Source: Fusobacterium varium (GTDB lineage: Bacteria; Fusobacteriota; Fusobacteriia; Fusobacteriales; Fusobacteriaceae). Taken from it: a stretch of DNA of 64,000 bases. Below the pieces are notes generated by a model that saw nothing but the letters and a program-made list of their open reading frames with translations, had not been told where the DNA came from and ran no database searches. How positions within the stretch are numbered: position 1 is the first letter of the stretch; the number at the start of each line of letters is the position of its first letter. The stretch is taken from positions 1,860,001 to 1,924,000 of the forward strand of contig AP017968.1 of NCBI GenBank assembly GCA_002356455.1, in the 5' to 3' direction. Made by a program: the position numbers and the translations under genes. Of the stretch, positions 1-64,000 are shown piece after piece.

Positions 1-1
1 G

Positions 2-265
2 GATATGACCAAAGAAGACTATGAATTTATGAAAAAATTTATAACTGAAGCTGTCTATGACGATTATGATAAATTAGTTCAAATGTGTGATAGCCTAGCT
101 CTTCCAAATGGTTTTTGCTTTCTTGAAAAAAGATTTGTAGATGTAGCAATGAGGTATGGAGTAAATGAGTATACTACTAAAAGATGGGGAGCTATTTATG
201 ATATCAAAAAATATTTTGAAGATATAATTGGCAAACCTATAGAGGATATATTAGAAATTTCATAA
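2..265 (+). CDS. 3' end of a gene, possibly HD-domain hydrolase (partial)
   Basis: The reading frame is open back to the window edge, so this is probably the C-terminal part of a longer protein; the ATG at 5 has no ribosome binding site in view. The residues contain a block around EKRFVDVAMRYGVNEYTTKR followed by a short helix ending IEDILEIS. From memory this resembles the C-terminal part of small HD-domain phosphohydrolases, but the HD motif itself would lie upstream and cannot be seen. The gene ends just before a bidirectional hairpin shared with the convergent RND operon. The function is a weak guess; that it is coding is likely. Confidence 0.5.
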   Translation, partial: DMTKEDYEFMKKFITEAVYDDYDKLVQMCDSLALPNGFCFLEKRFVDVAMRYGVNEYTTKRWGAIYDIKKYFEDIIGKPIEDILEIS

Positions 266-273
266 AAATATAA

Positions 274-316
274 AAAAGATCAAAGGAAAGAAATATCTCT
301 TCTCCTCTGATCTTTT
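274..316. terminator. bidirectional intrinsic terminator
   Basis: The arms AAAAGATCAAAGGA (274-287) and TCCTCTGATCTTTT (303-316) pair over 14 bases with one mismatch and carry A and T runs on both sides. The hairpin sits between the convergent ends of the first gene (stop 265) and the RND pump (stop 321), so it can end both transcripts. Confidence 0.85.
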
Positions 317-320
317 CATT

Positions 321-3300
321 TTATTGTTTCTTTTCAATTTTATATAATAAAGAATATAAAAGTGGAACAACAAACAGTGTCAACATAGTTGAAGCTGTAA
401 GTCCAAAAACTATTGTTATAGCCATATCTCCGTATAATGGATCAAATACAAGAGGCAGCATTCCGAAAATTGTTGTAACTGATGCCATGGAAACTGGTCT
501 TATTCTGCTTACTGCTGAATCAATAACAGCAGTATAGGGGTCTTTTTTATCCACATTTATCTCATATTTTATTTCGTCTATAAGAACAATAGAATTTTTT
601 ATCATCATACCACTGAGGCTTATAGCTCCTATTATAGACATGAATCCAAAAGACCTTCCTGTGAAAAATAATCCAGGTGCTATTCCTATAAATGAAAGAG
701 GGAGTATAGCAAAAATTATAAATGGATCTTTCAGAGTTGCGAATAAAAGTACACATATTGAAAACATAATAGTTCCCTGTAATGGAAGACTAGAGAATAC
801 AGCAGCCACATTTTTATTCTGCTCATAATATTCTCCGCCCCATTCAATTTTATAATTTTCTGGAAGAGATAATTTATTTACTTCTGTTTCAACTGCCTTT
901 CTAATACTTTCAGCAGTGACACCTCCAGAAATATCACATTGAACTTTTATAGCTCTTACTCTGTTCCTTCTCCAGATTTCAGGATCTTCCCATTTTAAAC
1001 TTTCTTTTTCAATAATTCTATTTAAAGGAAGACTTTTTATTCCTAATCCCCATACTGGTGTCTGACCAATATTATTAATTTCAAGCTGCTGTCCGCCAGA
1101 TTTTTCTCTTAGAACTATTGGCATTATTTCAGTTCCCTCTTTATATTTTCCAAGAGTCATTCCTTCTGTTGCTCTATTTAATGAATTGGCAACATCTAAT
1201 GGAGAAATCAGATTTTTTCTTTCAATATTTTGAGATAATACAGGAGACCATGTCAAAACTTTATTTTTCCAATCTGTCTGTATATTTTCTGCATTTGGTA
1301 CAGTTCTCATAATATTCATAACTTCTTTAGACAACTCTCTCAGTACATATGGATCAGGGCCAAGTATTCTCACTTCTACAGGATATTTAGTAGGAATACC
1401 ATTTACATATTTTCTTACCTCTATTTTAGTATCAGGAATATTTTCTTTAACAAATTTTTTTATATTTTCTCCAATTCTATTTACACTCTCTAATTTATTT
1501 ACTGAAATAATAAGCTGAGAAAAACTGCTGTTTTGTAACTCTGGAATAGTTGCAACATAGTATCTGGAAGGAGAAGATCCAACTGCTGCTGTTACATTTA
1601 TTATATCTTTATCTTTAAGCAATTCTTTTTCTACTATTTGACTCACTTTATCTGTTTTATCAAGTGAAGTTCCTTCAGGAAGCCATAAATTTACAACAAA
1701 TCCTTTTTTATCAGAATCAGGGAAAAAGGTAATAGGCAGTCTTGTAAAAAGCAGCATAGAAAATAAAAATGCTCCAATGACTATTCCCAGAGAAAGAAAT
1801 TTATGTGCTAAAACTTTTTCTAAAAATTTGTGACATAAATCATAAAATTTTTCTTTTCTCCCATTTTTATCTTTTTCTTTGTCTATTTTTAAAAAGATAT
1901 CACAGAATACAGGTATTTGAGTTAAGGCTAATATCCAGCTTAAACCTAAGGAAACAGCCATTATCCAGAAAAGAGTGGAAATATATTCTCCAGCATCAGT
2001 TGGCATTAAATACATAGGAAGAAATGCTATTACAGCAATGGCAGTTGCCCCAAGCAGAGGAACAGCAGTTTTTTTAGCTGGTTTAGTTAATGCTTCATAT
2101 CGATTTTCCCCTTTTTCCAGACTGGTAAGTGTTCCATCAACTACAACTATAGCATTATCAACAAGCATTCCCATAGCAATTATAAATGAACCAAGAGAAA
2201 CTCTCTGCATATCCATTTTAACAGCAAGCATATATATCAACGTTCCTAATATAGAAAGAATAAGTCCACTTCCTATTATGAGTCCGCTTCTCATACCCAT
2301 TGTAAATAAAAGAACTCCAACCACTACTACTACTGAGGCAACAAGATTATTAACGAATTGACCGATAGCATTAGTAACAAGCTCTGGCTGGTAATACACT
2401 TTCTCAATTTCTATTCCCATAGGAAGATTTTTCTTTATTTCATCAAGTTTTTTATCAATAGCTTTACCTGTATTTATAACATTTGTTCCCACCTCTGGTG
2501 AGAGCATAAGCCCCATAGCTTCTTTCATATTATATCTCATTTTACTTTTTACAGGAGTTGAAAAAGATTTTTTTACAACTGCAATATCTTTCAGGAAAAC
2601 AGTTTCTTCTCCACCTCTTAAATTATCTTTAGAAAAAATCACCAGATTTTCTATATCTTCCAAACTATTAAAAGCTTCATTGATATCTACTCTTATTTTC
2701 ATATCTCCATGTTCTATAGAATTACTGTAGGCAGGAAGATTTTGAGAGATAAAAGAAGTAAGTATAAGTTTTTCATTTATTCCAAGAGCGTCTATCTTTT
2801 CTCTGTCAATGACTACTTCTACAGCAGAATCAACTTTTCCATAGACAGCAGTTTTTGATACCCCAGGAATAGAATGGAGTTCTCTTTTTATATAATTTAC
2901 ATACCTATTCAATTCTTCCTTAGAATATCCTTCACTTGTCACAGCAAAAAACATTCCATATACATCCCCATAGTCATCTAAAACTACTGAAGAAATAGCT
3001 CCTGTAGGAAGATTTTTTTGAACATCATTTATTTTTTTTCTTACATTATCCCAATACTGATCTATTACTTCTGCTTTTAACGATTCATTTAATTTTATTT
3101 TAACTTCTGAATAACCAGCTTTAGAAACACTTTCAATATATTCAACATTTGCAATTTGTTGAAGGGCACTTTCTATTTCATCTGTTACCTGCAGCTCAAC
3201 TTGATGAGGATCAGCTCCAGGGTACAAGGTCACAACAATAGCCTCTTTTACTCTAAATTCAGGATCCTCTAATTTTCCAAGGTTAACATAAGAAAAAATT

Positions 3301-3374
3301 CCTCCTGCTATAATGACAAATGTCAGAAAAAGTGTAACTGTTCTATTTTTTATCGAGTAATCGATTATATTCAT
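321..3374 (-). CDS. RND family efflux pump, inner-membrane permease
   Basis: This 1017-residue protein is the proton-driven inner-membrane subunit of a tripartite efflux system of the AcrB/MexB (HAE-RND) superfamily. The length is typical. It shows the duplicated architecture: a TM helix near residue 15-35, a large periplasmic loop, a helix bundle with GMLVDNAIVVVDG in TM4, then a second TM near 540, a second loop and a final bundle with SGMMIKNSIVLIDE. The first Asp of the TM4 proton-relay pair is present, but the second position is Asn, as in many non-enterobacterial RND pumps. I start it at the ATG at 3374, which has GAGGTGG six bases upstream; the GTG at 3383 lies inside that site. It is last in the operon, 12 bases after the adaptor gene. 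The substrate cannot be told from sequence. Confidence 0.93.
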   Translation of the reverse strand: MNIIDYSIKNRTVTLFLTFVIIAGGIFSYVNLGKLEDPEFRVKEAIVVTLYPGADPHQVELQVTDEIESALQQIANVEYIESVSKAGYSEVKIKLNESLKAEVIDQYWDNVRKKINDVQKNLPTGAISSVVLDDYGDVYGMFFAVTSEGYSKEELNRYVNYIKRELHSIPGVSKTAVYGKVDSAVEVVIDREKIDALGINEKLILTSFISQNLPAYSNSIEHGDMKIRVDINEAFNSLEDIENLVIFSKDNLRGGEETVFLKDIAVVKKSFSTPVKSKMRYNMKEAMGLMLSPEVGTNVINTGKAIDKKLDEIKKNLPMGIEIEKVYYQPELVTNAIGQFVNNLVASVVVVVGVLLFTMGMRSGLIIGSGLILSILGTLIYMLAVKMDMQRVSLGSFIIAMGMLVDNAIVVVDGTLTSLEKGENRYEALTKPAKKTAVPLLGATAIAVIAFLPMYLMPTDAGEYISTLFWIMAVSLGLSWILALTQIPVFCDIFLKIDKEKDKNGRKEKFYDLCHKFLEKVLAHKFLSLGIVIGAFLFSMLLFTRLPITFFPDSDKKGFVVNLWLPEGTSLDKTDKVSQIVEKELLKDKDIINVTAAVGSSPSRYYVATIPELQNSSFSQLIISVNKLESVNRIGENIKKFVKENIPDTKIEVRKYVNGIPTKYPVEVRILGPDPYVLRELSKEVMNIMRTVPNAENIQTDWKNKVLTWSPVLSQNIERKNLISPLDVANSLNRATEGMTLGKYKEGTEIMPIVLREKSGGQQLEINNIGQTPVWGLGIKSLPLNRIIEKESLKWEDPEIWRRNRVRAIKVQCDISGGVTAESIRKAVETEVNKLSLPENYKIEWGGEYYEQNKNVAAVFSSLPLQGTIMFSICVLLFATLKDPFIIFAILPLSFIGIAPGLFFTGRSFGFMSIIGAISLSGMMIKNSIVLIDEIKYEINVDKKDPYTAVIDSAVSRIRPVSMASVTTIFGMLPLVFDPLYGDMAITIVFGLTASTMLTLFVVPLLYSLLYKIEKKQ

Positions 3375-3386
3375 ATACTCCACCTC

Positions 3387-4487
3387 TTATAAGACATTTC
3401 CAACATTAGTATCACTTTCTTCTGGAATAAGTTTTACCTTTTCTCCATCAATGATAGTATTAACACCAGCAGTGATAACTTTGTCATTTTTATTTAATCC
3501 TTCCAGAATTACTATATTTCCATCAGAATGGAGATTGCCTATTTTAACTTTTCTTGCTTTTGCTACACCATTATCATAAATATATACTTTACTTCCGTTA
3601 TCTTCAAAAAGGGCAGATGCAGGAATAATAATAGGTGAGGATTCATCTCTTTTTATAGAAGCTATAACTTTTCCACTCATTCCCATTCTGATATCTTTTC
3701 CATCTAATAATTCAAAAGTAGCAGGATAAGTCAATTTTGAAAATTCAGGATTTTTTCCAATTTCTTTAAGTTTTAATTCATATTTTTTTTCACTGTCATT
3801 TGGAACAAAAATAAATGATACAGCATTTTTTAAAATATCAGTATCTTTAATAGCAACACTGATTGTTACTTCTGGATTTTCATCAGCTGAAAGAGAAACT
3901 ACAGGTGTTCCAGCATTTACAACACTTCCTGCATCAGCAAATTTTTTAGAAATATATCCTGAAAATGGAGCTCTAAGCTCAGTATCCTTTAATTTATTTT
4001 GAGCATTTTCTACTCCCTGCTGTGCTTCTTTTAAAAGAGAAACAGCAGCTTTTTTCTGAGCAGTTACTGCATCAAAATTCTTTTTTGTCATAGCATCTGC
4101 TTTATAAAGTTTTTCAGCTCTATCATATTGAAGAACTGCATTATCAGCTGAAGCTTTTGCAGCTTCATATTTTTTCTTATATACTTCCAGATTTATTTTA
4201 TAATCTCTGCTGTCCATTTTAGCCAGTATCTCATCTTTTTTTATTATTTGCCCCTGAGTGAGATTCATACTTTCCAATGGCCCTGCAATTTTAAAAGATA
4301 GAATTGTTTCTTTACTTGGAGTAGTTATTCCAGAAAAAGAAAAATATTCAATGCTATCAGAATTTTTTATTTCCATGATTTTTACAGGACGAATTATTAT
4401 TTCTTCTTCTTGCTGTTTTCCACATGAAGAAATTAACAAGATAGAAGCAGCAATCAAAATCATTGATTTTATTCTTCTATTTTTCAT
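3387..4487 (-). CDS. RND efflux periplasmic adaptor lipoprotein (MFP)
   Basis: A 366-residue membrane fusion protein that would bridge the inner-membrane RND pump and the outer-membrane channel. It opens with a lipoprotein signal (LLISSCGK, Cys at 22). It then shows the HlyD/AcrA order: a first half-lipoyl segment, a coiled-coil hairpin rich in Ala, Lys and Gln (about residues 100-165), a second half-lipoyl segment (LRAPFSGYISKKFADAG), a beta-barrel and a membrane-proximal domain. The start overlaps the end of the outer-membrane channel gene by 11 bases, and AAGGAG lies upstream of the ATG. Translational coupling and order (channel, adaptor, pump) support one operon. No regulator gene is adjacent. 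Confidence 0.93.
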   Translation of the reverse strand: MKNRRIKSMILIAASILLISSCGKQQEEEIIIRPVKIMEIKNSDSIEYFSFSGITTPSKETILSFKIAGPLESMNLTQGQIIKKDEILAKMDSRDYKINLEVYKKKYEAAKASADNAVLQYDRAEKLYKADAMTKKNFDAVTAQKKAAVSLLKEAQQGVENAQNKLKDTELRAPFSGYISKKFADAGSVVNAGTPVVSLSADENPEVTISVAIKDTDILKNAVSFIFVPNDSEKKYELKLKEIGKNPEFSKLTYPATFELLDGKDIRMGMSGKVIASIKRDESSPIIIPASALFEDNGSKVYIYDNGVAKARKVKIGNLHSDGNIVILEGLNKNDKVITAGVNTIIDGEKVKLIPEESDTNVGNVL

Positions 4488-5895
4488 ATATCTTTTCTCC
4501 TTTTGTAAATATAGATTTTTCCATAAGCATATTAAGGGAAGAAAGAGAAATTTGATACTTATATTCAGTTTTTTCTTTTATACTTAAAGCTTGTTCGTAA
4601 TCAGCTAAAGCTTTTATGTATTCCCAGTTATCAATAGCTCCTACTTCTTTTTCAGCTTTTTTCTGTTCAAATCTTCCTTTATTTACAATATAATTTTTTG
4701 AAGCTATATCTCTTTCTTCTTTAGAACTTTCCAACACATTATATGCATTGACAGTTTCAAAAATAACTTTCATTATCTCCTGTTCTTTTCTAATAAAAGC
4801 AATTTCCTGATTTTTTCTGGCTTTCTTATATTCGTTTACATTTTGAAAACCATTAAATATAGAAAAAAATCCTCCAAGAGTACCCATAAAGAAATCAGGG
4901 TCAGCTAGAGCTTCATTACTTGTATTTATATATCCTCCAGTTAAAACTATTTTTGGAAGAAAATTTGTAACTGCTATTTTTACAGCATCCTCATTCATGT
5001 CCGCAGCAGTATCTCTTATTTTTATAAAATCGCTGTTTTTTAAAGATTCATAAACAGCTTCTTCCATAGAAATATTATTTTCTGTGAAAGGAGATGGTTT
5101 TTGCAGCTGGATATCTAAAAATGGATAAAGATTAAGGTTATTCATCAAAGAAATTTTTGCACTTTGAAGATCACGTTCATTTTGCTTCAAAGCATGTTCT
5201 TTCATTTTGACCATTTGTTCTGTTCCTTCATACTCCCATTTTAGAATACTTTCAGTTTCCAGTGCAACTTTGGCATTTTTATTTAACTCCTGAGCAGAAG
5301 CCAGTTCTTTGGATAAATATTCTCTTTCAGATTCTAAAGCAAGAATATAGTAATATTCTCCAATCGTTTGGAGTTTAATCATTTTTTCTGTAAGCTCTCT
5401 AGTAAGAACAGAGATATTTTCTCCCTTTTGTCTGGCACTATATAAAAACCATGTAGATGGAACAAAAATAGGCATTTGTGCATTGACATTGAAAAGGGAA
5501 AAACTTTTATCAAGCAGCCTTCCCTCTAATGCTGCAGGAAATCCAGGTAGAGCAGGTATTCCAGTATCTAAAGCTTCACCCATAACTTTGTTGTTTAACA
5601 TAGTATAACTGTATCCTAATGATATTTTTGGAAGAAAATTGCCAAATGTTATCCTTTTATCAAGTTTTGCTATTTCCTCTTCAAGAATTTTTACTTTTAA
5701 GTCAAGGTTCCTATCTACACTTAATTTTAAAGCTGTTTCTAAAGTAAGGATGTTATTATATTGTTTTATATATTCCTTGCTTTCCTTTTCTTTTAATGAG
5801 AGATTATCAAGTAATTCAGCATTTTTATCAGAGGTATTAAGAGCAGAACAACCTGCTATTAAAATAGAGTAAACTGCTAAGATTAAATTTTTCAA
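4477..5895 (-). CDS. TolC-family outer-membrane efflux lipoprotein
   Basis: A 472-residue outer-membrane channel component of the OEP/TolC family. It has a lipoprotein signal peptide (Cys at about 16 in LIAGCSAL) and two long alpha-helical repeats, each with TALKLSVDRNLDLKVKI- or EEAVYESLKNSDF-type starts, as expected for the duplicated OEP fold. The start codon is TTG, read from a perfect AAGGAGG five bases upstream, so the unusual start is well supported. It is the first gene of the RND operon, and the upstream 195 bases (5896-6090) hold only AT-rich promoter-like sequence. The channel would connect the adaptor and pump encoded downstream to the cell exterior. Confidence 0.92.
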   Translation of the reverse strand: MKNLILAVYSILIAGCSALNTSDKNAELLDNLSLKEKESKEYIKQYNNILTLETALKLSVDRNLDLKVKILEEEIAKLDKRITFGNFLPKISLGYSYTMLNNKVMGEALDTGIPALPGFPAALEGRLLDKSFSLFNVNAQMPIFVPSTWFLYSARQKGENISVLTRELTEKMIKLQTIGEYYYILALESEREYLSKELASAQELNKNAKVALETESILKWEYEGTEQMVKMKEHALKQNERDLQSAKISLMNNLNLYPFLDIQLQKPSPFTENNISMEEAVYESLKNSDFIKIRDTAADMNEDAVKIAVTNFLPKIVLTGGYINTSNEALADPDFFMGTLGGFFSIFNGFQNVNEYKKARKNQEIAFIRKEQEIMKVIFETVNAYNVLESSKEERDIASKNYIVNKGRFEQKKAEKEVGAIDNWEYIKALADYEQALSIKEKTEYKYQISLSSLNMLMEKSIFTKGEKIYEK

Positions 5896-6090
5896 TTTTA
5901 CCTCCTTTATGTTATTTAATTGTTTTTTATATTTTATTACAACAATAGGTTTTTTACCACTATTATTTTTTGTTTAAATATGCTTATAATATTATACTCC
6001 AAAGACTCTTTTATTTCCTCTTCTTTTTAGCAATAAACAAATAACCAGAAATAAAAAAAGACAAAGCAAAATACTCTGTCTTCTATAATT

Positions 6091-6840
6091 TTATTCATCA
6101 TCATCTTTTGTTATTTCTCCTTCTTTAAAAGAAGCAGTACCTAAAAGTTTACCATTTTCATAAAACATACTCCAGTCACCATTAAGCTGTCCTTCTTTAA
6201 AATTTCCCACAGCATTAATGATTCCATTTTCATAATATCTTACATATTTACCATTTTTTACATGAAGTTTATATTCCTCTTTTATTTTTACTTCGCCATT
6301 TTCATAATAGTAGATAGCTTCTCCTTCAAGAAGTCCATTGGAAAAATTCTCACTAACTTCTATTTCGCCATTTTCAAAGTATGTTTCATATCTTCCATGA
6401 AGCAGATTATCTTTAAATGAAGCTAATTCCTTTATTGCACCATTAGGGTAATAAGTGATTTTGTTTCCATTAAGTTTACCATTTTTAAAGAATCCTCTTG
6501 TTTTAACAGAACCATCTTCATAATATTTTACCCATTCCCCATCCATTCTATCATTTTGAAATCCCATATATTCTTTCATTTGACCATTTTCATAATATTG
6601 AATAGAATCACCAGAAATATGTCCAGCTTCGAAATCTATCGACTCTTTTATCTGACCATTTTCATAAAATTTTATTTCAGTTCCTTCTTTAAGACCGTTT
6701 ACATAAGGCTCAATTGTTTTAATTTCACCATCACGATATCTGTATATAAAATTTCCAGAGAAAGGATCATTTTCGCCTAAGACATAAGCTAGTCCATCCA
6801 TTAATTGTTTCTGGTAAAATTCCACTTCCCTAGTTTTCAT
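6091..6840 (-). CDS. MORN/YwqK-type repeat protein, nine repeats
   Basis: A 249-residue protein built almost entirely of about nine repeats of roughly 23 residues with the core Y-E-N-G-x-h-K followed by FxxGxxxG (YENGQIK, YENGQMK, YEDGSVK, YPNGAIK, FENGEIE and so on). This is the MORN-like repeat often annotated as 'toxin-antitoxin system YwqK family antitoxin'; that label is by family and says little about function. There is no signal peptide or membrane helix. I chose the ATG at 6840 because AGGAGG lies eight bases upstream; the TTG at 6858 falls just before that site. It follows a small membrane-protein gene by 20 bases, so the two are probably cotranscribed. Confidence 0.85.
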   Translation of the reverse strand: MKTREVEFYQKQLMDGLAYVLGENDPFSGNFIYRYRDGEIKTIEPYVNGLKEGTEIKFYENGQIKESIDFEAGHISGDSIQYYENGQMKEYMGFQNDRMDGEWVKYYEDGSVKTRGFFKNGKLNGNKITYYPNGAIKELASFKDNLLHGRYETYFENGEIEVSENFSNGLLEGEAIYYYENGEVKIKEEYKLHVKNGKYVRYYENGIINAVGNFKEGQLNGDWSMFYENGKLLGTASFKEGEITKDDDE

Positions 6841-6860
6841 TTGAATCCTCCTGCCCAAAA

Positions 6861-7112
6861 CTATATTTCATCAGTTTTATGTTTTTCAATTATTTCTTTT
6901 TCATCTTCCTCATCCAGCTTCTTTAAGAACCATTTTTTTACTTTTATTATTACAACTAATAAAATAAAGTAATGGATATATTTCAATTCTTCAAAAGTTT
7001 TTCCTAATACTTTATCACATATAAATATTAGAAGTATCCATAATGCCAGAACTGCTAGAAGCAATCCAACAAATTTACCCCAAATTTTCCAAAAGTTTTT
7101 TCTTTCTTCCAT
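6861..7112 (-). CDS. small membrane protein, two TM helices
   Basis: An 83-residue protein with two hydrophobic segments (about residues 12-30 and 44-60) and a strongly charged tail (KKLDEEDEKEIIEKHKTDEI). I recognise no family. The ATG at 7112 has GAGGAG ten bases upstream; an in-frame extension to 7151 has no such site. It immediately precedes the nine-repeat MORN protein on the same strand and is probably its partner in a two-gene operon, which would place the soluble repeat protein next to the membrane. That link is inference from position only. Confidence 0.6.
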   Translation of the reverse strand: MEERKNFWKIWGKFVGLLLAVLALWILLIFICDKVLGKTFEELKYIHYFILLVVIIKVKKWFLKKLDEEDEKEIIEKHKTDEI

Positions 7113-7213
7113 AAATACAATGCTCCTCAAAATATTCAATTTATATTTCATTATAACATAAAAATACTTTTAACACTACATTGTGAAAACAAAAAACTTA
7201 TAAAATATCTATA

Positions 7214-7744
7214 TTACAAGAGAAGTTCATATAATTTAAACCATTTCAGCCAAGATATATTGAGATCTAAATCTACAGTATCAATATACTCATATCCTAA
7301 TTTTTCATATAAAGATATGGCAGGAGTATTTTGAATAGCAACATCTAAACGGATAGATTTCATCCCATTTTCTTTTCCAAATTTTTCTGCAAACTTCATA
7401 AGAGAAAATCCAGCATTATTTTTCATAAATTTTGGATGGACAGCAAAAGTTCGTATAACTATGATATTTTCATAATTATTTTCAGTTTTCCACAGAGCTT
7501 TATTATAAGCCTTTTCAGGTTCATGGCTCAATATAACAGTTCCTGCAATCTGTTCATTTATTTCTATTATATATAAATTTTCATTTTTTATTCCATTGGC
7601 AGCATTTTCTCTTACTGGATACAATCCTTTTCTCCAACCAGGATAATTAATATTCTGTTCTAGATAGTCATTTAAAGAATCATATAATTTTTCTAATTCA
7701 TCTAAATCACCTGCAGTTCCTTTTCTAATAACATATTTATCCAT
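7214..7744 (-). CDS. GNAT family N-acetyltransferase
   Basis: A 176-residue single-domain acetyltransferase of the GNAT fold. The order of elements fits: N-terminal IRKGTAGDLDELEKLYDSL, a central strand IAGTVILSH, the motif A region IVIRTFAVHPKFMKNNAGFSL with acetyl-CoA-binding spacing, and the late motif NTPAISLYEKLGYEY typical of ribosomal- or small-molecule-acting GNATs. The start has AGGGGG seven bases upstream. It is a single gene, divergent from the PTS regulator at 8041. The substrate is unknown. Confidence 0.85.
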   Translation of the reverse strand: MDKYVIRKGTAGDLDELEKLYDSLNDYLEQNINYPGWRKGLYPVRENAANGIKNENLYIIEINEQIAGTVILSHEPEKAYNKALWKTENNYENIIVIRTFAVHPKFMKNNAGFSLMKFAEKFGKENGMKSIRLDVAIQNTPAISLYEKLGYEYIDTVDLDLNISWLKWFKLYELLL

Positions 7745-8040
7745 CTTTTCCCCCTAAATATATATTTAATGATAATTTTACAGGAAAATGTATTTATCTG
7801 CAACTAAAAAGAAGTTTCAGTGAAAAACATATGCCTTAAAAAGTTTGATATAATTTATTATATACTTATTACTATATTAGATTTATAAAAATTTAAAATC
7901 TTAAATAAATTATAAAATATAATAATTTTGAGTATTTGTGATAAGGGGCAAAAACTTGCAAAAATAATGAAGAATAAAGTCCTTTTAAATGTAATTTTTT
8001 TAGAATAATATTATATTAAGATATACAGAAAGGAGACGAT
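7745..8040. other. divergent intergenic promoter region
   Basis: About 296 bases of very AT-rich DNA between the divergent acetyltransferase and PTS-activator genes. It must hold both promoters; several TATAAT-like runs are present but none stands out. AAAGGAG (about 8030-8036) precedes the ATG at 8041. I see no convincing gene, riboswitch or terminator in it. Confidence 0.5.
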
Positions 8041-10104
8041 ATGTTTATAGATAATAAAAAAATTGTATTATTAAATCATTTAAACGAGGGTATAGAAAAA
8101 GTCTCTGAAATTCTAGGCATATCTGAAAGAACCATAAGATATCGTATAGAAGATTTGAACGAATTTTTTATTGATGAAAAAATTGATTATAAAATAGTTA
8201 TAGAAAGCAGAATAATAAAAGGGTTTGGAAATCTTGAAAAAGTGATAAAAGAACTTGAAGATAAAAATTACAATTTTTCAAAATCAGAAAGACTGGAAAT
8301 AATATTTTTATTTTTACTAATTTCGAGTAATGGATGCAAAGCAGATGAAATATGCAGTTTGGTTGATATAAGCAGAAGTACATTTAAAATTGATATGAGA
8401 TTTGTAAGACAGGAATTTGAAAAAAAGAAATTAAAAGTAATTTCTAAGGCTAATAAAGGTCTTATAATTTTGGGAAATGAAATTATTATTAGAAAACTTC
8501 TATTAGAAAAACTAAAAAAGATTTTTGAAATAGAGAATAAAAAATTAAAGTTTTTTGAAAAAATAAGCAGCTATGAAGTCAAGATAATAAAAAACTATAT
8601 AAGTTCACAAAATATTCAAACAGTAACGCAGTATCTGGAAAAATTAAAGATAGTTTTAAATAAAAAAATTTCAGATGAAGCCTATCAAATTCTTATGATT
8701 TATCTTCTTATAGTAATTAAAAGAGTAAAAAATAACTTAACATTAGAAAAAAATTTGCAGAATCAGGAATTTATAAAATCAACTTATGATTTTGAAATTG
8801 TTAAAAGCAATATTTTTATCTTAGAAAATAATGAGAATATTAAAATGAATGAATTAGAAATTATTAAAATAACAGAATTTCTCCTAGGAGCACATACTTA
8901 TAATTTTAAATATTCATTTTATGAAAACTGGATTTATATTGAGAAAATGGCAGATGATCTCATTAAGAAAGTAAGTGAAAAAATAAATTTGAATATATTA
9001 AAAGACAATACTTTAAGAGATGGATTGATAAATCACCTTATACCTACAATATACAGATTAAAAAATGATATAGAGCTTGAAAATTCAATTCATAGAGAAA
9101 TCATAGAACAATATCCAATTCTATATAATGAAGTTAAAACAGCATTAAAAAAAATAGAGGATTTTATAGGAAAAGAATTTTCTGAAAATGAAACATCATT
9201 TTTTGTAGTTCATTTTGTACTTTCTATAAAAAGGATGGCTGAAAAATCTCAAGAAAAGAAAAAAATTTTGATAGTATGCGGATTGGGATATGGAACATCT
9301 AATCTATTAAAACAGGAAATGGAAGAGCTTTTTGACATTGAAGTAAAAGATTTGGTTCCTTTGAATAATTTAAAGAATATTGACACGAGTGAAATTGATT
9401 TTATAATCACTACAACAGATATAAAAAAATTAGAGGTAAATATACCAATAGTTAAGGTAAATTCAATTCTTACAAAAGAAAATATAACTGACTTATTAAC
9501 AGTTGGAATAAAGAATCGAAAAAACAGAGTAAATATTCCAGAAATAATGGCAATAATTAAAAAATATTCCAGTATAGAGAATGAGGAAGAATTAGAAAAA
9601 ATTCTGGCAGGTTATTTTGAAAATATTGAAAACAAGGAGATAGAAAAATTTATAGACCTTTCATTAAAAGATATTCTTCCCTTGAAAAATATCAAAATAA
9701 CAAAAAATGCTGTAACGTGGGAAACTGCCATATTCGAAGCAGGAAAAATACTTTATGACAATGGCTACATAAAAGAAAAATATATTTTTGAAATGATAGA
9801 AAAAATAAAAGAGCTTGGTCTATATATGATGATAGGAGAAGCTATAATCCTTCCTCATGCAGATATTGGAGAAAATGTTATTAAAACAGGAATTAGCTAT
9901 CTGCAATTAATAGAACCAGTAAAGATTGGAGATGAAATGGAAATAAAACACATTTTTGCTCTGGCAAGCTGTGATAAGAATGAACATATAAAAGGTCTGC
10001 TTGAATTGAAAAAGAATATTGATGAAAATAACCTGAAAGAAATTTTAGAAAAATGTAGTACATCAGAAGAAATTTTTAACATAATTGAAAATATTAGTAA
10101 ATAA
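8041..10104 (+). CDS. PRD-domain transcriptional activator with EIIB/EIIA-like domains
   Basis: A 687-residue regulator of the LicR/MtlR/ManR type that controls sugar PTS operons in response to phosphorylation. In order it has an N-terminal HTH (GISERTIRYRIEDLNEF near residue 25), a second HTH region, two PTS regulation domains, an EIIB-like domain with a P-loop Cys (ILIVCGLGYGTSNLL near 410), and a C-terminal EIIA-like domain with the phosphorylatable His in IILPHADIGE (near 605). The aldolase gene starts 19 bases after its stop, so regulator, aldolase and PTS genes appear to be one autoregulated operon. The phosphorylation state set by the EIIA/EIIB proteins encoded downstream would govern its activity (family knowledge). 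Confidence 0.9.
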   Translation: MFIDNKKIVLLNHLNEGIEKVSEILGISERTIRYRIEDLNEFFIDEKIDYKIVIESRIIKGFGNLEKVIKELEDKNYNFSKSERLEIIFLFLLISSNGCKADEICSLVDISRSTFKIDMRFVRQEFEKKKLKVISKANKGLIILGNEIIIRKLLLEKLKKIFEIENKKLKFFEKISSYEVKIIKNYISSQNIQTVTQYLEKLKIVLNKKISDEAYQILMIYLLIVIKRVKNNLTLEKNLQNQEFIKSTYDFEIVKSNIFILENNENIKMNELEIIKITEFLLGAHTYNFKYSFYENWIYIEKMADDLIKKVSEKINLNILKDNTLRDGLINHLIPTIYRLKNDIELENSIHREIIEQYPILYNEVKTALKKIEDFIGKEFSENETSFFVVHFVLSIKRMAEKSQEKKKILIVCGLGYGTSNLLKQEMEELFDIEVKDLVPLNNLKNIDTSEIDFIITTTDIKKLEVNIPIVKVNSILTKENITDLLTVGIKNRKNRVNIPEIMAIIKKYSSIENEEELEKILAGYFENIENKEIEKFIDLSLKDILPLKNIKITKNAVTWETAIFEAGKILYDNGYIKEKYIFEMIEKIKELGLYMMIGEAIILPHADIGENVIKTGISYLQLIEPVKIGDEMEIKHIFALASCDKNEHIKGLLELKKNIDENNLKEILEKCSTSEEIFNIIENISK

Positions 10105-10123
10105 TTTTAAGGAGGATGATTTT

Positions 10124-10774
10124 ATGAAATTACAAACTGAGAGAGAGAAAATTGTAAAATATTTAAATCTTTTAATTGAAAAGGGGTTAACAAAAGGAAC
10201 AGGGGGAAATATATCTATTTATAATGAAAAAGAAAAGTTAGTGGCAATATCTCCAAGCAGTGTTCCATATAATATTTTGAAGCCTGAAGATATTATGCTT
10301 GTAGACTTAGATGGAAAGGTAGCAGATGGAAATCCTCAATATGTACCTTCTTCTGAAACAGGAATGCATTTAAAGGTATATAAAGGAAGAGAGGATATTA
10401 AAGCTCTTATTCACACACATTCAATATATTGTACAACAATTTCATGTTTGAGAGAGCCCTTAAAAGCTGTTGACTATATGCTTGCAATAACAGGTACTCA
10501 TGAAGTGAAATGTGCAGAATATGCAATGTTTGGAACTCCAGAATTAGCAGAAAATGCTTTTGAAGCTATGAGAGGAGCAAAGGCATGTTTGCTAGCAAAC
10601 CATGGAGTTAATGTGGGAGCAATAGACATAGAAAATGCTTTTGCTATAACAGAATATGTAGAATTTTGTGCAGAACTTTATGTAAAAGCCAGAAGCATAG
10701 GCAATCCAGTAATACTTTCTAAAGAAGAGATAGATAGGCATATTGCTAAATTTGGTTCATACTGCAAACTATAA
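10124..10774 (+). CDS. fucA: class II aldolase, L-fuculose-phosphate aldolase-like
   Basis: A 216-residue zinc-dependent class II aldolase of the FucA/AraD/RhaD superfamily; E. coli FucA is 215 residues. Signature elements are GTGGNISI near the N-terminus, the catalytic Glu in PSSETGMH, two zinc His in LIHTHS and the third in NHGVNVG. FucA splits L-fuculose-1-phosphate into dihydroxyacetone phosphate and lactaldehyde. The ATG at 10124 has AGGAGG ten bases upstream, inside the gap after the regulator; an in-frame start at 10085 would overlap the regulator and lacks such a site. Placement before three PTS genes suggests it cleaves the phosphorylated sugar they import. The exact sugar is not certain. 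Confidence 0.88.
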   Translation: MKLQTEREKIVKYLNLLIEKGLTKGTGGNISIYNEKEKLVAISPSSVPYNILKPEDIMLVDLDGKVADGNPQYVPSSETGMHLKVYKGREDIKALIHTHSIYCTTISCLREPLKAVDYMLAITGTHEVKCAEYAMFGTPELAENAFEAMRGAKACLLANHGVNVGAIDIENAFAITEYVEFCAELYVKARSIGNPVILSKEEIDRHIAKFGSYCKL

Positions 10775-10798
10775 GTCTAATCTATAAAGGGAGAAATA

Positions 10799-11236
10799 AT
10801 GTTTGAAAAAAAGTATATATTCAGATTAAATGAAAAACTTACAAGAGATGAGGCACTGGAAATTGTTGGAAATAAATTTTACCATGATGGAATTGTAACA
10901 GCAGGTTTTGTAAAAGCATTACAGCAGAGAGAAAAAGATTTTCCAACAGGAATGATTTTGGAAAAAGGGACTAATATAGCTATTTCACATACAGATGATA
11001 AATATGTAATAAAAGATAGAATAGCAATAATTATAGCTGATAATCCTGTTATTTTTAAAAGTATAGAAAATGGAAAAAATGATATAAAGTGTAATATATT
11101 TTTTATAATGGCATTAACTAAAGAAAATAAAAATGAAATATTATCAGCTATGGCTGATTTGTTTGAAAATTATGAAGATATTTTAAAGAAGTTTTTTGTA
11201 ATGACAGATGAAGACATATTGGATATTCTTCTATAA
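10799..11236 (+). CDS. PTS EIIA component, galactitol/fructose type
   Basis: A 145-residue soluble EIIA of the Fru/Mtl/Gat family that would pass phosphate from HPr to the EIIB encoded next. The phosphorylation site is visible as FPTGM followed by IAISHTDD, where His is the expected acceptor (family consensus IAIPHTD or IPHG). The rest follows the usual fold, with the late VIFKSIENG and FFIMAL strands. AAAGGGAG precedes the ATG. It lies 24 bases after the aldolase and 9 bases before EIIB, clearly in the same operon. Confidence 0.88.
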   Translation: MFEKKYIFRLNEKLTRDEALEIVGNKFYHDGIVTAGFVKALQQREKDFPTGMILEKGTNIAISHTDDKYVIKDRIAIIIADNPVIFKSIENGKNDIKCNIFFIMALTKENKNEILSAMADLFENYEDILKKFFVMTDEDILDILL

Positions 11237-11245
11237 GGAGGAAAA

Positions 11246-11623
11246 ATGGGTATATTTAGCAAGTTTTTAAAAAATGATAAAACAGAGAAAGCAGAAGAAA
11301 AAACTGAAATAAAAATAAATACAGGAAAGAAAAAATATAAAACAATCATTGCATGTGGAAGTGGAATTGCTACATCAACAATGGCTAGAAGCAAAATAGA
11401 AAAAGGATTTGAGGAGAGAGGGATTCTTTTAGATGTCACTCAATGTAAAATAGGAGAGCTTGAAGGGATGGCCAAAACTTTAAAACCTGACTTTGTAGTA
11501 CATACAGTAGTTTTGCCAAAGGATCAGAAATTTGATTGCCCTGTCTTTTCAGGGGTACCATTTTTAACTGGAGTTGGAATGAAAAAAACTTTAGATGAAA
11601 TTATTGAAGCTATAAAAAAATAA
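11246..11623 (+). CDS. PTS EIIB component, galactitol type
   Basis: A 125-residue EIIB that would carry the phosphocysteine used to phosphorylate the imported sugar. The P-loop Cys is in IIACGSGIATSTMAR near residue 37, matching the GatB pattern CGSGIATST. An N-terminal extension of about 30 charged residues (KTEKAEEKTEIKIN) is longer than in compact GatB proteins and could be a flexible tether. AGGAGG sits six bases before the ATG. It is between the EIIA and EIIC genes. Confidence 0.88.
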   Translation: MGIFSKFLKNDKTEKAEEKTEIKINTGKKKYKTIIACGSGIATSTMARSKIEKGFEERGILLDVTQCKIGELEGMAKTLKPDFVVHTVVLPKDQKFDCPVFSGVPFLTGVGMKKTLDEIIEAIKK

Positions 11624-11644
11624 ATACAAAATGAGGAGGGACTT

Positions 11645-12904
11645 ATGAATATAATACAAGCATTGCTTGATATGGGTGCAGTAGTTGTTTTGCCAATAAT
11701 CATTTTTATTTTAGGATTAATATTTAGATTAAAGCCAAAAGAAGCTTTTAAATCCGGTTTGACTATTGGGATTGGGTTTATAGGAATAAATCTTGTTATA
11801 GGAATGATGGTTTCTAATCTAGGAACTGCAACACAAAAAATGTCTGAAAACTTTAATCTTAACCTAACTACAATGGATGTAGGGTGGCCTGTTGAAGCAG
11901 CTATGTCCTTTGCAACTCCTCTTGTTGTATGGATATTTATACTTGCAATAGGAATAAATTTTATCATGCTTGCTTTCAATTGGACAAATGTAATGAATGT
12001 AGACCTTTGGAATTTCTGGCATTTTATATTCACAGGTGCATTAGTATATTACAGTACAGGTTCTTTTGTCCTTGCAATGATAGCTTCTGCAATAACTATT
12101 GTAATAATTTTAAAACTGGCAGATTGGGCAGCTCCAATAATAAGTAAATACTTTGGTATGGAAGGAGTAACATTTGCCCATGTTGAAACAATCAACTGGC
12201 TCCCTGTTGGATATGCAATTAATAAATTAATAGATATGATACCAGTTATTAAAGATATCAAAATAGAATTAAAAGAAAAGGATAATACTGGGTCATTAAT
12301 GTCTATATTTGGAGACCCTGCTATAATGGGATTGATATTAGGGGTTATAATCGGATTTTTAGCAGGGTATGATTGGCAGGCAGTTCTTCTTTTAGGAATA
12401 AATCTTGCAGCTGTTTTATTCTTAATGCCGAGAATGACTAAACTTTTAATGGAGGGATTAATTCCATTATCAGAGGCAGCTCAGGAATTTATGAGCAGCA
12501 GATTTCCAGGAAGAAAAGTATATATAGGTCTTGATGGAGCAATAGCAATAGGAGATCCAACAATCATGTCAGTAGGTGTTATGATGGTTCCTATGTCGCT
12601 TCTTTTAGCAGTAGTACTTCCAGGGAATACAATGCTTCCATTTGCAGATATAGGAATTATTCCAATTTTATTGACATGGGCAATAATTCCAGCAAAAGGC
12701 AATATATTCAGAGCATTTATTTCTTCTATGATTATAATGTCTTTGATACTTCTTATTGGTTCATCAATGGCACCTCTTTTAACTAGAGTAGCAGGAGAAG
12801 TTGGCTTCAATATACCTAAAGGTGTAGGAAGTGTATCTTCAGTTGATGCAGGATCACATATTATTTCATACATCATGTGGAAAGTATTTGGAATATTTAA
12901 TTAA
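11645..12904 (+). CDS. PTS EIIC component, galactitol (GatC) family permease
   Basis: A 419-residue polytopic membrane protein of the GatC family (galactitol-type EIIC), the sugar-conducting subunit. It has about ten hydrophobic segments, beginning ALLDMGAVVVLPIIIFILG, and the GatC-typical AMSFATPLVVW, WHFIFTGALVYY and GLDGAIAIGDPTIM segments. AGGAGG precedes the ATG. It is the last gene of the operon and is followed by a hairpin terminator. GatC-family permeases also take pentitols and other sugars, so galactitol itself is not implied. Confidence 0.88.
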   Translation: MNIIQALLDMGAVVVLPIIIFILGLIFRLKPKEAFKSGLTIGIGFIGINLVIGMMVSNLGTATQKMSENFNLNLTTMDVGWPVEAAMSFATPLVVWIFILAIGINFIMLAFNWTNVMNVDLWNFWHFIFTGALVYYSTGSFVLAMIASAITIVIILKLADWAAPIISKYFGMEGVTFAHVETINWLPVGYAINKLIDMIPVIKDIKIELKEKDNTGSLMSIFGDPAIMGLILGVIIGFLAGYDWQAVLLLGINLAAVLFLMPRMTKLLMEGLIPLSEAAQEFMSSRFPGRKVYIGLDGAIAIGDPTIMSVGVMMVPMSLLLAVVLPGNTMLPFADIGIIPILLTWAIIPAKGNIFRAFISSMIIMSLILLIGSSMAPLLTRVAGEVGFNIPKGVGSVSSVDAGSHIISYIMWKVFGIFN

Positions 12905-12923
12905 GATAAATATATTATAATTG

Positions 12924-12959
12924 AAAAAGCTGGCTTGAATTTTTCAGGTCAGCTTTTTT
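12924..12959 (+). terminator. terminator of the PTS operon
   Basis: AAAAGCTGGCTTGAA pairs with TTCAGGTCAGCTTTT (two wobble positions), followed by TTTTTT. It lies 20 bases after the EIIC stop codon. Confidence 0.85.
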
Positions 12960-13018
12960 AAATAGTAAATTTTTTAATTCTTTGATGTGTATATACAAAA
13001 ATGTTTTTTATATGAAAA

Positions 13019-13064
13019 GAGGCTGTAGAAGTCAGTAAAATAAATTACTCATTCCAACAGCCTT
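13019..13064. terminator. hairpin terminator of the M42 peptidase gene
   Basis: AGGCTGT and ACAGCCT form the base of a long imperfect hairpin extended by GTCAGTAA and TTACTCAT. On the minus strand it ends in CTTTTC, and on the plus strand in TTTAATTTTTC. It sits 13 bases past the minus-strand peptidase stop. Confidence 0.75.
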
Positions 13065-13076
13065 TAATTTTTCTTG

Positions 13077-14105
13077 TTATAAATATGCAATCATAAGTCT
13101 TACAGTTTCAATAACTCCATCAATATGAGTTCTTTCATAATGATGAGAAGCATCGACACTTGGACCAATACATCCACATTTGAAATCAAATCCTTGAAGG
13201 ACAGCAGCACTTGCATCAGAGCCATATCTATTATACACATCAACTGTATAGTTAATACCTGCTTCTTCAGCAGCTTTCATCAATCCTTTTCTAACTTCAA
13301 TATCATAAGGAGTTTTATTATCTTTAGCTGCAATACTTACTTTTTTTTCATCTCCAAGAGCATCAGCTCCAACTAATCCAATATCTAGAGCTATGAATTC
13401 ATCAAGATCATCTGGAATTACAGATACACCATGACCTATTTCCTCATAGTTAGAAAAATAGATATAAAGATCAGATTTTGGTTTTAGATTATAATCATTA
13501 AGAAATTTGATATATCCTAATATTTGAGCTACACATAATTTATCATCAAGATATCTAGATTTGATATATCCATTTTCAGTGATTCGAGTACGAGTTTCAT
13601 AAGAAACAAAATCTCCTACCCTAATTCCTAATTTTTCTGTATCTTCTGCTGTATGGACATCTTCATCCAGTCTAACTTCCATAGTTTCAGCAGTTCTAGG
13701 CATTTCTCTAGCTACATCTCCATAAATGTGTACAGAACATTTTGTAGGGAGTAAAGTTCCTTCATATTCTCTTCCATCTAGTGTGTGAATAGTAAGGTTT
13801 TCACCTTCTACTCCAGCCCAAGGACATCCTCCTACATTAATCAATTCCAGTCTTCCATTAGACTTTATTTTTTTCACTACTGCACCTAGAGTATCAAGGT
13901 GGGCAGAGATCATTTTTTTGTAGTTTCTGTTTTCTCCTTCAATGAAAGCAATAATAGCCCTTTTTTTAGTCATTTTGAAAGGAACATTAAGAGTATTAAG
14001 TTCTTCTCCTACTCTATTCATAACAGCATCTGTGAATCCAACAGGACTTGGAATACCAAGAAGTTCCACTGTTGTATCTAAGATGTAATCTAAATCAATA
14101 TTCAT
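13077..14105 (-). CDS. M42 family metallo-aminopeptidase
   Basis: A 342-residue cytosolic dinuclear metal aminopeptidase of family M42 (FrvX/PepA-glutamyl aminopeptidase type). Metal and catalytic motifs are visible: SAHLDTLG near residue 69, SRYLDDKLC for the bridging Asp, NYEEIGHG with the catalytic Glu pair, ALDIGL for a metal Asp, and a C-terminal HHYERTHI His. AAGGAGTGATTTC precedes the ATG. It lies 36 bases downstream of a peptide-binding lipoprotein gene, which suggests a role in hydrolysing imported peptides; this role is inferred from context. Confidence 0.9.
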   Translation of the reverse strand: MNIDLDYILDTTVELLGIPSPVGFTDAVMNRVGEELNTLNVPFKMTKKRAIIAFIEGENRNYKKMISAHLDTLGAVVKKIKSNGRLELINVGGCPWAGVEGENLTIHTLDGREYEGTLLPTKCSVHIYGDVAREMPRTAETMEVRLDEDVHTAEDTEKLGIRVGDFVSYETRTRITENGYIKSRYLDDKLCVAQILGYIKFLNDYNLKPKSDLYIYFSNYEEIGHGVSVIPDDLDEFIALDIGLVGADALGDEKKVSIAAKDNKTPYDIEVRKGLMKAAEEAGINYTVDVYNRYGSDASAAVLQGFDFKCGCIGPSVDASHHYERTHIDGVIETVRLMIAYL

Positions 14106-14141
14106 TTGAAATCACTCCTTAAATGTATTGTTAAAATTTTA

Positions 14142-15668
14142 TTATTTTACTTCTACTACGTCTAGGTTATATAAATTATGCATTGTAGTTGGATCATATT
14201 TAAATCCTTTTATTCTTTTATTGATTCCAATATTTTCATTTTTATATAGAAGAACGATTAATGGAGATTCTTCTTGTAATATCATTTGAGCATTTTTATA
14301 ATGAGTTTTTCTTACTTCTGGATCAGAAGTTGCACGAGCAATTTCTACTTCTTTATCAAATTCTTTATTAGTATAGAAAGCTCTGTTTCCAGCTCCGCCA
14401 TGTGAACTGCTGTGAAGAAGAGGATAAAGAACGATATCAGCATCAGAAGTTCCAGATACCCATCCACCTATGAAGGCAGTATGTTCACCTTGAGCAGTTC
14501 TTTGCAGATAAGCTCCCCATTCAAGAGTTTCTATTTCCATATCTATTCCAACTTCTTTAAAGTTAGCCTGAACTATTTGAGCAAGCTGTAGTCTTACAGC
14601 ATTATCATTTACATATAATTTAAAGTTTGGATTAGTAACACCAGATTTTTTTATAAGCTCTTTAGCTTTTTCTGGGTTATATTCAAATCCAGGAACTTCA
14701 CTGGAATAACCAAAAACATTTGGATTAACAATAGTAGTTGCAGGTTTAGCTTTTCCCATGAATACAGAGTCAGCCATACTTTGTTTATCAAGAGCATAGT
14801 TTAGAGCAACTCTGAAATCTTTATTATTAAAAGGAGCTTTAGTTGTATTTAAAGTCATATATTCAGTTGATGTAGTTGGAGCAGAAATAAGCTCAAGTTT
14901 TTTATTGTTTTCAATAACTCCAGTATCTACAGGAGCTATAGAATAAGCAATATCAATTTCACCAGTTTCAAGAGCTGCAAGTCTGCTGCTGTTTTCTGTT
15001 ATAGCTCTTATTATAAGCTTATCTATTTTAGGTCTTCCTTCAAAATAGTCATCAAAAGCTACAAATTCAATTTTTTCTCCATCTCCCCAGCTTACAAATT
15101 TGTAAGGTCCAGTTCCCATAGGCTCAGTGGCAATCATATCATTTTTAGCTTTTGTATCTTTTTCATTTAAAATAGCTGTTAATGGGTGAGCTAAACTAAA
15201 TAACAAAGGAGCAGAACTATTTTTTAAAGTAAGTTTGATAGTTGAATCATCTATAATATCAATTTTATCAATAATTTCAACCATAATTCTGCTGGCAGGT
15301 TTTTCAAGCATTCTATTAAGGCTGAAAACCACATCATTGACAGTCAGAGTATCCCCATTATGAAACTTTACATTTTTCTTAATTTTGATAATAAGTTCTG
15401 TAGGAGAAGCATATTCATAAGATTCAGCTAGTTCAGGTACCACATTTCCTTCATCATCAACTCTTAAAAGAGTATTAAATATTTGCTCTGTAACAGCAAG
15501 GGCAGGGATTTCATTATACATATTAGGATCGAGACTTTTTGGTTTAGACCCTTGTGAAACTACTACCACTTTTTCTTTTGGTGCATCTGATTTCTTTTCT
15601 CCATCTTTAGATGAACATCCAAAAATAAAGAGAGCCAGACTCAAAATTGTAATTAATTTTTTCTTCAT
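14142..15668 (-). CDS. ABC transporter peptide-binding lipoprotein (DppA/OppA family)
   Basis: A 508-residue extracytoplasmic solute-binding protein of family 5 (peptide/nickel). It has a lipoprotein signal (LALFIFGCSS, Cys 18), then the hallmark DPNMYNEIPALAVTEQIF near the N-terminus, VKFHNGDTLTVNDVVFSLNR and GTGPYKFVSW. GGAGGAGG lies six bases before the ATG at 15668; an upstream in-frame extension lacks a site and would bury the signal peptide. No permease or ATPase gene is adjacent, so it is an orphan binding protein that must share a transporter encoded elsewhere. It is followed by the M42 peptidase. Confidence 0.9.
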   Translation of the reverse strand: MKKKLITILSLALFIFGCSSKDGEKKSDAPKEKVVVVSQGSKPKSLDPNMYNEIPALAVTEQIFNTLLRVDDEGNVVPELAESYEYASPTELIIKIKKNVKFHNGDTLTVNDVVFSLNRMLEKPASRIMVEIIDKIDIIDDSTIKLTLKNSSAPLLFSLAHPLTAILNEKDTKAKNDMIATEPMGTGPYKFVSWGDGEKIEFVAFDDYFEGRPKIDKLIIRAITENSSRLAALETGEIDIAYSIAPVDTGVIENNKKLELISAPTTSTEYMTLNTTKAPFNNKDFRVALNYALDKQSMADSVFMGKAKPATTIVNPNVFGYSSEVPGFEYNPEKAKELIKKSGVTNPNFKLYVNDNAVRLQLAQIVQANFKEVGIDMEIETLEWGAYLQRTAQGEHTAFIGGWVSGTSDADIVLYPLLHSSSHGGAGNRAFYTNKEFDKEVEIARATSDPEVRKTHYKNAQMILQEESPLIVLLYKNENIGINKRIKGFKYDPTTMHNLYNLDVVEVK

Positions 15669-15907
15669 TTTTTCCTCCTCCATATTTATATATAGGTACA
15701 ACGATATAAATTTGTTAGTATATATTACTCCTTTAGGCAATATTTTAAAAATATATAGAATATATATTTATAAGTAAAAATTTATCTGCTTGAAATTTTA
15801 AATAATATAGTCACAGAGTATACTTGAAAATAAAACATTTTAACTTAAAAATATGTTTAATATATAGTTTAAGGAAAAAAATAATTCTAAAAAATTATTA
15901 TTTAAAT
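15669..15907. other. AT-rich promoter region upstream of the peptide-binding gene
   Basis: This stretch holds the upstream region of the minus-strand solute-binding gene and then featureless AT-rich DNA. I see no further gene or strong structure apart from the hairpin at its right edge. Confidence 0.4.
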
Positions 15908-15952
15908 AAAAAAACAGCTGAAACCATCTTTATATTTTCAAGCTGTTTTTTT
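15908..15952 (-). terminator. terminator of the CmpB-family gene
   Basis: AAAACAGCTGAAA and TTTTCAAGCTGTTTT form a stem with A and T runs outside. It starts 10 bases past the stop of the minus-strand gene at 15962. Confidence 0.8.
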
Positions 15953-15961
15953 GCAGAGTTA

Positions 15962-16708
15962 TTATTGATTTAAATTATTTTTTACATTATCAAATGATTC
16001 TTTGTGATGATTTGATTTCATAGTAGGAAAAGCTTTTAAAAGACGTTTTTGATCCCAATCTAATTTTTTCATTAAATCTTCTTTTTCCTGATTTAATTTT
16101 TTGATTTTTTTATCTGTAGCCAGAAAATCAGTAGTTAATTTACTTCCTATACCATTTGAAAAATCATGTATATCTACAGCTATTTTATCTATTCTATCCA
16201 ATCTTGAATTTAATTTTAAGACTGTTCTTACAGAAGCTGCTAAATCTATAGCCATCATTATTATCATTATACCTAATAAAATTTTACCAATAAAATGTGG
16301 TATCCATTTTACAAAATCATTAACTAGTGGATGGATAATATCCACAACCATGATACATGCTATTCCCCACATAAGAGAAAACTTAAGACATACATATCCA
16401 CCAATATTAAAGGGAACATTTGAATAATCCCACCATCTATAATGAAATATTTTTTCCAAAGCAAATCCAGTTACTAATTCTAATATAGAAGTAAGAATAA
16501 CTGAAGCTATAAAGAGAATAAATATATTTTTTCTTAAAGGAAATACAAATACAATAATAATAACAACTCCAACACCATAGATAGGGCAATAAGGCCCATT
16601 TAAAAATCCCCTATTAATAAACCTCCCTGTATTCAAAGCTGCATAACATACTTCCAGACACCATCCTAAAAAAGAGTAGATAAAAAAATAGTAAAGATAT
16701 TTGTACAT
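15962..16708 (-). CDS. CmpB-type putative ABC transporter permease membrane protein
   Basis: A 248-residue polytopic protein of the 'putative ABC-transporter type IV' (CmpB-like) family. It shows the family start FIYSFLGWCLEVCYA, then GRFINRGFLNGPYCPIYG, followed by four to five hydrophobic helices and a HYRWWDYSNVPFNIGGYVC block, all typical of this family. The C-terminal 70 residues are charged and probably form a cytosolic coiled coil (KKIKKLNQEKEDLMKKLD). GAGGAGG precedes the ATG. It stands alone between two terminators. The family has no well-established transport substrate. Confidence 0.8.
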   Translation of the reverse strand: MYKYLYYFFIYSFLGWCLEVCYAALNTGRFINRGFLNGPYCPIYGVGVVIIIVFVFPLRKNIFILFIASVILTSILELVTGFALEKIFHYRWWDYSNVPFNIGGYVCLKFSLMWGIACIMVVDIIHPLVNDFVKWIPHFIGKILLGIMIIMMAIDLAASVRTVLKLNSRLDRIDKIAVDIHDFSNGIGSKLTTDFLATDKKIKKLNQEKEDLMKKLDWDQKRLLKAFPTMKSNHHKESFDNVKNNLNQ

Positions 16709-16783
16709 AATTATTTCCTCCTCAATAAAATCTTATATAAGAGTTCTACTTATAAAGTAGTGTTTTTCTTTTTAAAAATAAAG

Positions 16784-16819
16784 AAAAACTCAAGAAATAA
16801 AATTTTCTTGAGTTTTTTT
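16784..16819 (-). terminator. terminator of the TSCPD gene
   Basis: AAAAACTCAAGAAA pairs with TTTTCTTGAGTTTTT around a five-base loop. It sits directly past the stop of the minus-strand gene at 16824. Confidence 0.85.
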
Positions 16820-16823
16820 AAAT

Positions 16824-17066
16824 TTATTTGATTTTTTTTAATATTTTTGCAAGCTGATCAGGACAAGAAGTTCCTTTCCCTTTACAATCTATACCATCTA
16901 ATCTTTTAATAACCTCATCTTTAGTCATTCCTAAAATAAGATTTTGAAGTCCGTGAGTATTCCCATCACATCCACCTACAAATTCTATTTCAGTTATGAT
17001 TCCATCTCCATCTACAGTGACACCTATCTGTCTTGCACAAGTTTTCTCAGTTGAATAGTAATGCAT
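16824..17066 (-). CDS. TSCPD domain-containing protein
   Basis: An 80-residue protein matching the small TSCPD-domain family (related to a domain at the end of some ribonucleotide reductases). The name motif TSCPD is visible near residue 67, together with FVGGCDGN and the cysteines at 10, 33 and 62, which suggests a metal- or thiol-based function. AAGGAGG precedes the ATG. It is a monocistronic unit with its own terminator. The biochemical role is unknown. Confidence 0.85.
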   Translation of the reverse strand: MHYYSTEKTCARQIGVTVDGDGIITEIEFVGGCDGNTHGLQNLILGMTKDEVIKRLDGIDCKGKGTSCPDQLAKILKKIK

Positions 17067-17306
17067 TTTTCCTCCTTAAATCTTTCTACTAACAATTTAT
17101 ACACTATTATACAAAATAATTAAAAAATTGTAAATAGGACTGCTCTAATTCTTATATATATAAATTATATAATTTTTCTTTTCTGTTTTAATAAAAAAAT
17201 AAATAAGATATAATTAGGATAACATAAAATAATATTAAAAAATAAAAGGAAAACTATATCTTTTGTACTAATATTAATTATAGTAATTTATTTGGAGGTC
17301 AAAAAT

Positions 17307-17792
17307 ATGTTTAAAAAACTTTTACTAATTCTTGCAGCTTTTTCAATAATAGGTTGTAGCCTAAGCGAAGTTGATATTTCAAAAAAACAAAAAAGAAGTG
17401 GAATAGTATATATAGTAAATGAAGAAAAACCTTATTCAGGAATTATTACAGGAAAATATGAAAATGGGCAATTAAAAATTAAAGAAACTTTTAAAGATGG
17501 AAAATATAATGGAGAACAATTTACATACTATGAAAATGGACAGATACAATCAAAGGCTACTTTTGAAAATGGTGTAGCTGTTGGAACTTTTTATGAATAT
17601 TATAAAAATGGTGCAGTTGCCTATACAGGAAACTTTCTCAATGGAAAAAGAGAAGGGGACTGGAACAGATATACAAGTGAAAAGGAACTTATCCTTACTG
17701 AAATATATAAAGATGGAGAGCTTGTAGATGTTAAGCAATATTTAGTAGATACAGATAAATTGAAAGATAAAATAAAAGATTTTTTTAACTAA
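17307..17792 (+). CDS. MORN-repeat lipoprotein
   Basis: A 161-residue lipoprotein with a signal ending FSIIGCSLS (Cys 17) and three central MORN/YwqK-type repeats (YENGQLK, YENGQIQ, YKNGAVA, each followed by FxxGxxxG). It shares the repeat type with the cytosolic protein at 6091-6840 but would sit on a membrane surface. The ATG at 17307 has GGAGG eight bases upstream; the TTG at 17292 precedes that site and is rejected. The next gene starts 27 bases downstream. Function unknown. Confidence 0.82.
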   Translation: MFKKLLLILAAFSIIGCSLSEVDISKKQKRSGIVYIVNEEKPYSGIITGKYENGQLKIKETFKDGKYNGEQFTYYENGQIQSKATFENGVAVGTFYEYYKNGAVAYTGNFLNGKREGDWNRYTSEKELILTEIYKDGELVDVKQYLVDTDKLKDKIKDFFN

Positions 17793-17819
17793 AAATATAT
17801 AGTTTAAGGAGGAATTTAA

Positions 17820-18104
17820 ATGGAAATTTTAAGAAAAATATCAGATAAAAGTGGTGAATTTTATATTGAGAAAGATGGAAAAAGAGTTGCAGAAATGACT
17901 TTTGTTTTTGCTGGAAAAGACATACTGATAGCAGACCACACTTGGGTGGACGACAGTCAAAAAGGCTTAGGTCTTGGAAAAAAAATGTTTGACCAGCTTG
18001 TAAGTTATGCCAGAGAACATTCAATCAAAATACTTGCTACTTGTCCTTATGTTCTCCATGAATTGAAAAAACATAGAGAAGAATTATTGGATGTTATTAA
18101 ATAA
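17820..18104 (+). CDS. small GNAT acetyltransferase (YidJ/YjdJ type)
   Basis: A 94-residue minimal acetyltransferase of the GNAT type-2 family. The sequence shows the short beta hairpin RVAEMTFVF, the conserved ADHTWVDDSQKGLGLGKKM containing the acetyl-CoA loop Q-K-G-L-G-L-G-K, and KILATCPYVLHELKKH at the C-terminus, which is the usual Cys-Pro-Tyr end of this group. AAGGAGG lies seven bases before the ATG. It is probably cotranscribed with the MORN lipoprotein upstream. Substrate unknown. Confidence 0.85.
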   Translation: MEILRKISDKSGEFYIEKDGKRVAEMTFVFAGKDILIADHTWVDDSQKGLGLGKKMFDQLVSYAREHSIKILATCPYVLHELKKHREELLDVIK

Positions 18105-18255
18105 AAGTATTTGTTATCATAAAAAAATTAATTTTTTAGAAAATGGTTATGTATAAATATAAAATATATAAATACTAATTTTTTAATACTTTAACTAATT
18201 AAGAAATTAAAATTCAATAAGTTTAAAAAAATAAAAAATATTTTGAAAATTTTAC

Positions 18256-18284
18256 TTGATTTTTTTTTAATTTAGGTTTATACT
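18256..18284 (+). promoter_or_regulatory. sigma70-type promoter of the 47-residue peptide gene
   Basis: TTGATT (18256-18261), a 17-base spacer and TATACT (18279-18284) lie 39 bases before the start codon of the small gene at 18323. Confidence 0.6.
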
Positions 18285-18322
18285 CGACGTAACAATAAAT
18301 TTTATTAAAGAGGAGGAAGAAT

Positions 18323-18466
18323 ATGTTCACACTTAGCATAATATCATTAGTCATATACGTGATACTACTCATACACATAGTGAGTAAAATTTTATATGCA
18401 AATGATTTTGTTAAGGTTAACAAACAATATTCTGAATCTTTAAACTATGTTTATATAAAACAATAA
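18323..18466 (+). CDS. 47-residue single-helix membrane peptide
   Basis: A small gene absent from standard length cut-offs. It begins MFTLSIISLVIYVILLIHI, one hydrophobic helix, then a polar, weakly basic tail ending LNYVYIKQ. AGAGGAGG lies six bases before the ATG, a promoter-like pair is upstream, and two hairpins follow, the second a strong terminator, so it forms a complete transcription unit. I recognise no family. The size and layout resemble type I toxin peptides or small membrane regulators, but nothing in the sequence decides between these. Confidence 0.6.
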   Translation: MFTLSIISLVIYVILLIHIVSKILYANDFVKVNKQYSESLNYVYIKQ

Positions 18467-18490
18467 AGTGGTTTGATTGATTAAATTATT

Positions 18491-18515
18491 TCTTTGATGT
18501 ATCTTTTATCAAAGA
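18491..18515 (+). other. hairpin in the 3' untranslated region
   Basis: TCTTTGAT (18491-18498) and ATCAAAGA (18508-18515) form a perfect 8-base stem with a 9-base loop, between the small-peptide stop and its terminator. It has no T tract, so it is not itself a terminator. Confidence 0.6.
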
Positions 18516-18531
18516 ACAGAATAGACACTTT

Positions 18532-18557
18532 GCAGCCTAACAAGGCTGCTTTTTTTT
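18532..18557 (+). terminator. strong intrinsic terminator of the small-peptide unit
   Basis: GCAGCCT (18532-18538) and AGGCTGC (18543-18549) with a 4-base loop, followed by eight T residues. Confidence 0.9.
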
Positions 18558-18668
18558 AATCAATTAAATTGTACGTCTACAACAAACAAAATAACTATTT
18601 TATTAGTCGGTGTATACAATCTAGTTTATAATTAAAATAAAAATAAAGAAATTAAGGGGGAAACAATT

Positions 18669-19829
18669 ATGAAAAAATTAACCACAGCTTTATTAGGACT
18701 TTCGTTATTATTGACATCATGCGGAGGAAATAGTGAAAAACCAGCAGCCACTGCTGAAAAAAAAGAACCTGAAGTTATCAAAATAGGAGGGTTAGCACCA
18801 CTTACTGGAGGACTTGCTATCTATGGTATTACAGCATCAAATGCAAGTAAATTAGCTTTTGAGGAAATCAATGCCAATGGTGGAATTCTAGGAAAAAAAG
18901 TAGAATTTATTGTTTATGATGAAAAAGGAGATTCTACTGAAGCAGTTACTGCATATAATAGACTGGTTGATGATGGAGTTGTAGCTCTTATTGGAGATAT
19001 TACATCTAAGCCAACTTTAGCAGTTGCAGAAATTGCTGCACAAGATAATATGCCTATGATTACACCTACTGGAACTCAATATAATATCACTGAAGCAGGA
19101 CCAAATGTATTTCGTGTATGTTTTACTGACCCATATCAAGGAGTTGTTTTAGCAAACTTTGCACAACAAAAACTTAATGCAAAAACTGCTGCTATTCTAG
19201 TAAATAATTCAAGTGACTATTCTGATGGAATTGCCAAATCATTTGCTGAAGAAGCTGAAAAACTTGGAATTACTGTTGTAGGCAAAGAAGGATATGCAGA
19301 TGGGGATAAGGATTTTAAAGCTCAATTAACAAAAATCGCTCCAACTAACCCTGATGTTTTAGTTGTACCAGAATATTATGAACAAGCAGCTTTAATTGCA
19401 ACTCAAGCAAGAGAAGTTGGTATCAAATCTACTTTCATTGGACCAGATGGATGGGATGGAATTGCTAAAGCACTAGATAAATCAGCTTATGGTGCTATTG
19501 AAAACAGTTATTTCACAAACCACTATTCAACACAGGACACTTCTGAAAAAGTACAAAACTTTATTAAATCTTATAAAGCTAAATACAATGAGGATCCATC
19601 TGCTTTCTCTGCTTTAGGATATGATGCTGCTTATATCGTAAAAGCTTCTATTGAAAAAGCTGGTTCTACAGATAAAAAAGCTGTTGTTGAAGCAATGAAA
19701 AATATAAATTATGATGGTGTAACTGGACAACTTACTTTTGATGCAAAAAATAACCCAGTAAAAGCTGTAACTATTATCAAGGTTGTAGATGGAAACTATA
19801 CATTTGATTCAGTTATTCAGCCTAAATAG
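18669..19829 (+). CDS. livJ: branched-chain amino acid ABC transporter, binding lipoprotein
   Basis: A 386-residue periplasmic-binding protein of the Leu/Ile/Val (type I) family. It has a lipoprotein signal (SLLLTSCGGN, Cys 18), then IKIGGLAPLTGGLAIYG, the ligand region VALIGDITSKPTLAVAE, and LVVPEYYEQAALIATQARE, all standard for LivJ-like proteins. It is the first gene of a five-gene liv operon followed by a methyltransferase. A hairpin between livJ and livH may raise livJ expression over the membrane parts. AAGGGGG lies before the ATG. The ligand could be any branched-chain or related amino acid. Confidence 0.93.
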   Translation: MKKLTTALLGLSLLLTSCGGNSEKPAATAEKKEPEVIKIGGLAPLTGGLAIYGITASNASKLAFEEINANGGILGKKVEFIVYDEKGDSTEAVTAYNRLVDDGVVALIGDITSKPTLAVAEIAAQDNMPMITPTGTQYNITEAGPNVFRVCFTDPYQGVVLANFAQQKLNAKTAAILVNNSSDYSDGIAKSFAEEAEKLGITVVGKEGYADGDKDFKAQLTKIAPTNPDVLVVPEYYEQAALIATQAREVGIKSTFIGPDGWDGIAKALDKSAYGAIENSYFTNHYSTQDTSEKVQNFIKSYKAKYNEDPSAFSALGYDAAYIVKASIEKAGSTDKKAVVEAMKNINYDGVTGQLTFDAKNNPVKAVTIIKVVDGNYTFDSVIQPK

Positions 19830-19839
19830 TTAAAGATAT

Positions 19840-19871
19840 GAACCATCTCTCCCAGAGGGATGGTTCTCTTT
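19840..19871 (+). terminator. intra-operon hairpin between livJ and livH
   Basis: GAACCATC (19840-19847) and GATGGTTC (19859-19866) followed by TCTTT. The short U run suggests a leaky terminator or RNA-stability hairpin, which fits the usual need for excess binding protein. Confidence 0.7.
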
Positions 19872-19899
19872 AAAAATAATACATGAAAGGAGATTATAA

Positions 19900-20784
19900 A
19901 TGGAATTTTTACTTCAGATAATAAATGGATTACAAATAGGAAGTATATATGCCTTGGTATCCTTAGGATATACAATGGTTTACGGAATAGCACAGCTCAT
20001 AAACTTTGCTCATGGAGATATCATTATGGTAGGAGCATATGTTTCATTATTTAGTATTCCGGTCTTTACAAGAATAGGGTTGCCCGTATGGCTTACTGTA
20101 TTTCCAGCTATAATTATATGTGTAATTTTAGGTACTTTGACAGAGAGGATAGCGTATAGACCTCTTAGAAATTCACCAAGAATTTCTAACCTGATTACAG
20201 CCATAGGAGTAAGCTTATTATTAGAAAATACTTTTATGAAACTTTTTACTCCAAATACAAGAGCATTTCCAAAAGTATTTACAAATGCTCCAATAGTTAT
20301 AGGAAGAATGCATTTAAATTTCGGAACTGCAGTAACTATTATTCTTACAATAGCTTTATCAGTGGGACTTCAGTATTTTATGAAAAAAACTAAATATGGA
20401 AAAGCAATGATGGCTACAAGTGAAGATTATGGAGCAGCTAAATTAGTAGGAATCAATGTTGATAATACAATTCAATTAACATTTGCAATTGGAAGCGGAC
20501 TGGCAGCAGTAGCATCTGTTCTGTATGTTTCAGCTTATCCTCAAGTTCAGCCTCTTATGGGGTCTATGCTTGGAATAAAAGCTTTTATTGCAGCTGTTTT
20601 AGGAGGAATAGGAATTCTTCCAGGAGCAGTTATTGGAGGATTTATTTTGGGAATAGTAGAAAGTCTGACAAGAGCTTATCTTTCTTCTCAACTGGCAGAT
20701 GCTTTCGTATTTGCTATCCTTATAGTAGTACTTTTAGTCAAACCTACAGGGATACTAGGTAAAAATATGAGAGAAAAGGTATAG
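19900..20784 (+). CDS. livH: branched-chain amino acid ABC permease LivH
   Basis: A 294-residue inner-membrane permease with about eight hydrophobic segments. The N-terminal NGLQIGSIYALVSLGYTMVY and INFAHGDI blocks and the EAA-like C-terminal loop ending LGGIGILPGAVIGGF are diagnostic for LivH. GAAAGGAG precedes the ATG. It pairs with LivM, whose gene starts 10 bases after the stop. Confidence 0.94.
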   Translation: MEFLLQIINGLQIGSIYALVSLGYTMVYGIAQLINFAHGDIIMVGAYVSLFSIPVFTRIGLPVWLTVFPAIIICVILGTLTERIAYRPLRNSPRISNLITAIGVSLLLENTFMKLFTPNTRAFPKVFTNAPIVIGRMHLNFGTAVTIILTIALSVGLQYFMKKTKYGKAMMATSEDYGAAKLVGINVDNTIQLTFAIGSGLAAVASVLYVSAYPQVQPLMGSMLGIKAFIAAVLGGIGILPGAVIGGFILGIVESLTRAYLSSQLADAFVFAILIVVLLVKPTGILGKNMREKV

Positions 20785-20793
20785 GTGATATAG

Positions 20794-21765
20794 ATGTCAA
20801 AAACAAAGATGATTAGTTATATTTCAACGTTTATTTTATTAGCAGTTCTTTATTTTATACTTACAGGTATGATTGGAGCTGGATTTATTTCAAGATATCA
20901 GACAAATATTCTTACACTTATCTGTATAAATATAATTCTTGCTGTAAGCCTTAATGTTACAGTGGGATGTCTGGGGCAGATAACTATTGGACATGCTGGA
21001 TTTATGTCTGTTGGTGCATATGCTGCTGCTTTATTTGCTAAAAGCGGAATTGTTGAAGGAATTCCTGGATACATTCTGGCTCTTATTATCGGAGGAATAG
21101 TTGCTGGAATTATTGGTATTATCATTGGTATTCCGGCTCTTAGATTAAATGGAGATTATCTTGCCATTATTACTCTGGCATTTGGAGAAATCATAAGAGT
21201 ACTTATTGAATATTTCAGTTTTACTGGAGGAGCACAAGGGCTTCGTGGAATTCCTCGTTTCAATAAATTTGGTGTTATTTATATAATTATGGCTGTGTCT
21301 GTTATGATGATGTTTTCAGTCATGACCAGCAGACATGGACGGGCTGTTTTATCCATTCGTGAAGACGAAATAGCAAGTGGTGCTTCTGGTATCAATACTA
21401 CATATTATAAAACATTTGCATTTACTATTTCAGCTGTATTTGCAGGAGTGGCTGGAGGAGTTTATGCACATTATCTTGGTATATTAGGTGCAAGACAGTT
21501 TGACTATAACTATTCAATCAACATATTGGTAATGGTTGTGCTTGGAGGAATGGGAAGCTTTACAGGTTCTATCCTTTCAGCAATAGCCTTAACTATTCTT
21601 CCAGAGGTTCTTCGTGGATTCTCTGATTATCGTATGATAGTTTATTCTCTGCTCCTTATTATGACAATGATATTCCGTCCAACTGGATTATTAGGACGTA
21701 AAGAATTCCAGATAACTAAAGTGATTGAAAGATTTATGAAGAAAAAAGGTGATACAAATGAGTAA
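20794..21765 (+). CDS. livM: branched-chain amino acid ABC permease LivM
   Basis: A 323-residue polytopic permease. Diagnostic segments are ILAVSLNVTVGCLGQITIGHAG-like residues near 45 (here split as AVSLNVTVG and GQITIGHAGFMSVGAY), LAIITLAFGEIIR and LGGMGSFTGSILSA. It forms the membrane channel with LivH. Its 3' end overlaps the livG start by 8 bases, indicating translational coupling. Confidence 0.94.
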   Translation: MSKTKMISYISTFILLAVLYFILTGMIGAGFISRYQTNILTLICINIILAVSLNVTVGCLGQITIGHAGFMSVGAYAAALFAKSGIVEGIPGYILALIIGGIVAGIIGIIIGIPALRLNGDYLAIITLAFGEIIRVLIEYFSFTGGAQGLRGIPRFNKFGVIYIIMAVSVMMMFSVMTSRHGRAVLSIREDEIASGASGINTTYYKTFAFTISAVFAGVAGGVYAHYLGILGARQFDYNYSINILVMVVLGGMGSFTGSILSAIALTILPEVLRGFSDYRMIVYSLLLIMTMIFRPTGLLGRKEFQITKVIERFMKKKGDTNE

Positions 21766-22555
21766 TCCTATTTTAAATGCAAAAGATATATCTATCACTT
21801 TTGGTGCTCTTAAAGCTGTTACAGATTTTAATCTTGAAATAAAAGAAAATGAACTTGTAGGACTTATTGGACCAAACGGTGCAGGAAAAACAACAGTTTT
21901 TAATATTCTTACTGGAGTATACTCTCCAACCTCTGGTGAGTATAAATTTAATGGAGAAGTCATCAATAAGATGCCAACATTTAAATTAGTAAAAAAAGGA
22001 TTGGCAAGAACATTTCAGAATATTAGACTTTTTAAGTATCTTTCTGTACTTCAAAATGTACTTGTAGCTAATAATTTTAATATGAAATATGGAATACTGG
22101 CTGGAATGTTTCGTACTCCTAAATACTGGAGAGAAGAAAAAGAAGCCGAAAAAAAGGCTATGGACCTTTTAAAAATATTTGGATTAGAAGAATATGCACA
22201 TACAGCAGCGGGAAATCTTCCATATGGAAAACAGAGAAAACTGGAAATAGCACGTGCAATGGCTACAAATCCAAAGGTTCTTCTTTTAGATGAACCAGCA
22301 GCAGGAATGAATCCTACAGAAACTGAAGAATTAATGAATACTATTCGTTTAATTAGAGATAAATTCAACATAGCAATTCTTTTAATAGAACATGATATGA
22401 AACTGGTATTGGGAATTTGTGAAAGACTTGTTGTATTAGATCATGGAAATATAATTGCTTCTGGGGACCCTAAGAAAGTAGTAAATGACCCAGCTGTTGT
22501 TACAGCATATCTTGGACAGGATGATGAAGATGAAATTGGAGGAGAGGAGGAATAA
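21758..22555 (+). CDS. livG: branched-chain amino acid ABC ATPase LivG
   Basis: A 265-residue ABC ATPase. Visible motifs are Walker A GPNGAGKTT, the Q-loop in RTFQNIRLF, the LivG-type signature PYGKQRKLEIARAMA in place of LSGGQ, Walker B VLLLDEPAAGMNP and switch His LLIEHDM. The longer LivG insertion after the Q-loop is present. The ATG at 21758 overlaps livM by 8 bases and has AAAAGGTGA upstream; a GTG at 21749 lies within that site. Confidence 0.94.
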   Translation: MSNPILNAKDISITFGALKAVTDFNLEIKENELVGLIGPNGAGKTTVFNILTGVYSPTSGEYKFNGEVINKMPTFKLVKKGLARTFQNIRLFKYLSVLQNVLVANNFNMKYGILAGMFRTPKYWREEKEAEKKAMDLLKIFGLEEYAHTAAGNLPYGKQRKLEIARAMATNPKVLLLDEPAAGMNPTETEELMNTIRLIRDKFNIAILLIEHDMKLVLGICERLVVLDHGNIIASGDPKKVVNDPAVVTAYLGQDDEDEIGGEEE

Positions 22556-22559
22556 TCTC

Positions 22560-23276
22560 ATGGAAAACATGCTTGAAATAAAAGATTTACATGTATATTA
22601 TGACAATATCCATGCTTTAAAAGGAATTTCTCTAAATGTAAAACAAGGAGAAATAGTTTCTCTAATTGGAGCCAATGGTGCAGGAAAAACAACTACTTTA
22701 CAGACAATTTCTGGACTTATCCAATCTAAGCAAGGAAACATAATATTTGAAGGAAAAGATATTACTAAAGAAAAATCACATAAAATATGTGAAATTGGAA
22801 TAGCTCAGGTTCCTGAAGGAAGAAGAATATTTTCAAGATTATTGGTAAAAGATAATTTAAAATTAGGAGCTTTTACTATAAAAGATAGTCCAGAGAATCT
22901 TGAAAAAGACCGTGCCAGATTTTATGAAGTTTTCCCAAGAATGTCTGAAAGAAAAAATCAAATGGCTGGAACACTTTCTGGTGGGGAGCAGCAAATGCTT
23001 GCTATGGGAAGAGCTATTATGAGCAGACCTAAGCTTTTAATACTTGATGAACCTTCAATGGGGCTTTCACCATTATTTGTAAAAGAGATATTTGCAGTAA
23101 TTAAAAAACTAAATGAGGCTGGAACTACTATCTTATTGGTAGAACAAAATGCAAAAATGGCACTGTCTATATCTCATCGTGCATACGTTATTGAAACTGG
23201 CAACATAACACTTGAAGGAAATGCTAAAGAACTTATGAATAACCCAGAAATTAAAAAAGCATATTTAGGTGCTTAG
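22560..23276 (+). CDS. livF: branched-chain amino acid ABC ATPase LivF
   Basis: A 238-residue ABC ATPase with Walker A GANGAGKTT, the LivF-typical VPEGRRIFSRLLVKDNL, signature LSGGEQQMLAMGRA, Walker B LLILDEPSMGLSP and switch His region ILLVEQNAKMA. The ATG at 22560 follows GAGGAGG and lies 4 bases after the livG stop; a longer in-frame start inside livG is not needed. It completes the transporter. Confidence 0.94.
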   Translation: MENMLEIKDLHVYYDNIHALKGISLNVKQGEIVSLIGANGAGKTTTLQTISGLIQSKQGNIIFEGKDITKEKSHKICEIGIAQVPEGRRIFSRLLVKDNLKLGAFTIKDSPENLEKDRARFYEVFPRMSERKNQMAGTLSGGEQQMLAMGRAIMSRPKLLILDEPSMGLSPLFVKEIFAVIKKLNEAGTTILLVEQNAKMALSISHRAYVIETGNITLEGNAKELMNNPEIKKAYLGA

Positions 23277-23300
23277 AAGACAAAAGGAGCAAAGATTGAA

Positions 23301-24056
23301 ATGGAATTGAGAGATGAATATGAAAAACAACAGAAATATCGTAAATGGATGGAAATACTGGAATTACTTCCTATAGAAAATAATCAGATTATTGCTGACT
23401 TAGGATGTGGAACTGGCGGATTTACTGAAATAGTTTCAGAAAAAGTAAAGCATGTAATAGCTGTTGATAGGAATAAAAATCTCCTCAATAACCTAAAAGA
23501 AAAGAATATAAAAAATATAAATATAGTAGAGAATGATATTTCAAATATCGACTATATTACAGAAGAATTAGATGGAATATTTTCAAGTTTTACAATAGCT
23601 TATTTCCCTAAAGATATGAAGAAAGTTGTTGAAAACTGGATAGAAAAATTAAAGGTTGGAGGATGGATAGCCTTAATAGAAATTGATGATCTTTTAAGAG
23701 GGCATCAGCCTTTATCAGAAGAAAATTTTGGAAAACTTGCAAGATATGAGGAACATATAAAAGAAAATGGAATATATGATTTTCAGGCAGGAAGAAAAAT
23801 TAAAAATATTCTTAAAAGATTAAATATGGAAATAATTATAGAAAAAGATCTTGAAGATACTGAATTAACAGCTTCAGGGGTTATGAGTGATGAAGTTTTT
23901 GAAATGTGGAAAAATCGTCTGAATAGGTTAGATATAAATAAATATTATCCTGAAAAAGTTTCACAAGAAATAAAACAGGAGCTTTTGACACTTTTTAAAA
24001 ATCCTGAGCATCAAAATAATACAAAAGTAAAATTTATTGCAGCAAAAAAGATTTAA
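23301..24056 (+). CDS. class I SAM-dependent methyltransferase
   Basis: A 251-residue methyltransferase with motif I IIADLGCGTGGFTEIV, an acidic motif II AVDRNKN, motif III VENDIS and motif IV GIFSSFTIAYFP. Substrate unknown. It lies 24 bases after livF on the same strand with AAAGGAG upstream, so it is probably transcribed with the liv operon, though a functional link to amino acid uptake is not evident. A palindrome follows in the gap to the next, convergent gene. Confidence 0.85.
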   Translation: MELRDEYEKQQKYRKWMEILELLPIENNQIIADLGCGTGGFTEIVSEKVKHVIAVDRNKNLLNNLKEKNIKNINIVENDISNIDYITEELDGIFSSFTIAYFPKDMKKVVENWIEKLKVGGWIALIEIDDLLRGHQPLSEENFGKLARYEEHIKENGIYDFQAGRKIKNILKRLNMEIIIEKDLEDTELTASGVMSDEVFEMWKNRLNRLDINKYYPEKVSQEIKQELLTLFKNPEHQNNTKVKFIAAKKI

Positions 24057-24123
24057 TTATAAAAATAAGATATCTTTAAATAGATATCTACTTTTAGAAA
24101 TTCTTTAGTATTGCATATCAGTA

Positions 24124-24155
24124 ATTAGGGCAGTTAAAATTTTAACTGCCCTAAT
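24124..24155. repeat. 32-base perfect palindrome (dispersed element, copy B)
   Basis: Sixteen bases starting ATTAGGGCAGTTAAAA are followed immediately by their exact reverse complement. CAGTAATTA just before it matches the core of copies at 28974-29016 and 59946-59987. It lies between convergent genes (stops at 24056 and 24273). It may act as a bidirectional terminator, but there is no T tract directly attached. The rest of the gap, 24057-24272, holds no gene. Confidence 0.8.
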
Positions 24156-24272
24156 TGTTTAAAATCTCACTATTTTAATTGGGAAATTAGTTGCTATATA
24201 CTTGAAGAGTTAAAGAAAAAATAGGTCTTATATCACTAAATCAGCTCAGTAAACTGAAACTGCTAAAAATAT

Positions 24273-24845
24273 TTATATATCTTTTTCTATAAAATGTTCA
24301 TCATAAAGATTCCAATATTTTTTATATATTCTATTTTCTTGCCCATCAAAATTTAATTGATACATTCTAAAGGTAACTAGGATATTTTTGGGCTGCCATT
24401 GTTCCTTAAATGAATAGCAGTATTTCATGCCTAACTGCTGCATAACATTGCCACTTCTAGGATTATTTTTGTCATGTGTAGCAGTAATATAAGAAATACC
24501 ATCTTTTTTTAATAATTCAACAAGTGCCTTACTTGCTTCAGTAACAATTCCTTTGTGCCAGAATTCTTTACGAAGTGCATAACCAAAATCATAACTATCA
24601 TTCATTTCTACTTTTACATATCCGATTGGATAGTCATTATCTTGTAAACAAATTGCCATATTATATTTCTGGTTTTTTAATCGTTTTTCAAAAAATATCT
24701 TTGCTTCTTCCAGTGTTTTTACAGGAAACCATGGTAAAAAAGTATTAACTTCTGTGTCTTTCAAAAGAAAATATAAGGCTTCAATATCTTTTTCCTCAAA
24801 ATTTCTTAATATAAGTCTATCTGTTTTAAGTTTTAATATATTCAT
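24273..24845 (-). CDS. GNAT acetyltransferase, RimJ/RimL type
   Basis: A 190-residue acetyltransferase of the RimJ/RimL/ribosomal-protein-serine acetyltransferase group. It starts with the family pattern LKTDRLILRNFEEKDIEALY, has the acetyl-CoA segment GYALRKEFWHKGIVTEASKAL, and ends with the NNPRSGNVMQQLGMKY motif for substrate-adjacent Asn and Arg. AAAGGAG precedes the ATG. It is monocistronic. Its target could be a protein N-terminus or a small molecule. Confidence 0.85.
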   Translation of the reverse strand: MNILKLKTDRLILRNFEEKDIEALYFLLKDTEVNTFLPWFPVKTLEEAKIFFEKRLKNQKYNMAICLQDNDYPIGYVKVEMNDSYDFGYALRKEFWHKGIVTEASKALVELLKKDGISYITATHDKNNPRSGNVMQQLGMKYCYSFKEQWQPKNILVTFRMYQLNFDGQENRIYKKYWNLYDEHFIEKDI

Positions 24846-24934
24846 TCATCTCCTTTTTAAATTCTGACTAACAGAGTATACTTCATTTACTTAATACGAA
24901 TATAAGTATAACTAACTTTTTTATTACTTCAATG

Positions 24935-25339
24935 TTATAGAAATTTATCCAATTCTTCATCAGTAGTTTTAAAAAGTTTTTTCACTGTACTTTTAGCTTT
25001 AGCTTTTACTTCATCATCAATATATGGAGCTACTTTAGCAAGGGCCAGTCCCAGTGCTATTAAGTCATCAGTATACCCAACTAATGGAGTAATATCTGGC
25101 AGTATATCCAGAGGCAGAATAAAATATCCTAGAGCACCTATTATTATTGATTTCTCTTTTGGAGGAATCCCTTTCTTTTTCATAGTAAAATAAAGTATCA
25201 ATAAGTAGTAAACACCTTTCAGTCCTACTTTTTTTACAACACTTCCCAGTTTATTAAGAAAAGTTTTTTCATCATATTTATCCTGATATTTTTCATCTTC
25301 AAGATTAATATCTTCTTCATTGATATTTTTCTCTGACAT
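24935..25339 (-). CDS. YkvA/DUF1232 family membrane protein
   Basis: A 134-residue protein with the DUF1232 core: ALGYFILPLDILPDITPLVGYTDD-like sequence (here LPLDILPDITPLVGY near residue 77) within a hydrophobic helix pair, and flanking acidic and basic termini. The family is widespread and of unknown function. Its ATG follows AGGAGGGGAG and lies 18 bases after the isoaspartyl dipeptidase stop on the same strand, so the two are cotranscribed. Confidence 0.82.
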   Translation of the reverse strand: MSEKNINEEDINLEDEKYQDKYDEKTFLNKLGSVVKKVGLKGVYYLLILYFTMKKKGIPPKEKSIIIGALGYFILPLDILPDITPLVGYTDDLIALGLALAKVAPYIDDEVKAKAKSTVKKLFKTTDEELDKFL

Positions 25340-25357
25340 CTCCCCTCCTGCTGTAAA

Positions 25358-26512
25358 TTAATTTTCGTATGTTCCTTTTATAATAACCTTTTTATTTTTC
25401 ACAAATTGTTTTCCAAGTGCGAAAACGTCATTGATATCTAAATTTTCATCTAATAATATCATATCAGCATCACTGTCTTCAGCAAGTATTCCTTTATTTG
25501 GATAAAGTTTTAAAGCTTTAGCAGGATTGACAGTAAGAAACTGAAGAGCTTCCTCAAGATTAAAACCATATTTTTTAACAAGCTCTACAATCTGCTGATG
25601 GTCAGTATCTATAGGAGAAGCTCCTATTCTGATAAGATTTCCAGCTGTATCATAATCTGAGAAACTTCCATATCCATCAGAGCTGAATGTAATACGATCT
25701 AAAGGCACTCCAGCTTTCTGAGCAGCAACTACTCCTTTGGCCGCTGTCATATAGTCTTCCTCTGTAAATGAAGAAGTAATATCAATATATCCACCTCTTT
25801 TTGCAAAATCCAAAGCTGCTTCAAATACTTCAGCCTTTCTATTGACATGTGTAGGAATAAAATGCTTGATTGGTATTTCAGAATCTCTAATTACATTCAA
25901 TACTTGAGAGAGAACTCTATCTCCATCTCCCATATGAAGAACAACTATTCCGGCTTTATTGGCAAACATTCCAGCAGTTCTGACTTGTGATCCTAAATCT
26001 TCTAAAATATCTTCATTGATAAAAGAGGCTCTATGATCTGAAATAGCAAGTTTTACTCCAATTATTTCTTCAATAAAAGTAATATCTCTCTTTACTGTTC
26101 CACTAATAGTAGGAGAAGGAAATTCATAAGCTCCAGTTGTGATATAGCAAGATATTCCTTCTTCTTTCAAGCTTTTAGCTTTAGCAAGAAGGTTTTCAAC
26201 ATTTCTTGTAGTGCTGTCAGTACCAAGTACGCCAACCACTGTAGTAACTCCAGCTTCAACTATTTTAGATAATGGTGCTTCAGGAACTCTAGTTTTAAAA
26301 CTTCCTTCACCGCCACCTCCAGTAATGTGAATATGCTGGTCTATATATCCTGGAATAGCTTTTTTTCCAGTTCCATCTATAACTTCACAATCAAAGCTAT
26401 CAATATTTATATTATTCCCTATCCTTACTATTTTATTATTGCAGAAAAGAATATCCTTTGCTCCAAGATATTTGGGAGAATACACTTCAACATTTTTTAT
26501 TAATCTAAACAT
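25358..26512 (-). CDS. iadA: isoaspartyl (beta-aspartyl) dipeptidase
   Basis: A 384-residue M38 amidohydrolase that removes beta-linked aspartate from isoaspartyl dipeptides in the cytosol. Visible features are IPGYIDQHIHITGGGGEG with the two metal His, AISDHRAS, HMGDGD and HVNRKAEVFEA, and FSSDGYGS with the catalytic Asp, all matching IadA; E. coli IadA is 390 residues. GAGGTG precedes the ATG. It clears damaged peptides and fits the peptide-based metabolism of the neighbourhood. Confidence 0.93.
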   Translation of the reverse strand: MFRLIKNVEVYSPKYLGAKDILFCNNKIVRIGNNINIDSFDCEVIDGTGKKAIPGYIDQHIHITGGGGEGSFKTRVPEAPLSKIVEAGVTTVVGVLGTDSTTRNVENLLAKAKSLKEEGISCYITTGAYEFPSPTISGTVKRDITFIEEIIGVKLAISDHRASFINEDILEDLGSQVRTAGMFANKAGIVVLHMGDGDRVLSQVLNVIRDSEIPIKHFIPTHVNRKAEVFEAALDFAKRGGYIDITSSFTEEDYMTAAKGVVAAQKAGVPLDRITFSSDGYGSFSDYDTAGNLIRIGASPIDTDHQQIVELVKKYGFNLEEALQFLTVNPAKALKLYPNKGILAEDSDADMILLDENLDINDVFALGKQFVKNKKVIIKGTYEN

Positions 26513-26585
26513 AGAACACCTCTTTTATTATATATTTTACTTCAATATTATTATAACCTATGAACTACAAATATCATAGCCTAAA

Positions 26586-27422
26586 TTATTTAACTTTAAT
26601 AGATATTTTTACCATATAGTTTTCATATCCTTCTATAGAAAGTTCATCTAATAAAACATCTTCATAGAAATTGCCAATAGTTTTCAGATTATTTTCTTTT
26701 ATAAAGACAAATATTTTATTATACACTTCATCTAATGAATAGTATCCTTTAGAATGATAAGCAGCAATATATTTTCCCTTTTCTTTTAAAAGAAAAGGGA
26801 TATTATTATTCTGCAATAATGGAAGCTGCTCAATAGTAATTTTAGTATAAAAAGATGAATACTTGTAATAGATTCCCTTGTAAATATTTTCATAGTCCTG
26901 CATACCACTTATAGGGTGGGGACTATATATGTTTTTCTCTTTACAAAATCTAATGTATTTTGCCAAATAAACAGCCATATCTTTTTCATTACTTATTTCA
27001 GCTTTTATAGGGATAAGATATTCATCAGGGTATTCCTCAATTTCTATTTTATCTGTGTCTATATCTAAAGTTGATCTGACTATTTCAGCTTTTTTATGAA
27101 AGAATTTTTTTATCTCTTTTAAATAAATTATTTTTTCATCTATTATTTTTTCTCTTTCTTCCATAAGAGCAACAAAATTTTTAGGACTCCTATTTTTCAT
27201 ATATTCTTTTATATCTTTTAAGGACATACCTAATTCTTTTAAAGTTAATATAACTTCAAAGACTTCTATCTGCTCAACAGCATAAAATCTGTAATCATTT
27301 TCTTTTCTTATAATTGGAGAAAATACTCCCACCTCATCATAATAAAAAAGTGTATGTTTAGTTACATTTACAAGTTTTGCAAATTCTCCTGTAGTAAAAT
27401 ATAGATTTGATTTATTTACCAT
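26586..27422 (-). CDS. MerR-family regulator with GyrI-like effector domain
   Basis: A 278-residue transcription factor with an N-terminal MerR winged helix ([23 protein letters not shown], split by the recognition helix), the linker helix [15 protein letters not shown] and a C-terminal domain of about 150 residues that looks like the GyrI/BmrR drug-binding fold. It is divergent from a MATE efflux gene. The spacer between them carries a promoter with the 19-base spacing that MerR-type activators correct. So it probably activates the pump in response to a lipophilic compound (inference). Confidence 0.87.
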
Positions 27423-27439
27423 AATTTTTCATTCTCCTC

Positions 27440-27470
27440 TTGACTATCGGGTTACACTATACCTTATCAT
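27440..27470 (+). promoter_or_regulatory. MerR-type promoter of the MATE gene, 19-base spacer
   Basis: TTGACT (27440-27445), a spacer of exactly 19 bases, and TATCAT (27465-27470). The spacer has GGT and ACC arms around its centre. Over-long 19-base spacers are the hallmark of MerR-activated promoters, and a MerR gene diverges from this site. Confidence 0.75.
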
Positions 27471-27520
27471 ATCTGATGTAAGCAATAAATTCAATAGTTT
27501 TATAGAATATGGAGGAAAAA

Positions 27521-28849
27521 ATGAGTTACACAATAGCAAAAAAATTTAATTTATTATCACTGCTTAAATTTACAGTCCCAGCAATAATTATGATGCTGTT
27601 TATGTCATTGTATACAATAGTTGATGGAATATTTATCTCAAGACTTATTGGAACAACTGCACTTTCTGGATTAAATATAGTCTACCCTTTTATAAGTTTC
27701 ATACATGCAGTAGCTATTATGTTTGCAGCTGGAGGAAGTGCTATTATAGCTAAAAAAATGGGAGAGGGAAGGGATGAAGAAGCAAGAAATACTTTTTCTC
27801 TCATAGTATATACTGGAATATTTATTGGAATTTGTATATCAGTCTTTGGTAATGTATTTATAAATGAAATTGTAAGATTCTTAGGAGCTTCACCAGTACT
27901 AGAAAAGTATTCATATGATTATTTAAGAGTAATAATTTCTTTTACACCTTTTTTTATATTACAAATACTTTTTCAGACTTTTTTTATAACGGCTGGCAGA
28001 CCAGAGCTTGGATTAAGAATGACAATTGTTTCAGGTATTACTAATGCTGTTTTAGATTATATATTTATGAAAACATTTGGAATGGGAATGACAGGTGCAG
28101 CATTAGCAACAGTGTCAGGATATCTTATAATTTCAATGTTTGGAATAGTCTATTTTTTAAAAAAGAGAAATAATTTATATTTTATCAAAGTAAAAATGAA
28201 ATGGGAAATTATAAAAGAAAGCTGTATAAATGGTTCTTCAGAAATGGTCACAGATATTTCCAGTGGTGTAGTTACTTTTCTTTTCAATATAGTAATGATG
28301 AAATATATGGGAGAAAAGGGAGTAGCAGCTATAACTATTATACTTTACTCACAATTTGTTTTTATAGCAGTATATTTGGGATTTTCCATGGGTACAGCTC
28401 CAATTATAAGCTATAATTATGGAAATCAAAATAAGAAGCAGTTAAAAAGAATATTCAATATATGCTCAAAACTTATTATAGGATCATCAGTGGGAGTATT
28501 TCTTCTTTCATTGATATTTGCAAAATATATTGTTGGTTTTTTCGCACCAGAAGGAACAGAAGTATACATTATAGCTAGAAAAGGATTTTCATTATTTGCA
28601 ATAGCATATATTTTTGCAGGATATAATATATTTTCTTCTTCGCTGTTCACTGCATTATCCAATGGGAAAATATCAGCAGTAATTTCTTTTATGAGAACAT
28701 TAGTTTTTATAGTTTTAGGAATATTTTTTCTTCCTATGATGTTTAAAGTAAATGGAATATGGCTGGCAGTTCCTTTTGCAGAAATATTGTCTATTCTTGT
28801 ATCACTGTATTTTATAAAAAGAGAAAGAAATAATTATGGTTATATGTAA
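27521..28849 (+). CDS. MATE family multidrug efflux transporter
   Basis: A 442-residue, twelve-helix transporter of the DinF/NorM-like MATE family. Features are LLKFTVPAIIMMLFMSLYTIVDGIF-type start (here FTVPAIIMMLFMSLYTIVDG), SRLIGTTALSGLNIVYPF and the second-half repeat beginning SSEMVTDISSGVVTFLFN. The ATG at 27521 has GGAGG six bases upstream; the in-frame ATG at 27509 precedes that site. Controlled by the divergent MerR gene by layout. Confidence 0.92.
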   Translation: MSYTIAKKFNLLSLLKFTVPAIIMMLFMSLYTIVDGIFISRLIGTTALSGLNIVYPFISFIHAVAIMFAAGGSAIIAKKMGEGRDEEARNTFSLIVYTGIFIGICISVFGNVFINEIVRFLGASPVLEKYSYDYLRVIISFTPFFILQILFQTFFITAGRPELGLRMTIVSGITNAVLDYIFMKTFGMGMTGAALATVSGYLIISMFGIVYFLKKRNNLYFIKVKMKWEIIKESCINGSSEMVTDISSGVVTFLFNIVMMKYMGEKGVAAITIILYSQFVFIAVYLGFSMGTAPIISYNYGNQNKKQLKRIFNICSKLIIGSSVGVFLLSLIFAKYIVGFFAPEGTEVYIIARKGFSLFAIAYIFAGYNIFSSSLFTALSNGKISAVISFMRTLVFIVLGIFFLPMMFKVNGIWLAVPFAEILSILVSLYFIKRERNNYGYM

Positions 28850-29096
28850 AAAATGGATGATTCATATATAGAAATATAATTTTAGAATTTTCCAGCAGAA
28901 AGATTTATTATTAATTTTGTTCTTAAAATATAAAAGAATAGTTGAAGGATTACAACAGTTCCACTGTTGCATCCCAGTAATTATAGCAGTTAAAATTATA
29001 ACTGCTTAATTACTGGAAACACATTTCATTAATTACATAAATCTTTCTAATTTCCAAACTTCTAAAATTTAGTCTAGCTTATATTCATCCATTTTT
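28848..29096. repeat. 249-base near-palindromic element (copy A)
   Basis: The left arm from 28848 (AAAAATGGATGA, then ATTTTAGAA, then AGAAAGATTTAT) is mirrored by the right arm back from 29096 over about 68 bases with scattered differences. Inside lie a hairpin CAACAGT/ACTGTTG (28953-28969) and a long palindrome at 28974-29016 built on CAGTAATTATAGCAGTTA. It fills the space between the convergent MATE and AEC genes exactly. It carries no reading frame of note. Confidence 0.8.
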
Positions 29097-29105
29097 AAAT
29101 ATTTT

Positions 29106-30020
29106 CTACATATATAACATTTGTACAACCATAAAAAATAATGGTATTGTAACAATAGAAAGAATAGTGCTCAGGCAAACTGTTTTTATAGCAAGAAGAT
29201 AATTTCTGTCATATTGCTGGGCAAAAATTGCTATGTTTCCTCCTACAGAAGTACAAGCAGCAATAAGTACTGACATTACCATAGTAGTATTATCTATTGG
29301 AAGAAAATAAAATACCCCTAATGTTAACAATGGAATAACTAAAAGCCTCATAGACATACATGGATAAATTTTATAATCAAGAAAAATATCTTTTATATCA
29401 GCTTTAGCAAGAAACACACCTAATACCAGCATAGCAACTGGAGTATTCATTGAAGCAAGAAAACCGATTGTCTTTACAACAGTTTCATGTACAGGAATAG
29501 AGAAAAGAAATATTATAAGACCTATTATCATGCTCACAAGCATAGGATTAGTGACAAGATTTTTAGGTTTTATATTTTCAGTTTCTCCTGTCATTATAAA
29601 CACTCCATAAGTCCATTGAAAAAGATTTAAAAGAGTGACATAAGCAGCTACATAAAAAACAGCTTCACTGCCAAAAACTGCCTGTGTAAGTGGAATTCCA
29701 ATAAATCCAGCATTTGAATATGAAGAAGCAAAATTTTCAATTGGTTTTCTTCTGCCATAGGCAACAGCAGAAACAGCCATAGCCAAAAGGAGCCCTAAAA
29801 GAGCCAATCCAGTTGACATCCACATATCTCTGAATTTTTCTGGAGTAAATTCAACTATATATGATTTGATAATAACACTTGGAATAATTATACGAAGTAA
29901 AACATTTCCAAATTCTTTTGCTCCCTGATCAGTGATGTATTTTAATTTATAAAGTGCAGCACCTACCCCCATAAGCATAAACATTATTATTATTTGTTTC
30001 AGTAAAATATAAGTAATCAC
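29106..30020 (-). CDS. auxin efflux carrier (AEC) family transporter
   Basis: A 304-residue permease with about ten hydrophobic helices. Family marks are the N-terminal GVGAALYKLKYIT, NVLLRIIIPSVIIKSY with the conserved Pro, YSNAGFIGIPLTQAVFG and the C-terminal ACTSVGGNIAIFAQQY. I start it at the GTG at 30020, which has AAGGGGG eight bases upstream; the ATG at 30059 has no site. AEC proteins often export malate or other organic anions; the substrate here is unknown. Confidence 0.87.
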   Translation of the reverse strand: MITYILLKQIIIMFMLMGVGAALYKLKYITDQGAKEFGNVLLRIIIPSVIIKSYIVEFTPEKFRDMWMSTGLALLGLLLAMAVSAVAYGRRKPIENFASSYSNAGFIGIPLTQAVFGSEAVFYVAAYVTLLNLFQWTYGVFIMTGETENIKPKNLVTNPMLVSMIIGLIIFLFSIPVHETVVKTIGFLASMNTPVAMLVLGVFLAKADIKDIFLDYKIYPCMSMRLLVIPLLTLGVFYFLPIDNTTMVMSVLIAACTSVGGNIAIFAQQYDRNYLLAIKTVCLSTILSIVTIPLFFMVVQMLYM

Positions 30021-30076
30021 TTTTCTTTCCCCCTTAGTTTTATCAGAATATTCTACCATATTTTCTCACAAAAGAA

Positions 30077-30102
30077 AATCCTCTCATTTAATTGAGAGGA
30101 TT
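30077..30102 (-). terminator. terminator downstream of asnA
   Basis: AATCCTCTCA (30077-30086) and TGAGAGGATT (30093-30102) form a perfect 10-base stem; on the minus strand TTTTCTTTTG follows. It lies about 225 bases past asnA and before the AEC gene, both on the minus strand. Confidence 0.75.
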
Positions 30103-30326
30103 AAAATATTATTATTGCATCTGTTTAATTTAAAGAAAATTACAAATTGTTTCATATTCAATAAAGTTGATTAATTAGGTTTATTTCACTAAAACCCCAA
30201 AACTCATTACAGGCAAACAGTTGTATTTTTCAGCGTTCAATTTCGCTGTATTAATCTGACTTTATTTCATAAATTTCACAATTCTTAAAATTTTCTTATA
30301 AATATTCACATAATTAAATTTTTGTT
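30103..30326. other. AT-rich gap after asnA
   Basis: This stretch between the asnA stop and its distal hairpin holds no reading frame with a ribosome binding site and no clear structure. It would be a long 3' untranslated region if the hairpin at 30077-30102 ends asnA. Confidence 0.4.
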
Positions 30327-31310
30327 TCATAAAAGGTGAATATTTAATTTTTTACAGATCTCATGAACTTCTTTTGGCCACATAGAAGCTTGAACTTCTC
30401 CTATATGAAGTTTGTCAAGGAAGAACATACAGATACGAGATTGGCCTATTCCTCCGCCAATAGTATATGGCAACTCTTTATTGATAAGTTTTTTATGATA
30501 ATCTAATTCTTTTCTGTCTTCACACCCAGCTATTTCAAGTTGTTTTACCAATGAATCTTCATCTACTCTTATTCCCATAGATGAAAGTTCCAACCCTATT
30601 CCAAGAGGCTCATAATTTAGAATTATATCTCCGTTTAATTCCCAGTCATCATAGTCAGGGGCTCTTCCATCATGTTTTTCTCCTGAATTAAGCGTTCCTC
30701 CTATTTTCATTAGGAATACTGCACCATATTCTTTAGCAGCTGCATGTTCTCTTTCTTTTGGAGTAAGAAGAGGATATTTATCTTCTAATTCCTGTGCAGT
30801 AATAAATGTTATTTTTTCAGGTATCTTTTTGTCTAGTTCAGGATATAACGAATTAACATAATCTTCAGTTTTTTTGAATACTTCGTATATCCCAGAAACT
30901 ATTTCTTTTAATGTTTCTTCTTTTCTGTCTTCTTTAGCTATTATTTTTTCCCAGTCCCACTGATCAACATAATATGAATGGATGAAATCTGTATCTTCAT
31001 CTCTTCTTATAGCATTCATGTCAGTGTATAGTCCTTCTCCTATATTGAAGTTATAATTGTGAAGTGCCATTCTTTTCCATTTTGCTAAAGAGTGAACAAT
31101 TTCAGCTTTATCTCCAGCTTTTGTAACAAAGCTTACTGGTCTTTCGATTCCATTTAAATTATCATTTAATCCACTTTCTGGTTTAACGAATAATGGAGCT
31201 GAAACTCTTGTTAAATTTAGTTCTTTAGCTAATTCCCTTTCAAAGAAATCTTTTACTTGTTTGATTGCGACCTCAGTCTGCCTGATGTCTAGTTTTGATT
31301 TGTAACCCAT
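30327..31310 (-). CDS. asnA: aspartate-ammonia ligase
   Basis: A 327-residue ammonia-dependent asparagine synthetase; E. coli AsnA is 330 residues. It has the class II aminoacyl-tRNA synthetase-like fold, with [20 protein letters not shown], the ATP-binding [20 protein letters not shown] and the C-terminal [13 protein letters not shown] motif. The ATG at 31310 has AAGGAAG eight bases upstream; the GTG at 31319 is between them. A consensus-like promoter lies just upstream (31359-31387). It makes asparagine from aspartate and ammonium using ATP. Confidence 0.95.
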
Positions 31311-31358
31311 TTTTATCACTTCCTTATTAAAATTATTATCACTTCAATATAATTTAGT

Positions 31359-31387
31359 ATAATATCACTACTTGAGCCCCTTGTCAA
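31359..31387 (-). promoter_or_regulatory. asnA promoter
   Basis: On the minus strand TTGACA (31387-31382), a 17-base spacer and TATTAT (31364-31359), about 50 bases before the asnA start. Confidence 0.8.
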
Positions 31388-31461
31388 TACCCAATAATAA
31401 AAAATGAAAATAAAATTCAAAAAAAATATTTTATTAAAAAAAAGTATCACAAATAAAAGAA

Positions 31462-31490
31462 TTGACTTTTTAAAAGTAATAGCGTATAAT
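31462..31490 (+). promoter_or_regulatory. strong sigma70 promoter of the basic amino acid transporter leader
   Basis: TTGACT (31462-31467), a 17-base spacer and a perfect TATAAT (31485-31490). Transcription would start near 31497, about 300 bases before the first transporter gene. Confidence 0.85.
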
Positions 31491-31531
31491 AATAAAAAAT
31501 ATAAAGGAATTAAATTAAAGGGAGAAAGCAA

Positions 31532-31579
31532 ATGAAGTTCAGGAATAATAGGATAAGGAATTTACTAATAGAAAATTGA
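31532..31579 (+). CDS. 15-residue arginine-rich leader peptide
   Basis: A short frame reading MKFRNNRIRNLLIEN with AAAGGGAGAAAG upstream of its ATG. Residues 4, 7 and 9 are Arg, all written AGG, a codon that looks uncommon in neighbouring genes (not counted). The AGG codons 7 and 9 lie in the 5' arm of an RNA stem: AGGATAAGG (31550-31558) pairs with CCTTATCTT (31586-31594). Two intrinsic terminators follow before the transporter genes. This is the layout of a transcription attenuator in which stalling at Arg codons changes downstream folding. Confidence 0.7.
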   Translation: MKFRNNRIRNLLIEN

Positions 31580-31687
31580 ATATCACCTTATCTTTAAAAT
31601 TGGCTGATCAAAATTAAACTTTCTTTGAAAAGATTGGAAATCATCTTTATTATTTAATATATTTCCATGAGTATAAAATGAGAATGG

Positions 31688-31721
31688 TCAATAGATGTTT
31701 ATCTATTGATTTTGTTTTTTT
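31688..31721 (+). terminator. leader terminator 1
   Basis: TCAATAGAT (31688-31696) and ATCTATTGA (31701-31709) with a 4-base loop, followed by TTTTGTTTTTTT. It lies upstream of the transporter genes in the leader and would stop transcription by default. Confidence 0.88.
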
Positions 31722-31730
31722 AAGAGTTTA

Positions 31731-31766
31731 AGTACAGACCTATTTTGAAGGCTGTACTTTTTTTTA
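31731..31766 (+). terminator. leader terminator 2
   Basis: AGTACAGACCT pairs with AGGCTGTACT with one bulged base, followed by eight or more T residues. It is a second terminator in the same leader, 38 bases before the first transporter start. Confidence 0.88.
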
Positions 31767-31804
31767 TAAAAAAATAAAAATTTAAATAAATGAAGGGGGA
31801 ACAA

Positions 31805-32515
31805 ATGGAGTATTTAGCATTACTAAAAGATATTTTTCTTGGAGGAAACAGATACATGTATATTGTAAATGGACTGGCTTTCTCTATTGGGACAACTATG
31901 CTGGCAGCATTAATCGGAGTATTATTAGGTATATTTATTGCTCTTATGGAATTGTCACATTTTTATCCATTAAAACATAAAAAGGGATGGGAGAAGTTTA
32001 ATCCTATATCATCACTTGCATTTGCATATGTAGACCTTATTAGAGGAACACCAGCAGTTGTACAGCTTATGATACTTGCAAACTTAATATTTGTAGGAGC
32101 TTTAAGAGATACACCTATACTTGTTATAGCTGGACTATCTTTTGGAATCAATTCAGGTGCTTATGTTGCTGAAATAATAAGAGCAGGTATAGAAGGGTTG
32201 GATAAAGGACAAATGGAAGCAGCAAGAGCTTTGGGGATGCCTTATGGAATTGCTATGAAAGAGATCATTATCCCACAAGCTGTAAAAAAAATACTTCCAG
32301 CATTAGTTAGTGAATTCATTACTTTATTAAAAGAAACATCTATTGTAGGATTCATTGGAGGAGTAGATTTATTGAGATCAGCAAATATTATCACAAGTCA
32401 GACATATAGAGGGGTTGAACCTTTATTGGCAGTAGGGTTGATATATCTGATATTAACAGCTGTATTTACTAAATTTATGAGAGGAATAGAAAAGGGGTTG
32501 AAGGTAAGTGATTAA
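31805..32515 (+). CDS. basic/polar amino acid ABC transporter permease
   Basis: A 236-residue permease of the HisM/GlnP/ArtQM family. It has the polar amino acid N-terminal TM pattern [20 protein letters not shown], the [13 protein letters not shown] motif, and the EAA loop [30 protein letters not shown] lies just before the ATG at 31805; an in-frame start at 31790 precedes that site. It is the first gene of a permease-ATPase-binding protein operon behind an attenuator-like leader. A single permease would act as a homodimer. Confidence 0.93.
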
Positions 32516-33236
32516 AGTAGCTAATTTATATAAAAATTTTGGAAAATTAGAAGTATTAAAAAATATAAGTGCAGAAATACATAAAGGTGATATAGTAGCA
32601 ATAATAGGACCATCAGGAAGTGGAAAATCTACTTTTCTAAGATGTTTAAACAGACTTGAAGAACCTACAGCTGGACATATTTATGTAAAAGGAGAAGATC
32701 TTATGGCTCCCGGAACTGATATCAATAAAGTTCGTGAAAAAGTTGGAATGGTATTTCAGCATTTTAATCTTTTTCCTCATAAGACAGTTTTAGAAAATCT
32801 TACTCTTTCGCCTATGAAATTAAAAGGTTATTCACAGGAAGAAGCTAATAAAAAAGCAATGATTCTATTAGATAAAGTAGGCTTAAGAGAAAAAGCTGAT
32901 GCTTATCCTAATCAGCTTTCAGGAGGACAAAAACAGAGAATAGCTATAGCAAGAGCTCTCGCTATGGAACCGGAAGTAATGCTTTTTGATGAACCTACAT
33001 CTGCTCTTGACCCAGAAATGATTAAAGAGGTTCTTGATGTTATGAGAGATTTAGCAAAAGAAGGAATGACAATGCTTATAGTAACTCATGAAATGGGATT
33101 TGCAAGAAATGTAGCAAATAGATTATTTTTTATGGATAGAGGAGACATACTGGAAGATACTACTCCTGCTGAGCTATTTGACAATCCAAAACATGAAAGA
33201 ACAAAAGAATTTTTAGAGAAAGTCTTGAATAAATAA
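32508..33236 (+). CDS. basic/polar amino acid ABC transporter ATPase
   Basis: A 242-residue ATPase of the GlnQ/HisP/ArtP group. Motifs are Walker [20 protein letters not shown]-loop [12 protein letters not shown], signature [16 protein letters not shown], Walker [15 protein letters not shown] and switch VTHEMGFA. The start is a GTG that overlaps the permease stop by 8 bases, showing translational coupling. It powers uptake of the amino acid bound by the next gene's product. Confidence 0.94.
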
Positions 33237-33278
33237 GAAATATGTAGTTTAATAGATATATAAAAAGGGGGTAATAAT

Positions 33279-34004
33279 ATGAATAAATTATTAAAATCAT
33301 TATTAATGGGAGCAATGGTTTTATCATTATCGGTAACAGTACTAGCAAAAGATAAAATCTATGTTGGGACAAATGCAGAATTTCCACCATTTGAATATCT
33401 TGAAAATGGAGAAATCACAGGTTTTGATATGGATTTAGTACATGAGATTGGAAAAATAGTAGATGCAGACATAAAAATAGTGGATATGGCTTTTGATGGA
33501 CTGCTTCCAGCACTTCAAATGAAAAAAGTTGACTTGGTAATAGCTGGAATGACTGCTAATGAAGAAAGAATGAAAACTGTATCTTTCACACAGCCTTATT
33601 ATACTGCCAGCCAAGTAATCATAGTAAAAGAAGGAGATAGTTCTATAAAATCTTTTGCTGATCTTAAAGGGAAAAAAGTTGGAGTTATGCTTGGATTCAC
33701 TGGAGATATGGTTGTCAGCGAGATTGATGGAGTTAAAATTGAGAGATTCAATGCTGCTTATGCTGGAATAATGGCACTTCAAGCTGGAAAAGTCGAAGCG
33801 ATTGTACTAGATTCTGAACCAGCTAAAAATTATGTTGCACAAAATAAAGGTTTGGTTTTAGCTGATGCAGATGCAGAACAGGAGGAATATGCAATTGCAG
33901 TTAGAAAAAATGATAAGGCACTTTTAGAAAAAGTAGAAAAAGCCCTTAGTGAAATTAAAGAAAATGGAACTTATGATAAACTTATTCAAAAATATTTTAA
34001 TTAA
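33279..34004 (+). CDS. basic amino acid ABC transporter binding protein
   Basis: A 241-residue periplasmic binding protein of family 3. It has a type I signal peptide ending VLA before KDK, then IYVGTNAEFPPFEYLENGEI, GFDMDLVHEIGKI, LPALQMKKVDLVIAGMT and FTQPYYTASQVIIV, the pattern of proteins annotated as basic or polar amino acid (arginine, lysine, ornithine) binders. AAAGGGGG precedes the ATG. No lipobox is present, so it would be free in the periplasm of an outer-membraned cell. The arginine leader upstream favours arginine as ligand. Confidence 0.92.
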   Translation: MNKLLKSLLMGAMVLSLSVTVLAKDKIYVGTNAEFPPFEYLENGEITGFDMDLVHEIGKIVDADIKIVDMAFDGLLPALQMKKVDLVIAGMTANEERMKTVSFTQPYYTASQVIIVKEGDSSIKSFADLKGKKVGVMLGFTGDMVVSEIDGVKIERFNAAYAGIMALQAGKVEAIVLDSEPAKNYVAQNKGLVLADADAEQEEYAIAVRKNDKALLEKVEKALSEIKENGTYDKLIQKYFN

Positions 34005-34090
34005 GAACCATATAATTTTAAGAGGATGAGAAAAGTTAATATGACACTGTGCATCTTATTAAATATTTAACCTAAATAATATAAAAATTT

Positions 34091-34140
34091 TAAACAGCTG
34101 AAGTTCTATATCTCTAGGACTGAGGCTGTTTATTTTTTAT
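34091..34140 (+). terminator. terminator of the basic amino acid transporter operon
   Basis: TAAACAGC and GCTGTTTA form the base of a hairpin with an inner AGTTC/GGACT pairing, followed by TTTTTTAT. Confidence 0.75.
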
Positions 34141-34223
34141 ACTTTTATTTCTTCTCTCATTCTCTTCATTTTTTTAATAAAAGTGATATAATTACTATAT
34201 AAATATATATAGGGAGAAGAGAG

Positions 34224-34934
34224 ATGAAAATAGATATAATTTTAACAGCAGCAGATATACAGCCTGAAAAAATAAAAGATAAAATTGTGGTAATCATAGA
34301 TGTACTTAGAGCAACAAGTGTAATGATAACAGCTCTGGCAAATGGAGCAAAGGCAATATATCCATATAAAGATATTGAAAGTGTATTGGAAAATTCAAAA
34401 AAATCTAAATCTTTTGTCCTGGGTGGAGAAAGAAAAGGATTAAAAATTGAAGGATTTGATTTTGGAAATTCTCCATTAGAATATACCAAAGAAGCAGTAG
34501 CAGGAAAAGATATGTTTATGACAACAAGCAATGGTACAAGAGCTATTGAAAATTCTGCTAATGGTTCTAAAAAACTTTTTATAGCAGCCTTTTTAAATGT
34601 AGAAAGTGTAGCTAAAAAAATATTAGAAGAGAATGTTGATACTGTAATAATCTGTTCTGGTACTGATAATAATTTTTCTTTAGATGATGCGTTATGTGCT
34701 GGAGAAATAATAAAGAGAGCAAAAGAAAAAAATAAGAATATTGATCTCACTGATATCAGTCTTGCTATGAAAAGATTAGCTGAAACATCTTTGGGAATAG
34801 AAAAGACTCTTGAAGGAAGTAAGCATTTTGAATATTTAAAAACAATAGGTTTTTATGGAGATATGAATCATTGTTTTACTATGGATATGTTTGATATAGT
34901 TCCAGAATATAAAAATGGAGTTATAACTAAATAA
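34224..34934 (+). CDS. comB: ComB-like 2-phosphosulfolactate phosphatase family protein
   Basis: A 236-residue protein of the ComB family, which in methanogens hydrolyses 2-phosphosulfolactate in coenzyme M biosynthesis. The family motifs IDVLRATSVMITAL near residue 26 and TTSNGTRAIE near 101, and CSGTDNNFSLDDALCAG with acidic metal ligands, are present. Coenzyme M is not expected in this organism, so the bacterial substrate is unknown. AGGGAG precedes the ATG. Its end overlaps the convergent DMT gene by 8 bases. Confidence 0.87.
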   Translation: MKIDIILTAADIQPEKIKDKIVVIIDVLRATSVMITALANGAKAIYPYKDIESVLENSKKSKSFVLGGERKGLKIEGFDFGNSPLEYTKEAVAGKDMFMTTSNGTRAIENSANGSKKLFIAAFLNVESVAKKILEENVDTVIICSGTDNNFSLDDALCAGEIIKRAKEKNKNIDLTDISLAMKRLAETSLGIEKTLEGSKHFEYLKTIGFYGDMNHCFTMDMFDIVPEYKNGVITK

Positions 34935-35715
34935 CTCCAGCTAAAATAACACTTATAAATAATAAAACAGCTCCTGCATAACCCTTTGCTGAAAGAAGTT
35001 CACCAAGGAATATAAAAGCAAAAAATGCTGAAAATACAGGTTCCAAAGATAAAATTATTCCAGCCTGTATGGCACTGGTATCTTTTAATGCATATATTTG
35101 CATAATATAGCAAACTGCTGTACAGAATATTCCTAATATTATTATTACTCCCCACAGTTTTATATCATGTGGAAATTTAAAAGATTCAGTAGTGAATGAA
35201 ATAAGTCCATTCATAACAGCAATTATTCCCATCTGTAAAGCACCTATAGCTACTGAATCTGCATTTTTAGGTATCCGTTCCATAACCAATACTTGAAGAG
35301 CAAAAGCAAGAGCACAGATAATACATAACAAATCTCCTTTATTTATAGTTAATTGCTCATTTAAAGTTAAAAGAACTATTCCTATAGTTGCTAGAATAAC
35401 ACTTACAAGTAATTTAAATTTTATTTTCTTTTTCAAAAAAATAACTGATATTACTGGAATCATCACTACAGAAAGGCTTATTAAAAATCCAGCATTAGAA
35501 GCACTTGTATATTTTACTCCAGTAGTCATTGTGAGCACAGATATAAATGCTAAAATTCCTAATATAGCTGAATACTTCAATGTTATTTTATCAGATAAAG
35601 TAGTAAGATTGAATGGTTCCAGTAATCCTATTCCTATTTTGGTTAGAAAATAAGTTGATCCCCAAAATAGAGCTACTAATCCCACAAAAAAATTCGCCCT
35701 TAATTGTCTGTTCAT
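34927..35715 (-). CDS. EamA/DMT permease, apparently lacking one helix
   Basis: A 262-residue member of the drug/metabolite transporter superfamily (EamA, ten-helix type). TM1 (ANFFVGLVALFWGSTYFLTK) and eight later segments are clear. But the sequence jumps from LEPFNLTTL straight to SDKITLKYSAILG, where family members have about 30 more residues forming TM2, usually beginning with an RF-x-x-A pattern. The frame is intact, so this looks like an in-frame deletion (35.58-35.64 kb). It may be non-functional or have altered topology. AGGGGGAAG precedes the ATG. Confidence 0.83.
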   Translation of the reverse strand: MNRQLRANFFVGLVALFWGSTYFLTKIGIGLLEPFNLTTLSDKITLKYSAILGILAFISVLTMTTGVKYTSASNAGFLISLSVVMIPVISVIFLKKKIKFKLLVSVILATIGIVLLTLNEQLTINKGDLLCIICALAFALQVLVMERIPKNADSVAIGALQMGIIAVMNGLISFTTESFKFPHDIKLWGVIIILGIFCTAVCYIMQIYALKDTSAIQAGIILSLEPVFSAFFAFIFLGELLSAKGYAGAVLLFISVILAGVI

Positions 35716-35924
35716 TTCTTCCCCCTATATTATCCACAATTTATTACTATTTTTGCCAGTTAAAGAATTGTTAATAACATTATAATACAATATTGAAATA
35801 ATATGAAATAATTTATGAATTATTTTAGAATAACATTAATAAAAAATAAAATATAATGTTTCTTTTTTCTTGAAAATTTATTACAATATAATAAAGGAGT
35901 TTCAAATTTTAGAAAGGAACAATA
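35716..35924. other. divergent intergenic region
   Basis: About 210 bases of AT-rich DNA between the divergent DMT and radical SAM genes. TTATCCACA, a match to the DnaA-box consensus, occurs once near 35730. No cluster of such boxes is present, so it is not an origin. Confidence 0.4.
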
Positions 35925-36842
35925 ATGAATAATAAAAAAAGGTATAATTCTTTAGATAATTATTTTAAAAATACTTTTGGTGAGAAAATATATAAAGTAT
36001 CATTAGATGGAGGATTTACTTGTCCAAACAGAGATGGGACTTTGAGCACTAAAGGCTGTATATTCTGCAGTGAAAGCGGGAGTGGTGATTTTGCTGGAAG
36101 CAGAAAATTATCTATTAATGAACAGATAGATGAACAGTTAAAACTTATAGAAAAGAAGTTTCCTTCTGGAAAAGTCATAGCTTACTTTCAAAATTTTACT
36201 AATACCTATGGAGATATTGATTATTTAAGAAAAGTGTACTATGAGGCTCTGAATCATCCTAGAGTGATAGGATTAGCCATTGCTACCAGACCAGACTGTT
36301 TAGAAGATGATGTAATAGAGTTATTAAATGAAATAAATAACAAATATTTCTTATGGGTAGAACTTGGACTTCAAACTATAAATGAAAAAGTTGCAAAAAT
36401 TATAAACAGACAATATTCTTTAAAGGTATATGAAGAAGCAGCTGAAAAATTAAAAAAATACAATATAAAATTTGTTACCCATATAATTATAGGGCTTCCA
36501 GAAGAAAAAGAAGATGATCCTTTAGATACAGCCATATTCTCTGAAATATGTGGGACATGGGGAATAAAAATACATTTGCTGCACATCATAAAAAATACTG
36601 AATTAGAGAAATATTATAAAGAAAATGAATTAAAAATACAAAAAAAAGATGAATATGTGAAAAAAGTAGTTAAAATATTACAAAATATATCGTATAATAT
36701 AGTTATACACAGACTGACAGGTGATGGAAATAAAGAGACATTAGAAGCACCATTATGGAGTCTTAATAAGAGAGACGTTTTAAACAGTATTGAAAAGGAA
36801 ATGAAAATGAGAAATATATATCAAGGGGGAACTGAAATTTAA
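35925..36842 (+). CDS. radical SAM protein, TIGR01212/YhcC family
   Basis: A 305-residue radical SAM enzyme of the YhcC family. The family variant of the cluster site is visible as FTCPNRDGTLSTKGCIFCSESGSGDF, read here as FTCPNRDGTL and KGCIFCSESG with Cys spacing C-x12-C-x2-C. AYFQNFTNTYG and AIATRPDCL support it. The role of the family is poorly defined. AAAGGAAC precedes the ATG. The RpiR regulator starts 15 bases after the stop, so the two may be cotranscribed. Confidence 0.88.
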   Translation: MNNKKRYNSLDNYFKNTFGEKIYKVSLDGGFTCPNRDGTLSTKGCIFCSESGSGDFAGSRKLSINEQIDEQLKLIEKKFPSGKVIAYFQNFTNTYGDIDYLRKVYYEALNHPRVIGLAIATRPDCLEDDVIELLNEINNKYFLWVELGLQTINEKVAKIINRQYSLKVYEEAAEKLKKYNIKFVTHIIIGLPEEKEDDPLDTAIFSEICGTWGIKIHLLHIIKNTELEKYYKENELKIQKKDEYVKKVVKILQNISYNIVIHRLTGDGNKETLEAPLWSLNKRDVLNSIEKEMKMRNIYQGGTEI

Positions 36843-36857
36843 AGGGGGCGTTTTAAA

Positions 36858-37712
36858 ATGGGAGTAATTATTAAACTAAATGCTATGAAGAATCAACTTA
36901 CATCTATAGAAAAAAAGATAGCTGAGTACATACTGGCTGATCCTGAAAGAATAAAAAATCTTAATACTTATGAAATTGCAAATAATTGTGATACAAGCCA
37001 AGCTTCTATTGTAAGATTTTCAAAAAAATTAGGATTCAAAGGGTTTCCTGATTTTAAACTTTCACTAAGTCAGGATATTGGAAATAGAAAAGCTGAATCA
37101 CATGTAAATATAATGCATGAAGAAATCAAGCCTTCAGATACTTTTGAAATAATAGGAAAAAAAGTGGCCACTGAAAATACAATGGCAGTAAATAATACTT
37201 ATGAGATAACAGATTTTAAAGAATTAGAAAAAGCTGTAAAAGCAATATCTGATGCCAGAAAAATTATGCTTGCAGGAGTAGGTTTTTCTGGGATAGTGGC
37301 TAAAGACTTCCATTTTAAACTTTTGGAATTAGGTAAGGAAACTTTATTTGAAAGCGATACTCATATGCAGTTAAGTTGTCTTGCTACAATGAATGAGGAT
37401 GATGTACTTTTTGTAATATCTCACAGTGGAAAAACTTTAGAAGTATTTAATCTTGTAAAAGCTGCAAAGAACAAAAAAATAAAAATAATTACATTAACAA
37501 GTGTAGTTCAAAGTCCTATAAGGGAATTGGGAGATATAAAATTAAGCACAGTGGAAATGAAAAATGATTTTAGAGCAACAGCTTTATCTCCAAGAATTTC
37601 CCAATTAACAGTAATAGATATGATATATATAAAACTTATGCTTGAAAATGAAGATTTACAAGATTATATTTTCAATGCTATAGAGCTTGTAAAAAGTTTT
37701 AAGCTTAACTAA
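36858..37712 (+). CDS. MurR/RpiR family transcriptional regulator
   Basis: A 284-residue regulator with an N-terminal HTH_6 domain (SIEKKIAEYILADPE and CDTSQASIVRFSKKLGFKGF) and a C-terminal SIS sugar-phosphate-binding domain (IMLAGVGFSG, FVISHSGKTLEVFNLVK). AAAGGGGG precedes the ATG. It lies 40 bases upstream of nagB on the same strand, so it probably senses an amino-sugar phosphate and controls nagB (inference). Confidence 0.9.
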   Translation: MGVIIKLNAMKNQLTSIEKKIAEYILADPERIKNLNTYEIANNCDTSQASIVRFSKKLGFKGFPDFKLSLSQDIGNRKAESHVNIMHEEIKPSDTFEIIGKKVATENTMAVNNTYEITDFKELEKAVKAISDARKIMLAGVGFSGIVAKDFHFKLLELGKETLFESDTHMQLSCLATMNEDDVLFVISHSGKTLEVFNLVKAAKNKKIKIITLTSVVQSPIRELGDIKLSTVEMKNDFRATALSPRISQLTVIDMIYIKLMLENEDLQDYIFNAIELVKSFKLN

Positions 37713-37752
37713 TTAATAAGATTTTTAAAAATAAAATCATATGGAGGGTATT

Positions 37753-38577
37753 ATGAGAGTTGTTATCACAGAGAAAAAAGTTGGAGATTGGGCTGCAGTA
37801 CATGTAGCAAAAAGAATCAATGAATTTAAACCTACAAAAGAAAGACCTTTTGTATTAGGACTTCCTACTGGAGGAACACCATTAGAAATGTATAAAAGAC
37901 TTATACAGCTGAATAAAGATGGAATAGTTTCTTTTGAAAATGTAGTTACATTTAATATGGATGAATATGTAGGAGTTACACCTGATAATGACCAAAGTTA
38001 TCATTATTATATGTACACTAATTTTTTTAATCATATAGATATAAAAAAAGAAAATATAAATATACTTAATGGGATGGCTGAAGATTATAGAGCTGAGTGT
38101 CAAAGATATGAAGAGAAAATAAAATCGTATGGTGGAATTCACTTATTTTTAGGAGGAGTTGGGCCTGATGGGCATATTGCCTTTAACGAACCTGGATCTT
38201 CACTTGCTTCTAGAACTAGAGATAAAGAACTTGCAATGGATACAATAATAGCCAATGCAAGATTTTTTAATGGAGATATAAATGCAGTTCCTAAATTAGC
38301 ATTGACTGTAGGAGTTGGAACAATACTTGATGCTAAAGAAGTTCTTATTATGGTAACTGGACTTAATAAAGCAAGGGCACTTCATTATGGAGTGGAAGAA
38401 GGAGTTAATCATATGTGGACTATTTCAGCTCTGCAGTTACATAAATCTGGAATAATAGTTTCCGATGAAGCAGCTTGTGCTGAATTAAAAGTTGGAACTT
38501 ACAGATATTTCAAAGATATAGAAAGAAATAACTTAGATACAGATAAAATGTTGGCTGACTTGTATAACACTAAATAG
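37753..38577 (+). CDS. nagB: glucosamine-6-phosphate deaminase
   Basis: A 274-residue enzyme that converts glucosamine-6-phosphate to fructose-6-phosphate and ammonia; E. coli NagB is 266 residues. Motifs are [23 protein letters not shown] with catalytic Asp, and [19 protein letters not shown]. The ATG at 37753 follows GGAGGG; an in-frame ATG at 37741 lies before that site. It follows an RpiR regulator. No nagA deacetylase is in this window. Confidence 0.95.
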
Positions 38578-38638
38578 TTTTATAGAACTTTATAACTAAA
38601 ATTAATAACTTATAAAAATAATTTTTAATTAAAATAAA

Positions 38639-38677
38639 TGGACTTGAAATTATAAAAAATTTCAGGCCCATTTTTTT
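38639..38677 (+). terminator. nagB terminator
   Basis: TGGACTTGAAAT and ATTTCAGGCCCA form a 12-base stem with one mismatch and one wobble, followed by seven T residues. Confidence 0.85.
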
Positions 38678-38787
38678 ATTTCTTAGGAAATTATAATTTG
38701 ATAAATTTGTTAAAAAAATAAAAAATGTTAATTATTTTGTATTCATATTAGATATATTAATTGAATAAGATTAAAATTGACAGCACA

Positions 38788-38814
38788 AAAAAGCTGATTG
38801 TTAATCAGCTTTTT
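38788..38814 (-). terminator. hairpin at the 3' end of the transposase
   Basis: Perfect 12-base stem AAAAAGCTGATT with AATCAGCTTTTT and a 3-base loop, overlapping the transposase stop. It can act as terminator and as the IS 3' end structure. Confidence 0.75.
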
Positions 38815-40021
38815 AGCGATATTCTTTCCAGCAAATGGAGCCTGTATGTATATTAAAATATGATATTTTTTTAACTTTCATTCTGGTATTACATTTAAAA
38901 CAATAAAAAGGATTTACTCCAAAAGTTTTCCATATTTCAAGTTGATAAAAAGTAAAATTGGAATATTTAGAGACATATTTTCTCATGAATTTCATGATGT
39001 TTTTAAGTTCTGATTTAATATTTCTAGAATAGATTCCAAAGCGCCTAATCATTTTGAAATGTTTAGGGGGAATGTGAATAATTAATTTGGAAAGAAATGT
39101 TTCCGCATCTAAAGTAAGTTCAATTCTTTGTTTATCATCAGTAAGACTTTCATAATAGAAAGTAACCTTATTATCATAGAAATCAATAATTTTATATTCT
39201 GCGATAGGAGCTCTTGATAGATATCTGCCAATATATTTAATTGCATGAATATTATTATTTAAATCATTTTTTGCAACATTGAAAAAGAATCTTGTATTTT
39301 TGCGATAAAGGTAGTTAGCAGCAGCATAAGCTTTAGCTTTAATTTCAGGCTTGTCATAATTTCCAGATTTAACAATATCAATAACCATTTTTTTCCATTG
39401 TCCAGCAATGGAATTGACATGAAAATATTTTTTTTCAAGAAATTGGTAGTTTTTATTGAATCCACCTAAAGTAACAATAGCATGAATATGAGGATTCCAT
39501 TTAAGATCGCGTCCAAAGGTATGAATAACAGTAATCAATCCATAATGAATGATATCTGAGTTAGTAAAGTATTTAGAGGAATATTTTGAAATTTTATGAA
39601 TTCTTTGATTTTTTGCTTTAATGTTATGAAATTGATATTTAAAAACATCATTAACAGCATAAGCAAGCTTAGTTAAAAGGTCTCTATCATAGAAGAAAAA
39701 CATTCTAAGTTCTTCAGGAATAGTAAAAAGGACACTTCTATGTTTAACATCAATAAGAGAAGTGGAAGTTTTTTCAGTTCAAACAGCAGAATAACGTTTA
39801 CCGCAGGAAGGACAAAATCTAGATTTACAAGTAACTTTAATTTTATGCGCCTCATGACAATTAGGGCATTGAAGAGAGAGAAAAGATTTATCAATAGAAC
39901 AAGCTAAGAATTTTTGAATAGTCTGTTTAACATCCTCAAAATGTTCATTTTTAAAATATTTCTTGATTTTACCTAAAAGATTTGTTATATTGATTTTAGA
40001 GATAATATGTTTGATTTGCAT
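38813..40021 (-). pseudogene. IS91-type transposase interrupted by an in-frame TGA
   Basis: Read in one frame, the sequence encodes an N-terminal zinc-binding domain (LQCPNCHEAHKIKVTCKSRF then CPSCGKRYSAV) and, after a single TGA at about 39779-39781, a Y2-type HUH transposase with the HUH motif in LKWNPHIHAIVTLGG, the tyrosine region and a C-terminal FYCFKCNTRM Cys pair. No frameshift is needed: both parts share the frame. TGA could replace a TGG Trp. Downstream of the stop the reading could resume only at an internal Met, which would lose the zinc finger. The element is therefore probably inactive unless the stop is read through. Confidence 0.85.
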
Positions 40022-40032
40022 GAATGTCTCCT

Positions 40033-40065
40033 TTGTATAATTAGGGTGGTAACTATATTATACAA
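40033..40065. repeat. inverted repeat upstream of the transposase
   Basis: TTGTATAAT (40033-40041) and ATTATACAA (40057-40065) are perfect arms around 15 bases, just upstream of the transposase ribosome binding site. It could be an operator or an IS end feature. Confidence 0.6.
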
Positions 40066-40072
40066 AAAAGAG

Positions 40073-40115
40073 AGCTGAGTAAAACATTTTTTTAAATGTT
40101 ACTCAGCTTTTTTTA
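40073..40115. terminator. hairpin between the IS and the encapsulin operon
   Basis: AGCTGAGTAA, ACATTT and their complements form a long stem, with T runs on both strands. It lies between divergent genes, where no terminator is needed for either, so it may be an element end. Confidence 0.7.
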
Positions 40116-40201
40116 TTTTTTTAAAGGAATTCTCTCCAGACTGTTGAATAATAATATATAAGAGTTTATTGGTAATGTAATATAAATTGGAGGTAAGAAT
40201 T

Positions 40202-40561
40202 ATGGTAGAAGCTATGAAAGCAATGCAGGAGAGCATGAAAACATTAAGCAACAACACAAAAGACATAACAAGAGCAATTGAAAGTCTTAGAGAAGAATTG
40301 GATGCAGTGGATGTATACAATCAAAGAGCAGAACTTGCTACTGATGAAGAGTTAAGAAAACTTATGATACACAATAGAAATGAGGAAATAGAACATGCTG
40401 CTATGATAATTGAGTGGTTAAGAAGAACTATTCCTGAGTTTGATCATGAATTAAAAGATTATCTATTTACAGAAGGATCATTAGAAGATATTGAAGCTCA
40501 AGCAACTTCTGGAGATGGGGCACAATCATCTTCTTCATTAAAAATAGGAAACTTAAAATAA
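40202..40561 (+). CDS. encapsulated ferritin-like protein (EncFtn)
   Basis: A 119-residue encapsulin cargo ferritin. It aligns with Rhodospirillum rubrum EncFtn (from memory) through REELDAVDVYNQRAE, then HNRNEEIEHAAMIIEWLRR and LKDYLFTEGS. The ferroxidase ligands corresponding to Glu32, Glu62 and His65 are present. Glu34 of the entry site is Asp here and Trp38 is Val. The C-terminus carries the encapsulin targeting peptide SSLKIGNLK after a flexible Gly/Ser/Gln linker. GGAGG precedes the ATG at 40202; the upstream in-frame start lacks it. It would oxidise ferrous iron inside the shell encoded 17 bases downstream. Confidence 0.93.
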   Translation: MVEAMKAMQESMKTLSNNTKDITRAIESLREELDAVDVYNQRAELATDEELRKLMIHNRNEEIEHAAMIIEWLRRTIPEFDHELKDYLFTEGSLEDIEAQATSGDGAQSSSSLKIGNLK

Positions 40562-40577
40562 TCAGGAGGTAATATAT

Positions 40578-41363
40578 ATGGACTTTTTAAAAAGAGAATT
40601 AGCACCTATAACAGCTAACGGGTGGAAAGAAATAGAAGAAAGAGCAACTGCAGTATTGTCAAAAGAATTATCAGCTAGAAAATTTGTAAGAGTGACAGGG
40701 CCATTAGGAAGAGAAGTAACATCTATAACTACTGGAAGAATGGATGTAAAAACTAAAGATGATATTAAATATGGAGTATATAAAGTACAGCCACTTACTG
40801 AATCTAGAATATGCTTCCCTTTAAGCAGATGGGAATTAGATAATATTGAAAGAGGAGCAAAGGACGTAGACTATAGTTCTTTAGATGAAGGAGTAAGAAA
40901 AGCAGCAAGATTTGAAGAAGAAGCGATATTCAAAGGATTAGAAGAAGGTCAGATAGAAGGAATATACAAATCGAGCAGTTATGATACTTTGGATTTTGGA
41001 AAAACTGCTGATGAAACTTTAAAAGCTATCTTTGAAGGAATTCTAAAATTAGATGCAGCTTTTGCTAAAAAACCTTATGTATTAGTAGTAAGCAACGAAA
41101 AATGGTACTACTTGAATACAATAGTAAAAGAATATTCATTACCTGAAAAATTAGAAAAAATATTAGGACAAAAAATAATAGTAAGTAAATCGATAGATGG
41201 AGCTATACTTCTTCCATTCGATGATGAAAATATCGAATTAATAATTGGTGAAGATTATGCATTAGGATATCAAAATCACAATGAAAGTGTTGTAGAATTA
41301 TTTATAACTGAAAGTTTTACATTCAGAGTTTTAGACCCAGCATTAATTGTATTATTCAAATAA
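40578..41363 (+). CDS. encapsulin shell protein, family 1
   Basis: A 261-residue HK97-fold shell protein of the linocin M18/encapsulin family that self-assembles into a protein nanocompartment. Characteristic segments are FLKRELAPITANGWKEIEE at the N-terminus, ARKFVRVTGPLG, the SRWELDNIERGAKDVD region of the E-loop/P-domain, AARFEEEAIFKG and the C-terminal FTFRVLDPALIVLF. AGGAGG precedes the ATG. It follows the EncFtn cargo gene and a strong terminator follows, giving a two-gene iron-storage operon. Confidence 0.95.
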   Translation: MDFLKRELAPITANGWKEIEERATAVLSKELSARKFVRVTGPLGREVTSITTGRMDVKTKDDIKYGVYKVQPLTESRICFPLSRWELDNIERGAKDVDYSSLDEGVRKAARFEEEAIFKGLEEGQIEGIYKSSSYDTLDFGKTADETLKAIFEGILKLDAAFAKKPYVLVVSNEKWYYLNTIVKEYSLPEKLEKILGQKIIVSKSIDGAILLPFDDENIELIIGEDYALGYQNHNESVVELFITESFTFRVLDPALIVLFK

Positions 41364-41369
41364 TAGATT

Positions 41370-41408
41370 AGAGCCAGAATAGAAATATTCTGGTTCTTTT
41401 ATTTTTTG
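41370..41408 (+). terminator. encapsulin operon terminator
   Basis: AGAGCCAGAATA (41370-41381) and TATTCTGGTTCT (41386-41397) form a 12-base stem with one G-U type wobble and a 4-base loop, followed by TTTTATTTTTT. Confidence 0.92.
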
Positions 41409-41454
41409 AATTAAGATGTTATAATTAATTAACCAAAGTAAGACAGGAGGAATT

Positions 41455-42363
41455 ATGTCAAAAGCTTATAAAGTTTATCAAATTGATTCTTTTTCAGATA
41501 AAAAATTTTTAGGTAATCCTGCAGGGGTAATCTACAATGCTGATGGGCTGAATGAAAAAGATATGCAAAAAATAGCCAGAGAATTAAATAATTCTGAAAC
41601 GGCTTTTATTTTTTCATCTAATTCAAAAGATTATGATGTACATGTAAGATTTTTTACTCCTTTAAAAGAAGTTCCTATTTGTGGACATGCAACTATTGCA
41701 GCTCATTATGTGATTGCTTTAGAAAATAACTTTAAAGAAAAAACTTGTATCAGACAGAAAACTGGAGCAGGAATACTCCCTGTCGATATAGAGCCAACAG
41801 AGAACAGTTACAATATAATTATGACACAGGGAAAAGTAGAATTTGGAGAGATTATAGAAAAGAAAAATTTAGGGAGGTTAGTTTCTGCTTTAGGAATAGA
41901 TAACAATGACTTAATAACAGAAGCTCCTGTGCAAATAGTTTCTACAGGTCATTCAAAAGTAATGATAGGAATAAAAGATTATAAGCAGCTTCATAATTTA
42001 AAACCTAACATGAAAGAACTCAATGAGTTGAGCAACATTATAAATTGTAATGGATATTTTGTTTTTACTTTTGATAGTGATGAAAAAGAGATTCTTTTAA
42101 AAGGAAGAATGTTTGCACCAGCTATTGGTATAGAGGAAGATCCAGTGACAGGAAATGCAAATGGTCCAGTAGGTGCATATATAGTTAAGTATAAACTAGC
42201 TGAATTTGAAGATAATAATTTTAAGTTTAGTGCTAAACAAGGAATATCTATTGGCAGAGAAGGAAAAATAAATGTGAATGTCAATATAGAAAATGAAGAA
42301 CCAGTTCAAGTTCAGGTATCTGGAACTGCAACTATTGTTTTCAAAACTGAAATAGAATTATAA
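41455..42363 (+). CDS. PhzF family isomerase/epimerase
   Basis: A 302-residue protein of the PhzF phenazine-biosynthesis-like family, with the two-domain diaminopimelate epimerase fold. Visible are the start VYQIDSFSDKKFLGNPAGV, the catalytic Glu in ARELNNSETAFIF, PICGHATIAAHYV and the second-domain EDPVTGNANGPVGAYI. AGGAGG precedes the ATG. Phenazine synthesis is not implied; the family has many unassigned members. Single gene. Confidence 0.9.
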   Translation: MSKAYKVYQIDSFSDKKFLGNPAGVIYNADGLNEKDMQKIARELNNSETAFIFSSNSKDYDVHVRFFTPLKEVPICGHATIAAHYVIALENNFKEKTCIRQKTGAGILPVDIEPTENSYNIIMTQGKVEFGEIIEKKNLGRLVSALGIDNNDLITEAPVQIVSTGHSKVMIGIKDYKQLHNLKPNMKELNELSNIINCNGYFVFTFDSDEKEILLKGRMFAPAIGIEEDPVTGNANGPVGAYIVKYKLAEFEDNNFKFSAKQGISIGREGKINVNVNIENEEPVQVQVSGTATIVFKTEIEL

Positions 42364-42634
42364 AACATTTCAGATTGTTACAAATTTTTCAAGTTAAAAA
42401 TCACTACTAATATTATGAAAATAAAAATTTGAATTTCAATTAAAATTTTAAGTTAGAATAATTATTTAAAATAAACCTATAATTTTTATTAAGAAAAGTA
42501 AGAGAATAATTGTTATTTTTAAAAAAATATTTCAAATAATTATTTGAAAAAAGCAAATAAGAAGAAAAAAAATTATTACTCCATAAATAAAACTATAGAA
42601 CTTTTTATAAAAATATAATTCGTGAAAAAAATAA

Positions 42635-42700
42635 AAAAAGAGATATCCTTTAAAAAAAATTCCTTACTAATTAGCTAAGAAATTTTTGATATCTCTTTTT
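42635..42700. terminator. bidirectional hairpin terminator
   Basis: AAAAAGAGATATC (42635-42647) and GATATCTCTTTTT (42688-42700) pair over 13 bases, with a further internal TTCCTTA/TAAGAAA pairing. T runs lie on both sides. Confidence 0.8.
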
Positions 42701-42761
42701 ATTATAAAAAAATCAATAAATTATTTAAAATAATTTTTAATTTATATACAACAATAATTAA

Positions 42762-42789
42762 ACCGCATATAATGTTAATTATATGCTGA
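42762..42789. other. candidate dif-like Xer recombination site
   Basis: The 28-mer fits the Xer site plan: 11-base arm ending CATATAA (42762-42772), 6-base centre TGTTAA, and 11-base arm starting TTATATG (42779-42789). The inner ATAA and TTAT match known dif sites, and the core is a 9-4-9 perfect palindrome. A tyrosine recombinase gene is 206 bases away. This is inference from pattern only. Confidence 0.4.
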
Positions 42790-42994
42790 AAAATTATTCA
42801 AATAATTTTTATTTGGATAATAATAAATTATTTTTAAATTAATTTATTGAAACAAGATAATTTTTTATAAATTATGTATAAATACTAAGCTTATATGATA
42901 GTTTAGCTTAAAAGTGAAATTATTCAAGAAATTATTTGGCAATAAATAATTTTCAGTGAAAATTCATATTTTTTTCTTAATTATAATTATGAGA

Positions 42995-43996
42995 CTATTT
43001 TTTTTCGTCTATATCGTCTAAAGAGGAAAATACAGGAAGTTTTTCTAAAACTCTTTTTTCTAAAATTGATTTAGCATTTATATACACTTCTGTTACTCTT
43101 GTATCAGCATGACCAAGAAAATCTCTTATTTCTAAAATATCAGCACCATTAATAGAAAGTTCTGTAGCAACAGCATGACGCACATTATGTGGACTGATAT
43201 CCTTACCTATTAGCTTCCCCATATTTTGCACAAGATCATAAAGAGCTCTGTAAGAAAGCTGAGTATTTTTTTCCACTGAGCTGCTGAAAACATACTGTTC
43301 CTCTATCTTAACATCATCTATATTATACAGAGATTGAAGATAACCTTTATATTCCTTCAGCTTTTGAATAAGGATGTTATGAACAGACTTATACTGCTCA
43401 CGACCACTTTTAGTTTCTTCCAATTTTATATAGTAGTTTCCTTCCCTTTCTAAAATATGCTTGAATTTAAGATTGATCAATTCTTGGCTTCTCATTCCAG
43501 TATAAAATAATGTATATAAAATATTTACATTTCTATAATCTTTTTCTCCATTTATTTGATATTGTCCTATAATTTTTTTTATATCCTCGAATGATAATTT
43601 AAGAACATTATCTATATTTCTTGCCACTTTAAAAAGTTTTATATATTTAAATGGATTATCATAACCATTTTTTTCCATTTCTTTATACAGAGATTTTAAA
43701 GAGGATATTATTTTATTTATAGATGTCTTTTTTAATTTTCTCTCTTCTACAAGATAGCTAATATAATCCTCTACATCCTGTTTTTCTATATCTTTCATCA
43801 GTTCAATTAATTCCTCTGCTCTTATTCCCTCTTCTCCTTCATATACAAAGTTAAGAAAATCTTTGAGGTAGAACATATAATCTTTAAGGGTTTTTTGAGA
43901 ACGATATATTTCAAATATACTCTTACGTTCCTCTTTGTTCCTTTTTTTTCTCCTACTGACTGCTACTCCTGTTTCATCTCTTTTTATTATATCCAT
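42995..43996 (-). CDS. tyrosine recombinase, XerC/D-like
   Basis: A 333-residue site-specific recombinase. It has an N-terminal core-binding SAM-like domain (about 35-130; TLKDYMFYLKDFLNF) and a C-terminal catalytic domain with the full set of residues: Arg in LFYTGMRSQELINL, Lys in TKSGREQ, HNVRHAVAT for His-x-x-Arg, the His in GHADTRVTEVY and the nucleophile Tyr in that motif. The size and layout match Xer recombinases plus a charged N-terminal extension of about 25 residues. GAGGT precedes the ATG. Its stop faces a palindrome-rich gap with a dif-like site. Confidence 0.88.
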   Translation of the reverse strand: MDIIKRDETGVAVSRRKKRNKEERKSIFEIYRSQKTLKDYMFYLKDFLNFVYEGEEGIRAEELIELMKDIEKQDVEDYISYLVEERKLKKTSINKIISSLKSLYKEMEKNGYDNPFKYIKLFKVARNIDNVLKLSFEDIKKIIGQYQINGEKDYRNVNILYTLFYTGMRSQELINLKFKHILEREGNYYIKLEETKSGREQYKSVHNILIQKLKEYKGYLQSLYNIDDVKIEEQYVFSSSVEKNTQLSYRALYDLVQNMGKLIGKDISPHNVRHAVATELSINGADILEIRDFLGHADTRVTEVYINAKSILEKRVLEKLPVFSSLDDIDEKK

Positions 43997-44038
43997 TTTT
44001 ACCTCTTTTAAAAAGTCCTATTAAATAAATTAAGAAAA

Positions 44039-44719
44039 TTATATAATATCTTCTGCATTTATTTCTTTTACTGCTCCAAGTTCTAGGGTATCTAAATTTA
44101 ATTTTCCAAATGATATTCTCTTTAAAAATATCACTTTATTTCCAACTGCTTCCAGCATTTTCTTTACTTGATGAAATTTTCCCTCTTTTATAGTTAGATG
44201 TATTTTGTTTAAATCTATCTTTAATGCCTTTGCTGGCATTGTAATATAACCACCTATATCTACTCCATTTCTTAGTTTTATTAAATCTTCTTCTGAAATA
44301 TTTTTTTCAAGTTCAGCATAATAAGTTTTTTCTACATGATTTTTGGGAGACAGCAGTTTATGGTTTAATGCTCCATCATTTGTCAGCAGCAAAAGTCCTT
44401 CTGTATCTTTATCCAATCTTCCTACAGGAACTAAATCTTTCTTTATTACCCAATCAGGCAGCAGCTCCATAACTGTCTGTTCTCTACTATCTTCCACAGC
44501 TGTTATATATCCTGCTTTTTTATTTAATATATAATATCTGAATTTTTTATATTCAAGTTTTCTTTCCTGATAAAAAACTTCATCAGAATTCTCTTTTATA
44601 TTCATTTGTGGATTATTGGCAATTATTCCATTTACAGCTATTTCTCCTGTACTAAGGATTTCTTTGACTTCTCTTCTGCTTCCCAGTCCACATTCTGTTA
44701 AAAATTTATCTAATCTCAT
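44039..44719 (-). CDS. RsuA-family 16S rRNA pseudouridine synthase
   Basis: A 226-residue RluB/RsuA-type pseudouridine synthase. It has an N-terminal S4 RNA-binding domain (MRLDKFLTECGLGSRREVKE) and a catalytic domain with the conserved Asp in VGRLDKDTEGLLLLTNDG. The KTYYAELE and EGKFHQVKKMLEAVGN segments match the family. E. coli RsuA modifies U516 of 16S rRNA. TGGAGGAAC precedes the ATG. It lies 42 bases upstream of the recombinase on the same strand. Confidence 0.9.
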   Translation of the reverse strand: MRLDKFLTECGLGSRREVKEILSTGEIAVNGIIANNPQMNIKENSDEVFYQERKLEYKKFRYYILNKKAGYITAVEDSREQTVMELLPDWVIKKDLVPVGRLDKDTEGLLLLTNDGALNHKLLSPKNHVEKTYYAELEKNISEEDLIKLRNGVDIGGYITMPAKALKIDLNKIHLTIKEGKFHQVKKMLEAVGNKVIFLKRISFGKLNLDTLELGAVKEINAEDII

Positions 44720-44763
44720 TGTTCCTCCAATTAAATATTCTTAGTTAAATACTAACATATTAT

Positions 44764-44792
44764 TTGACAAGTTTCAAATTTCCTTTTAAAAT
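44764..44792 (+). promoter_or_regulatory. promoter of the 44.85 kb hypothetical gene
   Basis: TTGACA (44764-44769), a 17-base spacer and TAAAAT (44787-44792). A second TATAAT at 44807-44812 lies close downstream. Both precede the start chosen for the gene at 44854. Confidence 0.7.
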
Positions 44793-44853
44793 CTTCCTAT
44801 AAATGTTATAATTTATGCAAGATTATTTTGAAAAGATAGGAGATTCAAAAACA

Positions 44854-45396
44854 ATGATAAATTTTGCTAAAATTGATGAAATGATTGAAATTATAGAAAA
44901 TAATCAAATTCCAGATGGCATGACATTTAATGAGTATGTCTGTGAATTTTATAATGAAGTAAAAACTATTCCTTTATCTAAATATCTTAGAACTAAAGAT
45001 AAAGTTAAAAGACTTCCTAAGATAATGAACAGTAAAAAAGCTGGTGAAGTTATTCTGGCTAGTGAAAAAGATGAAGAGATTAAAACTTTTTTGAAAAGAA
45101 AAGGATACAAGGAAATTCCTCAGCTTGATTATAAGTCTATTATGCTGTTAAGAAAAACTGATTTATTATCCAATTGGAAAAAAGTATTGCTTTTCTTTGA
45201 AGGAGAAGGAACAGTTGAAGAAATAAACAGCTCTACAAGACCTATTCTCTTGCCACAGGAAGTTGAAAAACTGGAAAGTTATATAAAAGAAGAACTTAAT
45301 ATTAATGAACAAGAGCTTAACTGGCTGTTGAGTAAATTTGAAAAAATGCAGAAAAATAAGATGATTTTAAAATCATTACAGAAATTATCAAGATAA
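44854..45396 (+). CDS. hypothetical protein, 180 residues
   Basis: A soluble, Lys/Glu-rich, mostly helical protein with no signal peptide or membrane segment; I recognise no family. Segments such as MTFNEYVCEFYNEVK and LPQEVEKLESYIKEELNI suggest helical bundles. I chose the ATG at 44854 because AGGAG lies about ten bases upstream; the in-frame ATG at 44815 has no site and sits at the promoter -10/+1 region. It is convergent with the DinB-like gene across a long inverted repeat. Confidence 0.65.
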   Translation: MINFAKIDEMIEIIENNQIPDGMTFNEYVCEFYNEVKTIPLSKYLRTKDKVKRLPKIMNSKKAGEVILASEKDEEIKTFLKRKGYKEIPQLDYKSIMLLRKTDLLSNWKKVLLFFEGEGTVEEINSSTRPILLPQEVEKLESYIKEELNINEQELNWLLSKFEKMQKNKMILKSLQKLSR

Positions 45397-45485
45397 AAAA
45401 AGAGGATAACTCATAAATAGAAATATAATTTTAGTAATATAGTAATCTCTAAAATTAAGTCTCTATTTGAGTTTTATCCTCTTTT
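45396..45485. repeat. 90-base inverted repeat between convergent genes (copy D)
   Basis: The left arm (45396-45434) begins AAAAAGAGGATAA and ends ATTTTAG; the right arm (45449-45485) is its near-complete reverse complement over about 37 bases. The segment AGAAATATAATTTTAG is shared with the left arm of the element at 28848. It overlaps the stop codon of the minus-strand gene at 45484 and can end both transcripts. Confidence 0.8.
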
Positions 45486-46167
45486 AACTTTTGTAATAAT
45501 CTTTTTTTCTGTCAATACTGCTTTTTAAATTATAGCAGTCATTTATATGTCCTATCTGATGTCTAGTTCCAGGCATAAGTATTATTCCTGCAGCATTCTT
45601 TTTTCCCCAGAAATCTAAGAGCCATATTGAATCAGGATGATCAGTGACTCCACCTTCATTTAATATCTTTTCTATACCCTTGCTTTCTGCTTTTCTTTTC
45701 ATATCTTCAAATTTGAGTTTTGAAAATATTGATTGAGTTTGAATACCCACAGCCTTTCTATATTCTTTTAATGCTTCTATATTTATACTTTTGCTTAAGT
45801 CCATTATTTCATCATCAGTCATTGCATTTCCAGTATCATTAACAGATACATTCATTTTTTTCTGCCATTCCTTATTATAAATTTGTTCAGAATTGTTTAC
45901 AAGAATATTAACAGTTAAATCTTCTATTCTTGTGATATGCCAGATATTCCAAGCTATTGTTACATCTTTAGCAGTTGGCATAATTGAAAAATCTTTTGTA
46001 TCAAGAATTTTCCATAATTGATCCATTAGAGTATTGTCGCTATCAGAAAAATGAAGATTTCTGTGCATAGATAAGTAAAGATCTTTTGCTTTATCAAAAG
46101 TTTCTTTTTTTCCTATTAACTCTTTTAATTCTTTTTGCTGTATATTCCATTCTGATGCTATACTCAT
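45484..46167 (-). CDS. DinB-superfamily four-helix protein
   Basis: A 227-residue protein with the DinB/YfiT-like pattern: a first metal-type His in AWNIWHITRIEDLTVNIL near residue 77 and a late His pair in MPGTRHQIGHINDC near 208. These His residues usually bind a metal in this superfamily, whose members include thiol transferases and many uncharacterised stress proteins. AAAGGAG precedes the ATG. Function unknown. Its last residues overlap an inverted repeat. Confidence 0.72.
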   Translation of the reverse strand: MSIASEWNIQQKELKELIGKKETFDKAKDLYLSMHRNLHFSDSDNTLMDQLWKILDTKDFSIMPTAKDVTIAWNIWHITRIEDLTVNILVNNSEQIYNKEWQKKMNVSVNDTGNAMTDDEIMDLSKSINIEALKEYRKAVGIQTQSIFSKLKFEDMKRKAESKGIEKILNEGGVTDHPDSIWLLDFWGKKNAAGIILMPGTRHQIGHINDCYNLKSSIDRKKDYYKS

Positions 46168-46185
46168 AAATTTCTCCTTTTGTAC

Positions 46186-46353
46186 TTATAGTATTTTTGT
46201 GTCTGGTAGCTCATTTCTTAATGTTTCAAATTGCTTTTTATTATAGAACCTTAGAAGCATATCAAGATATTTTAATTTTTTTAATAAAAAAATTGATGTA
46301 ATATCATAATTTTTTCCTTTAAGTATTTCTACTTCATATCTCTTACCTTCCAT
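46186..46353 (-). CDS. small hypothetical protein, 55 residues
   Basis: An open frame starting MEGKRYEVEILKGKNYDITS and ending NELPDTKIL, 18 bases upstream of the DinB-like gene on the same strand. The composition looks coding, but no clear ribosome binding site precedes the ATG, and I recognise no family. It might be a degraded or misjudged gene. Confidence 0.35.
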   Translation of the reverse strand: MEGKRYEVEILKGKNYDITSIFLLKKLKYLDMLLRFYNKKQFETLRNELPDTKIL

Positions 46354-46627
46354 TTATATTCATACTATATTTATACCTTATTTTTCCTCTAACTACAAGT
46401 TTATATATTATAAAGAGGGAAACTTTTTATTTCCCTCTAAAGATTTTTTATTTATATTGAAATTATCAAAGTTGATATTTTATAGTAATTATATAAAAAC
46501 CTTTAAAATATCATTTAGCTATTCTTAAAAAACAATAGAATAGAACACTCAATAATATTATATTAAAAAAGTATTTTTTCTATATTACTTTCTATTCTGC
46601 TATTGTATTCTCTTATGTAATAAGAAT
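46354..46627. other. intergenic region with hairpins
   Basis: No gene is visible. AGAGGGAAA (46414-46422) and TTTCCCTCT (46430-46438) form a perfect 9-base hairpin. A longer stem, CAATAGAATAGAA with TTCTATTCTGCTATTG at about 46531-46605, follows the NTF2-like gene on the minus strand and ends in TTTTTT, so it is a likely terminator for the nfo operon. Confidence 0.6.
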
Positions 46628-46996
46628 TTATTTCATAGAATCTAATTGTTTTTTTGAATCACAAAATACTTGCCATGTTTGAATTTGATTTTCACTGACT
46701 ATAACTTTCCAACAAGCAGGGAATTCCCAGTATTTCTCTTTATTTCCTAAATATGAAGCACTAGCTTTTCCTATAATAACAGAAAATTTATCATTTTCAA
46801 TATAATCATAAATTTCAATAAAATAGTCAGGAAACCAATCAAAATATTCTTGCCAACCTGTTTTCATCTGCTCCTTATTTTCTTTATTTCCATAGGTATC
46901 AATAAAATAAAAATCTTCTGACATCATGTCAACAATAAGTGACAAATCTTGATTATTGATTACTTTAACAAATTTCATTACAATATCTTGCTTCAT
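46628..46996 (-). CDS. NTF2-like/SnoaL-type protein
   Basis: A 122-residue protein with the cone-shaped NTF2-like pattern: an N-terminal helix (VMKFVKVINNQDLSLIVDMM), then DFYFIDTYGN, WQEYFDWFPDYFIEI and a sheet ending WKVIVSENQIQTWQVFCDS. Such proteins bind or convert small hydrophobic molecules; the role is open. It is the last of three minus-strand genes with short gaps (nfo, nitroreductase, this). The ribosome binding site is weak (GAGAGA). Confidence 0.72.
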   Translation of the reverse strand: MKQDIVMKFVKVINNQDLSLIVDMMSEDFYFIDTYGNKENKEQMKTGWQEYFDWFPDYFIEIYDYIENDKFSVIIGKASASYLGNKEKYWEFPACWKVIVSENQIQTWQVFCDSKKQLDSMK

Positions 46997-47014
46997 ATGA
47001 TATCTCTCAACAAT

Positions 47015-47521
47015 TTAAAATTTGTTAAAATGAAGTTTAGCCATATCAACATCAGCATCTGTATAAGCTGGTTTTTCTTCATCTGGATATCCTAAAGCTA
47101 TCATATTATGTACTTTTAATTCTGATGGAGCTCCAAGTATTTTTCTTATATTTTCATCTGTTGGATTTCCTTCAGTATCTACTTTTTCTTTAGTTTGTAT
47201 CCAGCATGATCCAAGTCCAAGTTCATGTGCTTTTAATTGAATTATTGTACTGGCAATAGCACAGTCATCATCCCAAGTAGGATTTTCATGTCCAAATATA
47301 ACTATCATAAGAGGTGCTTCAGCAGCAAATCCAGCTCCACTTTCTTTTGATACAGATAGTTTTTTTATTATCTCTTTATCATCTATTACAACATATTCAT
47401 ATGGCCTTCTATTTCTTCCGCTTGGAGATACTAAAGCAGTTTTCATAAGTTCCATAACCACTTCTTTCTCTACTTTTTTTTCTTTAAATTTTCTTATTGT
47501 TCTTCTGCTTAAAAAATCCAT
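47015..47521 (-). CDS. nitroreductase family protein
   Basis: A 168-residue FMN-dependent nitroreductase-fold oxidoreductase. The N-terminal SRRTIRKFKEKKVEKEVV motif, SPSGRNRRPYEYVVI, APLMIVIFGH, the segment around DCAIASTIIQLKAHELGLGSCW (here quoted in part as LKAHELGLGSCW) and MIALGYPDEEKP are typical. AAGGAGG precedes the ATG. It lies 19 bases after nfo. The substrate cannot be inferred. Confidence 0.88.
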   Translation of the reverse strand: MDFLSRRTIRKFKEKKVEKEVVMELMKTALVSPSGRNRRPYEYVVIDDKEIIKKLSVSKESGAGFAAEAPLMIVIFGHENPTWDDDCAIASTIIQLKAHELGLGSCWIQTKEKVDTEGNPTDENIRKILGAPSELKVHNMIALGYPDEEKPAYTDADVDMAKLHFNKF

Positions 47522-47540
47522 ATATATTCCTCCTTAAAAT

Positions 47541-48413
47541 TTATTTTATAAGACTATATAAAAGGTTTATTTCCTCTTTCCAGATAGAACTATCTATAGT
47601 TTCTAATATAATGGGAATATTATCAAATCTTTCATCATTCATAAATCTTTCGAAAAATTCCATTCCCAGTATACCTTTTCCAATGCTGTCATGCCTATCT
47701 TTTCTACTTCCTGTATCAAATTTAGAATCATTCAGATGAACTCCTTTAAGATATTTAAATCCAACATATTTTTCAAATTCATCCATAGTTTTTTTATAGC
47801 CAATTTCATCTTTTAATTCATATCCTGCTGTAATTGTATGGCAGGTATCAATACATGCACCTATTCTTTCTTTACTTTTTACTTTTTCAATAATTTTTCC
47901 TAAATGCTCAAATTTATATCCCATATTAGAACCTTGTCCAGATGTATTCTCTAATACTATAACTATATTTTCTGTAGCTTCAATAGCTTTATTTATACAA
48001 TCTGCTATATTATTGATACATTCATCTTCAGATATTTCATTTAAATGACTTCCTGGATGAGTATTCAGGTATTTTAGTCCTAACTGGTCACATCTTTTTA
48101 TTTCTTCAATAAAAGCATTGAGTGATTTTTCTCTTTTTTCTTCATCTTTTGTACCTAAGTTTATGAGGTAGCTGTCATGTGGAAGAATATATTCGCTAGT
48201 ATAGCCGTTTTCCTTTAAAGCTTTTTTAAATTTTTCTATATCTTCATCAGTTAATGGTTTAGCTTCCCATCTTCTCTGATTTTTAACAAACATTCCAAAA
48301 GCTCTGGCTCCAATTTCTTTTGCATTTTTAGGAGCATTAAATGGACCTCCAACTGTACTGACATGAGCACCAATAAACTTTCTTTTTATTTTTTCTTCTC
48401 TTGTTATTTCCAT
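47541..48413 (-). CDS. nfo: deoxyribonuclease IV (endonuclease IV)
   Basis: A 290-residue AP endonuclease of the EndoIV family; E. coli Nfo is 285. It incises DNA at abasic sites. Metal-binding motifs are in order: FIGAHVSTVGG, LNTHPGSHL, VLENTSGQGSN, CIDTCHTITAGY and VHLNDSKFDTGSRKDRHDSIG. The ATG at 48413 has GAAAGGA upstream; the in-frame ATG at 48443 lacks a site. It is the first gene of a three-gene operon. Confidence 0.93.
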   Translation of the reverse strand: MEITREEKIKRKFIGAHVSTVGGPFNAPKNAKEIGARAFGMFVKNQRRWEAKPLTDEDIEKFKKALKENGYTSEYILPHDSYLINLGTKDEEKREKSLNAFIEEIKRCDQLGLKYLNTHPGSHLNEISEDECINNIADCINKAIEATENIVIVLENTSGQGSNMGYKFEHLGKIIEKVKSKERIGACIDTCHTITAGYELKDEIGYKKTMDEFEKYVGFKYLKGVHLNDSKFDTGSRKDRHDSIGKGILGMEFFERFMNDERFDNIPIILETIDSSIWKEEINLLYSLIK

Positions 48414-48591
48414 ATCATTCCTTTCTATATGAATCTTTTCCATATATATTATACTATTTTATGCATTAAAATAAAAGAGATGATTAATATTATAATAAAT
48501 TTTAAAAATAAAGTGATAAATAAAAAGAAATCTATTTTTATTGCGAATACTTATATTGTAAGAAAAACATTTAATAACAGGAGGAAATTAT

Positions 48592-49038
48592 ATGAAAATG
48601 AAAAAATTAAACTATATTATTGCAGGTTCTCTTTTATCAGCTTTAGCACTTGCTGGATGTGGAAATGACAAGCCTAATCAGGAAGTGCAAAAACTTATGG
48701 CAGAAACTCAAAAAGATTTTGCAGTTTTTCAAGAAAGTATTGTTAAAGATTCTACTATGACTGAAGCTCAAGCAGAAGATAAAATTCAAAAATTATTAGC
48801 TGAAATTCAAACTAAAGAAGAAGCTGTGAAAAAAGAAATAGCTGGTATAAAAAATAAAGCTGAACAGGAAAAATTAACTCAAGAAATGGAAAAAACTTTT
48901 AGTACAATGAAAGAAAATCTTATATCACTTGAAAAGAAAATAAAAACTCCTACTCCTAATCCATATGAAGAACAAGTAGAAGTACAAGAAATAGAAACTG
49001 TAGAAGGAACTAATGATGGACAGGCACAAGCTAACTAA
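48592..49038 (+). CDS. small helical lipoprotein
   Basis: A 148-residue lipoprotein with a signal ending ALALAGCGND (Cys 23) and a mature part of about 110 residues that looks fully helical and coiled-coil prone (KIQKLLAEIQTKEEAVKKEI), followed by a Pro/Glu/Gln-rich tail. I recognise no family. AGGAGG precedes the ATG. It is a single gene ending in a perfect palindromic terminator. Confidence 0.75.
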   Translation: MKMKKLNYIIAGSLLSALALAGCGNDKPNQEVQKLMAETQKDFAVFQESIVKDSTMTEAQAEDKIQKLLAEIQTKEEAVKKEIAGIKNKAEQEKLTQEMEKTFSTMKENLISLEKKIKTPTPNPYEEQVEVQEIETVEGTNDGQAQAN

Positions 49039-49144
49039 TTATTAGTGAAAAAATACAATTTTAATATGATGATTTGTAATTTAAAATATCTTTATTTCTA
49101 TTGATTATAATTTATACTGATGAGTTCAAATAAATTTAAAATAT

Positions 49145-49172
49145 AAAAAGCTCTCAATATTGAGAGCTTTTT
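49145..49172. terminator. 28-base perfect palindromic terminator
   Basis: AAAAAGCTCTCAAT is followed by its exact reverse complement. It separates the convergent lipoprotein and hypothetical genes and works on both strands. Confidence 0.9.
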
Positions 49173-49458
49173 ATATGGTATTTATTAAATAAGAAACAAT
49201 TTCTTTATCTTTTCCTGTAAGCATAACAAGGATTCCACCATTTTTATTTGAATCTTTAATTACTAATGGATTTCCAGCTTTTCCTTCTTCAAGGTAATGA
49301 AAGAATTTAATTTTTTCAATTATCAATTCTTCCATATTAGATATATTATTTATTTTATAATCTCTTTTTAAATCATTTAATTCTTTTTCAAAATTTTCTA
49401 ATGTAAATTCAAAGTTACTCTCTGTATGATTTTTAACTTTTGTTATTTTTACAACCAT
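49171..49458 (-). CDS. hypothetical protein, 95 residues
   Basis: A small soluble protein with no signal or membrane segment. It reads as a mix of helix (FEKELNDLKRDYKINN) and strands (NPLVIKDSNKNGGILVML). I recognise no family. The ATG has only AGGTGATGTG as possible binding site. Its stop overlaps the palindromic terminator of the convergent lipoprotein gene. Confidence 0.55.
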   Translation of the reverse strand: MVVKITKVKNHTESNFEFTLENFEKELNDLKRDYKINNISNMEELIIEKIKFFHYLEEGKAGNPLVIKDSNKNGGILVMLTGKDKEIVSYLINTI

Positions 49459-49817
49459 GGCACATCACCTATTCTGAAATTTTTTATATTTTATACTAGT
49501 ATCAAACAGTAAAGTTTACTAATTTCCCAAATATATAAATGTTAACAGTATGATACCATTTTTTTTCACTTTTGTAAATAATATCAAAATATTTGATTAC
49601 ATTTTTTCTGAAAATTTATAGAGAAAAATCTTACTTTAAAGAATATTATTTATGTTTTAAAAAAACAAAAATATTTTTCGACTATTTTTCAAATAATATT
49701 TTATCAGAACATAGTAATTCAAATAAAGATAAAGAAATTGAATTAAGTTATTGACTTAATATTATAATTAGTGTAAAAATATAGGTAGAAGTATCCAACT
49801 ATTCAAAAGGAGAAAAG
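49459..49817. other. AT-rich region upstream of the ROK gene
   Basis: About 360 bases without a gene. TTGACT near 49752 with a 17-base spacer to TAAAAA gives a possible promoter for the plus-strand ROK gene. Otherwise I see only A/T runs. Confidence 0.45.
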
Positions 49818-50984
49818 ATGGAAATAATTTATCAAAAAAGAGAAAAACTCAGAAATGAAAACAGAACTTTTAAATTTTTGGTAGAGGTAAGAGAGTTCAG
49901 CAAATTGGAGATATCTCAATATTTGAATATCAGTATTCCAACAGTTACAAAAATATTAGAGAGATTTTTGACAAACAAACTTATATATGAAACAGGGACT
50001 AATAACGGTAAACTTGGAAGAAAAGCAGTGAAATACCAATTTAATCCTAATGCTTATTTTTCTATTGGGATTAAAGTAGAAATGAATCATATATCTATGG
50101 TTTTAATAAACCTTGATGGTAAAATATTGAAACAAACTGTTGTTAAAGAAGAATTCATTAACAGTGAAAATTTCGTTTTTCTGGTTATAAATGAATTGAA
50201 AAAGTTTTTGTGGGAATTTGATAAAAAAGAATTTATAAAAGGAATAGGGATAGTTCTTCCAGGGATAGTAGATCCTGAAAATAACATGATAAAATTAGGT
50301 GGCAATTTTACACTTTTAAATCAAGATATGAAAGAAATAGAAGAAGAATTTGATCTTCCAATATTTCTGGAAAATGAGGCAAATGCTGGAGCTATAGGAG
50401 AATACATAGTTAACCACTCTGAACTTCAAACTAAAAAAAATATTCTTTTTGTATCAATAGATACTGGTATAGGTTCTGGAATTATAGTAGAAGATCAGTT
50501 ATATAGAGGAAAAGGAAATAAATCTGGTGAAATAGGACATATTCCAATAATACCAAATGGAAATAAATGTGTTTGTGGCAGTGAAGGATGTTTTGAACAA
50601 TATTGCTCTAATTTAGCTTTAATGAAAGAATTCGAAAAAGAGTTCCAATGTGAAATAAAAGATTATGAAGATATTTTTCAAGAGAAATTCTTAGGAAATG
50701 AAAGAGGTAAGAAAATAATAGAAAGATATACATGGATTCTGGCCTTAGGAATAAAAACTGCTTTAATGATGTTAAATTCTGATAAAATAATTATTGGAGG
50801 AAAAATTTCTGACCATAAAGAGCATTTTGAGCCTTTGCTTAAAGAGATAATTTTTTCAAATAATATTTTCAGTAATGATACTAATATACTTGAATTCTCA
50901 TCTCTTTCTGACAATGCTAATTTATTGGGAGCAGCATTTATTCCATTAGGGGAATTCTATAAAACTTATAATGAAGATATGTAG
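49818..50984 (+). CDS. ROK family protein (NagC/XylR-type repressor or sugar kinase)
   Basis: A 388-residue ROK protein with an N-terminal winged helix (LEISQYLNISIPTVTKILERFL), so a transcriptional regulator of the NagC/XylR/Mlc type is more likely than a pure kinase. The ROK core is intact: the phosphate-1 region VEMNHISMVLINLDGKIL, the FLENEANAGAIGEY segment with catalytic Asp-like positions altered, and the zinc motif EIGHIPIIPNGNKCVCGSEGC followed by FEQYC (given in two parts here). AAAGGAG precedes the ATG. No sugar genes are adjacent, so the effector is unknown. Confidence 0.88.
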   Translation: MEIIYQKREKLRNENRTFKFLVEVREFSKLEISQYLNISIPTVTKILERFLTNKLIYETGTNNGKLGRKAVKYQFNPNAYFSIGIKVEMNHISMVLINLDGKILKQTVVKEEFINSENFVFLVINELKKFLWEFDKKEFIKGIGIVLPGIVDPENNMIKLGGNFTLLNQDMKEIEEEFDLPIFLENEANAGAIGEYIVNHSELQTKKNILFVSIDTGIGSGIIVEDQLYRGKGNKSGEIGHIPIIPNGNKCVCGSEGCFEQYCSNLALMKEFEKEFQCEIKDYEDIFQEKFLGNERGKKIIERYTWILALGIKTALMMLNSDKIIIGGKISDHKEHFEPLLKEIIFSNNIFSNDTNILEFSSLSDNANLLGAAFIPLGEFYKTYNEDM

Positions 50985-51062
50985 AAATATTTTGTAATAT
51001 TATTAAATATAATAAATTTTAATTAGAGGTGATTGGGTGTTAAATAATGAGAGTGTATTCTT

Positions 51063-51106
51063 CCTATAATTAGGAAGGATTAAGATCCCTTTCTATTATA
51101 GGTTTT
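51063..51106 (+). terminator. hairpin after the ROK gene
   Basis: CCTATAATTAGGAAGG (51063-51078) pairs with CCCTTTCTATTATAGG (51087-51102) with few mismatches, then TTTTG. It lies 78 bases past the ROK stop and before the next gene. It could also form part of the leader of that gene. Confidence 0.6.
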
Positions 51107-51147
51107 GATAAAAATTTGCAATCAAAAATATATTTAGTTGGAGGGTA

Positions 51148-51810
51148 ATGTTGAAATTAGAAATAAGATTAGAAGAAAAAAGTGATTACAGAAAAGTTGA
51201 GGAAATGATTAGAGAAGCCTTCTGGAATTTGTACGTTCCAGGAGCTAGTGAACATTTTATACCTTACTATTTAAGAAATTCCAAAATAACCATTCCTGAA
51301 CTTAATTTTGTGGCAGTTAAAGATGGAGAAATAGTTGGGCAGATTTTTTATACAAGAGCTGAAGTAAGAAATAAAAATGGAAATAGTCATAAGATTTTAA
51401 ATTTTGGACCTCTGTGTGTTAGTCCTAAGTACCGTAATCTCGGAATAGGAAAAGCTTTAATAGAGCACAGCAAAAAAATTGCTGCTGAAATGGGATATAA
51501 AGGAATAGCTATATATGGATATCCTTCCTATTATACTAAAATTGGATTTCAAAGTGCTGCTAAATTTGGAATAGCAAGAGCTGATGGTGTTTTTGTTAAA
51601 GCACTTTTAGCTATGGAATGTTATCCTGGTTCTCTTAAAGGAATTTCTGGAAATCTCCATGAATTTTTAAGTGATATTCCATTTGGAGGAGATGAATTTT
51701 TAGAGTATGAATCAACATTTCCGCTAAAAGAAAAAAAATATGAACCATCACAAGATATATTTGCAGAAATGGCAAATAAACTGGAAGATCCAGAAAATAT
51801 AAAAATTTAA
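51148..51810 (+). CDS. GNAT acetyltransferase, YhbS-like
   Basis: A 220-residue acetyltransferase of the YhbS-like subgroup. Segments are RLEEKSDYRKVEEMIREAF, FVAVKDGEIVGQIFYT, FGPLCVSPKYRNLGIGKALIEH with the acetyl-CoA loop R-x-x-G-I-G-K-A, and YPSYYTKIGFQ. The GGAGG site lies only three bases before the ATG at 51148 and six before the TTG at 51151, so the start may be that TTG. The residues after 160 form an extra C-terminal part. Confidence 0.87.
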   Translation: MLKLEIRLEEKSDYRKVEEMIREAFWNLYVPGASEHFIPYYLRNSKITIPELNFVAVKDGEIVGQIFYTRAEVRNKNGNSHKILNFGPLCVSPKYRNLGIGKALIEHSKKIAAEMGYKGIAIYGYPSYYTKIGFQSAAKFGIARADGVFVKALLAMECYPGSLKGISGNLHEFLSDIPFGGDEFLEYESTFPLKEKKYEPSQDIFAEMANKLEDPENIKI

Positions 51811-51827
51811 ATAGTTTAAAAATAATT

Positions 51828-51864
51828 ATATCAAAAGGGCAGTTAAAAACTGCCCTTTTGATAT
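51828..51864. terminator. 37-base palindromic bidirectional terminator
   Basis: ATATCAAAAGGGCAGTT (51828-51844) and its exact reverse complement (51848-51864) flank a 3-base AAA loop. It sits between convergent genes. The GGGCAGTTAAA part is shared with the palindrome at 24124-24155. Confidence 0.9.
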
Positions 51865-51870
51865 ATAAGA

Positions 51871-52815
51871 TTAAAAATTATGTATAAATCCTAAAACTAT
51901 CATGTCATAATAATAGTTTTTATTTATATATCCCTGATATTTTACATTGACTAGAAAATCTGGGTCAATATAATACCCCATACCTATACTAATCATTCCA
52001 GTATCTCTTGATACTTCTAATGCCTTTATTTTCCCGGAATCTGTAATAAATCTTTTTCTATCTGCAAATTCATAAGACCATTCTGCATTTCCTGTAAATA
52101 GAAACTTATCTCCCATTTCTTTAGAATACATAACCCCAGCATTTCCACTTCCTATTCTTTCATTGGAAGTAGATATTCCATCATGACCTTTGGTAGTATA
52201 TTGATTCCATCCAAGCCCTAAATAAGGATAAAGCAGTGACTTTTCTCCAAGTTCAAAAAAGTAGCCTCCCTCTGCTCCCAGAGAATAATTTTTAGTTCTG
52301 TAAACTATATTAGAAATATTTTTGCTTCTTAAGATATTTCTACTTTCATCATATCCAGCTCTTCCAATGAAAAGCCAGTTATCTTTATTATAAGCAATAT
52401 AAGTATTTAATCCATAAGTTCTTATTTTCTGGTCACTATCAAGAGAATCATCAAATTCCGCTCTTGACTTTATATATCCAAAACTCATTCCAGTCATTAA
52501 ATCAGGATTTGACAAGAATGTACTGTTAGTAGCCATTAAAAAACCTTTAATTTTTGCATCATAATCAGTATTATAATCATCTTTATCATAATTAGATTTA
52601 ATTTTTCCTATACCTTCAATGTATTGAGAGCTTCCACTATAACCTCTTCTGTTCATTTTTTTGAACATTACACTTTCTCTGAACTGGCTGCTCCCTCTAT
52701 CAGTTATTATTTTTCCATTTATTTCCGAAAGATTGGTTTGAAGATCATGAGTTCCTCCAAATAAGCCAGCAGAAACAGCTGCAAATACCAAAGGCAGTAT
52801 TTTTTTAATTTTCAT
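51871..52815 (-). CDS. autotransporter-type outer-membrane beta-barrel protein
   Basis: A 314-residue protein with a signal peptide (about 20 residues, ending SAGLFGG) and a C-terminal domain of about 260 residues with the alternating pattern of an autotransporter beta-barrel, ending in Phe (VLGFIHNF), as expected for BAM-dependent outer-membrane proteins. There is no passenger domain beyond about 40 residues. Such passenger-less barrels are common in fusobacteria. It is the last gene of a four-gene minus-strand run (after the BI-1 gene by 14 bases). Confidence 0.8.
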   Translation of the reverse strand: MKIKKILPLVFAAVSAGLFGGTHDLQTNLSEINGKIITDRGSSQFRESVMFKKMNRRGYSGSSQYIEGIGKIKSNYDKDDYNTDYDAKIKGFLMATNSTFLSNPDLMTGMSFGYIKSRAEFDDSLDSDQKIRTYGLNTYIAYNKDNWLFIGRAGYDESRNILRSKNISNIVYRTKNYSLGAEGGYFFELGEKSLLYPYLGLGWNQYTTKGHDGISTSNERIGSGNAGVMYSKEMGDKFLFTGNAEWSYEFADRKRFITDSGKIKALEVSRDTGMISIGMGYYIDPDFLVNVKYQGYINKNYYYDMIVLGFIHNF

Positions 52816-52829
52816 TCAATTCCTCCAGA

Positions 52830-53546
52830 CTATCTTCTTCTTTTACCAAATATTCTTAAAAGATATAGGAATAAATTTATAAAGTCAAGATAAAGATTAA
52901 GAGCACCAATTATTCCAAGTTTATTCATAACTTCTTCATCGCCATTTGCCATTTGGAAAGCTATTTTTTTAATTCTATTTACATCATATGCAATAAGAGC
53001 CGAAAAAATAACTATTCCTAAGACAGTTCCAAGCCAGTAAAGTATCGGAGCTTTAAGGAAGAAATTAATCAATGACATTATGATTATACTTATAAGCCCA
53101 GTCATTAAATATTTACCATAGCTGCTGAGGTCTTCTTTAGTAGTATATCCATAAGCAGCAATAACTATAAACATTACCAAAGCTACCCCTAAAGTATAAA
53201 ATATACTTACAGGATGGAATACAAATCCTAAACTACTGAAAAGAACTCCATTCATTAATGAATAAAGAAAGAACATCATTCTTGCAGTTCCAGAAGACAT
53301 TTTATTGATTCCTAAACTCAATCCAAATACAAGAGCTATTTCTGCAAACATTATTATTTTAAAATAAGGCATTATAGAATACAGCAGTCTTGCATTAAAA
53401 CCAAATAGGTATATTGGAACTATTGTTGTAATAAGTACTCCAACTACCATGTTTAAAAAAACTTTTCTAAGAAATCTATTAGTTGTTTCCACATTGACAT
53501 AGACCCCTTGTTCGTTACGCATCTCATTTAAATCATATTCATTCAT
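52830..53546 (-). CDS. Bax inhibitor-1 (BI-1/YccA) family membrane protein
   Basis: A 238-residue, seven-helix inner-membrane protein of the TMBIM/BI-1 family. Features are a cytosolic N-terminus with VNVETTNRFLRKVFLNM, the GFNARLLYSIMPYF segment, and the C-terminal LNLYLDFINLFLYLLRIFG with the conserved Asp. Bacterial members conduct calcium or interact with FtsH (YccA); this protein's role is not known. AGGAGG precedes the ATG. It is 33 bases after the alcohol dehydrogenase. Confidence 0.9.
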   Translation of the reverse strand: MNEYDLNEMRNEQGVYVNVETTNRFLRKVFLNMVVGVLITTIVPIYLFGFNARLLYSIMPYFKIIMFAEIALVFGLSLGINKMSSGTARMMFFLYSLMNGVLFSSLGFVFHPVSIFYTLGVALVMFIVIAAYGYTTKEDLSSYGKYLMTGLISIIIMSLINFFLKAPILYWLGTVLGIVIFSALIAYDVNRIKKIAFQMANGDEEVMNKLGIIGALNLYLDFINLFLYLLRIFGKRRR

Positions 53547-53579
53547 TATTGTGTTACCTCCTGATTTATATTTAAAATT

Positions 53580-54752
53580 TTAAAAAGCTCTTTTTAAAAT
53601 CTCAAGTACATCAGCTTTATGAAGCTTTTTCATTGTTCCAAGAGGTCCAAAAGCAACAGCTGCATCAGCCATTTTTTCAAGATTTTCTTCTTTTATTCCT
53701 ACCTCTTTTAAAGTACTTGGGATATTTAGAGATTTAAAAAATTCTCTAGTCTTATTTATTGCTTCTTTTGCAATAGCCATAGGGTCATCTCCTGAAATGT
53801 CCCACACATATTTTCCATATTCTTCAAATCTATGAACATTTTCATCTGACAATACATATTCCATCCATACAGGAGTAAGAATAGCAAGTCCAACACCATG
53901 AGTTATATCATGATAAGCACTCAGTTCATGTTCCATTCCATGAGTAGCCCAGTCTGTTGATATTTTACCATAAGTTAAGAGTCCGTTCAAGGCTAAAGAA
54001 CTTCCCCACATAAGATTTGCTCTGGCTTCATAATTTTCAGGCTCATTATATGCAATAGGCCCAAAATGTATTACAGTTTTTAAAAGTCCTTCCATCAAAC
54101 GATTTTGTAAAAAACCATCATGGTCAGGTGAAAAGTACTGTTCAAATATATGACTCATTATATCAGCTGTTCCTGCAGCTGTCTGATATTTATTTACACT
54201 ATAAGTGTATATTGGATCAAGTATAGAAAATACAGGTCTGAGAAGGTCACTTCCTATTGCTAATTTTCTATTTTCATTCATATTTGAAATTACACTGTTT
54301 CCATTCATTTCACTTCCAGTAGCTGCCAATGTAAGTACAGAAGCAACTGGAAGTGCTGAAGTTAACTGCTTCATTTTATTTTTAACATAAAGGTCTTCCC
54401 ATACATCACCATTGTATCTGCTTTGTGCTGCTATTGCTTTTGCACAATCTATTGTACTTCCCCCACCAATAGCCAATACAAGTTCTATTCCTTCTCTTTT
54501 ACATATTTCAGCTCCATAATATACACACTCGATTCTAGGATTAGGATCTACATTTGGCAGCTCAAAAATAGTGATTTCTTCTCTTTTTAATACTTCTATA
54601 ACTTTATCATAAAGTCCGTTTTTCTTTATACTTCCTTTACCATAAACCAAAAGCACTTTACTTCCAATTTTTTTTACTTCATTTCCAAGTTCATCTACTT
54701 TTCCAGTACCAAAAAGTATTTTTGTACTTACATTATAATTAAAATTTTTCAT
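53580..54752 (-). CDS. iron-containing alcohol dehydrogenase (YqhD/butanol dehydrogenase type)
   Basis: A 390-residue group III alcohol dehydrogenase that would reduce aldehydes with NAD(P)H in the cytosol. It has the nucleotide-binding GGGSTIDCAKAIA, iron ligands in SHIFEQYF, the HELSAYHDITHGVGLAILTP segment with two more His (given in parts), and WATHGMEHELSAYHD. The N-terminal STKILFGTGKVDELGNEV matches YqhD/BdhA. AAAGGAGG precedes the ATG. It is 20 bases after the FAD protein gene. Confidence 0.92.
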   Translation of the reverse strand: MKNFNYNVSTKILFGTGKVDELGNEVKKIGSKVLLVYGKGSIKKNGLYDKVIEVLKREEITIFELPNVDPNPRIECVYYGAEICKREGIELVLAIGGGSTIDCAKAIAAQSRYNGDVWEDLYVKNKMKQLTSALPVASVLTLAATGSEMNGNSVISNMNENRKLAIGSDLLRPVFSILDPIYTYSVNKYQTAAGTADIMSHIFEQYFSPDHDGFLQNRLMEGLLKTVIHFGPIAYNEPENYEARANLMWGSSLALNGLLTYGKISTDWATHGMEHELSAYHDITHGVGLAILTPVWMEYVLSDENVHRFEEYGKYVWDISGDDPMAIAKEAINKTREFFKSLNIPSTLKEVGIKEENLEKMADAAVAFGPLGTMKKLHKADVLEILKRAF

Positions 54753-54772
54753 AGTATTTTCCTCCTTTGAAA

Positions 54773-56353
54773 TTAAATAATAATTTTGCTGAAACTAAGA
54801 TCTACAATCTTTAAGCCATCCACTGCTGCACTGACTATCCCGCCTGCATATCCAGCTCCTTCCCCTACAGGATACAATCCATTTATATTGATAGATTGTC
54901 CTTTTATGTCTCTTGTTATTTTAACAGGAGCAGAGGTTCTAGTTTCAGGAGCTATTAGATTTACATTTCTGGATATAAAATAATTGTTTTTCCCCCACTG
55001 TTGAAAGGCAGCTTTCATATTATCATTTATAAATTTAGGAAATAGATTATTTAAATCATACGAATTCATTTTCATTTCATAACTGCTCTCTATAGCATCA
55101 GAAGTTGCTTTGCTATCCATAAAATCTATAACATTCTGACAAGCAGCACCATAATTATTTGCTATTTTATAAGTTTTTCTTTCTAAATTTTCCTGAAACT
55201 TCATACCAGAAAAAATTTCATCTCCAAATTCATTTTCTTTTATCCCAACTACAATAGCAGAATTTGAAAATTTTCCATCTCTTTTAGAATAGCTCATTCC
55301 ATTTACTAAAGTTTTTCCTGCTTCTGATGCAGCATTAACTATAACCCCTCCAGGACACATGCAAAATGAAAATACTCCTCTGTCCTCTTTTTTATTGTTA
55401 TATGTAACACTATATGTAGCTGCACCTAATAAAGGATGGTCAGCATATTTTCCATACTGCATTTTATCTATGTCTCTTCTTAAATGCTCTATTCTTACTC
55501 CTACTGCAAAAGGTTTGTTTTCTAAATGAACTCCTTTTTTATGAAGCATTCTATAAGTATCCCTTGATGAATGTCCTATTGCTAATATTACAGAATCTAT
55601 GCTGATAATCTCTTTCATCCCATCTTTATTTAAAATTTCAATTCCTGTAATAGAATCATTTTTTATAAGAAGATTTTCCATTTTAGTGTTAAAGTAAAAT
55701 TTTCCACCCATACTCTTTATTTTTTCTCGAATATTTTTTACTACAATTTTTAATATATCAGTTCCAATATGCGGTTTGTAATCCCACAGTATTTCTTTCT
55801 GAGCTCCACAATCAACAAGCTCTTTAAATACTTTATCTATATATTCACTCTTTATTCTTGTATTAAGTTTTCCATCAGAATATGTCCCAGCTCCTCCTTC
55901 ACCAAATTGTATATTTGATTCTGAGTTAAGAATAGAATCTGATATAAACCTATTGTTAGTTATATCCCTTTTATCTACCTCTTCTCCTCTTTCAAAAACA
56001 AGAGGAATATACCCATATTCAGCAAGTCTCAGTGCAGAAAATAACCCTGCTGGCCCAGCTCCTATTACAGCAACTTCTTTGTTTTTAAATAAAGGCTCTC
56101 TTACTGTTTTTTCCCTTTCTTTTACTGGAAGAACATTAGATAATGAAGATATATCTATTTCTTTTTTTAATAAAACCTCTATATTATAAATAAATTTTAT
56201 GTCATTTTTTTGACGACTATCAATGGATCTTTTGTTCCATCTTAATATTTCTATATTGTCTTTTTTTATTCCTCTTTTTTCAAGTTCTTTTAATATTTCT
56301 TTATCTTGATTTTTATCCAATGAAATTATTATATTGTTAATATTTATTCTCAT
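54773..56353 (-). CDS. FAD-dependent oxidoreductase (COG2509-type)
   Basis: A 526-residue flavoprotein of the NAD(FAD)-utilising dehydrogenase family. It has a distinct N-terminal 85-residue domain, then the Rossmann FAD motif VIGAGPAGLFSALRLAEYG near residue 96, and FGEGGAGTYSDGKLNTR, FSFCMCPGGVIVNA and GEGAGYAGGIVSAAVDGL, all typical. Its physiological substrate is unknown. GAGGTGG precedes the ATG. It leads the four-gene operon with alcohol dehydrogenase, BI-1 and the barrel protein. Confidence 0.88.
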   Translation of the reverse strand: MRININNIIISLDKNQDKEILKELEKRGIKKDNIEILRWNKRSIDSRQKNDIKFIYNIEVLLKKEIDISSLSNVLPVKEREKTVREPLFKNKEVAVIGAGPAGLFSALRLAEYGYIPLVFERGEEVDKRDITNNRFISDSILNSESNIQFGEGGAGTYSDGKLNTRIKSEYIDKVFKELVDCGAQKEILWDYKPHIGTDILKIVVKNIREKIKSMGGKFYFNTKMENLLIKNDSITGIEILNKDGMKEIISIDSVILAIGHSSRDTYRMLHKKGVHLENKPFAVGVRIEHLRRDIDKMQYGKYADHPLLGAATYSVTYNNKKEDRGVFSFCMCPGGVIVNAASEAGKTLVNGMSYSKRDGKFSNSAIVVGIKENEFGDEIFSGMKFQENLERKTYKIANNYGAACQNVIDFMDSKATSDAIESSYEMKMNSYDLNNLFPKFINDNMKAAFQQWGKNNYFISRNVNLIAPETRTSAPVKITRDIKGQSININGLYPVGEGAGYAGGIVSAAVDGLKIVDLSFSKIII

Positions 56354-56401
56354 TTTCCACCTCTAAATAAATTATACCATATATAATAATCAAATAACAA
56401 T

Positions 56402-56439
56402 AAAAAAGCCTGTGAAATTCTACACAGGCTGGCTTTTTT
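56402..56439 (-). terminator. HU gene terminator
   Basis: AGCCTGTG and CACAGGCT form the stem (56407-56430), with AAAAAAGCC and GGCTTTTTT adding outer symmetry. It lies directly after the HU stop on the minus strand. Confidence 0.85.
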
Positions 56440-56710
56440 ATTTTATTTTGTCAGCTAGAGTTTTTCCAACTTTAAACTTAACTGCTTTTTTAGCTTCTAT
56501 TCTCATTTTTTTATTAGTTTGAGGATTTCTAACTTCTCTGGCAGCTCTTTCTTTTACTTCCCATTTCCCCCATCCTACAAAAGTGATGTCATCTCCTTTT
56601 ACAAGAGTATCTTCAACAGAAGCTAAAAATAAATTTACTGCTCTTTCAGCTTCTTTTTTAGTAAATCCACCATTTTTAGCATATAGTTCTACAAATTCTT
56701 TTTTAGTCAT
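56438..56710 (-). CDS. HU-family DNA-binding protein
   Basis: A 90-residue histone-like protein. The family pattern is clear: TKKEFVELYAKNGGFTKKEAERAVN, ITFVGWGKWEVKERAAREVRNPQT and KKAVKFKVGKTLADKIK (quoted in short pieces), with the beta-ribbon arm and conserved Arg-Asn-Pro tip that intercalates in DNA. AAGGAGG precedes the ATG. It bends DNA and assists recombination; a short recombinase gene lies upstream, 117 bases away on the same strand. Confidence 0.95.
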   Translation of the reverse strand: MTKKEFVELYAKNGGFTKKEAERAVNLFLASVEDTLVKGDDITFVGWGKWEVKERAAREVRNPQTNKKMRIEAKKAVKFKVGKTLADKIK

Positions 56711-56826
56711 AATATTCCTCCTTAGGTTTTATTCATGTGCCATTCTTAAAATTACAATTCTTGCTTACTATATATATAACCTTTATTTTCTATTTTGTAA
56801 ATAGAAAGTTTTAAAAATTCTATATT

Positions 56827-57396
56827 TTAAAAGATTACTTTGAATCCTTCAGAGGCAGCATTCACATCATGATCAGTTATACCTAGATATTTTTGTGTGA
56901 CCGATACAGAAGAATGGTTAAGCAACCGCCTCACTAACTCTATGTTAAATTTATTATTTGTATATTGGATATGTGCATAGGTTTTTCTAAAACTGTGTGT
57001 AGAAAGTCCTTCAATTGAGGCACAGATTGAAATTTTTTTTAGTATTTTCTGTACCCATCTTACTGAGATATCGAAAATATTATCATTTCTGCTGAGAAAA
57101 CGCTTTCTGCAATAGGCTTCAACTATTTTTACAACTTCATAATTAATTTTTCTATTTTGTATCTTTCCCGTTTTCTGCTCCTTTATTGATAATCTTCCAT
57201 CAACAAAATCACTTACTTTTAAGCTAAGTACATCTCCTATCCTAAGTCCTGTATTTAATTGAATGAGACAAATTAAATGTATTTGTGGATTAGCCCTTAC
57301 CCTTATTCCGTTCTTCCTTACTCCACTCTTTATAAATAAAAAAACTGTTTCTAATTCATCAAATTTTAAGACTCTGGTTTTCATTTTTATTTTCAT
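56827..57396 (-). CDS. short tyrosine recombinase, FimB/FimE-sized
   Basis: A 189-residue tyrosine recombinase that lacks the usual N-terminal core-binding domain, as do the FimB/FimE DNA invertases (about 200 residues). The catalytic set is complete: Arg in LNTGLRIGDVL, Lys in KEQKTGKIQ, HSFRKTYAH, His in LLNHSSVSVTQKYLGI and its Tyr. AGGAG directly abuts the ATG at 57396, so the start may be the ATG at 57384. The neighbours are HU and a divergent amidohydrolase. It may invert or excise a DNA segment; no flanking inverted-repeat pair could be identified. Confidence 0.85.
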   Translation of the reverse strand: MKIKMKTRVLKFDELETVFLFIKSGVRKNGIRVRANPQIHLICLIQLNTGLRIGDVLSLKVSDFVDGRLSIKEQKTGKIQNRKINYEVVKIVEAYCRKRFLSRNDNIFDISVRWVQKILKKISICASIEGLSTHSFRKTYAHIQYTNNKFNIELVRRLLNHSSVSVTQKYLGITDHDVNAASEGFKVIF

Positions 57397-57409
57397 CTCC
57401 TAAGATTGT

Positions 57410-57434
57410 AATATATGTGTAGTATAGACATATA
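57410..57434. repeat. inverted repeat upstream of the short recombinase
   Basis: ATATATGT and ACATATAT flank a 9-base centre between the divergent recombinase and amidohydrolase genes. It could be an operator or a recombinase binding site. Confidence 0.45.
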
Positions 57435-57544
57435 TAAAATATACCACATTTTTCGGAGCAGAGAAATATTTTTATTTTTAGTATAGCATTATTGGTGTTA
57501 TTGTTATAGAATATATACATAATTTATTTTGGGAGGTTTTTAGA

Positions 57545-58714
57545 ATGATTATAATAAAAAATGGTACTTTACTTGATGTTGAAAAATCTAAAAGTGAAAA
57601 AATGGATATTTCAATAGAAAATGGTAAAATTACTGCGATTAAAAAAAGTATTAAACCTAAGAAAGATGATGAAATTATTGATGCTACAGATAAAATAATA
57701 GCTCCTGGTTTTATTGATGCTCACTGTCATTTAGGACTTATGGGAGATAGTGTTGGATTTGAAAATGATGATGTAAATGAAAAATCTGATCCAATAACTC
57801 CTCAATTAAGAGCAATAGATGCTATTGACCCTATGGATAGAGTATTTACTGAAGCATATCAGGGAGGAATCACTTCAGTAGCTACTGGACCTGGAAGTGC
57901 CAATGTAATTGGAGGACAGTTTGCTGCTATAAAAACTTTTGGAAAAAGAATAGATAAAATGATAATAAAAGCTCCTATTGCTATGAAATGTGCTTTTGGT
58001 GAAAATCCAAAGAGATTCTATGGTACAAAAGGAAAAATGCCTACTACAAGAATGGGTACTGCCAGCATGCTTAGAGAAACACTTCAAAAAGCAAAAGAAT
58101 ATATGCTGAAATCTGAAGCAGCTGGAGATGATATTGCTAAAAAACCTCAATATGATGCAAGATTAGAGGCATTAATTCCTGTTTTGAAAAAAGAAATTCC
58201 TTTAAAGGCTCATGCACATAAAGCAAATGATATATTTACAGCAATAAGAATAGCAAAAGAATTTGATGTAAAAATGACTTTAGATCATTCAACTGATGCA
58301 AGATGTATAGTCGATGAATTAGCTGAAGAAAAATATCCTATGATAGTTGGACCTAGCTTAGGACATAGAACAAAAGTTGAACTTATAAATAAATCTTTTA
58401 AAACAGCAGGCATTCTTAACAAAGCTGGAATAAAAATATCTATAACAACTGACAGTCCTGTTATTCCTCTTCACCATCTTCCAATCTGTGCTGCTCTTGC
58501 AGTAAAAGATGGACTTGATAAATGGGAAGCTCTTAAAGCTATTTCAATAAACCCTGCTGAAATATTAGGGCTGGAAGACAGAATAGGATCTATTAAAGTT
58601 GGAAAAGATGCAGATATAGTTATCTGGTCAACTGATCCTCTTCAAATAGATGCAAAAGTTGAATGTACTATAATAAATGGAAAAGTAGTTTTTAATGGTG
58701 AGGAGGAAGAATAG
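57545..58714 (+). CDS. amidohydrolase family protein
   Basis: A 389-residue metal-dependent amidohydrolase with a composite N-terminal/C-terminal sandwich and a TIM barrel. The metal site is seen in APGFIDAHCHLGLMG, with further His in KAHAHKAND and LDHSTDAR and the Asp in TTDSPVIPLHH. It resembles imidazolonepropionase-like and other cyclic amidohydrolases; the exact substrate is open. GGGAGG precedes the ATG. It is coupled (1-base overlap) to the M20 gene downstream. Confidence 0.87.
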   Translation: MIIIKNGTLLDVEKSKSEKMDISIENGKITAIKKSIKPKKDDEIIDATDKIIAPGFIDAHCHLGLMGDSVGFENDDVNEKSDPITPQLRAIDAIDPMDRVFTEAYQGGITSVATGPGSANVIGGQFAAIKTFGKRIDKMIIKAPIAMKCAFGENPKRFYGTKGKMPTTRMGTASMLRETLQKAKEYMLKSEAAGDDIAKKPQYDARLEALIPVLKKEIPLKAHAHKANDIFTAIRIAKEFDVKMTLDHSTDARCIVDELAEEKYPMIVGPSLGHRTKVELINKSFKTAGILNKAGIKISITTDSPVIPLHHLPICAALAVKDGLDKWEALKAISINPAEILGLEDRIGSIKVGKDADIVIWSTDPLQIDAKVECTIINGKVVFNGEEEE

Positions 58715-59856
58715 TGAAAGAACTTCTTAAAAAATTCAGAAGAGAACTTCACCAGATACCTGAAGTTGCTTTTGAAGAATACAAAACAGCTGAATACATA
58801 AGAGAGAAGCTTAAACAATATGAAATACCTTATGAAGAAATCACTAATGAGCATTATACTACAGGAACTATGGTATATTTTAAAGGAGAAGAAGGGTGTA
58901 TTGCTTTTAGAAGCGACATAGATGCTCTTCCCATAAAAGAGGATACTGGATGTGATTTTGCTTCTACAAATGGACGTGCACATGGATGTGGTCATGATGG
59001 ACATGCTGCTGCTCTGCTTACATTTGCAGTTTGGTTAAAAAAACAACAAGATAAAGGAGTAAAATTTAAAAAATCAATTGTTCTAATATTTCAGCCTGGA
59101 GAAGAGGGAAAGGGAGGTGCAAGATATCTTTCTGTCCATGAAAAATTCCTGAATAAAAATATAGAAGCTATATTTGGAATGCATTTATTTCCATTGCTTC
59201 CAGAAGGAACAGTATCTACAAAGATTGGTCCTCTTATGGCACAGACTATAAATCTTGATATAGATATTTATGGTAAGGGCGGACATGGAGCTGAACCTCA
59301 AAACTGTATTGATACTATTCTTATAACTTCTAAACTTATAGAAGCATATCAAAGTGTTGTATCAAGAAACATAACTCCTATTGAGCCTATGGTTCTTACT
59401 ATTGGTTCTATTCATGGTGGAAGTGCAAGAAATATAATTCCAGAAAAAGTTTCTCTTCTTGGAACTATAAGAATATTTTCTAAATCAATGATGGGATTTA
59501 TTAAAGAAAGACTGGAAAATATCAATAAGGGATTTGAGCTCTCTTATGGGGTCAAAATAGATTTTAATTTTACTCCAGTATATTCTCCTCTTATCAATGA
59601 TGAAAAACTTTATCATGTATTTAGGGAAGCTGTAAAGGATAGTAATTTTGTTGAAGCTAAACCTGAAATGATAGCTGAAGATTTTTCATTCTATCTGAAT
59701 AAAGTTCCTGGATTATTTTTTTTCCTGGGAGTAAGAAATGAAGAAAAAGGATATATCTATCCACTTCATAATCCTAAATTTAACTTTGATGAAGAGGCAC
59801 TGTTAAAAGGTGTTGAAACTTTCCAAAATATAGCTTATGCTATGAAGGCATTATAA
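58714..59856 (+). CDS. M20 family amidohydrolase (N-acyl amino acid hydrolase type)
   Basis: A 380-residue M20D-type peptidase/deacylase similar to hippurate and N-acetyl-diaminopimelate hydrolases. Motifs are FRRELHQIPEVAFEE, FRSDIDALPI with a metal Asp, AHGCGHDGHAAALL, FQPGEEGKGGA with the catalytic Glu, and AEDFSFYLN. The GTG start follows GAGGAGG and overlaps the previous stop by one base, showing translational coupling. It probably deacylates an amino acid, perhaps the ring-opened product of the previous enzyme (inference). Confidence 0.91.
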   Translation: MKELLKKFRRELHQIPEVAFEEYKTAEYIREKLKQYEIPYEEITNEHYTTGTMVYFKGEEGCIAFRSDIDALPIKEDTGCDFASTNGRAHGCGHDGHAAALLTFAVWLKKQQDKGVKFKKSIVLIFQPGEEGKGGARYLSVHEKFLNKNIEAIFGMHLFPLLPEGTVSTKIGPLMAQTINLDIDIYGKGGHGAEPQNCIDTILITSKLIEAYQSVVSRNITPIEPMVLTIGSIHGGSARNIIPEKVSLLGTIRIFSKSMMGFIKERLENINKGFELSYGVKIDFNFTPVYSPLINDEKLYHVFREAVKDSNFVEAKPEMIAEDFSFYLNKVPGLFFFLGVRNEEKGYIYPLHNPKFNFDEEALLKGVETFQNIAYAMKAL

Positions 59857-59865
59857 TAAAAAATA

Positions 59866-60003
59866 ATTCAATATAATTTTAGAATTTTTTTACTAAAAAG
59901 ATTTAGTTTTAATTTGAATTCTAAAATATAAAAAATATTATTTATCAGTAATTACAGCAGTTAAAATTTCTTAACTGCTTAATTACTTTTAAATTTCTAA
60001 AAT
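59866..60003. repeat. dispersed palindromic element, copy C
   Basis: It contains TTTTAGAATT (59877-59886) paired with AATTCTAAAA (59917-59926), then a palindrome at 59946-59987 built on CAGTAATTACAGCAGTTAA. Both blocks align with the element at 28848-29096 in the same order. A right arm AAATTTCTAAAAT at 59990-60003 overlaps the end of the minus-strand gene at 59997. It lies between convergent genes. Confidence 0.78.
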
Positions 60004-60962
60004 CTATTCTTGCTTTGTTCCATTCTTTTTATAAAATGACTTTCAATATCATTAAGTAGTGGTATTCCCAGTTTATTATTTTCTTTTAAGTATAGATATG
60101 TTTCTCTTAATCCCTCTTCTAGTGAATACTTATTCCTAAATCCTGTTTTCTCTATTTTAGATATATCTCCTATTAAGTTTTTATTTCTAAATGGAAACCA
60201 ATCCCTTGCTTTTAAGTTTTCTTTTTTTAAATCTATATTACATATTAATGGCTGTTTATTCAATATAATGCTGCATATTTTAATATATTCTTTAACAGTA
60301 ATGCTTTTGTTACCTGAAATATTAAATATCTCATCAAAAAAATGCGAATTATTCAAAGAAAAATTTACTGCTTCACAAAGATCATTTATATAACCAAATT
60401 GAATCATCTCTTCACCTTTATTCGGAATGAAAATAGGCATATTATTTTCAAGTCTTGCAAATATATAACTTTCTCTGTCTAAATTATTTTCAGGCCCATA
60501 AATATAAAATGGTCTGAATATTGTATAGTTAAATTTTAATTTTTTTGAATTTTCAATAGTTATTTTTTCACATAAATATTTATCTTCAGCATACTTACCC
60601 CATATTTCATTTGCACCAATGCTGTCAATTTCCTTTACAGGAAAATTCTGCATTTCATTATAAATAGAAGCACTGCTTATTAAAATGTACTGAGCATATC
60701 TTCCAGACATTGTCTTTTGGATAAGAGATACCTGTTCTGCACTATATGCCGATACATCAATTATATACTCCACTCTTATATTTTTTAAACACTTTGTTAA
60801 TTCTTTCTCCATATTTCTATCACATTTTAAAAACTCTGCTTTTTCAGGATTAGGTCTGTTTCCTCTATTGAGAACATATACTTTGTATCCTTTATTCAAC
60901 ATAAATTCACATAATTTTTTTCCTGCAAATTGATTGCCGCCCATTAATAGAATACTTTTCAT
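59997..60962 (-). CDS. NAD-dependent epimerase/dehydratase family protein
   Basis: A 321-residue extended short-chain dehydrogenase with the Rossmann motif LLMGGNQFAGKKLCEFM near the N-terminus, ILISSASIYNEM with the active-site Ser region, a Tyr-x-x-x-Lys candidate in YAEDKYLCEK, and FRPFYIYGPENNL. GGxxFxGxx places it with the isoflavone-reductase-like/atypical NAD-dependent epimerases. AAAAGGAG precedes the ATG. The last residues lie inside the palindromic element C. Substrate unknown. Confidence 0.86.
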   Translation of the reverse strand: MKSILLMGGNQFAGKKLCEFMLNKGYKVYVLNRGNRPNPEKAEFLKCDRNMEKELTKCLKNIRVEYIIDVSAYSAEQVSLIQKTMSGRYAQYILISSASIYNEMQNFPVKEIDSIGANEIWGKYAEDKYLCEKITIENSKKLKFNYTIFRPFYIYGPENNLDRESYIFARLENNMPIFIPNKGEEMIQFGYINDLCEAVNFSLNNSHFFDEIFNISGNKSITVKEYIKICSIILNKQPLICNIDLKKENLKARDWFPFRNKNLIGDISKIEKTGFRNKYSLEEGLRETYLYLKENNKLGIPLLNDIESHFIKRMEQSKNRF

Positions 60963-61346
60963 ATTTTCTCCTTTTAAAATTAATTAATATATTTCAATGA
61001 TAATTTATATGGTGATAAATTACAAATTTTTTTATGCACATATTTTTATCAGTTTCTATGTTTATATTTTTCATTTTTTAAAGTGCATACCATATAAAAA
61101 TCTATTTTCCACATAAAATCACAATTCAGTATATTTTTTATAAAATTAAAAATTCCATATTTTATTCTTATTTAGATAATTATCTGTAAAAGAGGAACAA
61201 CTTTTCATATAAAAATATTTTAATTCTCTGAATTTTTTAGCTTCCAGAAAGCTCTATACGAACATTATCAATTATTTTATTGTTATCTATTAATTTCTTT
61301 TTGTTATTGATATAATCTAGCTATCAAAAACAAGGGGGAGTTAAAT
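60963..61346. other. AT-rich divergent intergenic region
   Basis: About 385 bases between divergent genes. ATATGGT near 61009 and ACCATAT near 61090 are complementary, with ATGCAC and GTGCAT inside. A TATAAT near 61310 probably serves the gene at 61347. I see no gene or recognised riboswitch. Confidence 0.45.
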
Positions 61347-62105
61347 ATGAAAAAAGTTTTTATTGGTATTCTTCTTTTACTATCTTGTCTTACTGCTTAT
61401 GGAAAAGACAAAGTGGAAGAAATTATGAAAAAAGGAGTTATAAGAATCGGAACTACTGGGGATTATAAACCATTTACTTATCTTAATGGAGATAAATATG
61501 AGGGATATGATATTGAGGTGGCAAAACTTATAGCAAAGGAATTAGGGGTAAAAGTAGAATTTGTACCCACAACTTGGAAAACTCTTATATCAGACCTAAA
61601 TGAAGATAAATATGATATAGCTATGGGTGGAATAACAAGAACTGTTAAAAGACAGGTAGAAGCTCAAATGAGTAATCCTTATCTGGTATTTGGTAAATGC
61701 TACCTAGTAAGAAAAGGAGAAAAAGGAAAATATAATTCTATTGAAGCAGTTAATAAACCAAGTGTCAAAGTTGGAGTAAATATTGGGGGAACTAATGAAA
61801 TTTTTGCTGATGAGCATCTTTCTAAAGCTACAATAATTCGTTATAAGAATAACTTAGATGTCCCAGTTGCTGTAGAAAAAGGAGAAGTTGATATTATGGT
61901 AACTGAAAATCCTGAAGCTATAACTTATGAAAAAATTAACCCTGAATTAGAAGGAGCATTAACTGAATCTACTCTGACTAAAAGCCAAATGGGATATATG
62001 GTTCATAAAGATCAGCAGCACCTTTTAAATACAATAAATTTTATTTTAATAGAATTAGAAGTGAGAGGAACTATTTCTGAACTTAAAAATCAATATTTAA
62101 AATAG
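61347..62105 (+). CDS. periplasmic binding protein, cyclohexadienyl-dehydratase-like
   Basis: A 252-residue family 3 solute-binding-fold protein with a signal peptide ending LTAYG. The stretches IRIGTTGDYKPFTYLNGDKY, DIAMGGITRTVKRQ, VGVNIGGTNE and MVTENPEAITYEKI follow the PheC (cyclohexadienyl dehydratase) pattern more closely than transporters, from memory. PheC makes phenylalanine or phenylpyruvate precursors in the periplasm. No permease or ATPase gene is adjacent, so either an enzyme or an orphan binding protein is possible. AGGGGGAG precedes the ATG. Confidence 0.78.
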   Translation: MKKVFIGILLLLSCLTAYGKDKVEEIMKKGVIRIGTTGDYKPFTYLNGDKYEGYDIEVAKLIAKELGVKVEFVPTTWKTLISDLNEDKYDIAMGGITRTVKRQVEAQMSNPYLVFGKCYLVRKGEKGKYNSIEAVNKPSVKVGVNIGGTNEIFADEHLSKATIIRYKNNLDVPVAVEKGEVDIMVTENPEAITYEKINPELEGALTESTLTKSQMGYMVHKDQQHLLNTINFILIELEVRGTISELKNQYLK

Positions 62106-62115
62106 CCTTTTCAAG

Positions 62116-62147
62116 AGAGAACTTGAATATATAAGTTCTCTTTTTTT
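62116..62147 (+). terminator. terminator of the PheC-like gene
   Basis: AGAGAACTT (62116-62124) and AAGTTCTCT (62133-62141) form a perfect 9-base stem, followed by TTTTTTT. Confidence 0.9.
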
Positions 62148-62279
62148 ATTCTTTTTATAAATATTTTGTGCATTAAATTTAACTCTTTAATTCTAAAGAT
62201 AAACATATTTCTTTAAATATATTGAAATAATATGATATAATAAACAAAAGAATGTCTATAGAAGAGGAGAGTGCTGAAT

Positions 62280-62693
62280 ATGTTGAAAAGACTTCTTATT
62301 ATAGCATTATTGATATCTCAAACAGCTTGTGGGAAAGTAGCTAGTTGGTATGGCAGAGGATTTGAAGGGAGAAATACTGCAAGTGGTTATCTATTTGATT
62401 CCAGGCAGTATACTTGTGCATCTAATACACATGATTTTGGAACTGTTTTAAAGGTGACTAATAAAGAAAATAATAAATCAGTTGTAGTAGTGGTAACTGA
62501 TAGAGGGTCTTTCAAGAAGAAATATGGTCGTGACATTGATTTGAGTCATGCTGCTTTTACAAAAATAGCCAATCCTAATGCTGGGCTTATTAAAGTAAAA
62601 ATAAAAGTTTTAAATGAAAAAAATACCTTCAAATATAAACATGGAAATCCTGTTTTTAATGCCAGAGAATACAATAAATATGTGAAAAAATAA
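62280..62693 (+). CDS. rlpA: RlpA-like septal ring lipoprotein (double-psi beta-barrel)
   Basis: A 137-residue protein with a signal ending LISQTACGK (possible lipobox Cys at about 17) and a compact DPBB domain: VASWYGRGFEGRNTASGYLF, VLKVTNKENNKSVVVVVTDRG and GRDIDLSHAAFTKIA. The catalytic-type Asp of RlpA (the D of TDRG) is present. RlpA proteins cleave or bind denuded peptidoglycan glycans at division sites. There is no C-terminal SPOR domain. The ATG at 62280 has GAGGAG ten bases upstream; a GTG at 62271 abuts that site. Confidence 0.87.
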   Translation: MLKRLLIIALLISQTACGKVASWYGRGFEGRNTASGYLFDSRQYTCASNTHDFGTVLKVTNKENNKSVVVVVTDRGSFKKKYGRDIDLSHAAFTKIANPNAGLIKVKIKVLNEKNTFKYKHGNPVFNAREYNKYVKK

Positions 62694-62694
62694 G

Positions 62695-62772
62695 AGAAAA
62701 GCCAGAAGAAAGTACACTTGATTTTTATCTTACTTAGATAAGATATCAGGGTACAAATACTTCTGGTTTTTA
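62695..62772. repeat. 78-base imperfect inverted repeat
   Basis: AAAAGCCAGAAG at the left pairs with CTTCTGGTTTTT at the right, with inner GTAC and TATCTTA/GATAAGATA pairings. It follows the RlpA stop and may end transcription from both convergent genes, though it is longer than a usual terminator. Confidence 0.65.
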
Positions 62773-62885
62773 ATATACTAAGAAATTATAAAATTCAAAG
62801 AAATATATAAAAAAATAGAAAGCAGAATATTTAATTTGAATAATGAAAAGTGTATTTTTTATTGAAAAATTTTATTGGACTTTAA

Positions 62886-63902
62886 CTAAATATCTAGCTT
62901 GTATTCGACAGATACTGTCACTCTGTTCTCATCATCCTTCCTACTGCTTGCACTGCTGCTCCCCTCACTGACCTGATACATTAAATCAAGAGTAAGTCCA
63001 TTATTATACTCTATTCCTCCACCCATTCCATAATAAGATCCATTTTGTGAATTGACACTGTCATTTATAGATTTATATCTTGAATTGCTGCTTTGAAAAC
63101 TTCTTCCTCCTATATTGTTTACAGCATATCCTAAATTAAGTTTTAAATAAGGCCGCCACTCATTTACTTGAGGTAATTTATATCTTCCAGTAACATATAA
63201 TGGAATAGAATCCATATCTACTTCCTCAGATGCTTCTTTTACATAGAATTTTCCACTTTGTTCCTGATCAAATATGCTGTCCCTCTCTTTTTTTAGACTA
63301 TACCTGTCCTGATAAGCCATTCCCACTCCCAGTTCAACATCAGATATAAGTTTATCACTTCTTAATTCTTTAGCTACTTCATGTCCTACATGTATGACTT
63401 CTGTCTTATCTTCAAAGTCATGTTCTTTTAACTTTTCATTAAGAGTATCAATAAATTCATAATATTTCTTCACTACATTACTTCCAGATTGTCCTGCTTC
63501 TAAGTTGGTATATTCTTCTAAATCTCTTTTAATTAAAAGGCTTTCTCCTACTTGGGCCATATCTACTGTTACTTCTGGATCTGGAGATTCTTCAGCATTT
63601 TTTATTATTTCTTTTAATTTATCCTCAGTTAATTTTTCACTTACTGTTAAAAGTTTTTCCTCATTTTTTTGAAGAACTTTTTTTTCAATATTTTCTTCTC
63701 TATATTCCTCAGCATTTTCTTTTACAGCTGTTTTTTTTTCTTCCATCATTTCATTTTTTTTTATATCTTCATTTGTTTCAATATCAGTTTCAGCTTTTCT
63801 TTGTTTCACAACAGGAGTTTTTTCTTCAAGCATAGGCACTTCTTTTAATCCGCTGGCTACAGCAGATAATGAAAAAAATAATATGAATAATATATTTTTC
63901 AT
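62886..63902 (-). CDS. outer-membrane protein with helical N-terminal part and small beta-barrel
   Basis: A 338-residue exported protein. It has a signal peptide (MKNILFILFFSLSAVASG), then about 120 residues rich in Lys and Glu that look coiled-coil (EKKTAVKENAEEYREENIEK), then from about 195 a beta-rich domain with Gly/Tyr/Asn strands (RPYLKLNLGYAVNNIGG, YGMGGGIEYNNGLTLDLMYQ) ending in hydrophobic VEYKLDI, resembling small opacity-type barrels. The ATG at 63902 has GAGGTGG upstream; an in-frame start at 63923 lacks it. Function unknown. Confidence 0.72.
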   Translation of the reverse strand: MKNILFILFFSLSAVASGLKEVPMLEEKTPVVKQRKAETDIETNEDIKKNEMMEEKKTAVKENAEEYREENIEKKVLQKNEEKLLTVSEKLTEDKLKEIIKNAEESPDPEVTVDMAQVGESLLIKRDLEEYTNLEAGQSGSNVVKKYYEFIDTLNEKLKEHDFEDKTEVIHVGHEVAKELRSDKLISDVELGVGMAYQDRYSLKKERDSIFDQEQSGKFYVKEASEEVDMDSIPLYVTGRYKLPQVNEWRPYLKLNLGYAVNNIGGRSFQSSNSRYKSINDSVNSQNGSYYGMGGGIEYNNGLTLDLMYQVSEGSSSASSRKDDENRVTVSVEYKLDI

Positions 63903-64000
63903 AAAGTACCACCTCTTTATCACTTTTAATATTATATTATAATTTTAACAGGTATAGAGATTTTTTTCAAAGATTTTTTCCCACACCTATATTTTTTTGA

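What the first reader, a model, noticed from the sequence alone, without database searches (positions are those of the whole stretch)
31462..31805. Arginine leader peptide and tandem terminators before a basic amino acid transporter
A near-consensus promoter (TTGACT-17-TATAAT) drives a leader of about 300 bases. The leader encodes a 15-residue peptide with Arg at 4, 7 and 9, all AGG, and a ribosome binding site. Codons 7-9 lie in the 5' arm of a stem (AGGATAAGG with CCTTATCTT). Two strong intrinsic terminators follow, then the permease-ATPase-binding protein operon, whose binding protein looks specific for basic amino acids. This has all parts of a ribosome-mediated attenuator sensing arginine; attenuation of this kind is best known for Proteobacterial biosynthesis operons, so an arginine transporter version in this phylum would be notable. 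I could not identify the antiterminator pairing.
Basis: partly seen in the sequence, partly recalled or inferred. Interest (0 to 1): 0.8.

Follow-up and report, generated by a model that had tools for sequence, protein, structure and literature searches.

The report
Arginine-codon attenuator before arginine transporter
The DNA before an arginine-uptake operon in this Fusobacterium encodes a tiny arginine-rich peptide and competing RNA hairpins that should switch the operon on when arginine is scarce; the same arrangement, often with a previously unlisted RNA hairpin, sits before arginine genes across a bacterial family that has no recognisable arginine repressor protein.

Summary
In detail: promoter, 15-codon frame MKFRNNRIRNLLIEN with three AGG Arg codons, AGGATAAGG:CCTTATCTT stem, two intrinsic terminators and an arginine-type ABC operon are all at the stated places. 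Comparison with leaders of about 50 Fusobacteriaceae genomes supports ribosome-mediated attenuation and supplies the missing antiterminator: UAUCU...AUUGGCUG (31589-31606) pairs with the 5' arm of terminator 1 (31685-31697), excluding the 1:2 stem. Among 52 distinct leader frames, 32% of codons 2-11 are Arg (3% in window genes) and 72% of these are AGG (9% in window genes). The pattern recurs before argH, argC-J-B-D, argC-J-carAB and argG. ArgR is undetected in the family. It has no Rfam match and lies almost only before arginine genes, in a few leaders without the peptide frame upstream. Its role (tRNA/metabolite sensor, protein site, or folding scaffold) is open. All switching is inferred; the terminator beats the antiterminator by about 6 kcal/mol, so control must be kinetic or assisted.

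The parts
31462..31490 (+). sigma-70-type promoter TTGACT-17-TATAAT
   Evidence: 11 of 12 consensus matches; similar boxes at this place in relatives
31520..31524 (+). ribosome binding site GGGAG of the leader frame
   Evidence: sequence; GGAG-type site kept in relatives
31532..31579 (+). leader peptide frame MKFRNNRIRNLLIEN, Arg control codons 4, 7, 9 all AGG
   Evidence: sequence; 50 of 52 distinct leader frames have 2 or more Arg in codons 2-11
31550..31558 (+). segment 1, AGGATAAGG (codons 7-9)
   Evidence: pairs with segment 2, probability 0.98 without ribosome
31586..31606 (+). segment 2: CCTTATCTT (31586-31594) plus conserved antiterminator strand ATTGGCTG (31599-31606)
   Evidence: UAUCU:AGAUG and AUUGGCU:GGUCAAU pair once segment 1 is masked; the GGCTGA-type element is the predicted partner of the terminator arm in most M-type relatives
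31623..31677 (+). module M: hairpin with near-invariant GNAAAGAU ... UGAGYAUA, kink-turn-like, unknown binding partner
   Evidence: covariance model hit, 51.2 bits; stem covaries at 6 of 6 pairs, 96% paired; no Rfam match
31685..31697 (+). segment 3: 5' arm of terminator 1, alternative partner of segment 2
31686..31721 (+). intrinsic terminator 1 (stem 31686-31696 with 31701-31711, U-rich tail)
   Evidence: -10.0 kcal/mol; fold
31730..31765 (+). intrinsic terminator 2 (AAGTACAG / CTGTACTT, U tail)
   Evidence: -11.9 kcal/mol
31805..32515 (+). ABC amino-acid permease
   Evidence: BPD_transp_1, HEQRo_perm_3TM
32508..33236 (+). ABC amino-acid transporter ATPase
   Evidence: GlnQ/HisP/ArtP-type
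33279..34004 (+). substrate-binding protein of the Lys/Arg/Orn type
   Evidence: TIGR01096 E 7.5e-52 (below curated cut-off); PDB 6svf E 6e-62

Best explanation
The leader is a ribosome-mediated transcription attenuator that senses charged tRNA-Arg, with AGG codons read by a single-copy tRNA-Arg(CCU). With enough arginine the ribosome passes codons 4-9 quickly and finishes at the stop codon; the 1:2 stem AGGAUAAGG:CCUUAUCUU re-forms (or, in many relatives, the terminating ribosome sits on the antiterminator strand), terminator 1 folds and transcription stops. With little arginine the ribosome stalls on an AGG codon, segment 1 is masked, segment 2 pairs with the 5' arm of terminator 1, and RNA polymerase reads on into the transporter. 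The same device controls arginine biosynthesis operons in the family, which lacks a detectable ArgR. Hairpin M, which lies between segments 2 and 3, is a second part of the same regulation; most likely it adjusts the antiterminator, as a structural scaffold or as a binding site. Shown here: frame and codon conservation, mutually exclusive pairings by folding, recurrence at arginine genes, covariation of M. Inferred: translation, stalling, read-through and the role of M.
For: The Arg-rich frame lies before the orthologous operon in most genera of Fusobacteriaceae that have it. In 52 distinct leader frames, codons 2-11 are 32% Arg, AGG is 72% of them, and 50 frames have two or more Arg, against 3.2% and 9% in window genes. 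tRNA-Arg(CCU) was found once, tRNA-Arg(UCU) twice. Folding of the window: without ribosome 1:2 has probability 0.98 and 2:3 is 0; with segment 1 masked c:d is 0.84-0.94 and UAUCU:AGAUG 0.5-0.7. In 57 leaders the 5' arm of the first terminator pairs upstream 0.63 in the stalled state, 0.42 free, 0.45 with shuffled upstream sequence. In several relatives the stop codon lies in the antiterminator strand. The device recurs before argH, argC-J, argC-J-B-D and argG. No ArgR above cut-off in 61 genomes. Regulatory codons of low overall usage raise the sensitivity of such attenuators (PMC1183508).
Against: At equilibrium the completed terminator wins by about 6 kcal/mol (-19.1 against -12.8), so antitermination needs kinetics or help. 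The 1:2 helix shows wobble changes but no double change in its conserved register. In single leaders the antiterminator signal often does not beat shuffled controls. AGG could partly be kept for the RNA pairing, though AGG outside the stem is also kept. The frame search required Arg, so its statistics are biased upward. No expression data.
Confidence: 0.85

Rival explanations
1. M is the main sensor: a small kink-turn-based RNA that binds a ligand (arginine, a related metabolite or tRNA-Arg) and controls the terminator; the peptide frame is an auxiliary sensor in the same leader.
For: M is near-invariant at about 14 positions with a fully covarying stem; outside the transporter leader nearly all hits at E below 1e-3 precede arginine or amino-acid transport genes; M with a terminator but no upstream frame in L151, L158 and the 5' half of L021/L024; kink-turns are common in riboswitches (PMC4316175).
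Against: Transporter leaders of six genera lack M but keep frame and terminator. M lies inside the antiterminator loop, so a ligand that stabilised it would be expected to turn the genes on, the wrong sign for free arginine. No ligand test; only a handful of M-only leaders.
Confidence: 0.3
2. M is a binding site for a protein, for example the L7Ae/YlxQ-type kink-turn protein that nearly every genome of the family encodes, or an unknown arginine-responsive factor.
For: M fits the kink-turn consensus: three-nucleotide bulge, G.A, A.G, then a regular helix (PMC4316175); an L7Ae-family protein is found in 60 of 61 genomes.
Against: That protein is equally present in genera without M; a general kink-turn binder would not explain the arginine specificity or the conserved positions beyond the kink-turn.
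Confidence: 0.3
3. T-box or a known amino-acid riboswitch (lysine, glycine, glutamine).
For: T-box leaders contain kink-turns, some lysine and glycine riboswitches have putative ones (PMC4316175), and all control amino-acid genes.
Against: No Rfam family reaches its gathering score in the window or, apart from an unrelated downstream TPP riboswitch in L151, in 12 relative loci; nothing of the kind in a permissive scan of the leader.
Confidence: 0.03
4. The terminators are just the transcription end of something upstream and the frame is chance.
For: AT-rich sequence gives many short frames and promoter-like sites (26 found, 21 expected).
Against: Conservation of frame, codons, order and spacing across genera and at unrelated arginine operons.
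Confidence: 0.02

Closest known systems
trp/his/leu-type ribosome-mediated transcription attenuators (E. coli, Salmonella)
   Same: Leader frame with control codons, 1:2, 2:3 and 3:4 alternative stems, intrinsic terminator, rare control codons
   Different: Arginine as the sensed amino acid; a transporter plus several arg operons as targets; Fusobacteriota; tandem terminators; extra hairpin M between segments 2 and 3
speF leader orf34/speFL of Salmonella and E. coli (PMC6386406)
   Same: Arg codons in a leader frame slow the ribosome at low arginine; rare AGG used
   Different: Rho-dependent termination, translation and RNase G control of ornithine decarboxylase; different peptide (DUF2618); no intrinsic terminator switch
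His leader peptides of bacilli before hisS/hisZ (PMC2965389)
   Same: Leader peptide attenuator proposed outside Proteobacteria and Actinobacteria, found by comparison
   Different: Histidine, aminoacyl-tRNA synthetase genes, Firmicutes; no M-like element described
Kink-turn motif of riboswitches and protein sites (PMC4316175)
   Same: M reads as three-nucleotide bulge AAA, then G.A and A.G, then a regular helix; second helix on the other side of the bulge
   Different: More invariant positions than a plain kink-turn needs; found mainly before arginine genes of one family; no known partner
ArgR/AhrC arginine repressor regulon
   Same: Same target genes (argC-J-B-D, argG, argH, arginine transport)
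   Different: DNA-binding repressor; not detected in this family

Membership tests
Ribosome-mediated transcription attenuator | Translatable short leader frame with several codons for the regulated amino acid | tested here: met
   Frame 31532-31579, ribosome site, three AGG; 52 distinct relatives; translation itself not shown
Ribosome-mediated transcription attenuator | Target genes make or import that amino acid | tested here: met
   Lys/Arg/Orn-type binding protein; argC, argG, argH at other copies
Ribosome-mediated transcription attenuator | Mutually exclusive 1:2, 2:3 and terminator stems switched by ribosome position | tested here: met
   Folding with masked segments; average over 57 leaders; computed only
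Ribosome-mediated transcription attenuator | Antiterminator able to outlast the terminator | tested here: inconclusive
   Terminator about 6 kcal/mol better at equilibrium; kinetics not computed
Ribosome-mediated transcription attenuator | Read-through rises when the amino acid is limiting and depends on the control codons | not testable with these tools
   Needs reporter or RNA-seq
T-box | Stem I and T-box antiterminator consensus | tested here: not met
   No Rfam match
Known amino-acid riboswitches (lysine, glycine, glutamine) | Aptamer consensus | tested here: not met
   No Rfam match
Kink-turn (module M) | Three-nucleotide bulge, then G.A and A.G pairs, then regular helix; [quoted passage not shown]
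   Consensus of 31 sequences by inspection against PMC4316175; covariation only for the helix after the G.A pairs; 3D fold not tested
Riboswitch (module M) | Specific small-molecule binding that changes the fold | not testable with these tools
   Needs in-line probing
ArgR regulon | ArgR protein present | tested here: not met
   No match over the PF01316 cut-off in 61 family genomes; control genomes ring

The most novel reading that the evidence does not exclude
Module M is a new class of regulatory RNA: a kink-turn-based sensor (of tRNA-Arg, arginine or a pathway metabolite) confined to arginine genes of Fusobacteriaceae, working alone in some leaders and together with an Arg-codon attenuator in others, so that one leader reads two signals of arginine supply.
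Probability: 0.3. Interest if true: 0.85.

Novelty: new variant of a known kind. Interest (0 to 1): 0.64.

Why it matters
It explains how a family that includes host-associated Fusobacterium and Cetobacterium could regulate arginine uptake and synthesis without a detectable ArgR: by leader RNAs. It extends leader-peptide attenuation to arginine operons and to Fusobacteriota, and it names a conserved RNA element of unknown partner that can be tested directly. If M binds arginine or tRNA-Arg it would be a new sensor class.

Tried and rejected
Rfam at gathering and permissive thresholds gave no family for the leader or for M. The simple terminator scanner found none, because the stems are A+T-rich. 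A T-box was considered because of the kink-turn and the UGG in AUUGGCUG; rejected because UGG is not kept (UUGACUGA, UUGCCUGA in relatives) and Rfam is silent. A lysine-riboswitch-like loop was considered from the AUGAGUA letters and dropped for lack of a match. The L7Ae/YlxQ protein does not track M. Double covariation of the 1:2 stem was looked for and not found in its fixed register. In one search the constrained 'terminator-state' energies are wrong (constraint error) and are not used. In one search the T1 column used a wrong register and is not used. Two M hits are probably chance: L163 and L166, with no leader-like context. Papers: the F. nucleatum transcriptome paper mentions no arginine leader; the 26-genome RNA screen that includes Fusobacteria shows no such motif in the passages found.

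Full report
What is there. The window lies in a Fusobacterium-type genome (G000, 4.1 Mb). The binding protein is of the Lys/Arg/Orn type, with 6svf as its closest solved relative; that 6svf is the Thermotoga maritima arginine-binding protein is from my own knowledge. In window genes Arg is 3.2% of codons and AGG 9% of Arg codons; the frame has three Arg, all AGG. Among the tRNA genes examined there is one tRNA-Arg(CCU), two tRNA-Arg(UCU), one UCG and one ACG.

Comparison. The permease was found in 55 of 61 family genomes. Reading upstream shows a Shine-Dalgarno site and a short Arg-rich frame in most genera that have the operon, e.g. MLRNFRIR, MIRRFRIR, MLRIRN, MLFRNDRNR, VTKKFFLRSR. Together with other arginine loci there are 52 distinct frames; in codons 2-11, 32% are Arg and AGG makes up 72% of Arg codons; 50 of 52 have two or more. 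Frames were picked with a requirement for Arg, so the figures lean upward, but the frame is at the same place in each leader. The operon copies without the frame (L013, L017, L029, L055) show no such leader at all. Related permeases in Brachyspira and other non-fusobacteria lack it where read.

Antiterminator. Aligned leaders show a conserved element just after the frame, [A]UUGGCUGA in the window, and its partner is the 5' arm of the next terminator: L015 GGC(c)UAAUUGAC with GUUAAUUAGCC, L023 GGCUUAAA with UUUAAGCC, L016 GGCU(g)AAUAA with UUAUUAGCC, L009 GACUGAAUUACAU with AUGUAAUACAGAC, L021 AAUAGUCUAUAG with CUAUAGCCUAUU (by eye; folds). In the window the free leader forms 1:2 (0.98) and no 2:3; with segment 1 masked by a ribosome the pairs AUUGGCU:GGUCAAU (0.84-0.94) and UAUCU:AGAUG (0.5-0.7) form. 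UAUCU belongs to CCUUAUCUU, so 1:2 and 2:3 exclude each other. Over 57 leaders the terminator arm is paired upstream 0.63 when the ribosome is on the Arg codons, 0.42 when free and 0.45 with shuffled upstream sequence. In many species (L005, L007, L009, L011, L012, L014, L023, L027, L035) the frame's stop codon lies in or next to the antiterminator strand, so a finishing ribosome would cover it; in the window the stop is about 20 nt upstream and 1:2 would do that work.

Weak points. The completed terminator is about 6 kcal/mol better than the antiterminator, so the outcome must be set while the RNA is being made, or with help. The 1:2 stem varies by wobble only in its fixed register.

In 31 sequences the letters of GNAAAGAU and UGAGYAUA are invariant or nearly so, and all six stem pairs vary on both sides (96% paired, covariation 0.75 against 0.35 shuffled and 0.11-0.33 slid). 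The order AAA bulge, G.A, A.G, U.U, helix is that of a kink-turn as defined in PMC4316175; the outer helix UUUUG:YAUAA is consistent but shows no covariation. A covariance model finds M in 44 of 98 Fusobacteriota genomes at E 0.1, many of the weakest being chance. Besides the transporter leader, the good hits lie before an antiporter gene plus argH (own genome G000:C1:2646308 and relatives), argH, argC-argJ-carAB, argC-J-B-D, argH-argG-argC, a binding protein plus argG, and an APC-type transporter. Nearly all of these also have an Arg frame. Exceptions are L151 and L158, where M stands before a terminator without a frame upstream, and L021/L024, where M and a terminator come first and the Arg frame with its own terminator follows. 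In 28 genomes of other phyla with related permeases only one weak hit was seen. M is absent from the transporter leaders of six genera, so the attenuator appears to work without it. ArgR is undetected above cut-off in all 61 genomes; an L7Ae-family kink-turn protein is nearly universal and does not track M.

Reading. The attenuator is the best-supported explanation (0.85). What M does is open; its position inside the antiterminator loop suggests that whatever stabilises it favours read-through, which fits uncharged tRNA, a low-arginine signal, a protein, or plain compaction of the loop, better than free arginine. Arg-codon control by a leader frame is known for speF in Salmonella by another mechanism (PMC6386406), and leader peptides outside Proteobacteria and Actinobacteria have been proposed for bacilli hisS (PMC2965389). 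I found no description of arginine attenuators or of M in Fusobacteria in the held literature; most subscription papers are not held.

Noticed in passing
G000:C1:2646308-2646352 (L147): Second copy of M in the window's own genome, with leader frame MLLRHERHGISNL and tandem terminators, before an Na+/H+-antiporter-like gene and argH.
   Followed up: yes
L155, L159, L161, L162 (about 200 nt after M): argC-J-B-D leaders hold two attenuators in a row: frame + M + tandem terminators, then a second Arg-rich frame (MLRKRFRRSNLKS..., MLRRNYRQKINKI) with its own terminator.
   Followed up: partly
L021 and L024: In genus g3 M and a large terminator hairpin precede the Arg frame, the reverse of the usual order.
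   Followed up: partly
L158, about 260-330 nt after M: An Arg-codon stretch (GTAAGGAAAAGA...) after a good ribosome site but without ATG/GTG/TTG in frame; perhaps a decayed or unusually started leader frame.
   Followed up: no
L059 (Brachyspira catarrhinii): Permease 80% identical to the window's, in a spirochaete, without the leader; suggests horizontal transfer of the operon.
   Followed up: no
G000:C1:2282783-2282859 (L205): tRNA call with the unusual anticodon ATA (Tyr) by ARAGORN; possibly a misfolded or degenerate tRNA gene.
   Followed up: no
window 30327-31319, minus strand: asnA (aspartate-ammonia ligase) is divergent from the leader with its own promoter-like site at 31387-31359.
   Followed up: no

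What the first reader, a model, noticed from the sequence alone, without database searches (positions are those of the whole stretch)
40202..41363. Encapsulin nanocompartment with encapsulated ferritin
A 119-residue EncFtn with conserved ferroxidase residues and the C-terminal targeting peptide SSLKIGNLK is followed 17 bases later by a family 1 encapsulin shell gene and a terminator. This is a complete two-gene iron-storage compartment in an anaerobe without classical ferritin nearby.
Basis: partly seen in the sequence, partly recalled or inferred. Interest (0 to 1): 0.7.

Follow-up and report, generated by a model that had tools for sequence, protein, structure and literature searches.

The report
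Ordinary ferritin-loaded encapsulin gene pair
This is a normal two-gene protein nanocage for oxidising and storing iron, of a well-known type, inherited within the anaerobic bacterial family Fusobacteriaceae and probably carrying a flavin on its shell as the Thermotoga one does.

Summary
Window 40202-40561 encodes a 119-aa encapsulated ferritin (PF22277, 123.5 bits; TIGR04535, 141 bits, cut-off 125). After 16 nt (not 17), 40578-41363 encodes a 261-aa family 1 encapsulin shell (PF04454, 238 bits; NF041155, 238 bits, cut-off 100), then a terminator at 41370-41397. Ferroxidase residues E32, Y39, E62 and H65 are invariant in relatives. The C-terminal targeting peptide is as conserved as the catalytic core; the linker before it is not. 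Both genes are under strong purifying selection. Cargo and shell occur in the same 25 of 61 Fusobacteriaceae genomes; each genus forms one clade and several share one chromosomal site, so the pair is old and vertically inherited with losses. The genome has no FtnA/Bfr ferritin but has Dps, two rubrerythrins and a hydrogenase-rubrerythrin fusion. All shells of the family keep the tryptophan (W85 here; T. maritima W87/W90) that stacks flavin, as in other anaerobes. New member of a known kind. Nearby and unrelated: an IS91-family element with at least 50 copies, every one with TGA in place of a conserved Trp codon.

The parts
40144..40201 (+). putative promoter and leader of the encFtn-enc operon, with GGAGG ribosome-binding site; block nearly identical in the four congeners that have the pair
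   Evidence: alignment of four upstream regions; exact promoter not shown
40202..40561 (+). encFtn: encapsulated ferritin cargo, 119 aa
   Evidence: PF22277 123.5 bits, TIGR04535 141.2 bits (cut-off 125); PDB relatives 3k6c, 33bf, 7oe2, 5n5f, 5da5
40295..40396 (+). span with the codons of the ferroxidase residues E32 (40295), Y39 (40316), E62 (40385), H65 (40394), Rru-EncFtn numbering; H57xxxE61E62xE64H65 motif intact
   Evidence: invariant in 15 non-redundant family members; motif as defined in PMC11202242
40532..40558 (+). C-terminal cargo-loading (targeting) peptide SSLKIGNLK, residues 111-119
   Evidence: mean column entropy 1.08 bits against 2.27 in the preceding linker and 1.04 in the core; resembles published consensus DGSLGIGSLKG (PMC7925596)
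40578..41363 (+). enc: family 1 encapsulin shell protein, 261 aa, HK97 fold by homology
   Evidence: PF04454 238 bits, NF041155 238 bits (cut-off 100); T. maritima shell 3dkt E 6.5e-53 over full length
40830..40832 (+). codon of shell W85, aligned with T. maritima W87 (=W90 in another numbering), the flavin-stacking tryptophan
   Evidence: alignment; invariant in 26 family shells; function from PMC8086157 and PMC8610991
41370..41397 (+). intrinsic terminator-like hairpin followed by TTTTATTTTTT, closing the two-gene operon
   Evidence: a hairpin and T tract also follow enc in congeners

Best explanation
A two-gene operon makes a family 1 encapsulin shell loaded with EncFtn. EncFtn should form a ring-like decamer of two-helix subunits whose subunit interfaces hold di-iron ferroxidase centres (E32, E62, H65, with Y39). 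Its C-terminal SSLKIGNLK tail binds the inner face of the shell. Fe2+ enters through shell pores, is oxidised at the ferroxidase centre, and the Fe3+ mineral is held inside the shell. This lowers free ferrous iron and its toxicity when this anaerobe meets oxygen or peroxide, and gives an iron reserve. W85 of the shell most likely binds a flavin on the outside of the shell as in T. maritima; its role there is unknown. Shown here: the sequence families, residues, tail conservation, pairing, selection, inheritance and the flavin tryptophan. Inferred from characterised relatives: assembly, loading, ferroxidase activity, flavin binding and the physiological role.
For: Profiles for cargo and shell far over curated cut-offs. 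Solved EncFtn and encapsulin relatives, with full-length alignment to the T. maritima shell. E32, Y39, H57, E61, E62, E64, H65 invariant in 15 non-redundant relatives. Targeting tail conserved like the core (1.08 against 1.04 bits entropy) while the linker is free (2.27 bits). dN/dS between congeners 0.00-0.02 for encFtn and 0.05-0.11 for the shell. EncFtn and encapsulin occur in exactly the same 25 of 61 family genomes, adjacent in all 26 loci, gap 2-33 nt. Genus clades each monophyletic in the shell tree; shared position between nagB(-nagA) and xer-rsuA in genera g1 and g13, with one side of it in g2 and g8.
Against: No experiment. Residue 34 (inner entry site) is Asp and residue 38 Val rather than the Glu and Trp of Rru-EncFtn; Asp34 occurs in known EncFtns (PMC11202242) and position 38 is variable in the family, so this is weak evidence only. 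Published T. maritima assays found no effect of the flavin on iron uptake or release (PMC8610991), so the flavin's part in the mechanism is open.
Confidence: 0.95

Rival explanations
1. The two genes are kept mainly for oxygen/peroxide defence rather than iron storage: the ferroxidase consumes O2 or H2O2 with Fe2+, working with rubrerythrins and Dps, and any mineral is a by-product.
For: In its genus the pair goes with Dps: the four genomes that have it also have a Dps match, and of the eight that lack it only one (G019) has one. The genome has two rubrerythrins and a hydrogenase-rubredoxin-rubrerythrin fusion, the oxidative-stress set of an anaerobe.
Against: A shell is needed to hold mineral for EncFtn and would be of no obvious use for pure peroxide removal (inference from PMC8346489). 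No FtnA/Bfr exists in the genome to do the storing.
Confidence: 0.3
2. The cassette is a recent horizontally acquired or IS-borne passenger of marginal function.
For: An IS91-family element ends only 85 bp upstream and only 4 of 12 congeners have the pair.
Against: The element is absent at this site in the three other congeners that have the pair; the site beside nagB/nagA and xer-rsuA is shared across genera; each genus forms one clade; purifying selection is strong.
Confidence: 0.03

Closest known systems
Thermotoga maritima encapsulin with ferritin-like cargo (3dkt, 7kq5; flavoprotein shell, PMC8610991, PMC8086157)
   Same: Shell aligns over its full length (E 6.5e-53) and keeps the flavin-stacking tryptophan; ferritin-like cargo with a C-terminal tail; anaerobic host.
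   Different: Low-GC Fusobacteriaceae host; cargo tail SSLKIGNLK differs from the T. maritima GGDLGIRK; flavin binding not shown here.
Rhodospirillum rubrum EncFtn-encapsulin (Rru_A0973, 5da5, 33bf; PMC5012862)
   Same: EncFtn cargo with the same ferroxidase residues and HxxxEExEH motif; family 1 shell.
   Different: Positions 34 (E to D) and 38 (W to V) of the inner entry site; different targeting tail; its shell is a more distant match (about 4e-34 for the shell of the same PDB entries) than T. maritima's.
Haliangium ochraceum EncFtn-encapsulin (7oe2, 7odw; PMC8791618)
   Same: FLP with C-terminal targeting peptide in a family 1 shell; cargo matches at 1.4e-24.
   Different: Aerobic myxobacterium; shell more distant (1.6e-38 against 6.5e-53).

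Membership tests
Encapsulated ferritin (EncFtn, TIGR04535 / PF22277) | score above the curated family cut-off | tested here: met
   141.2 bits against 125 (TIGR04535); 123.5 against 27 (PF22277)
Encapsulated ferritin (EncFtn, TIGR04535 / PF22277) | ferroxidase residues E32, E62, H65 and Y39 | tested here: met
   present and invariant in the family alignment; residue roles from PMC11202242
Encapsulated ferritin (EncFtn, TIGR04535 / PF22277) | C-terminal targeting peptide after a flexible linker | tested here: met
   tail conserved, linker not; resembles published consensus
Encapsulated ferritin (EncFtn, TIGR04535 / PF22277) | ring decamer with ferroxidase activity | not testable with these tools
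   inferred from solved relatives
Family 1 encapsulin shell | score above the curated cut-off, HK97-type shell over full length | tested here: met
   NF041155 238.4 bits against 100, positions 1-260 of 261; T. maritima shell full length
Family 1 encapsulin shell | adjacent cargo gene | tested here: met
   gap 16 nt here; adjacent in all 26 family loci
Family 1 encapsulin shell | self-assembles and loads the cargo | not testable with these tools
   needs expression and electron microscopy
Flavoprotein subgroup of FLP encapsulins (T. maritima type) | tryptophan at T. maritima position 87/90 | tested here: met
   W85 here, invariant in 26 shells of 25 genomes
Flavoprotein subgroup of FLP encapsulins (T. 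maritima type) | bound flavin in the purified particle | not testable with these tools
   needs a spectrum of purified shells
IMEF iron-mineralising encapsulin (Firmicutes) | four-helix IMEF cargo, often with an associated ferredoxin gene | tested here: not met
   cargo is EncFtn by profile; next gene is a phzF isomerase beyond a terminator

The most novel reading that the evidence does not exclude
The Fusobacteriaceae shells form a whole family of flavin-binding encapsulins kept at an ancestral chromosomal site, in some genera without any other ferritin, and whose cargo in several genera has altered the canonical inner iron-entry site (E34/W38 replaced by D/V, Q/D, I/D or I/R). They would be natural tests of what the shell flavin and the entry site do under anaerobic conditions.
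Probability: 0.35. Interest if true: 0.4.

Novelty: new member of a known kind. Interest (0 to 1): 0.2.

Why it matters
It is a textbook EncFtn encapsulin, so it adds host range rather than a principle. Its use is comparative: no paper in the open library was found that describes an encapsulin in Fusobacteria, the family offers carriers and non-carriers within one genus, and all its shells carry the flavin tryptophan whose role is unsolved.

Tried and rejected
Rfam scan of the window: no match. Linking the downstream phzF gene to the operon: rejected, because a terminator lies between, it has its own ribosome-binding site, and other genera have different neighbours. Reading the upstream TTG (40187) as the start: rejected, because the ribosome-binding site lies within that extension and the extension is missing in the closest congener. 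The idea that the pair replaces ferritin: only partly true, because genera g8, g9 and g13 have both, and congeners without the pair also lack ferritin. In-frame stops reported in Dps of genus g3 turned out to be ordinary terminal stops in the one case read (L104).

Full report
Observation. The window carries, on the + strand, encFtn at 40202-40561 and enc at 40578-41363. Each start codon follows a good ribosome-binding site. A terminator-like hairpin lies at 41370-41397. Pfam and NCBIfam give a clear answer for both: EncFtn-like PF22277 (123.5 bits) and TIGR04535 (141.2 bits, cut-off 125); Linocin_M18 PF04454 (238.1 bits) and NF041155 family 1 encapsulin (238.4 bits, cut-off 100). Solved relatives are EncFtns (3k6c, 33bf, 7oe2, 5n5f, 5da5) and the T. 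maritima encapsulin over its full length at 6.5e-53.

Residues. In Rru-EncFtn numbering, which this protein follows without gaps in the core, E32, Y39, H57, E61, E62, E64 and H65 are present and invariant in 15 non-redundant family members; these are the ferroxidase residues and the HxxxEExEH motif described in PMC11202242. The inner entry site differs: D34 and V38 here, Q34/D38 in most of genus g3, I34 in two others (L026, L027). PMC11202242 reports that Asp34 occurs in known EncFtns and that removal of the site raises activity. The tail SSLKIGNLK is conserved like the catalytic core (entropy 1.08 against 1.04 bits) while the linker is not (2.27 bits). It resembles the published consensus DGSLGIGSLKG (PMC7925596). 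Genus g5 departs from it (SDxIFLK) and also has the most divergent shell (38% identity).

Selection and inheritance. Among four congeners dN/dS (NG86) is 0.00-0.02 for encFtn and 0.05-0.11 for enc. EncFtn and encapsulin occur in the same 25 of 61 Fusobacteriaceae genomes and are adjacent in all 26 EncFtn loci; G052 has one further weak, partial shell-like match. In the shell tree each genus with several members is one clade with full support. In the own genus the order is rpiR-nagB-encFtn-enc-phzF-xer in four genomes; in congeners without the pair where the stretch is covered it is rpiR-nagB-nagA-xer-rsuA. Genus g13 has nagB-nagA-encFtn-enc-xer-rsuA, g2 has nagB-nagA-encFtn-enc, and g8 has encFtn-enc-xer-rsuA. 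This shared site argues for an old, vertically kept locus with losses; genera g3, g5 and g11 have it elsewhere.

Genome context. PF00210 finds four matches in the 4.12 Mb genome: a Dps (L028; best NCBIfam model is Dps, below its cut-off), two rubrerythrins (L029, L030) and a hydrogenase-rubredoxin-rubrerythrin fusion (L031). Ferritin-type proteins score 131-156 bits in sister genera and are absent from the own genus. In the own genus the four carriers also have a Dps match, and among the eight non-carriers only G019 has one. So EncFtn is the only ferritin-type mineral store apart from Dps, but not the only iron or oxidant protein.

Flavin. Shell W85 aligns with T. maritima W87 (W90 in the other paper's numbering) and is invariant in all 26 aligned shells of the family. 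Published work shows that this residue stacks an FMN and that its mutation abolishes flavin binding. Trp occurs at this place in only 10% of the Pfam family and 35% of FLP-loaded encapsulins, the latter almost all from anaerobes (PMC8086157, PMC8610991). Flavin binding here is thus likely but inferred. Assays in T. maritima found no effect on iron uptake or release, so no role is claimed.

Verdict. The system is a new member of a known kind. No paper was found in the open library that describes an encapsulin in Fusobacteria, but FLP encapsulins were already counted in 23 bacterial phyla (PMC8346489), so presence in this family is not surprising.

In passing. The IS91-family element at 38671-40117, 85 bp upstream of encFtn, has at least 50 near-identical copies in this genome, some head to tail. 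All 50 have TGA at codon 81 of the transposase, where relatives have TGG for a conserved Trp, and no TGG copy was found. Congener G026 has about thirteen near-identical copies, each with one TGA, and a diverged G027 copy (80% identity) has the same TGA. Elements only about 50% identical in genera g4 (G016) and g6 (G037) carry a single TGA at other conserved Trp codons (211/209 and 175), in several copies of equal score in G037, beside uninterrupted copies of a further type. Three separate UGA-for-Trp changes in spreading elements suggest UGA read-through as a brake on transposition, transposase made in two pieces, or supply in trans; this was not tested further. One literature search found nothing on point.

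Noticed in passing
window 38671-40117 (transposase 38813-40021, - strand); L134-L143: IS91-family element with at least 50 copies (97-100% identical) in the genome, all with an in-frame TGA at transposase codon 81 in place of a conserved Trp (TGG) and none found with TGG. Related elements about 50% identical in two other genera (G016, G037) have a single TGA at two other conserved Trp codons, in G037 in many copies. This looks like recurrent UGA-for-Trp read-through limiting transposition, or elements moved in trans.
   Followed up: partly
own genome, e.g. G000:C1:3354804-3357689, 2372083-2374970, 997796-1000688: Several IS91-family copies stand head to tail with about 14 bp overlap of the matches, as expected from rolling-circle transposition.
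   Followed up: no
L007 and L008 (G033, G030, genus g5): EncFtn tails there end SDDIFLK / SDNIFLK rather than SLxIGxLK, together with the most divergent shells (38% identity): possible co-evolution of targeting peptide and shell groove.
   Followed up: no
L002 66-1202 (G043): Upstream of an intact EncFtn, a 378-aa frame begins with an EncFtn-like N-terminus (35% identity, E 5e-6) running into a sugar-transporter binding-protein-like sequence: perhaps a decayed duplicate or an assembly join.
   Followed up: no
L031 1189-3171, - strand (own genome): A 660-aa fusion of an iron hydrogenase-like domain, rubredoxin and rubrerythrin; several genomes of the family have 680-700 aa frames with the same ferritin-like match.
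   Followed up: no
L010 and L012 (G026 and window genome): encFtn differs by 10 of 357 bases (dS 0.16, protein identical) while enc next to it differs by 79 of 783 (dS 0.56): a likely local recombination tract over the cargo gene.
   Followed up: no
L074, L076-L081: EncFtn relatives of Gammaproteobacteria, Methanolobus, Patescibacteria, Alphaproteobacteria and GN15 are 92-130 aa, lack an evident targeting tail and have no encapsulin match within the fetched flanks (shell-less s-FLP type).
   Followed up: partly
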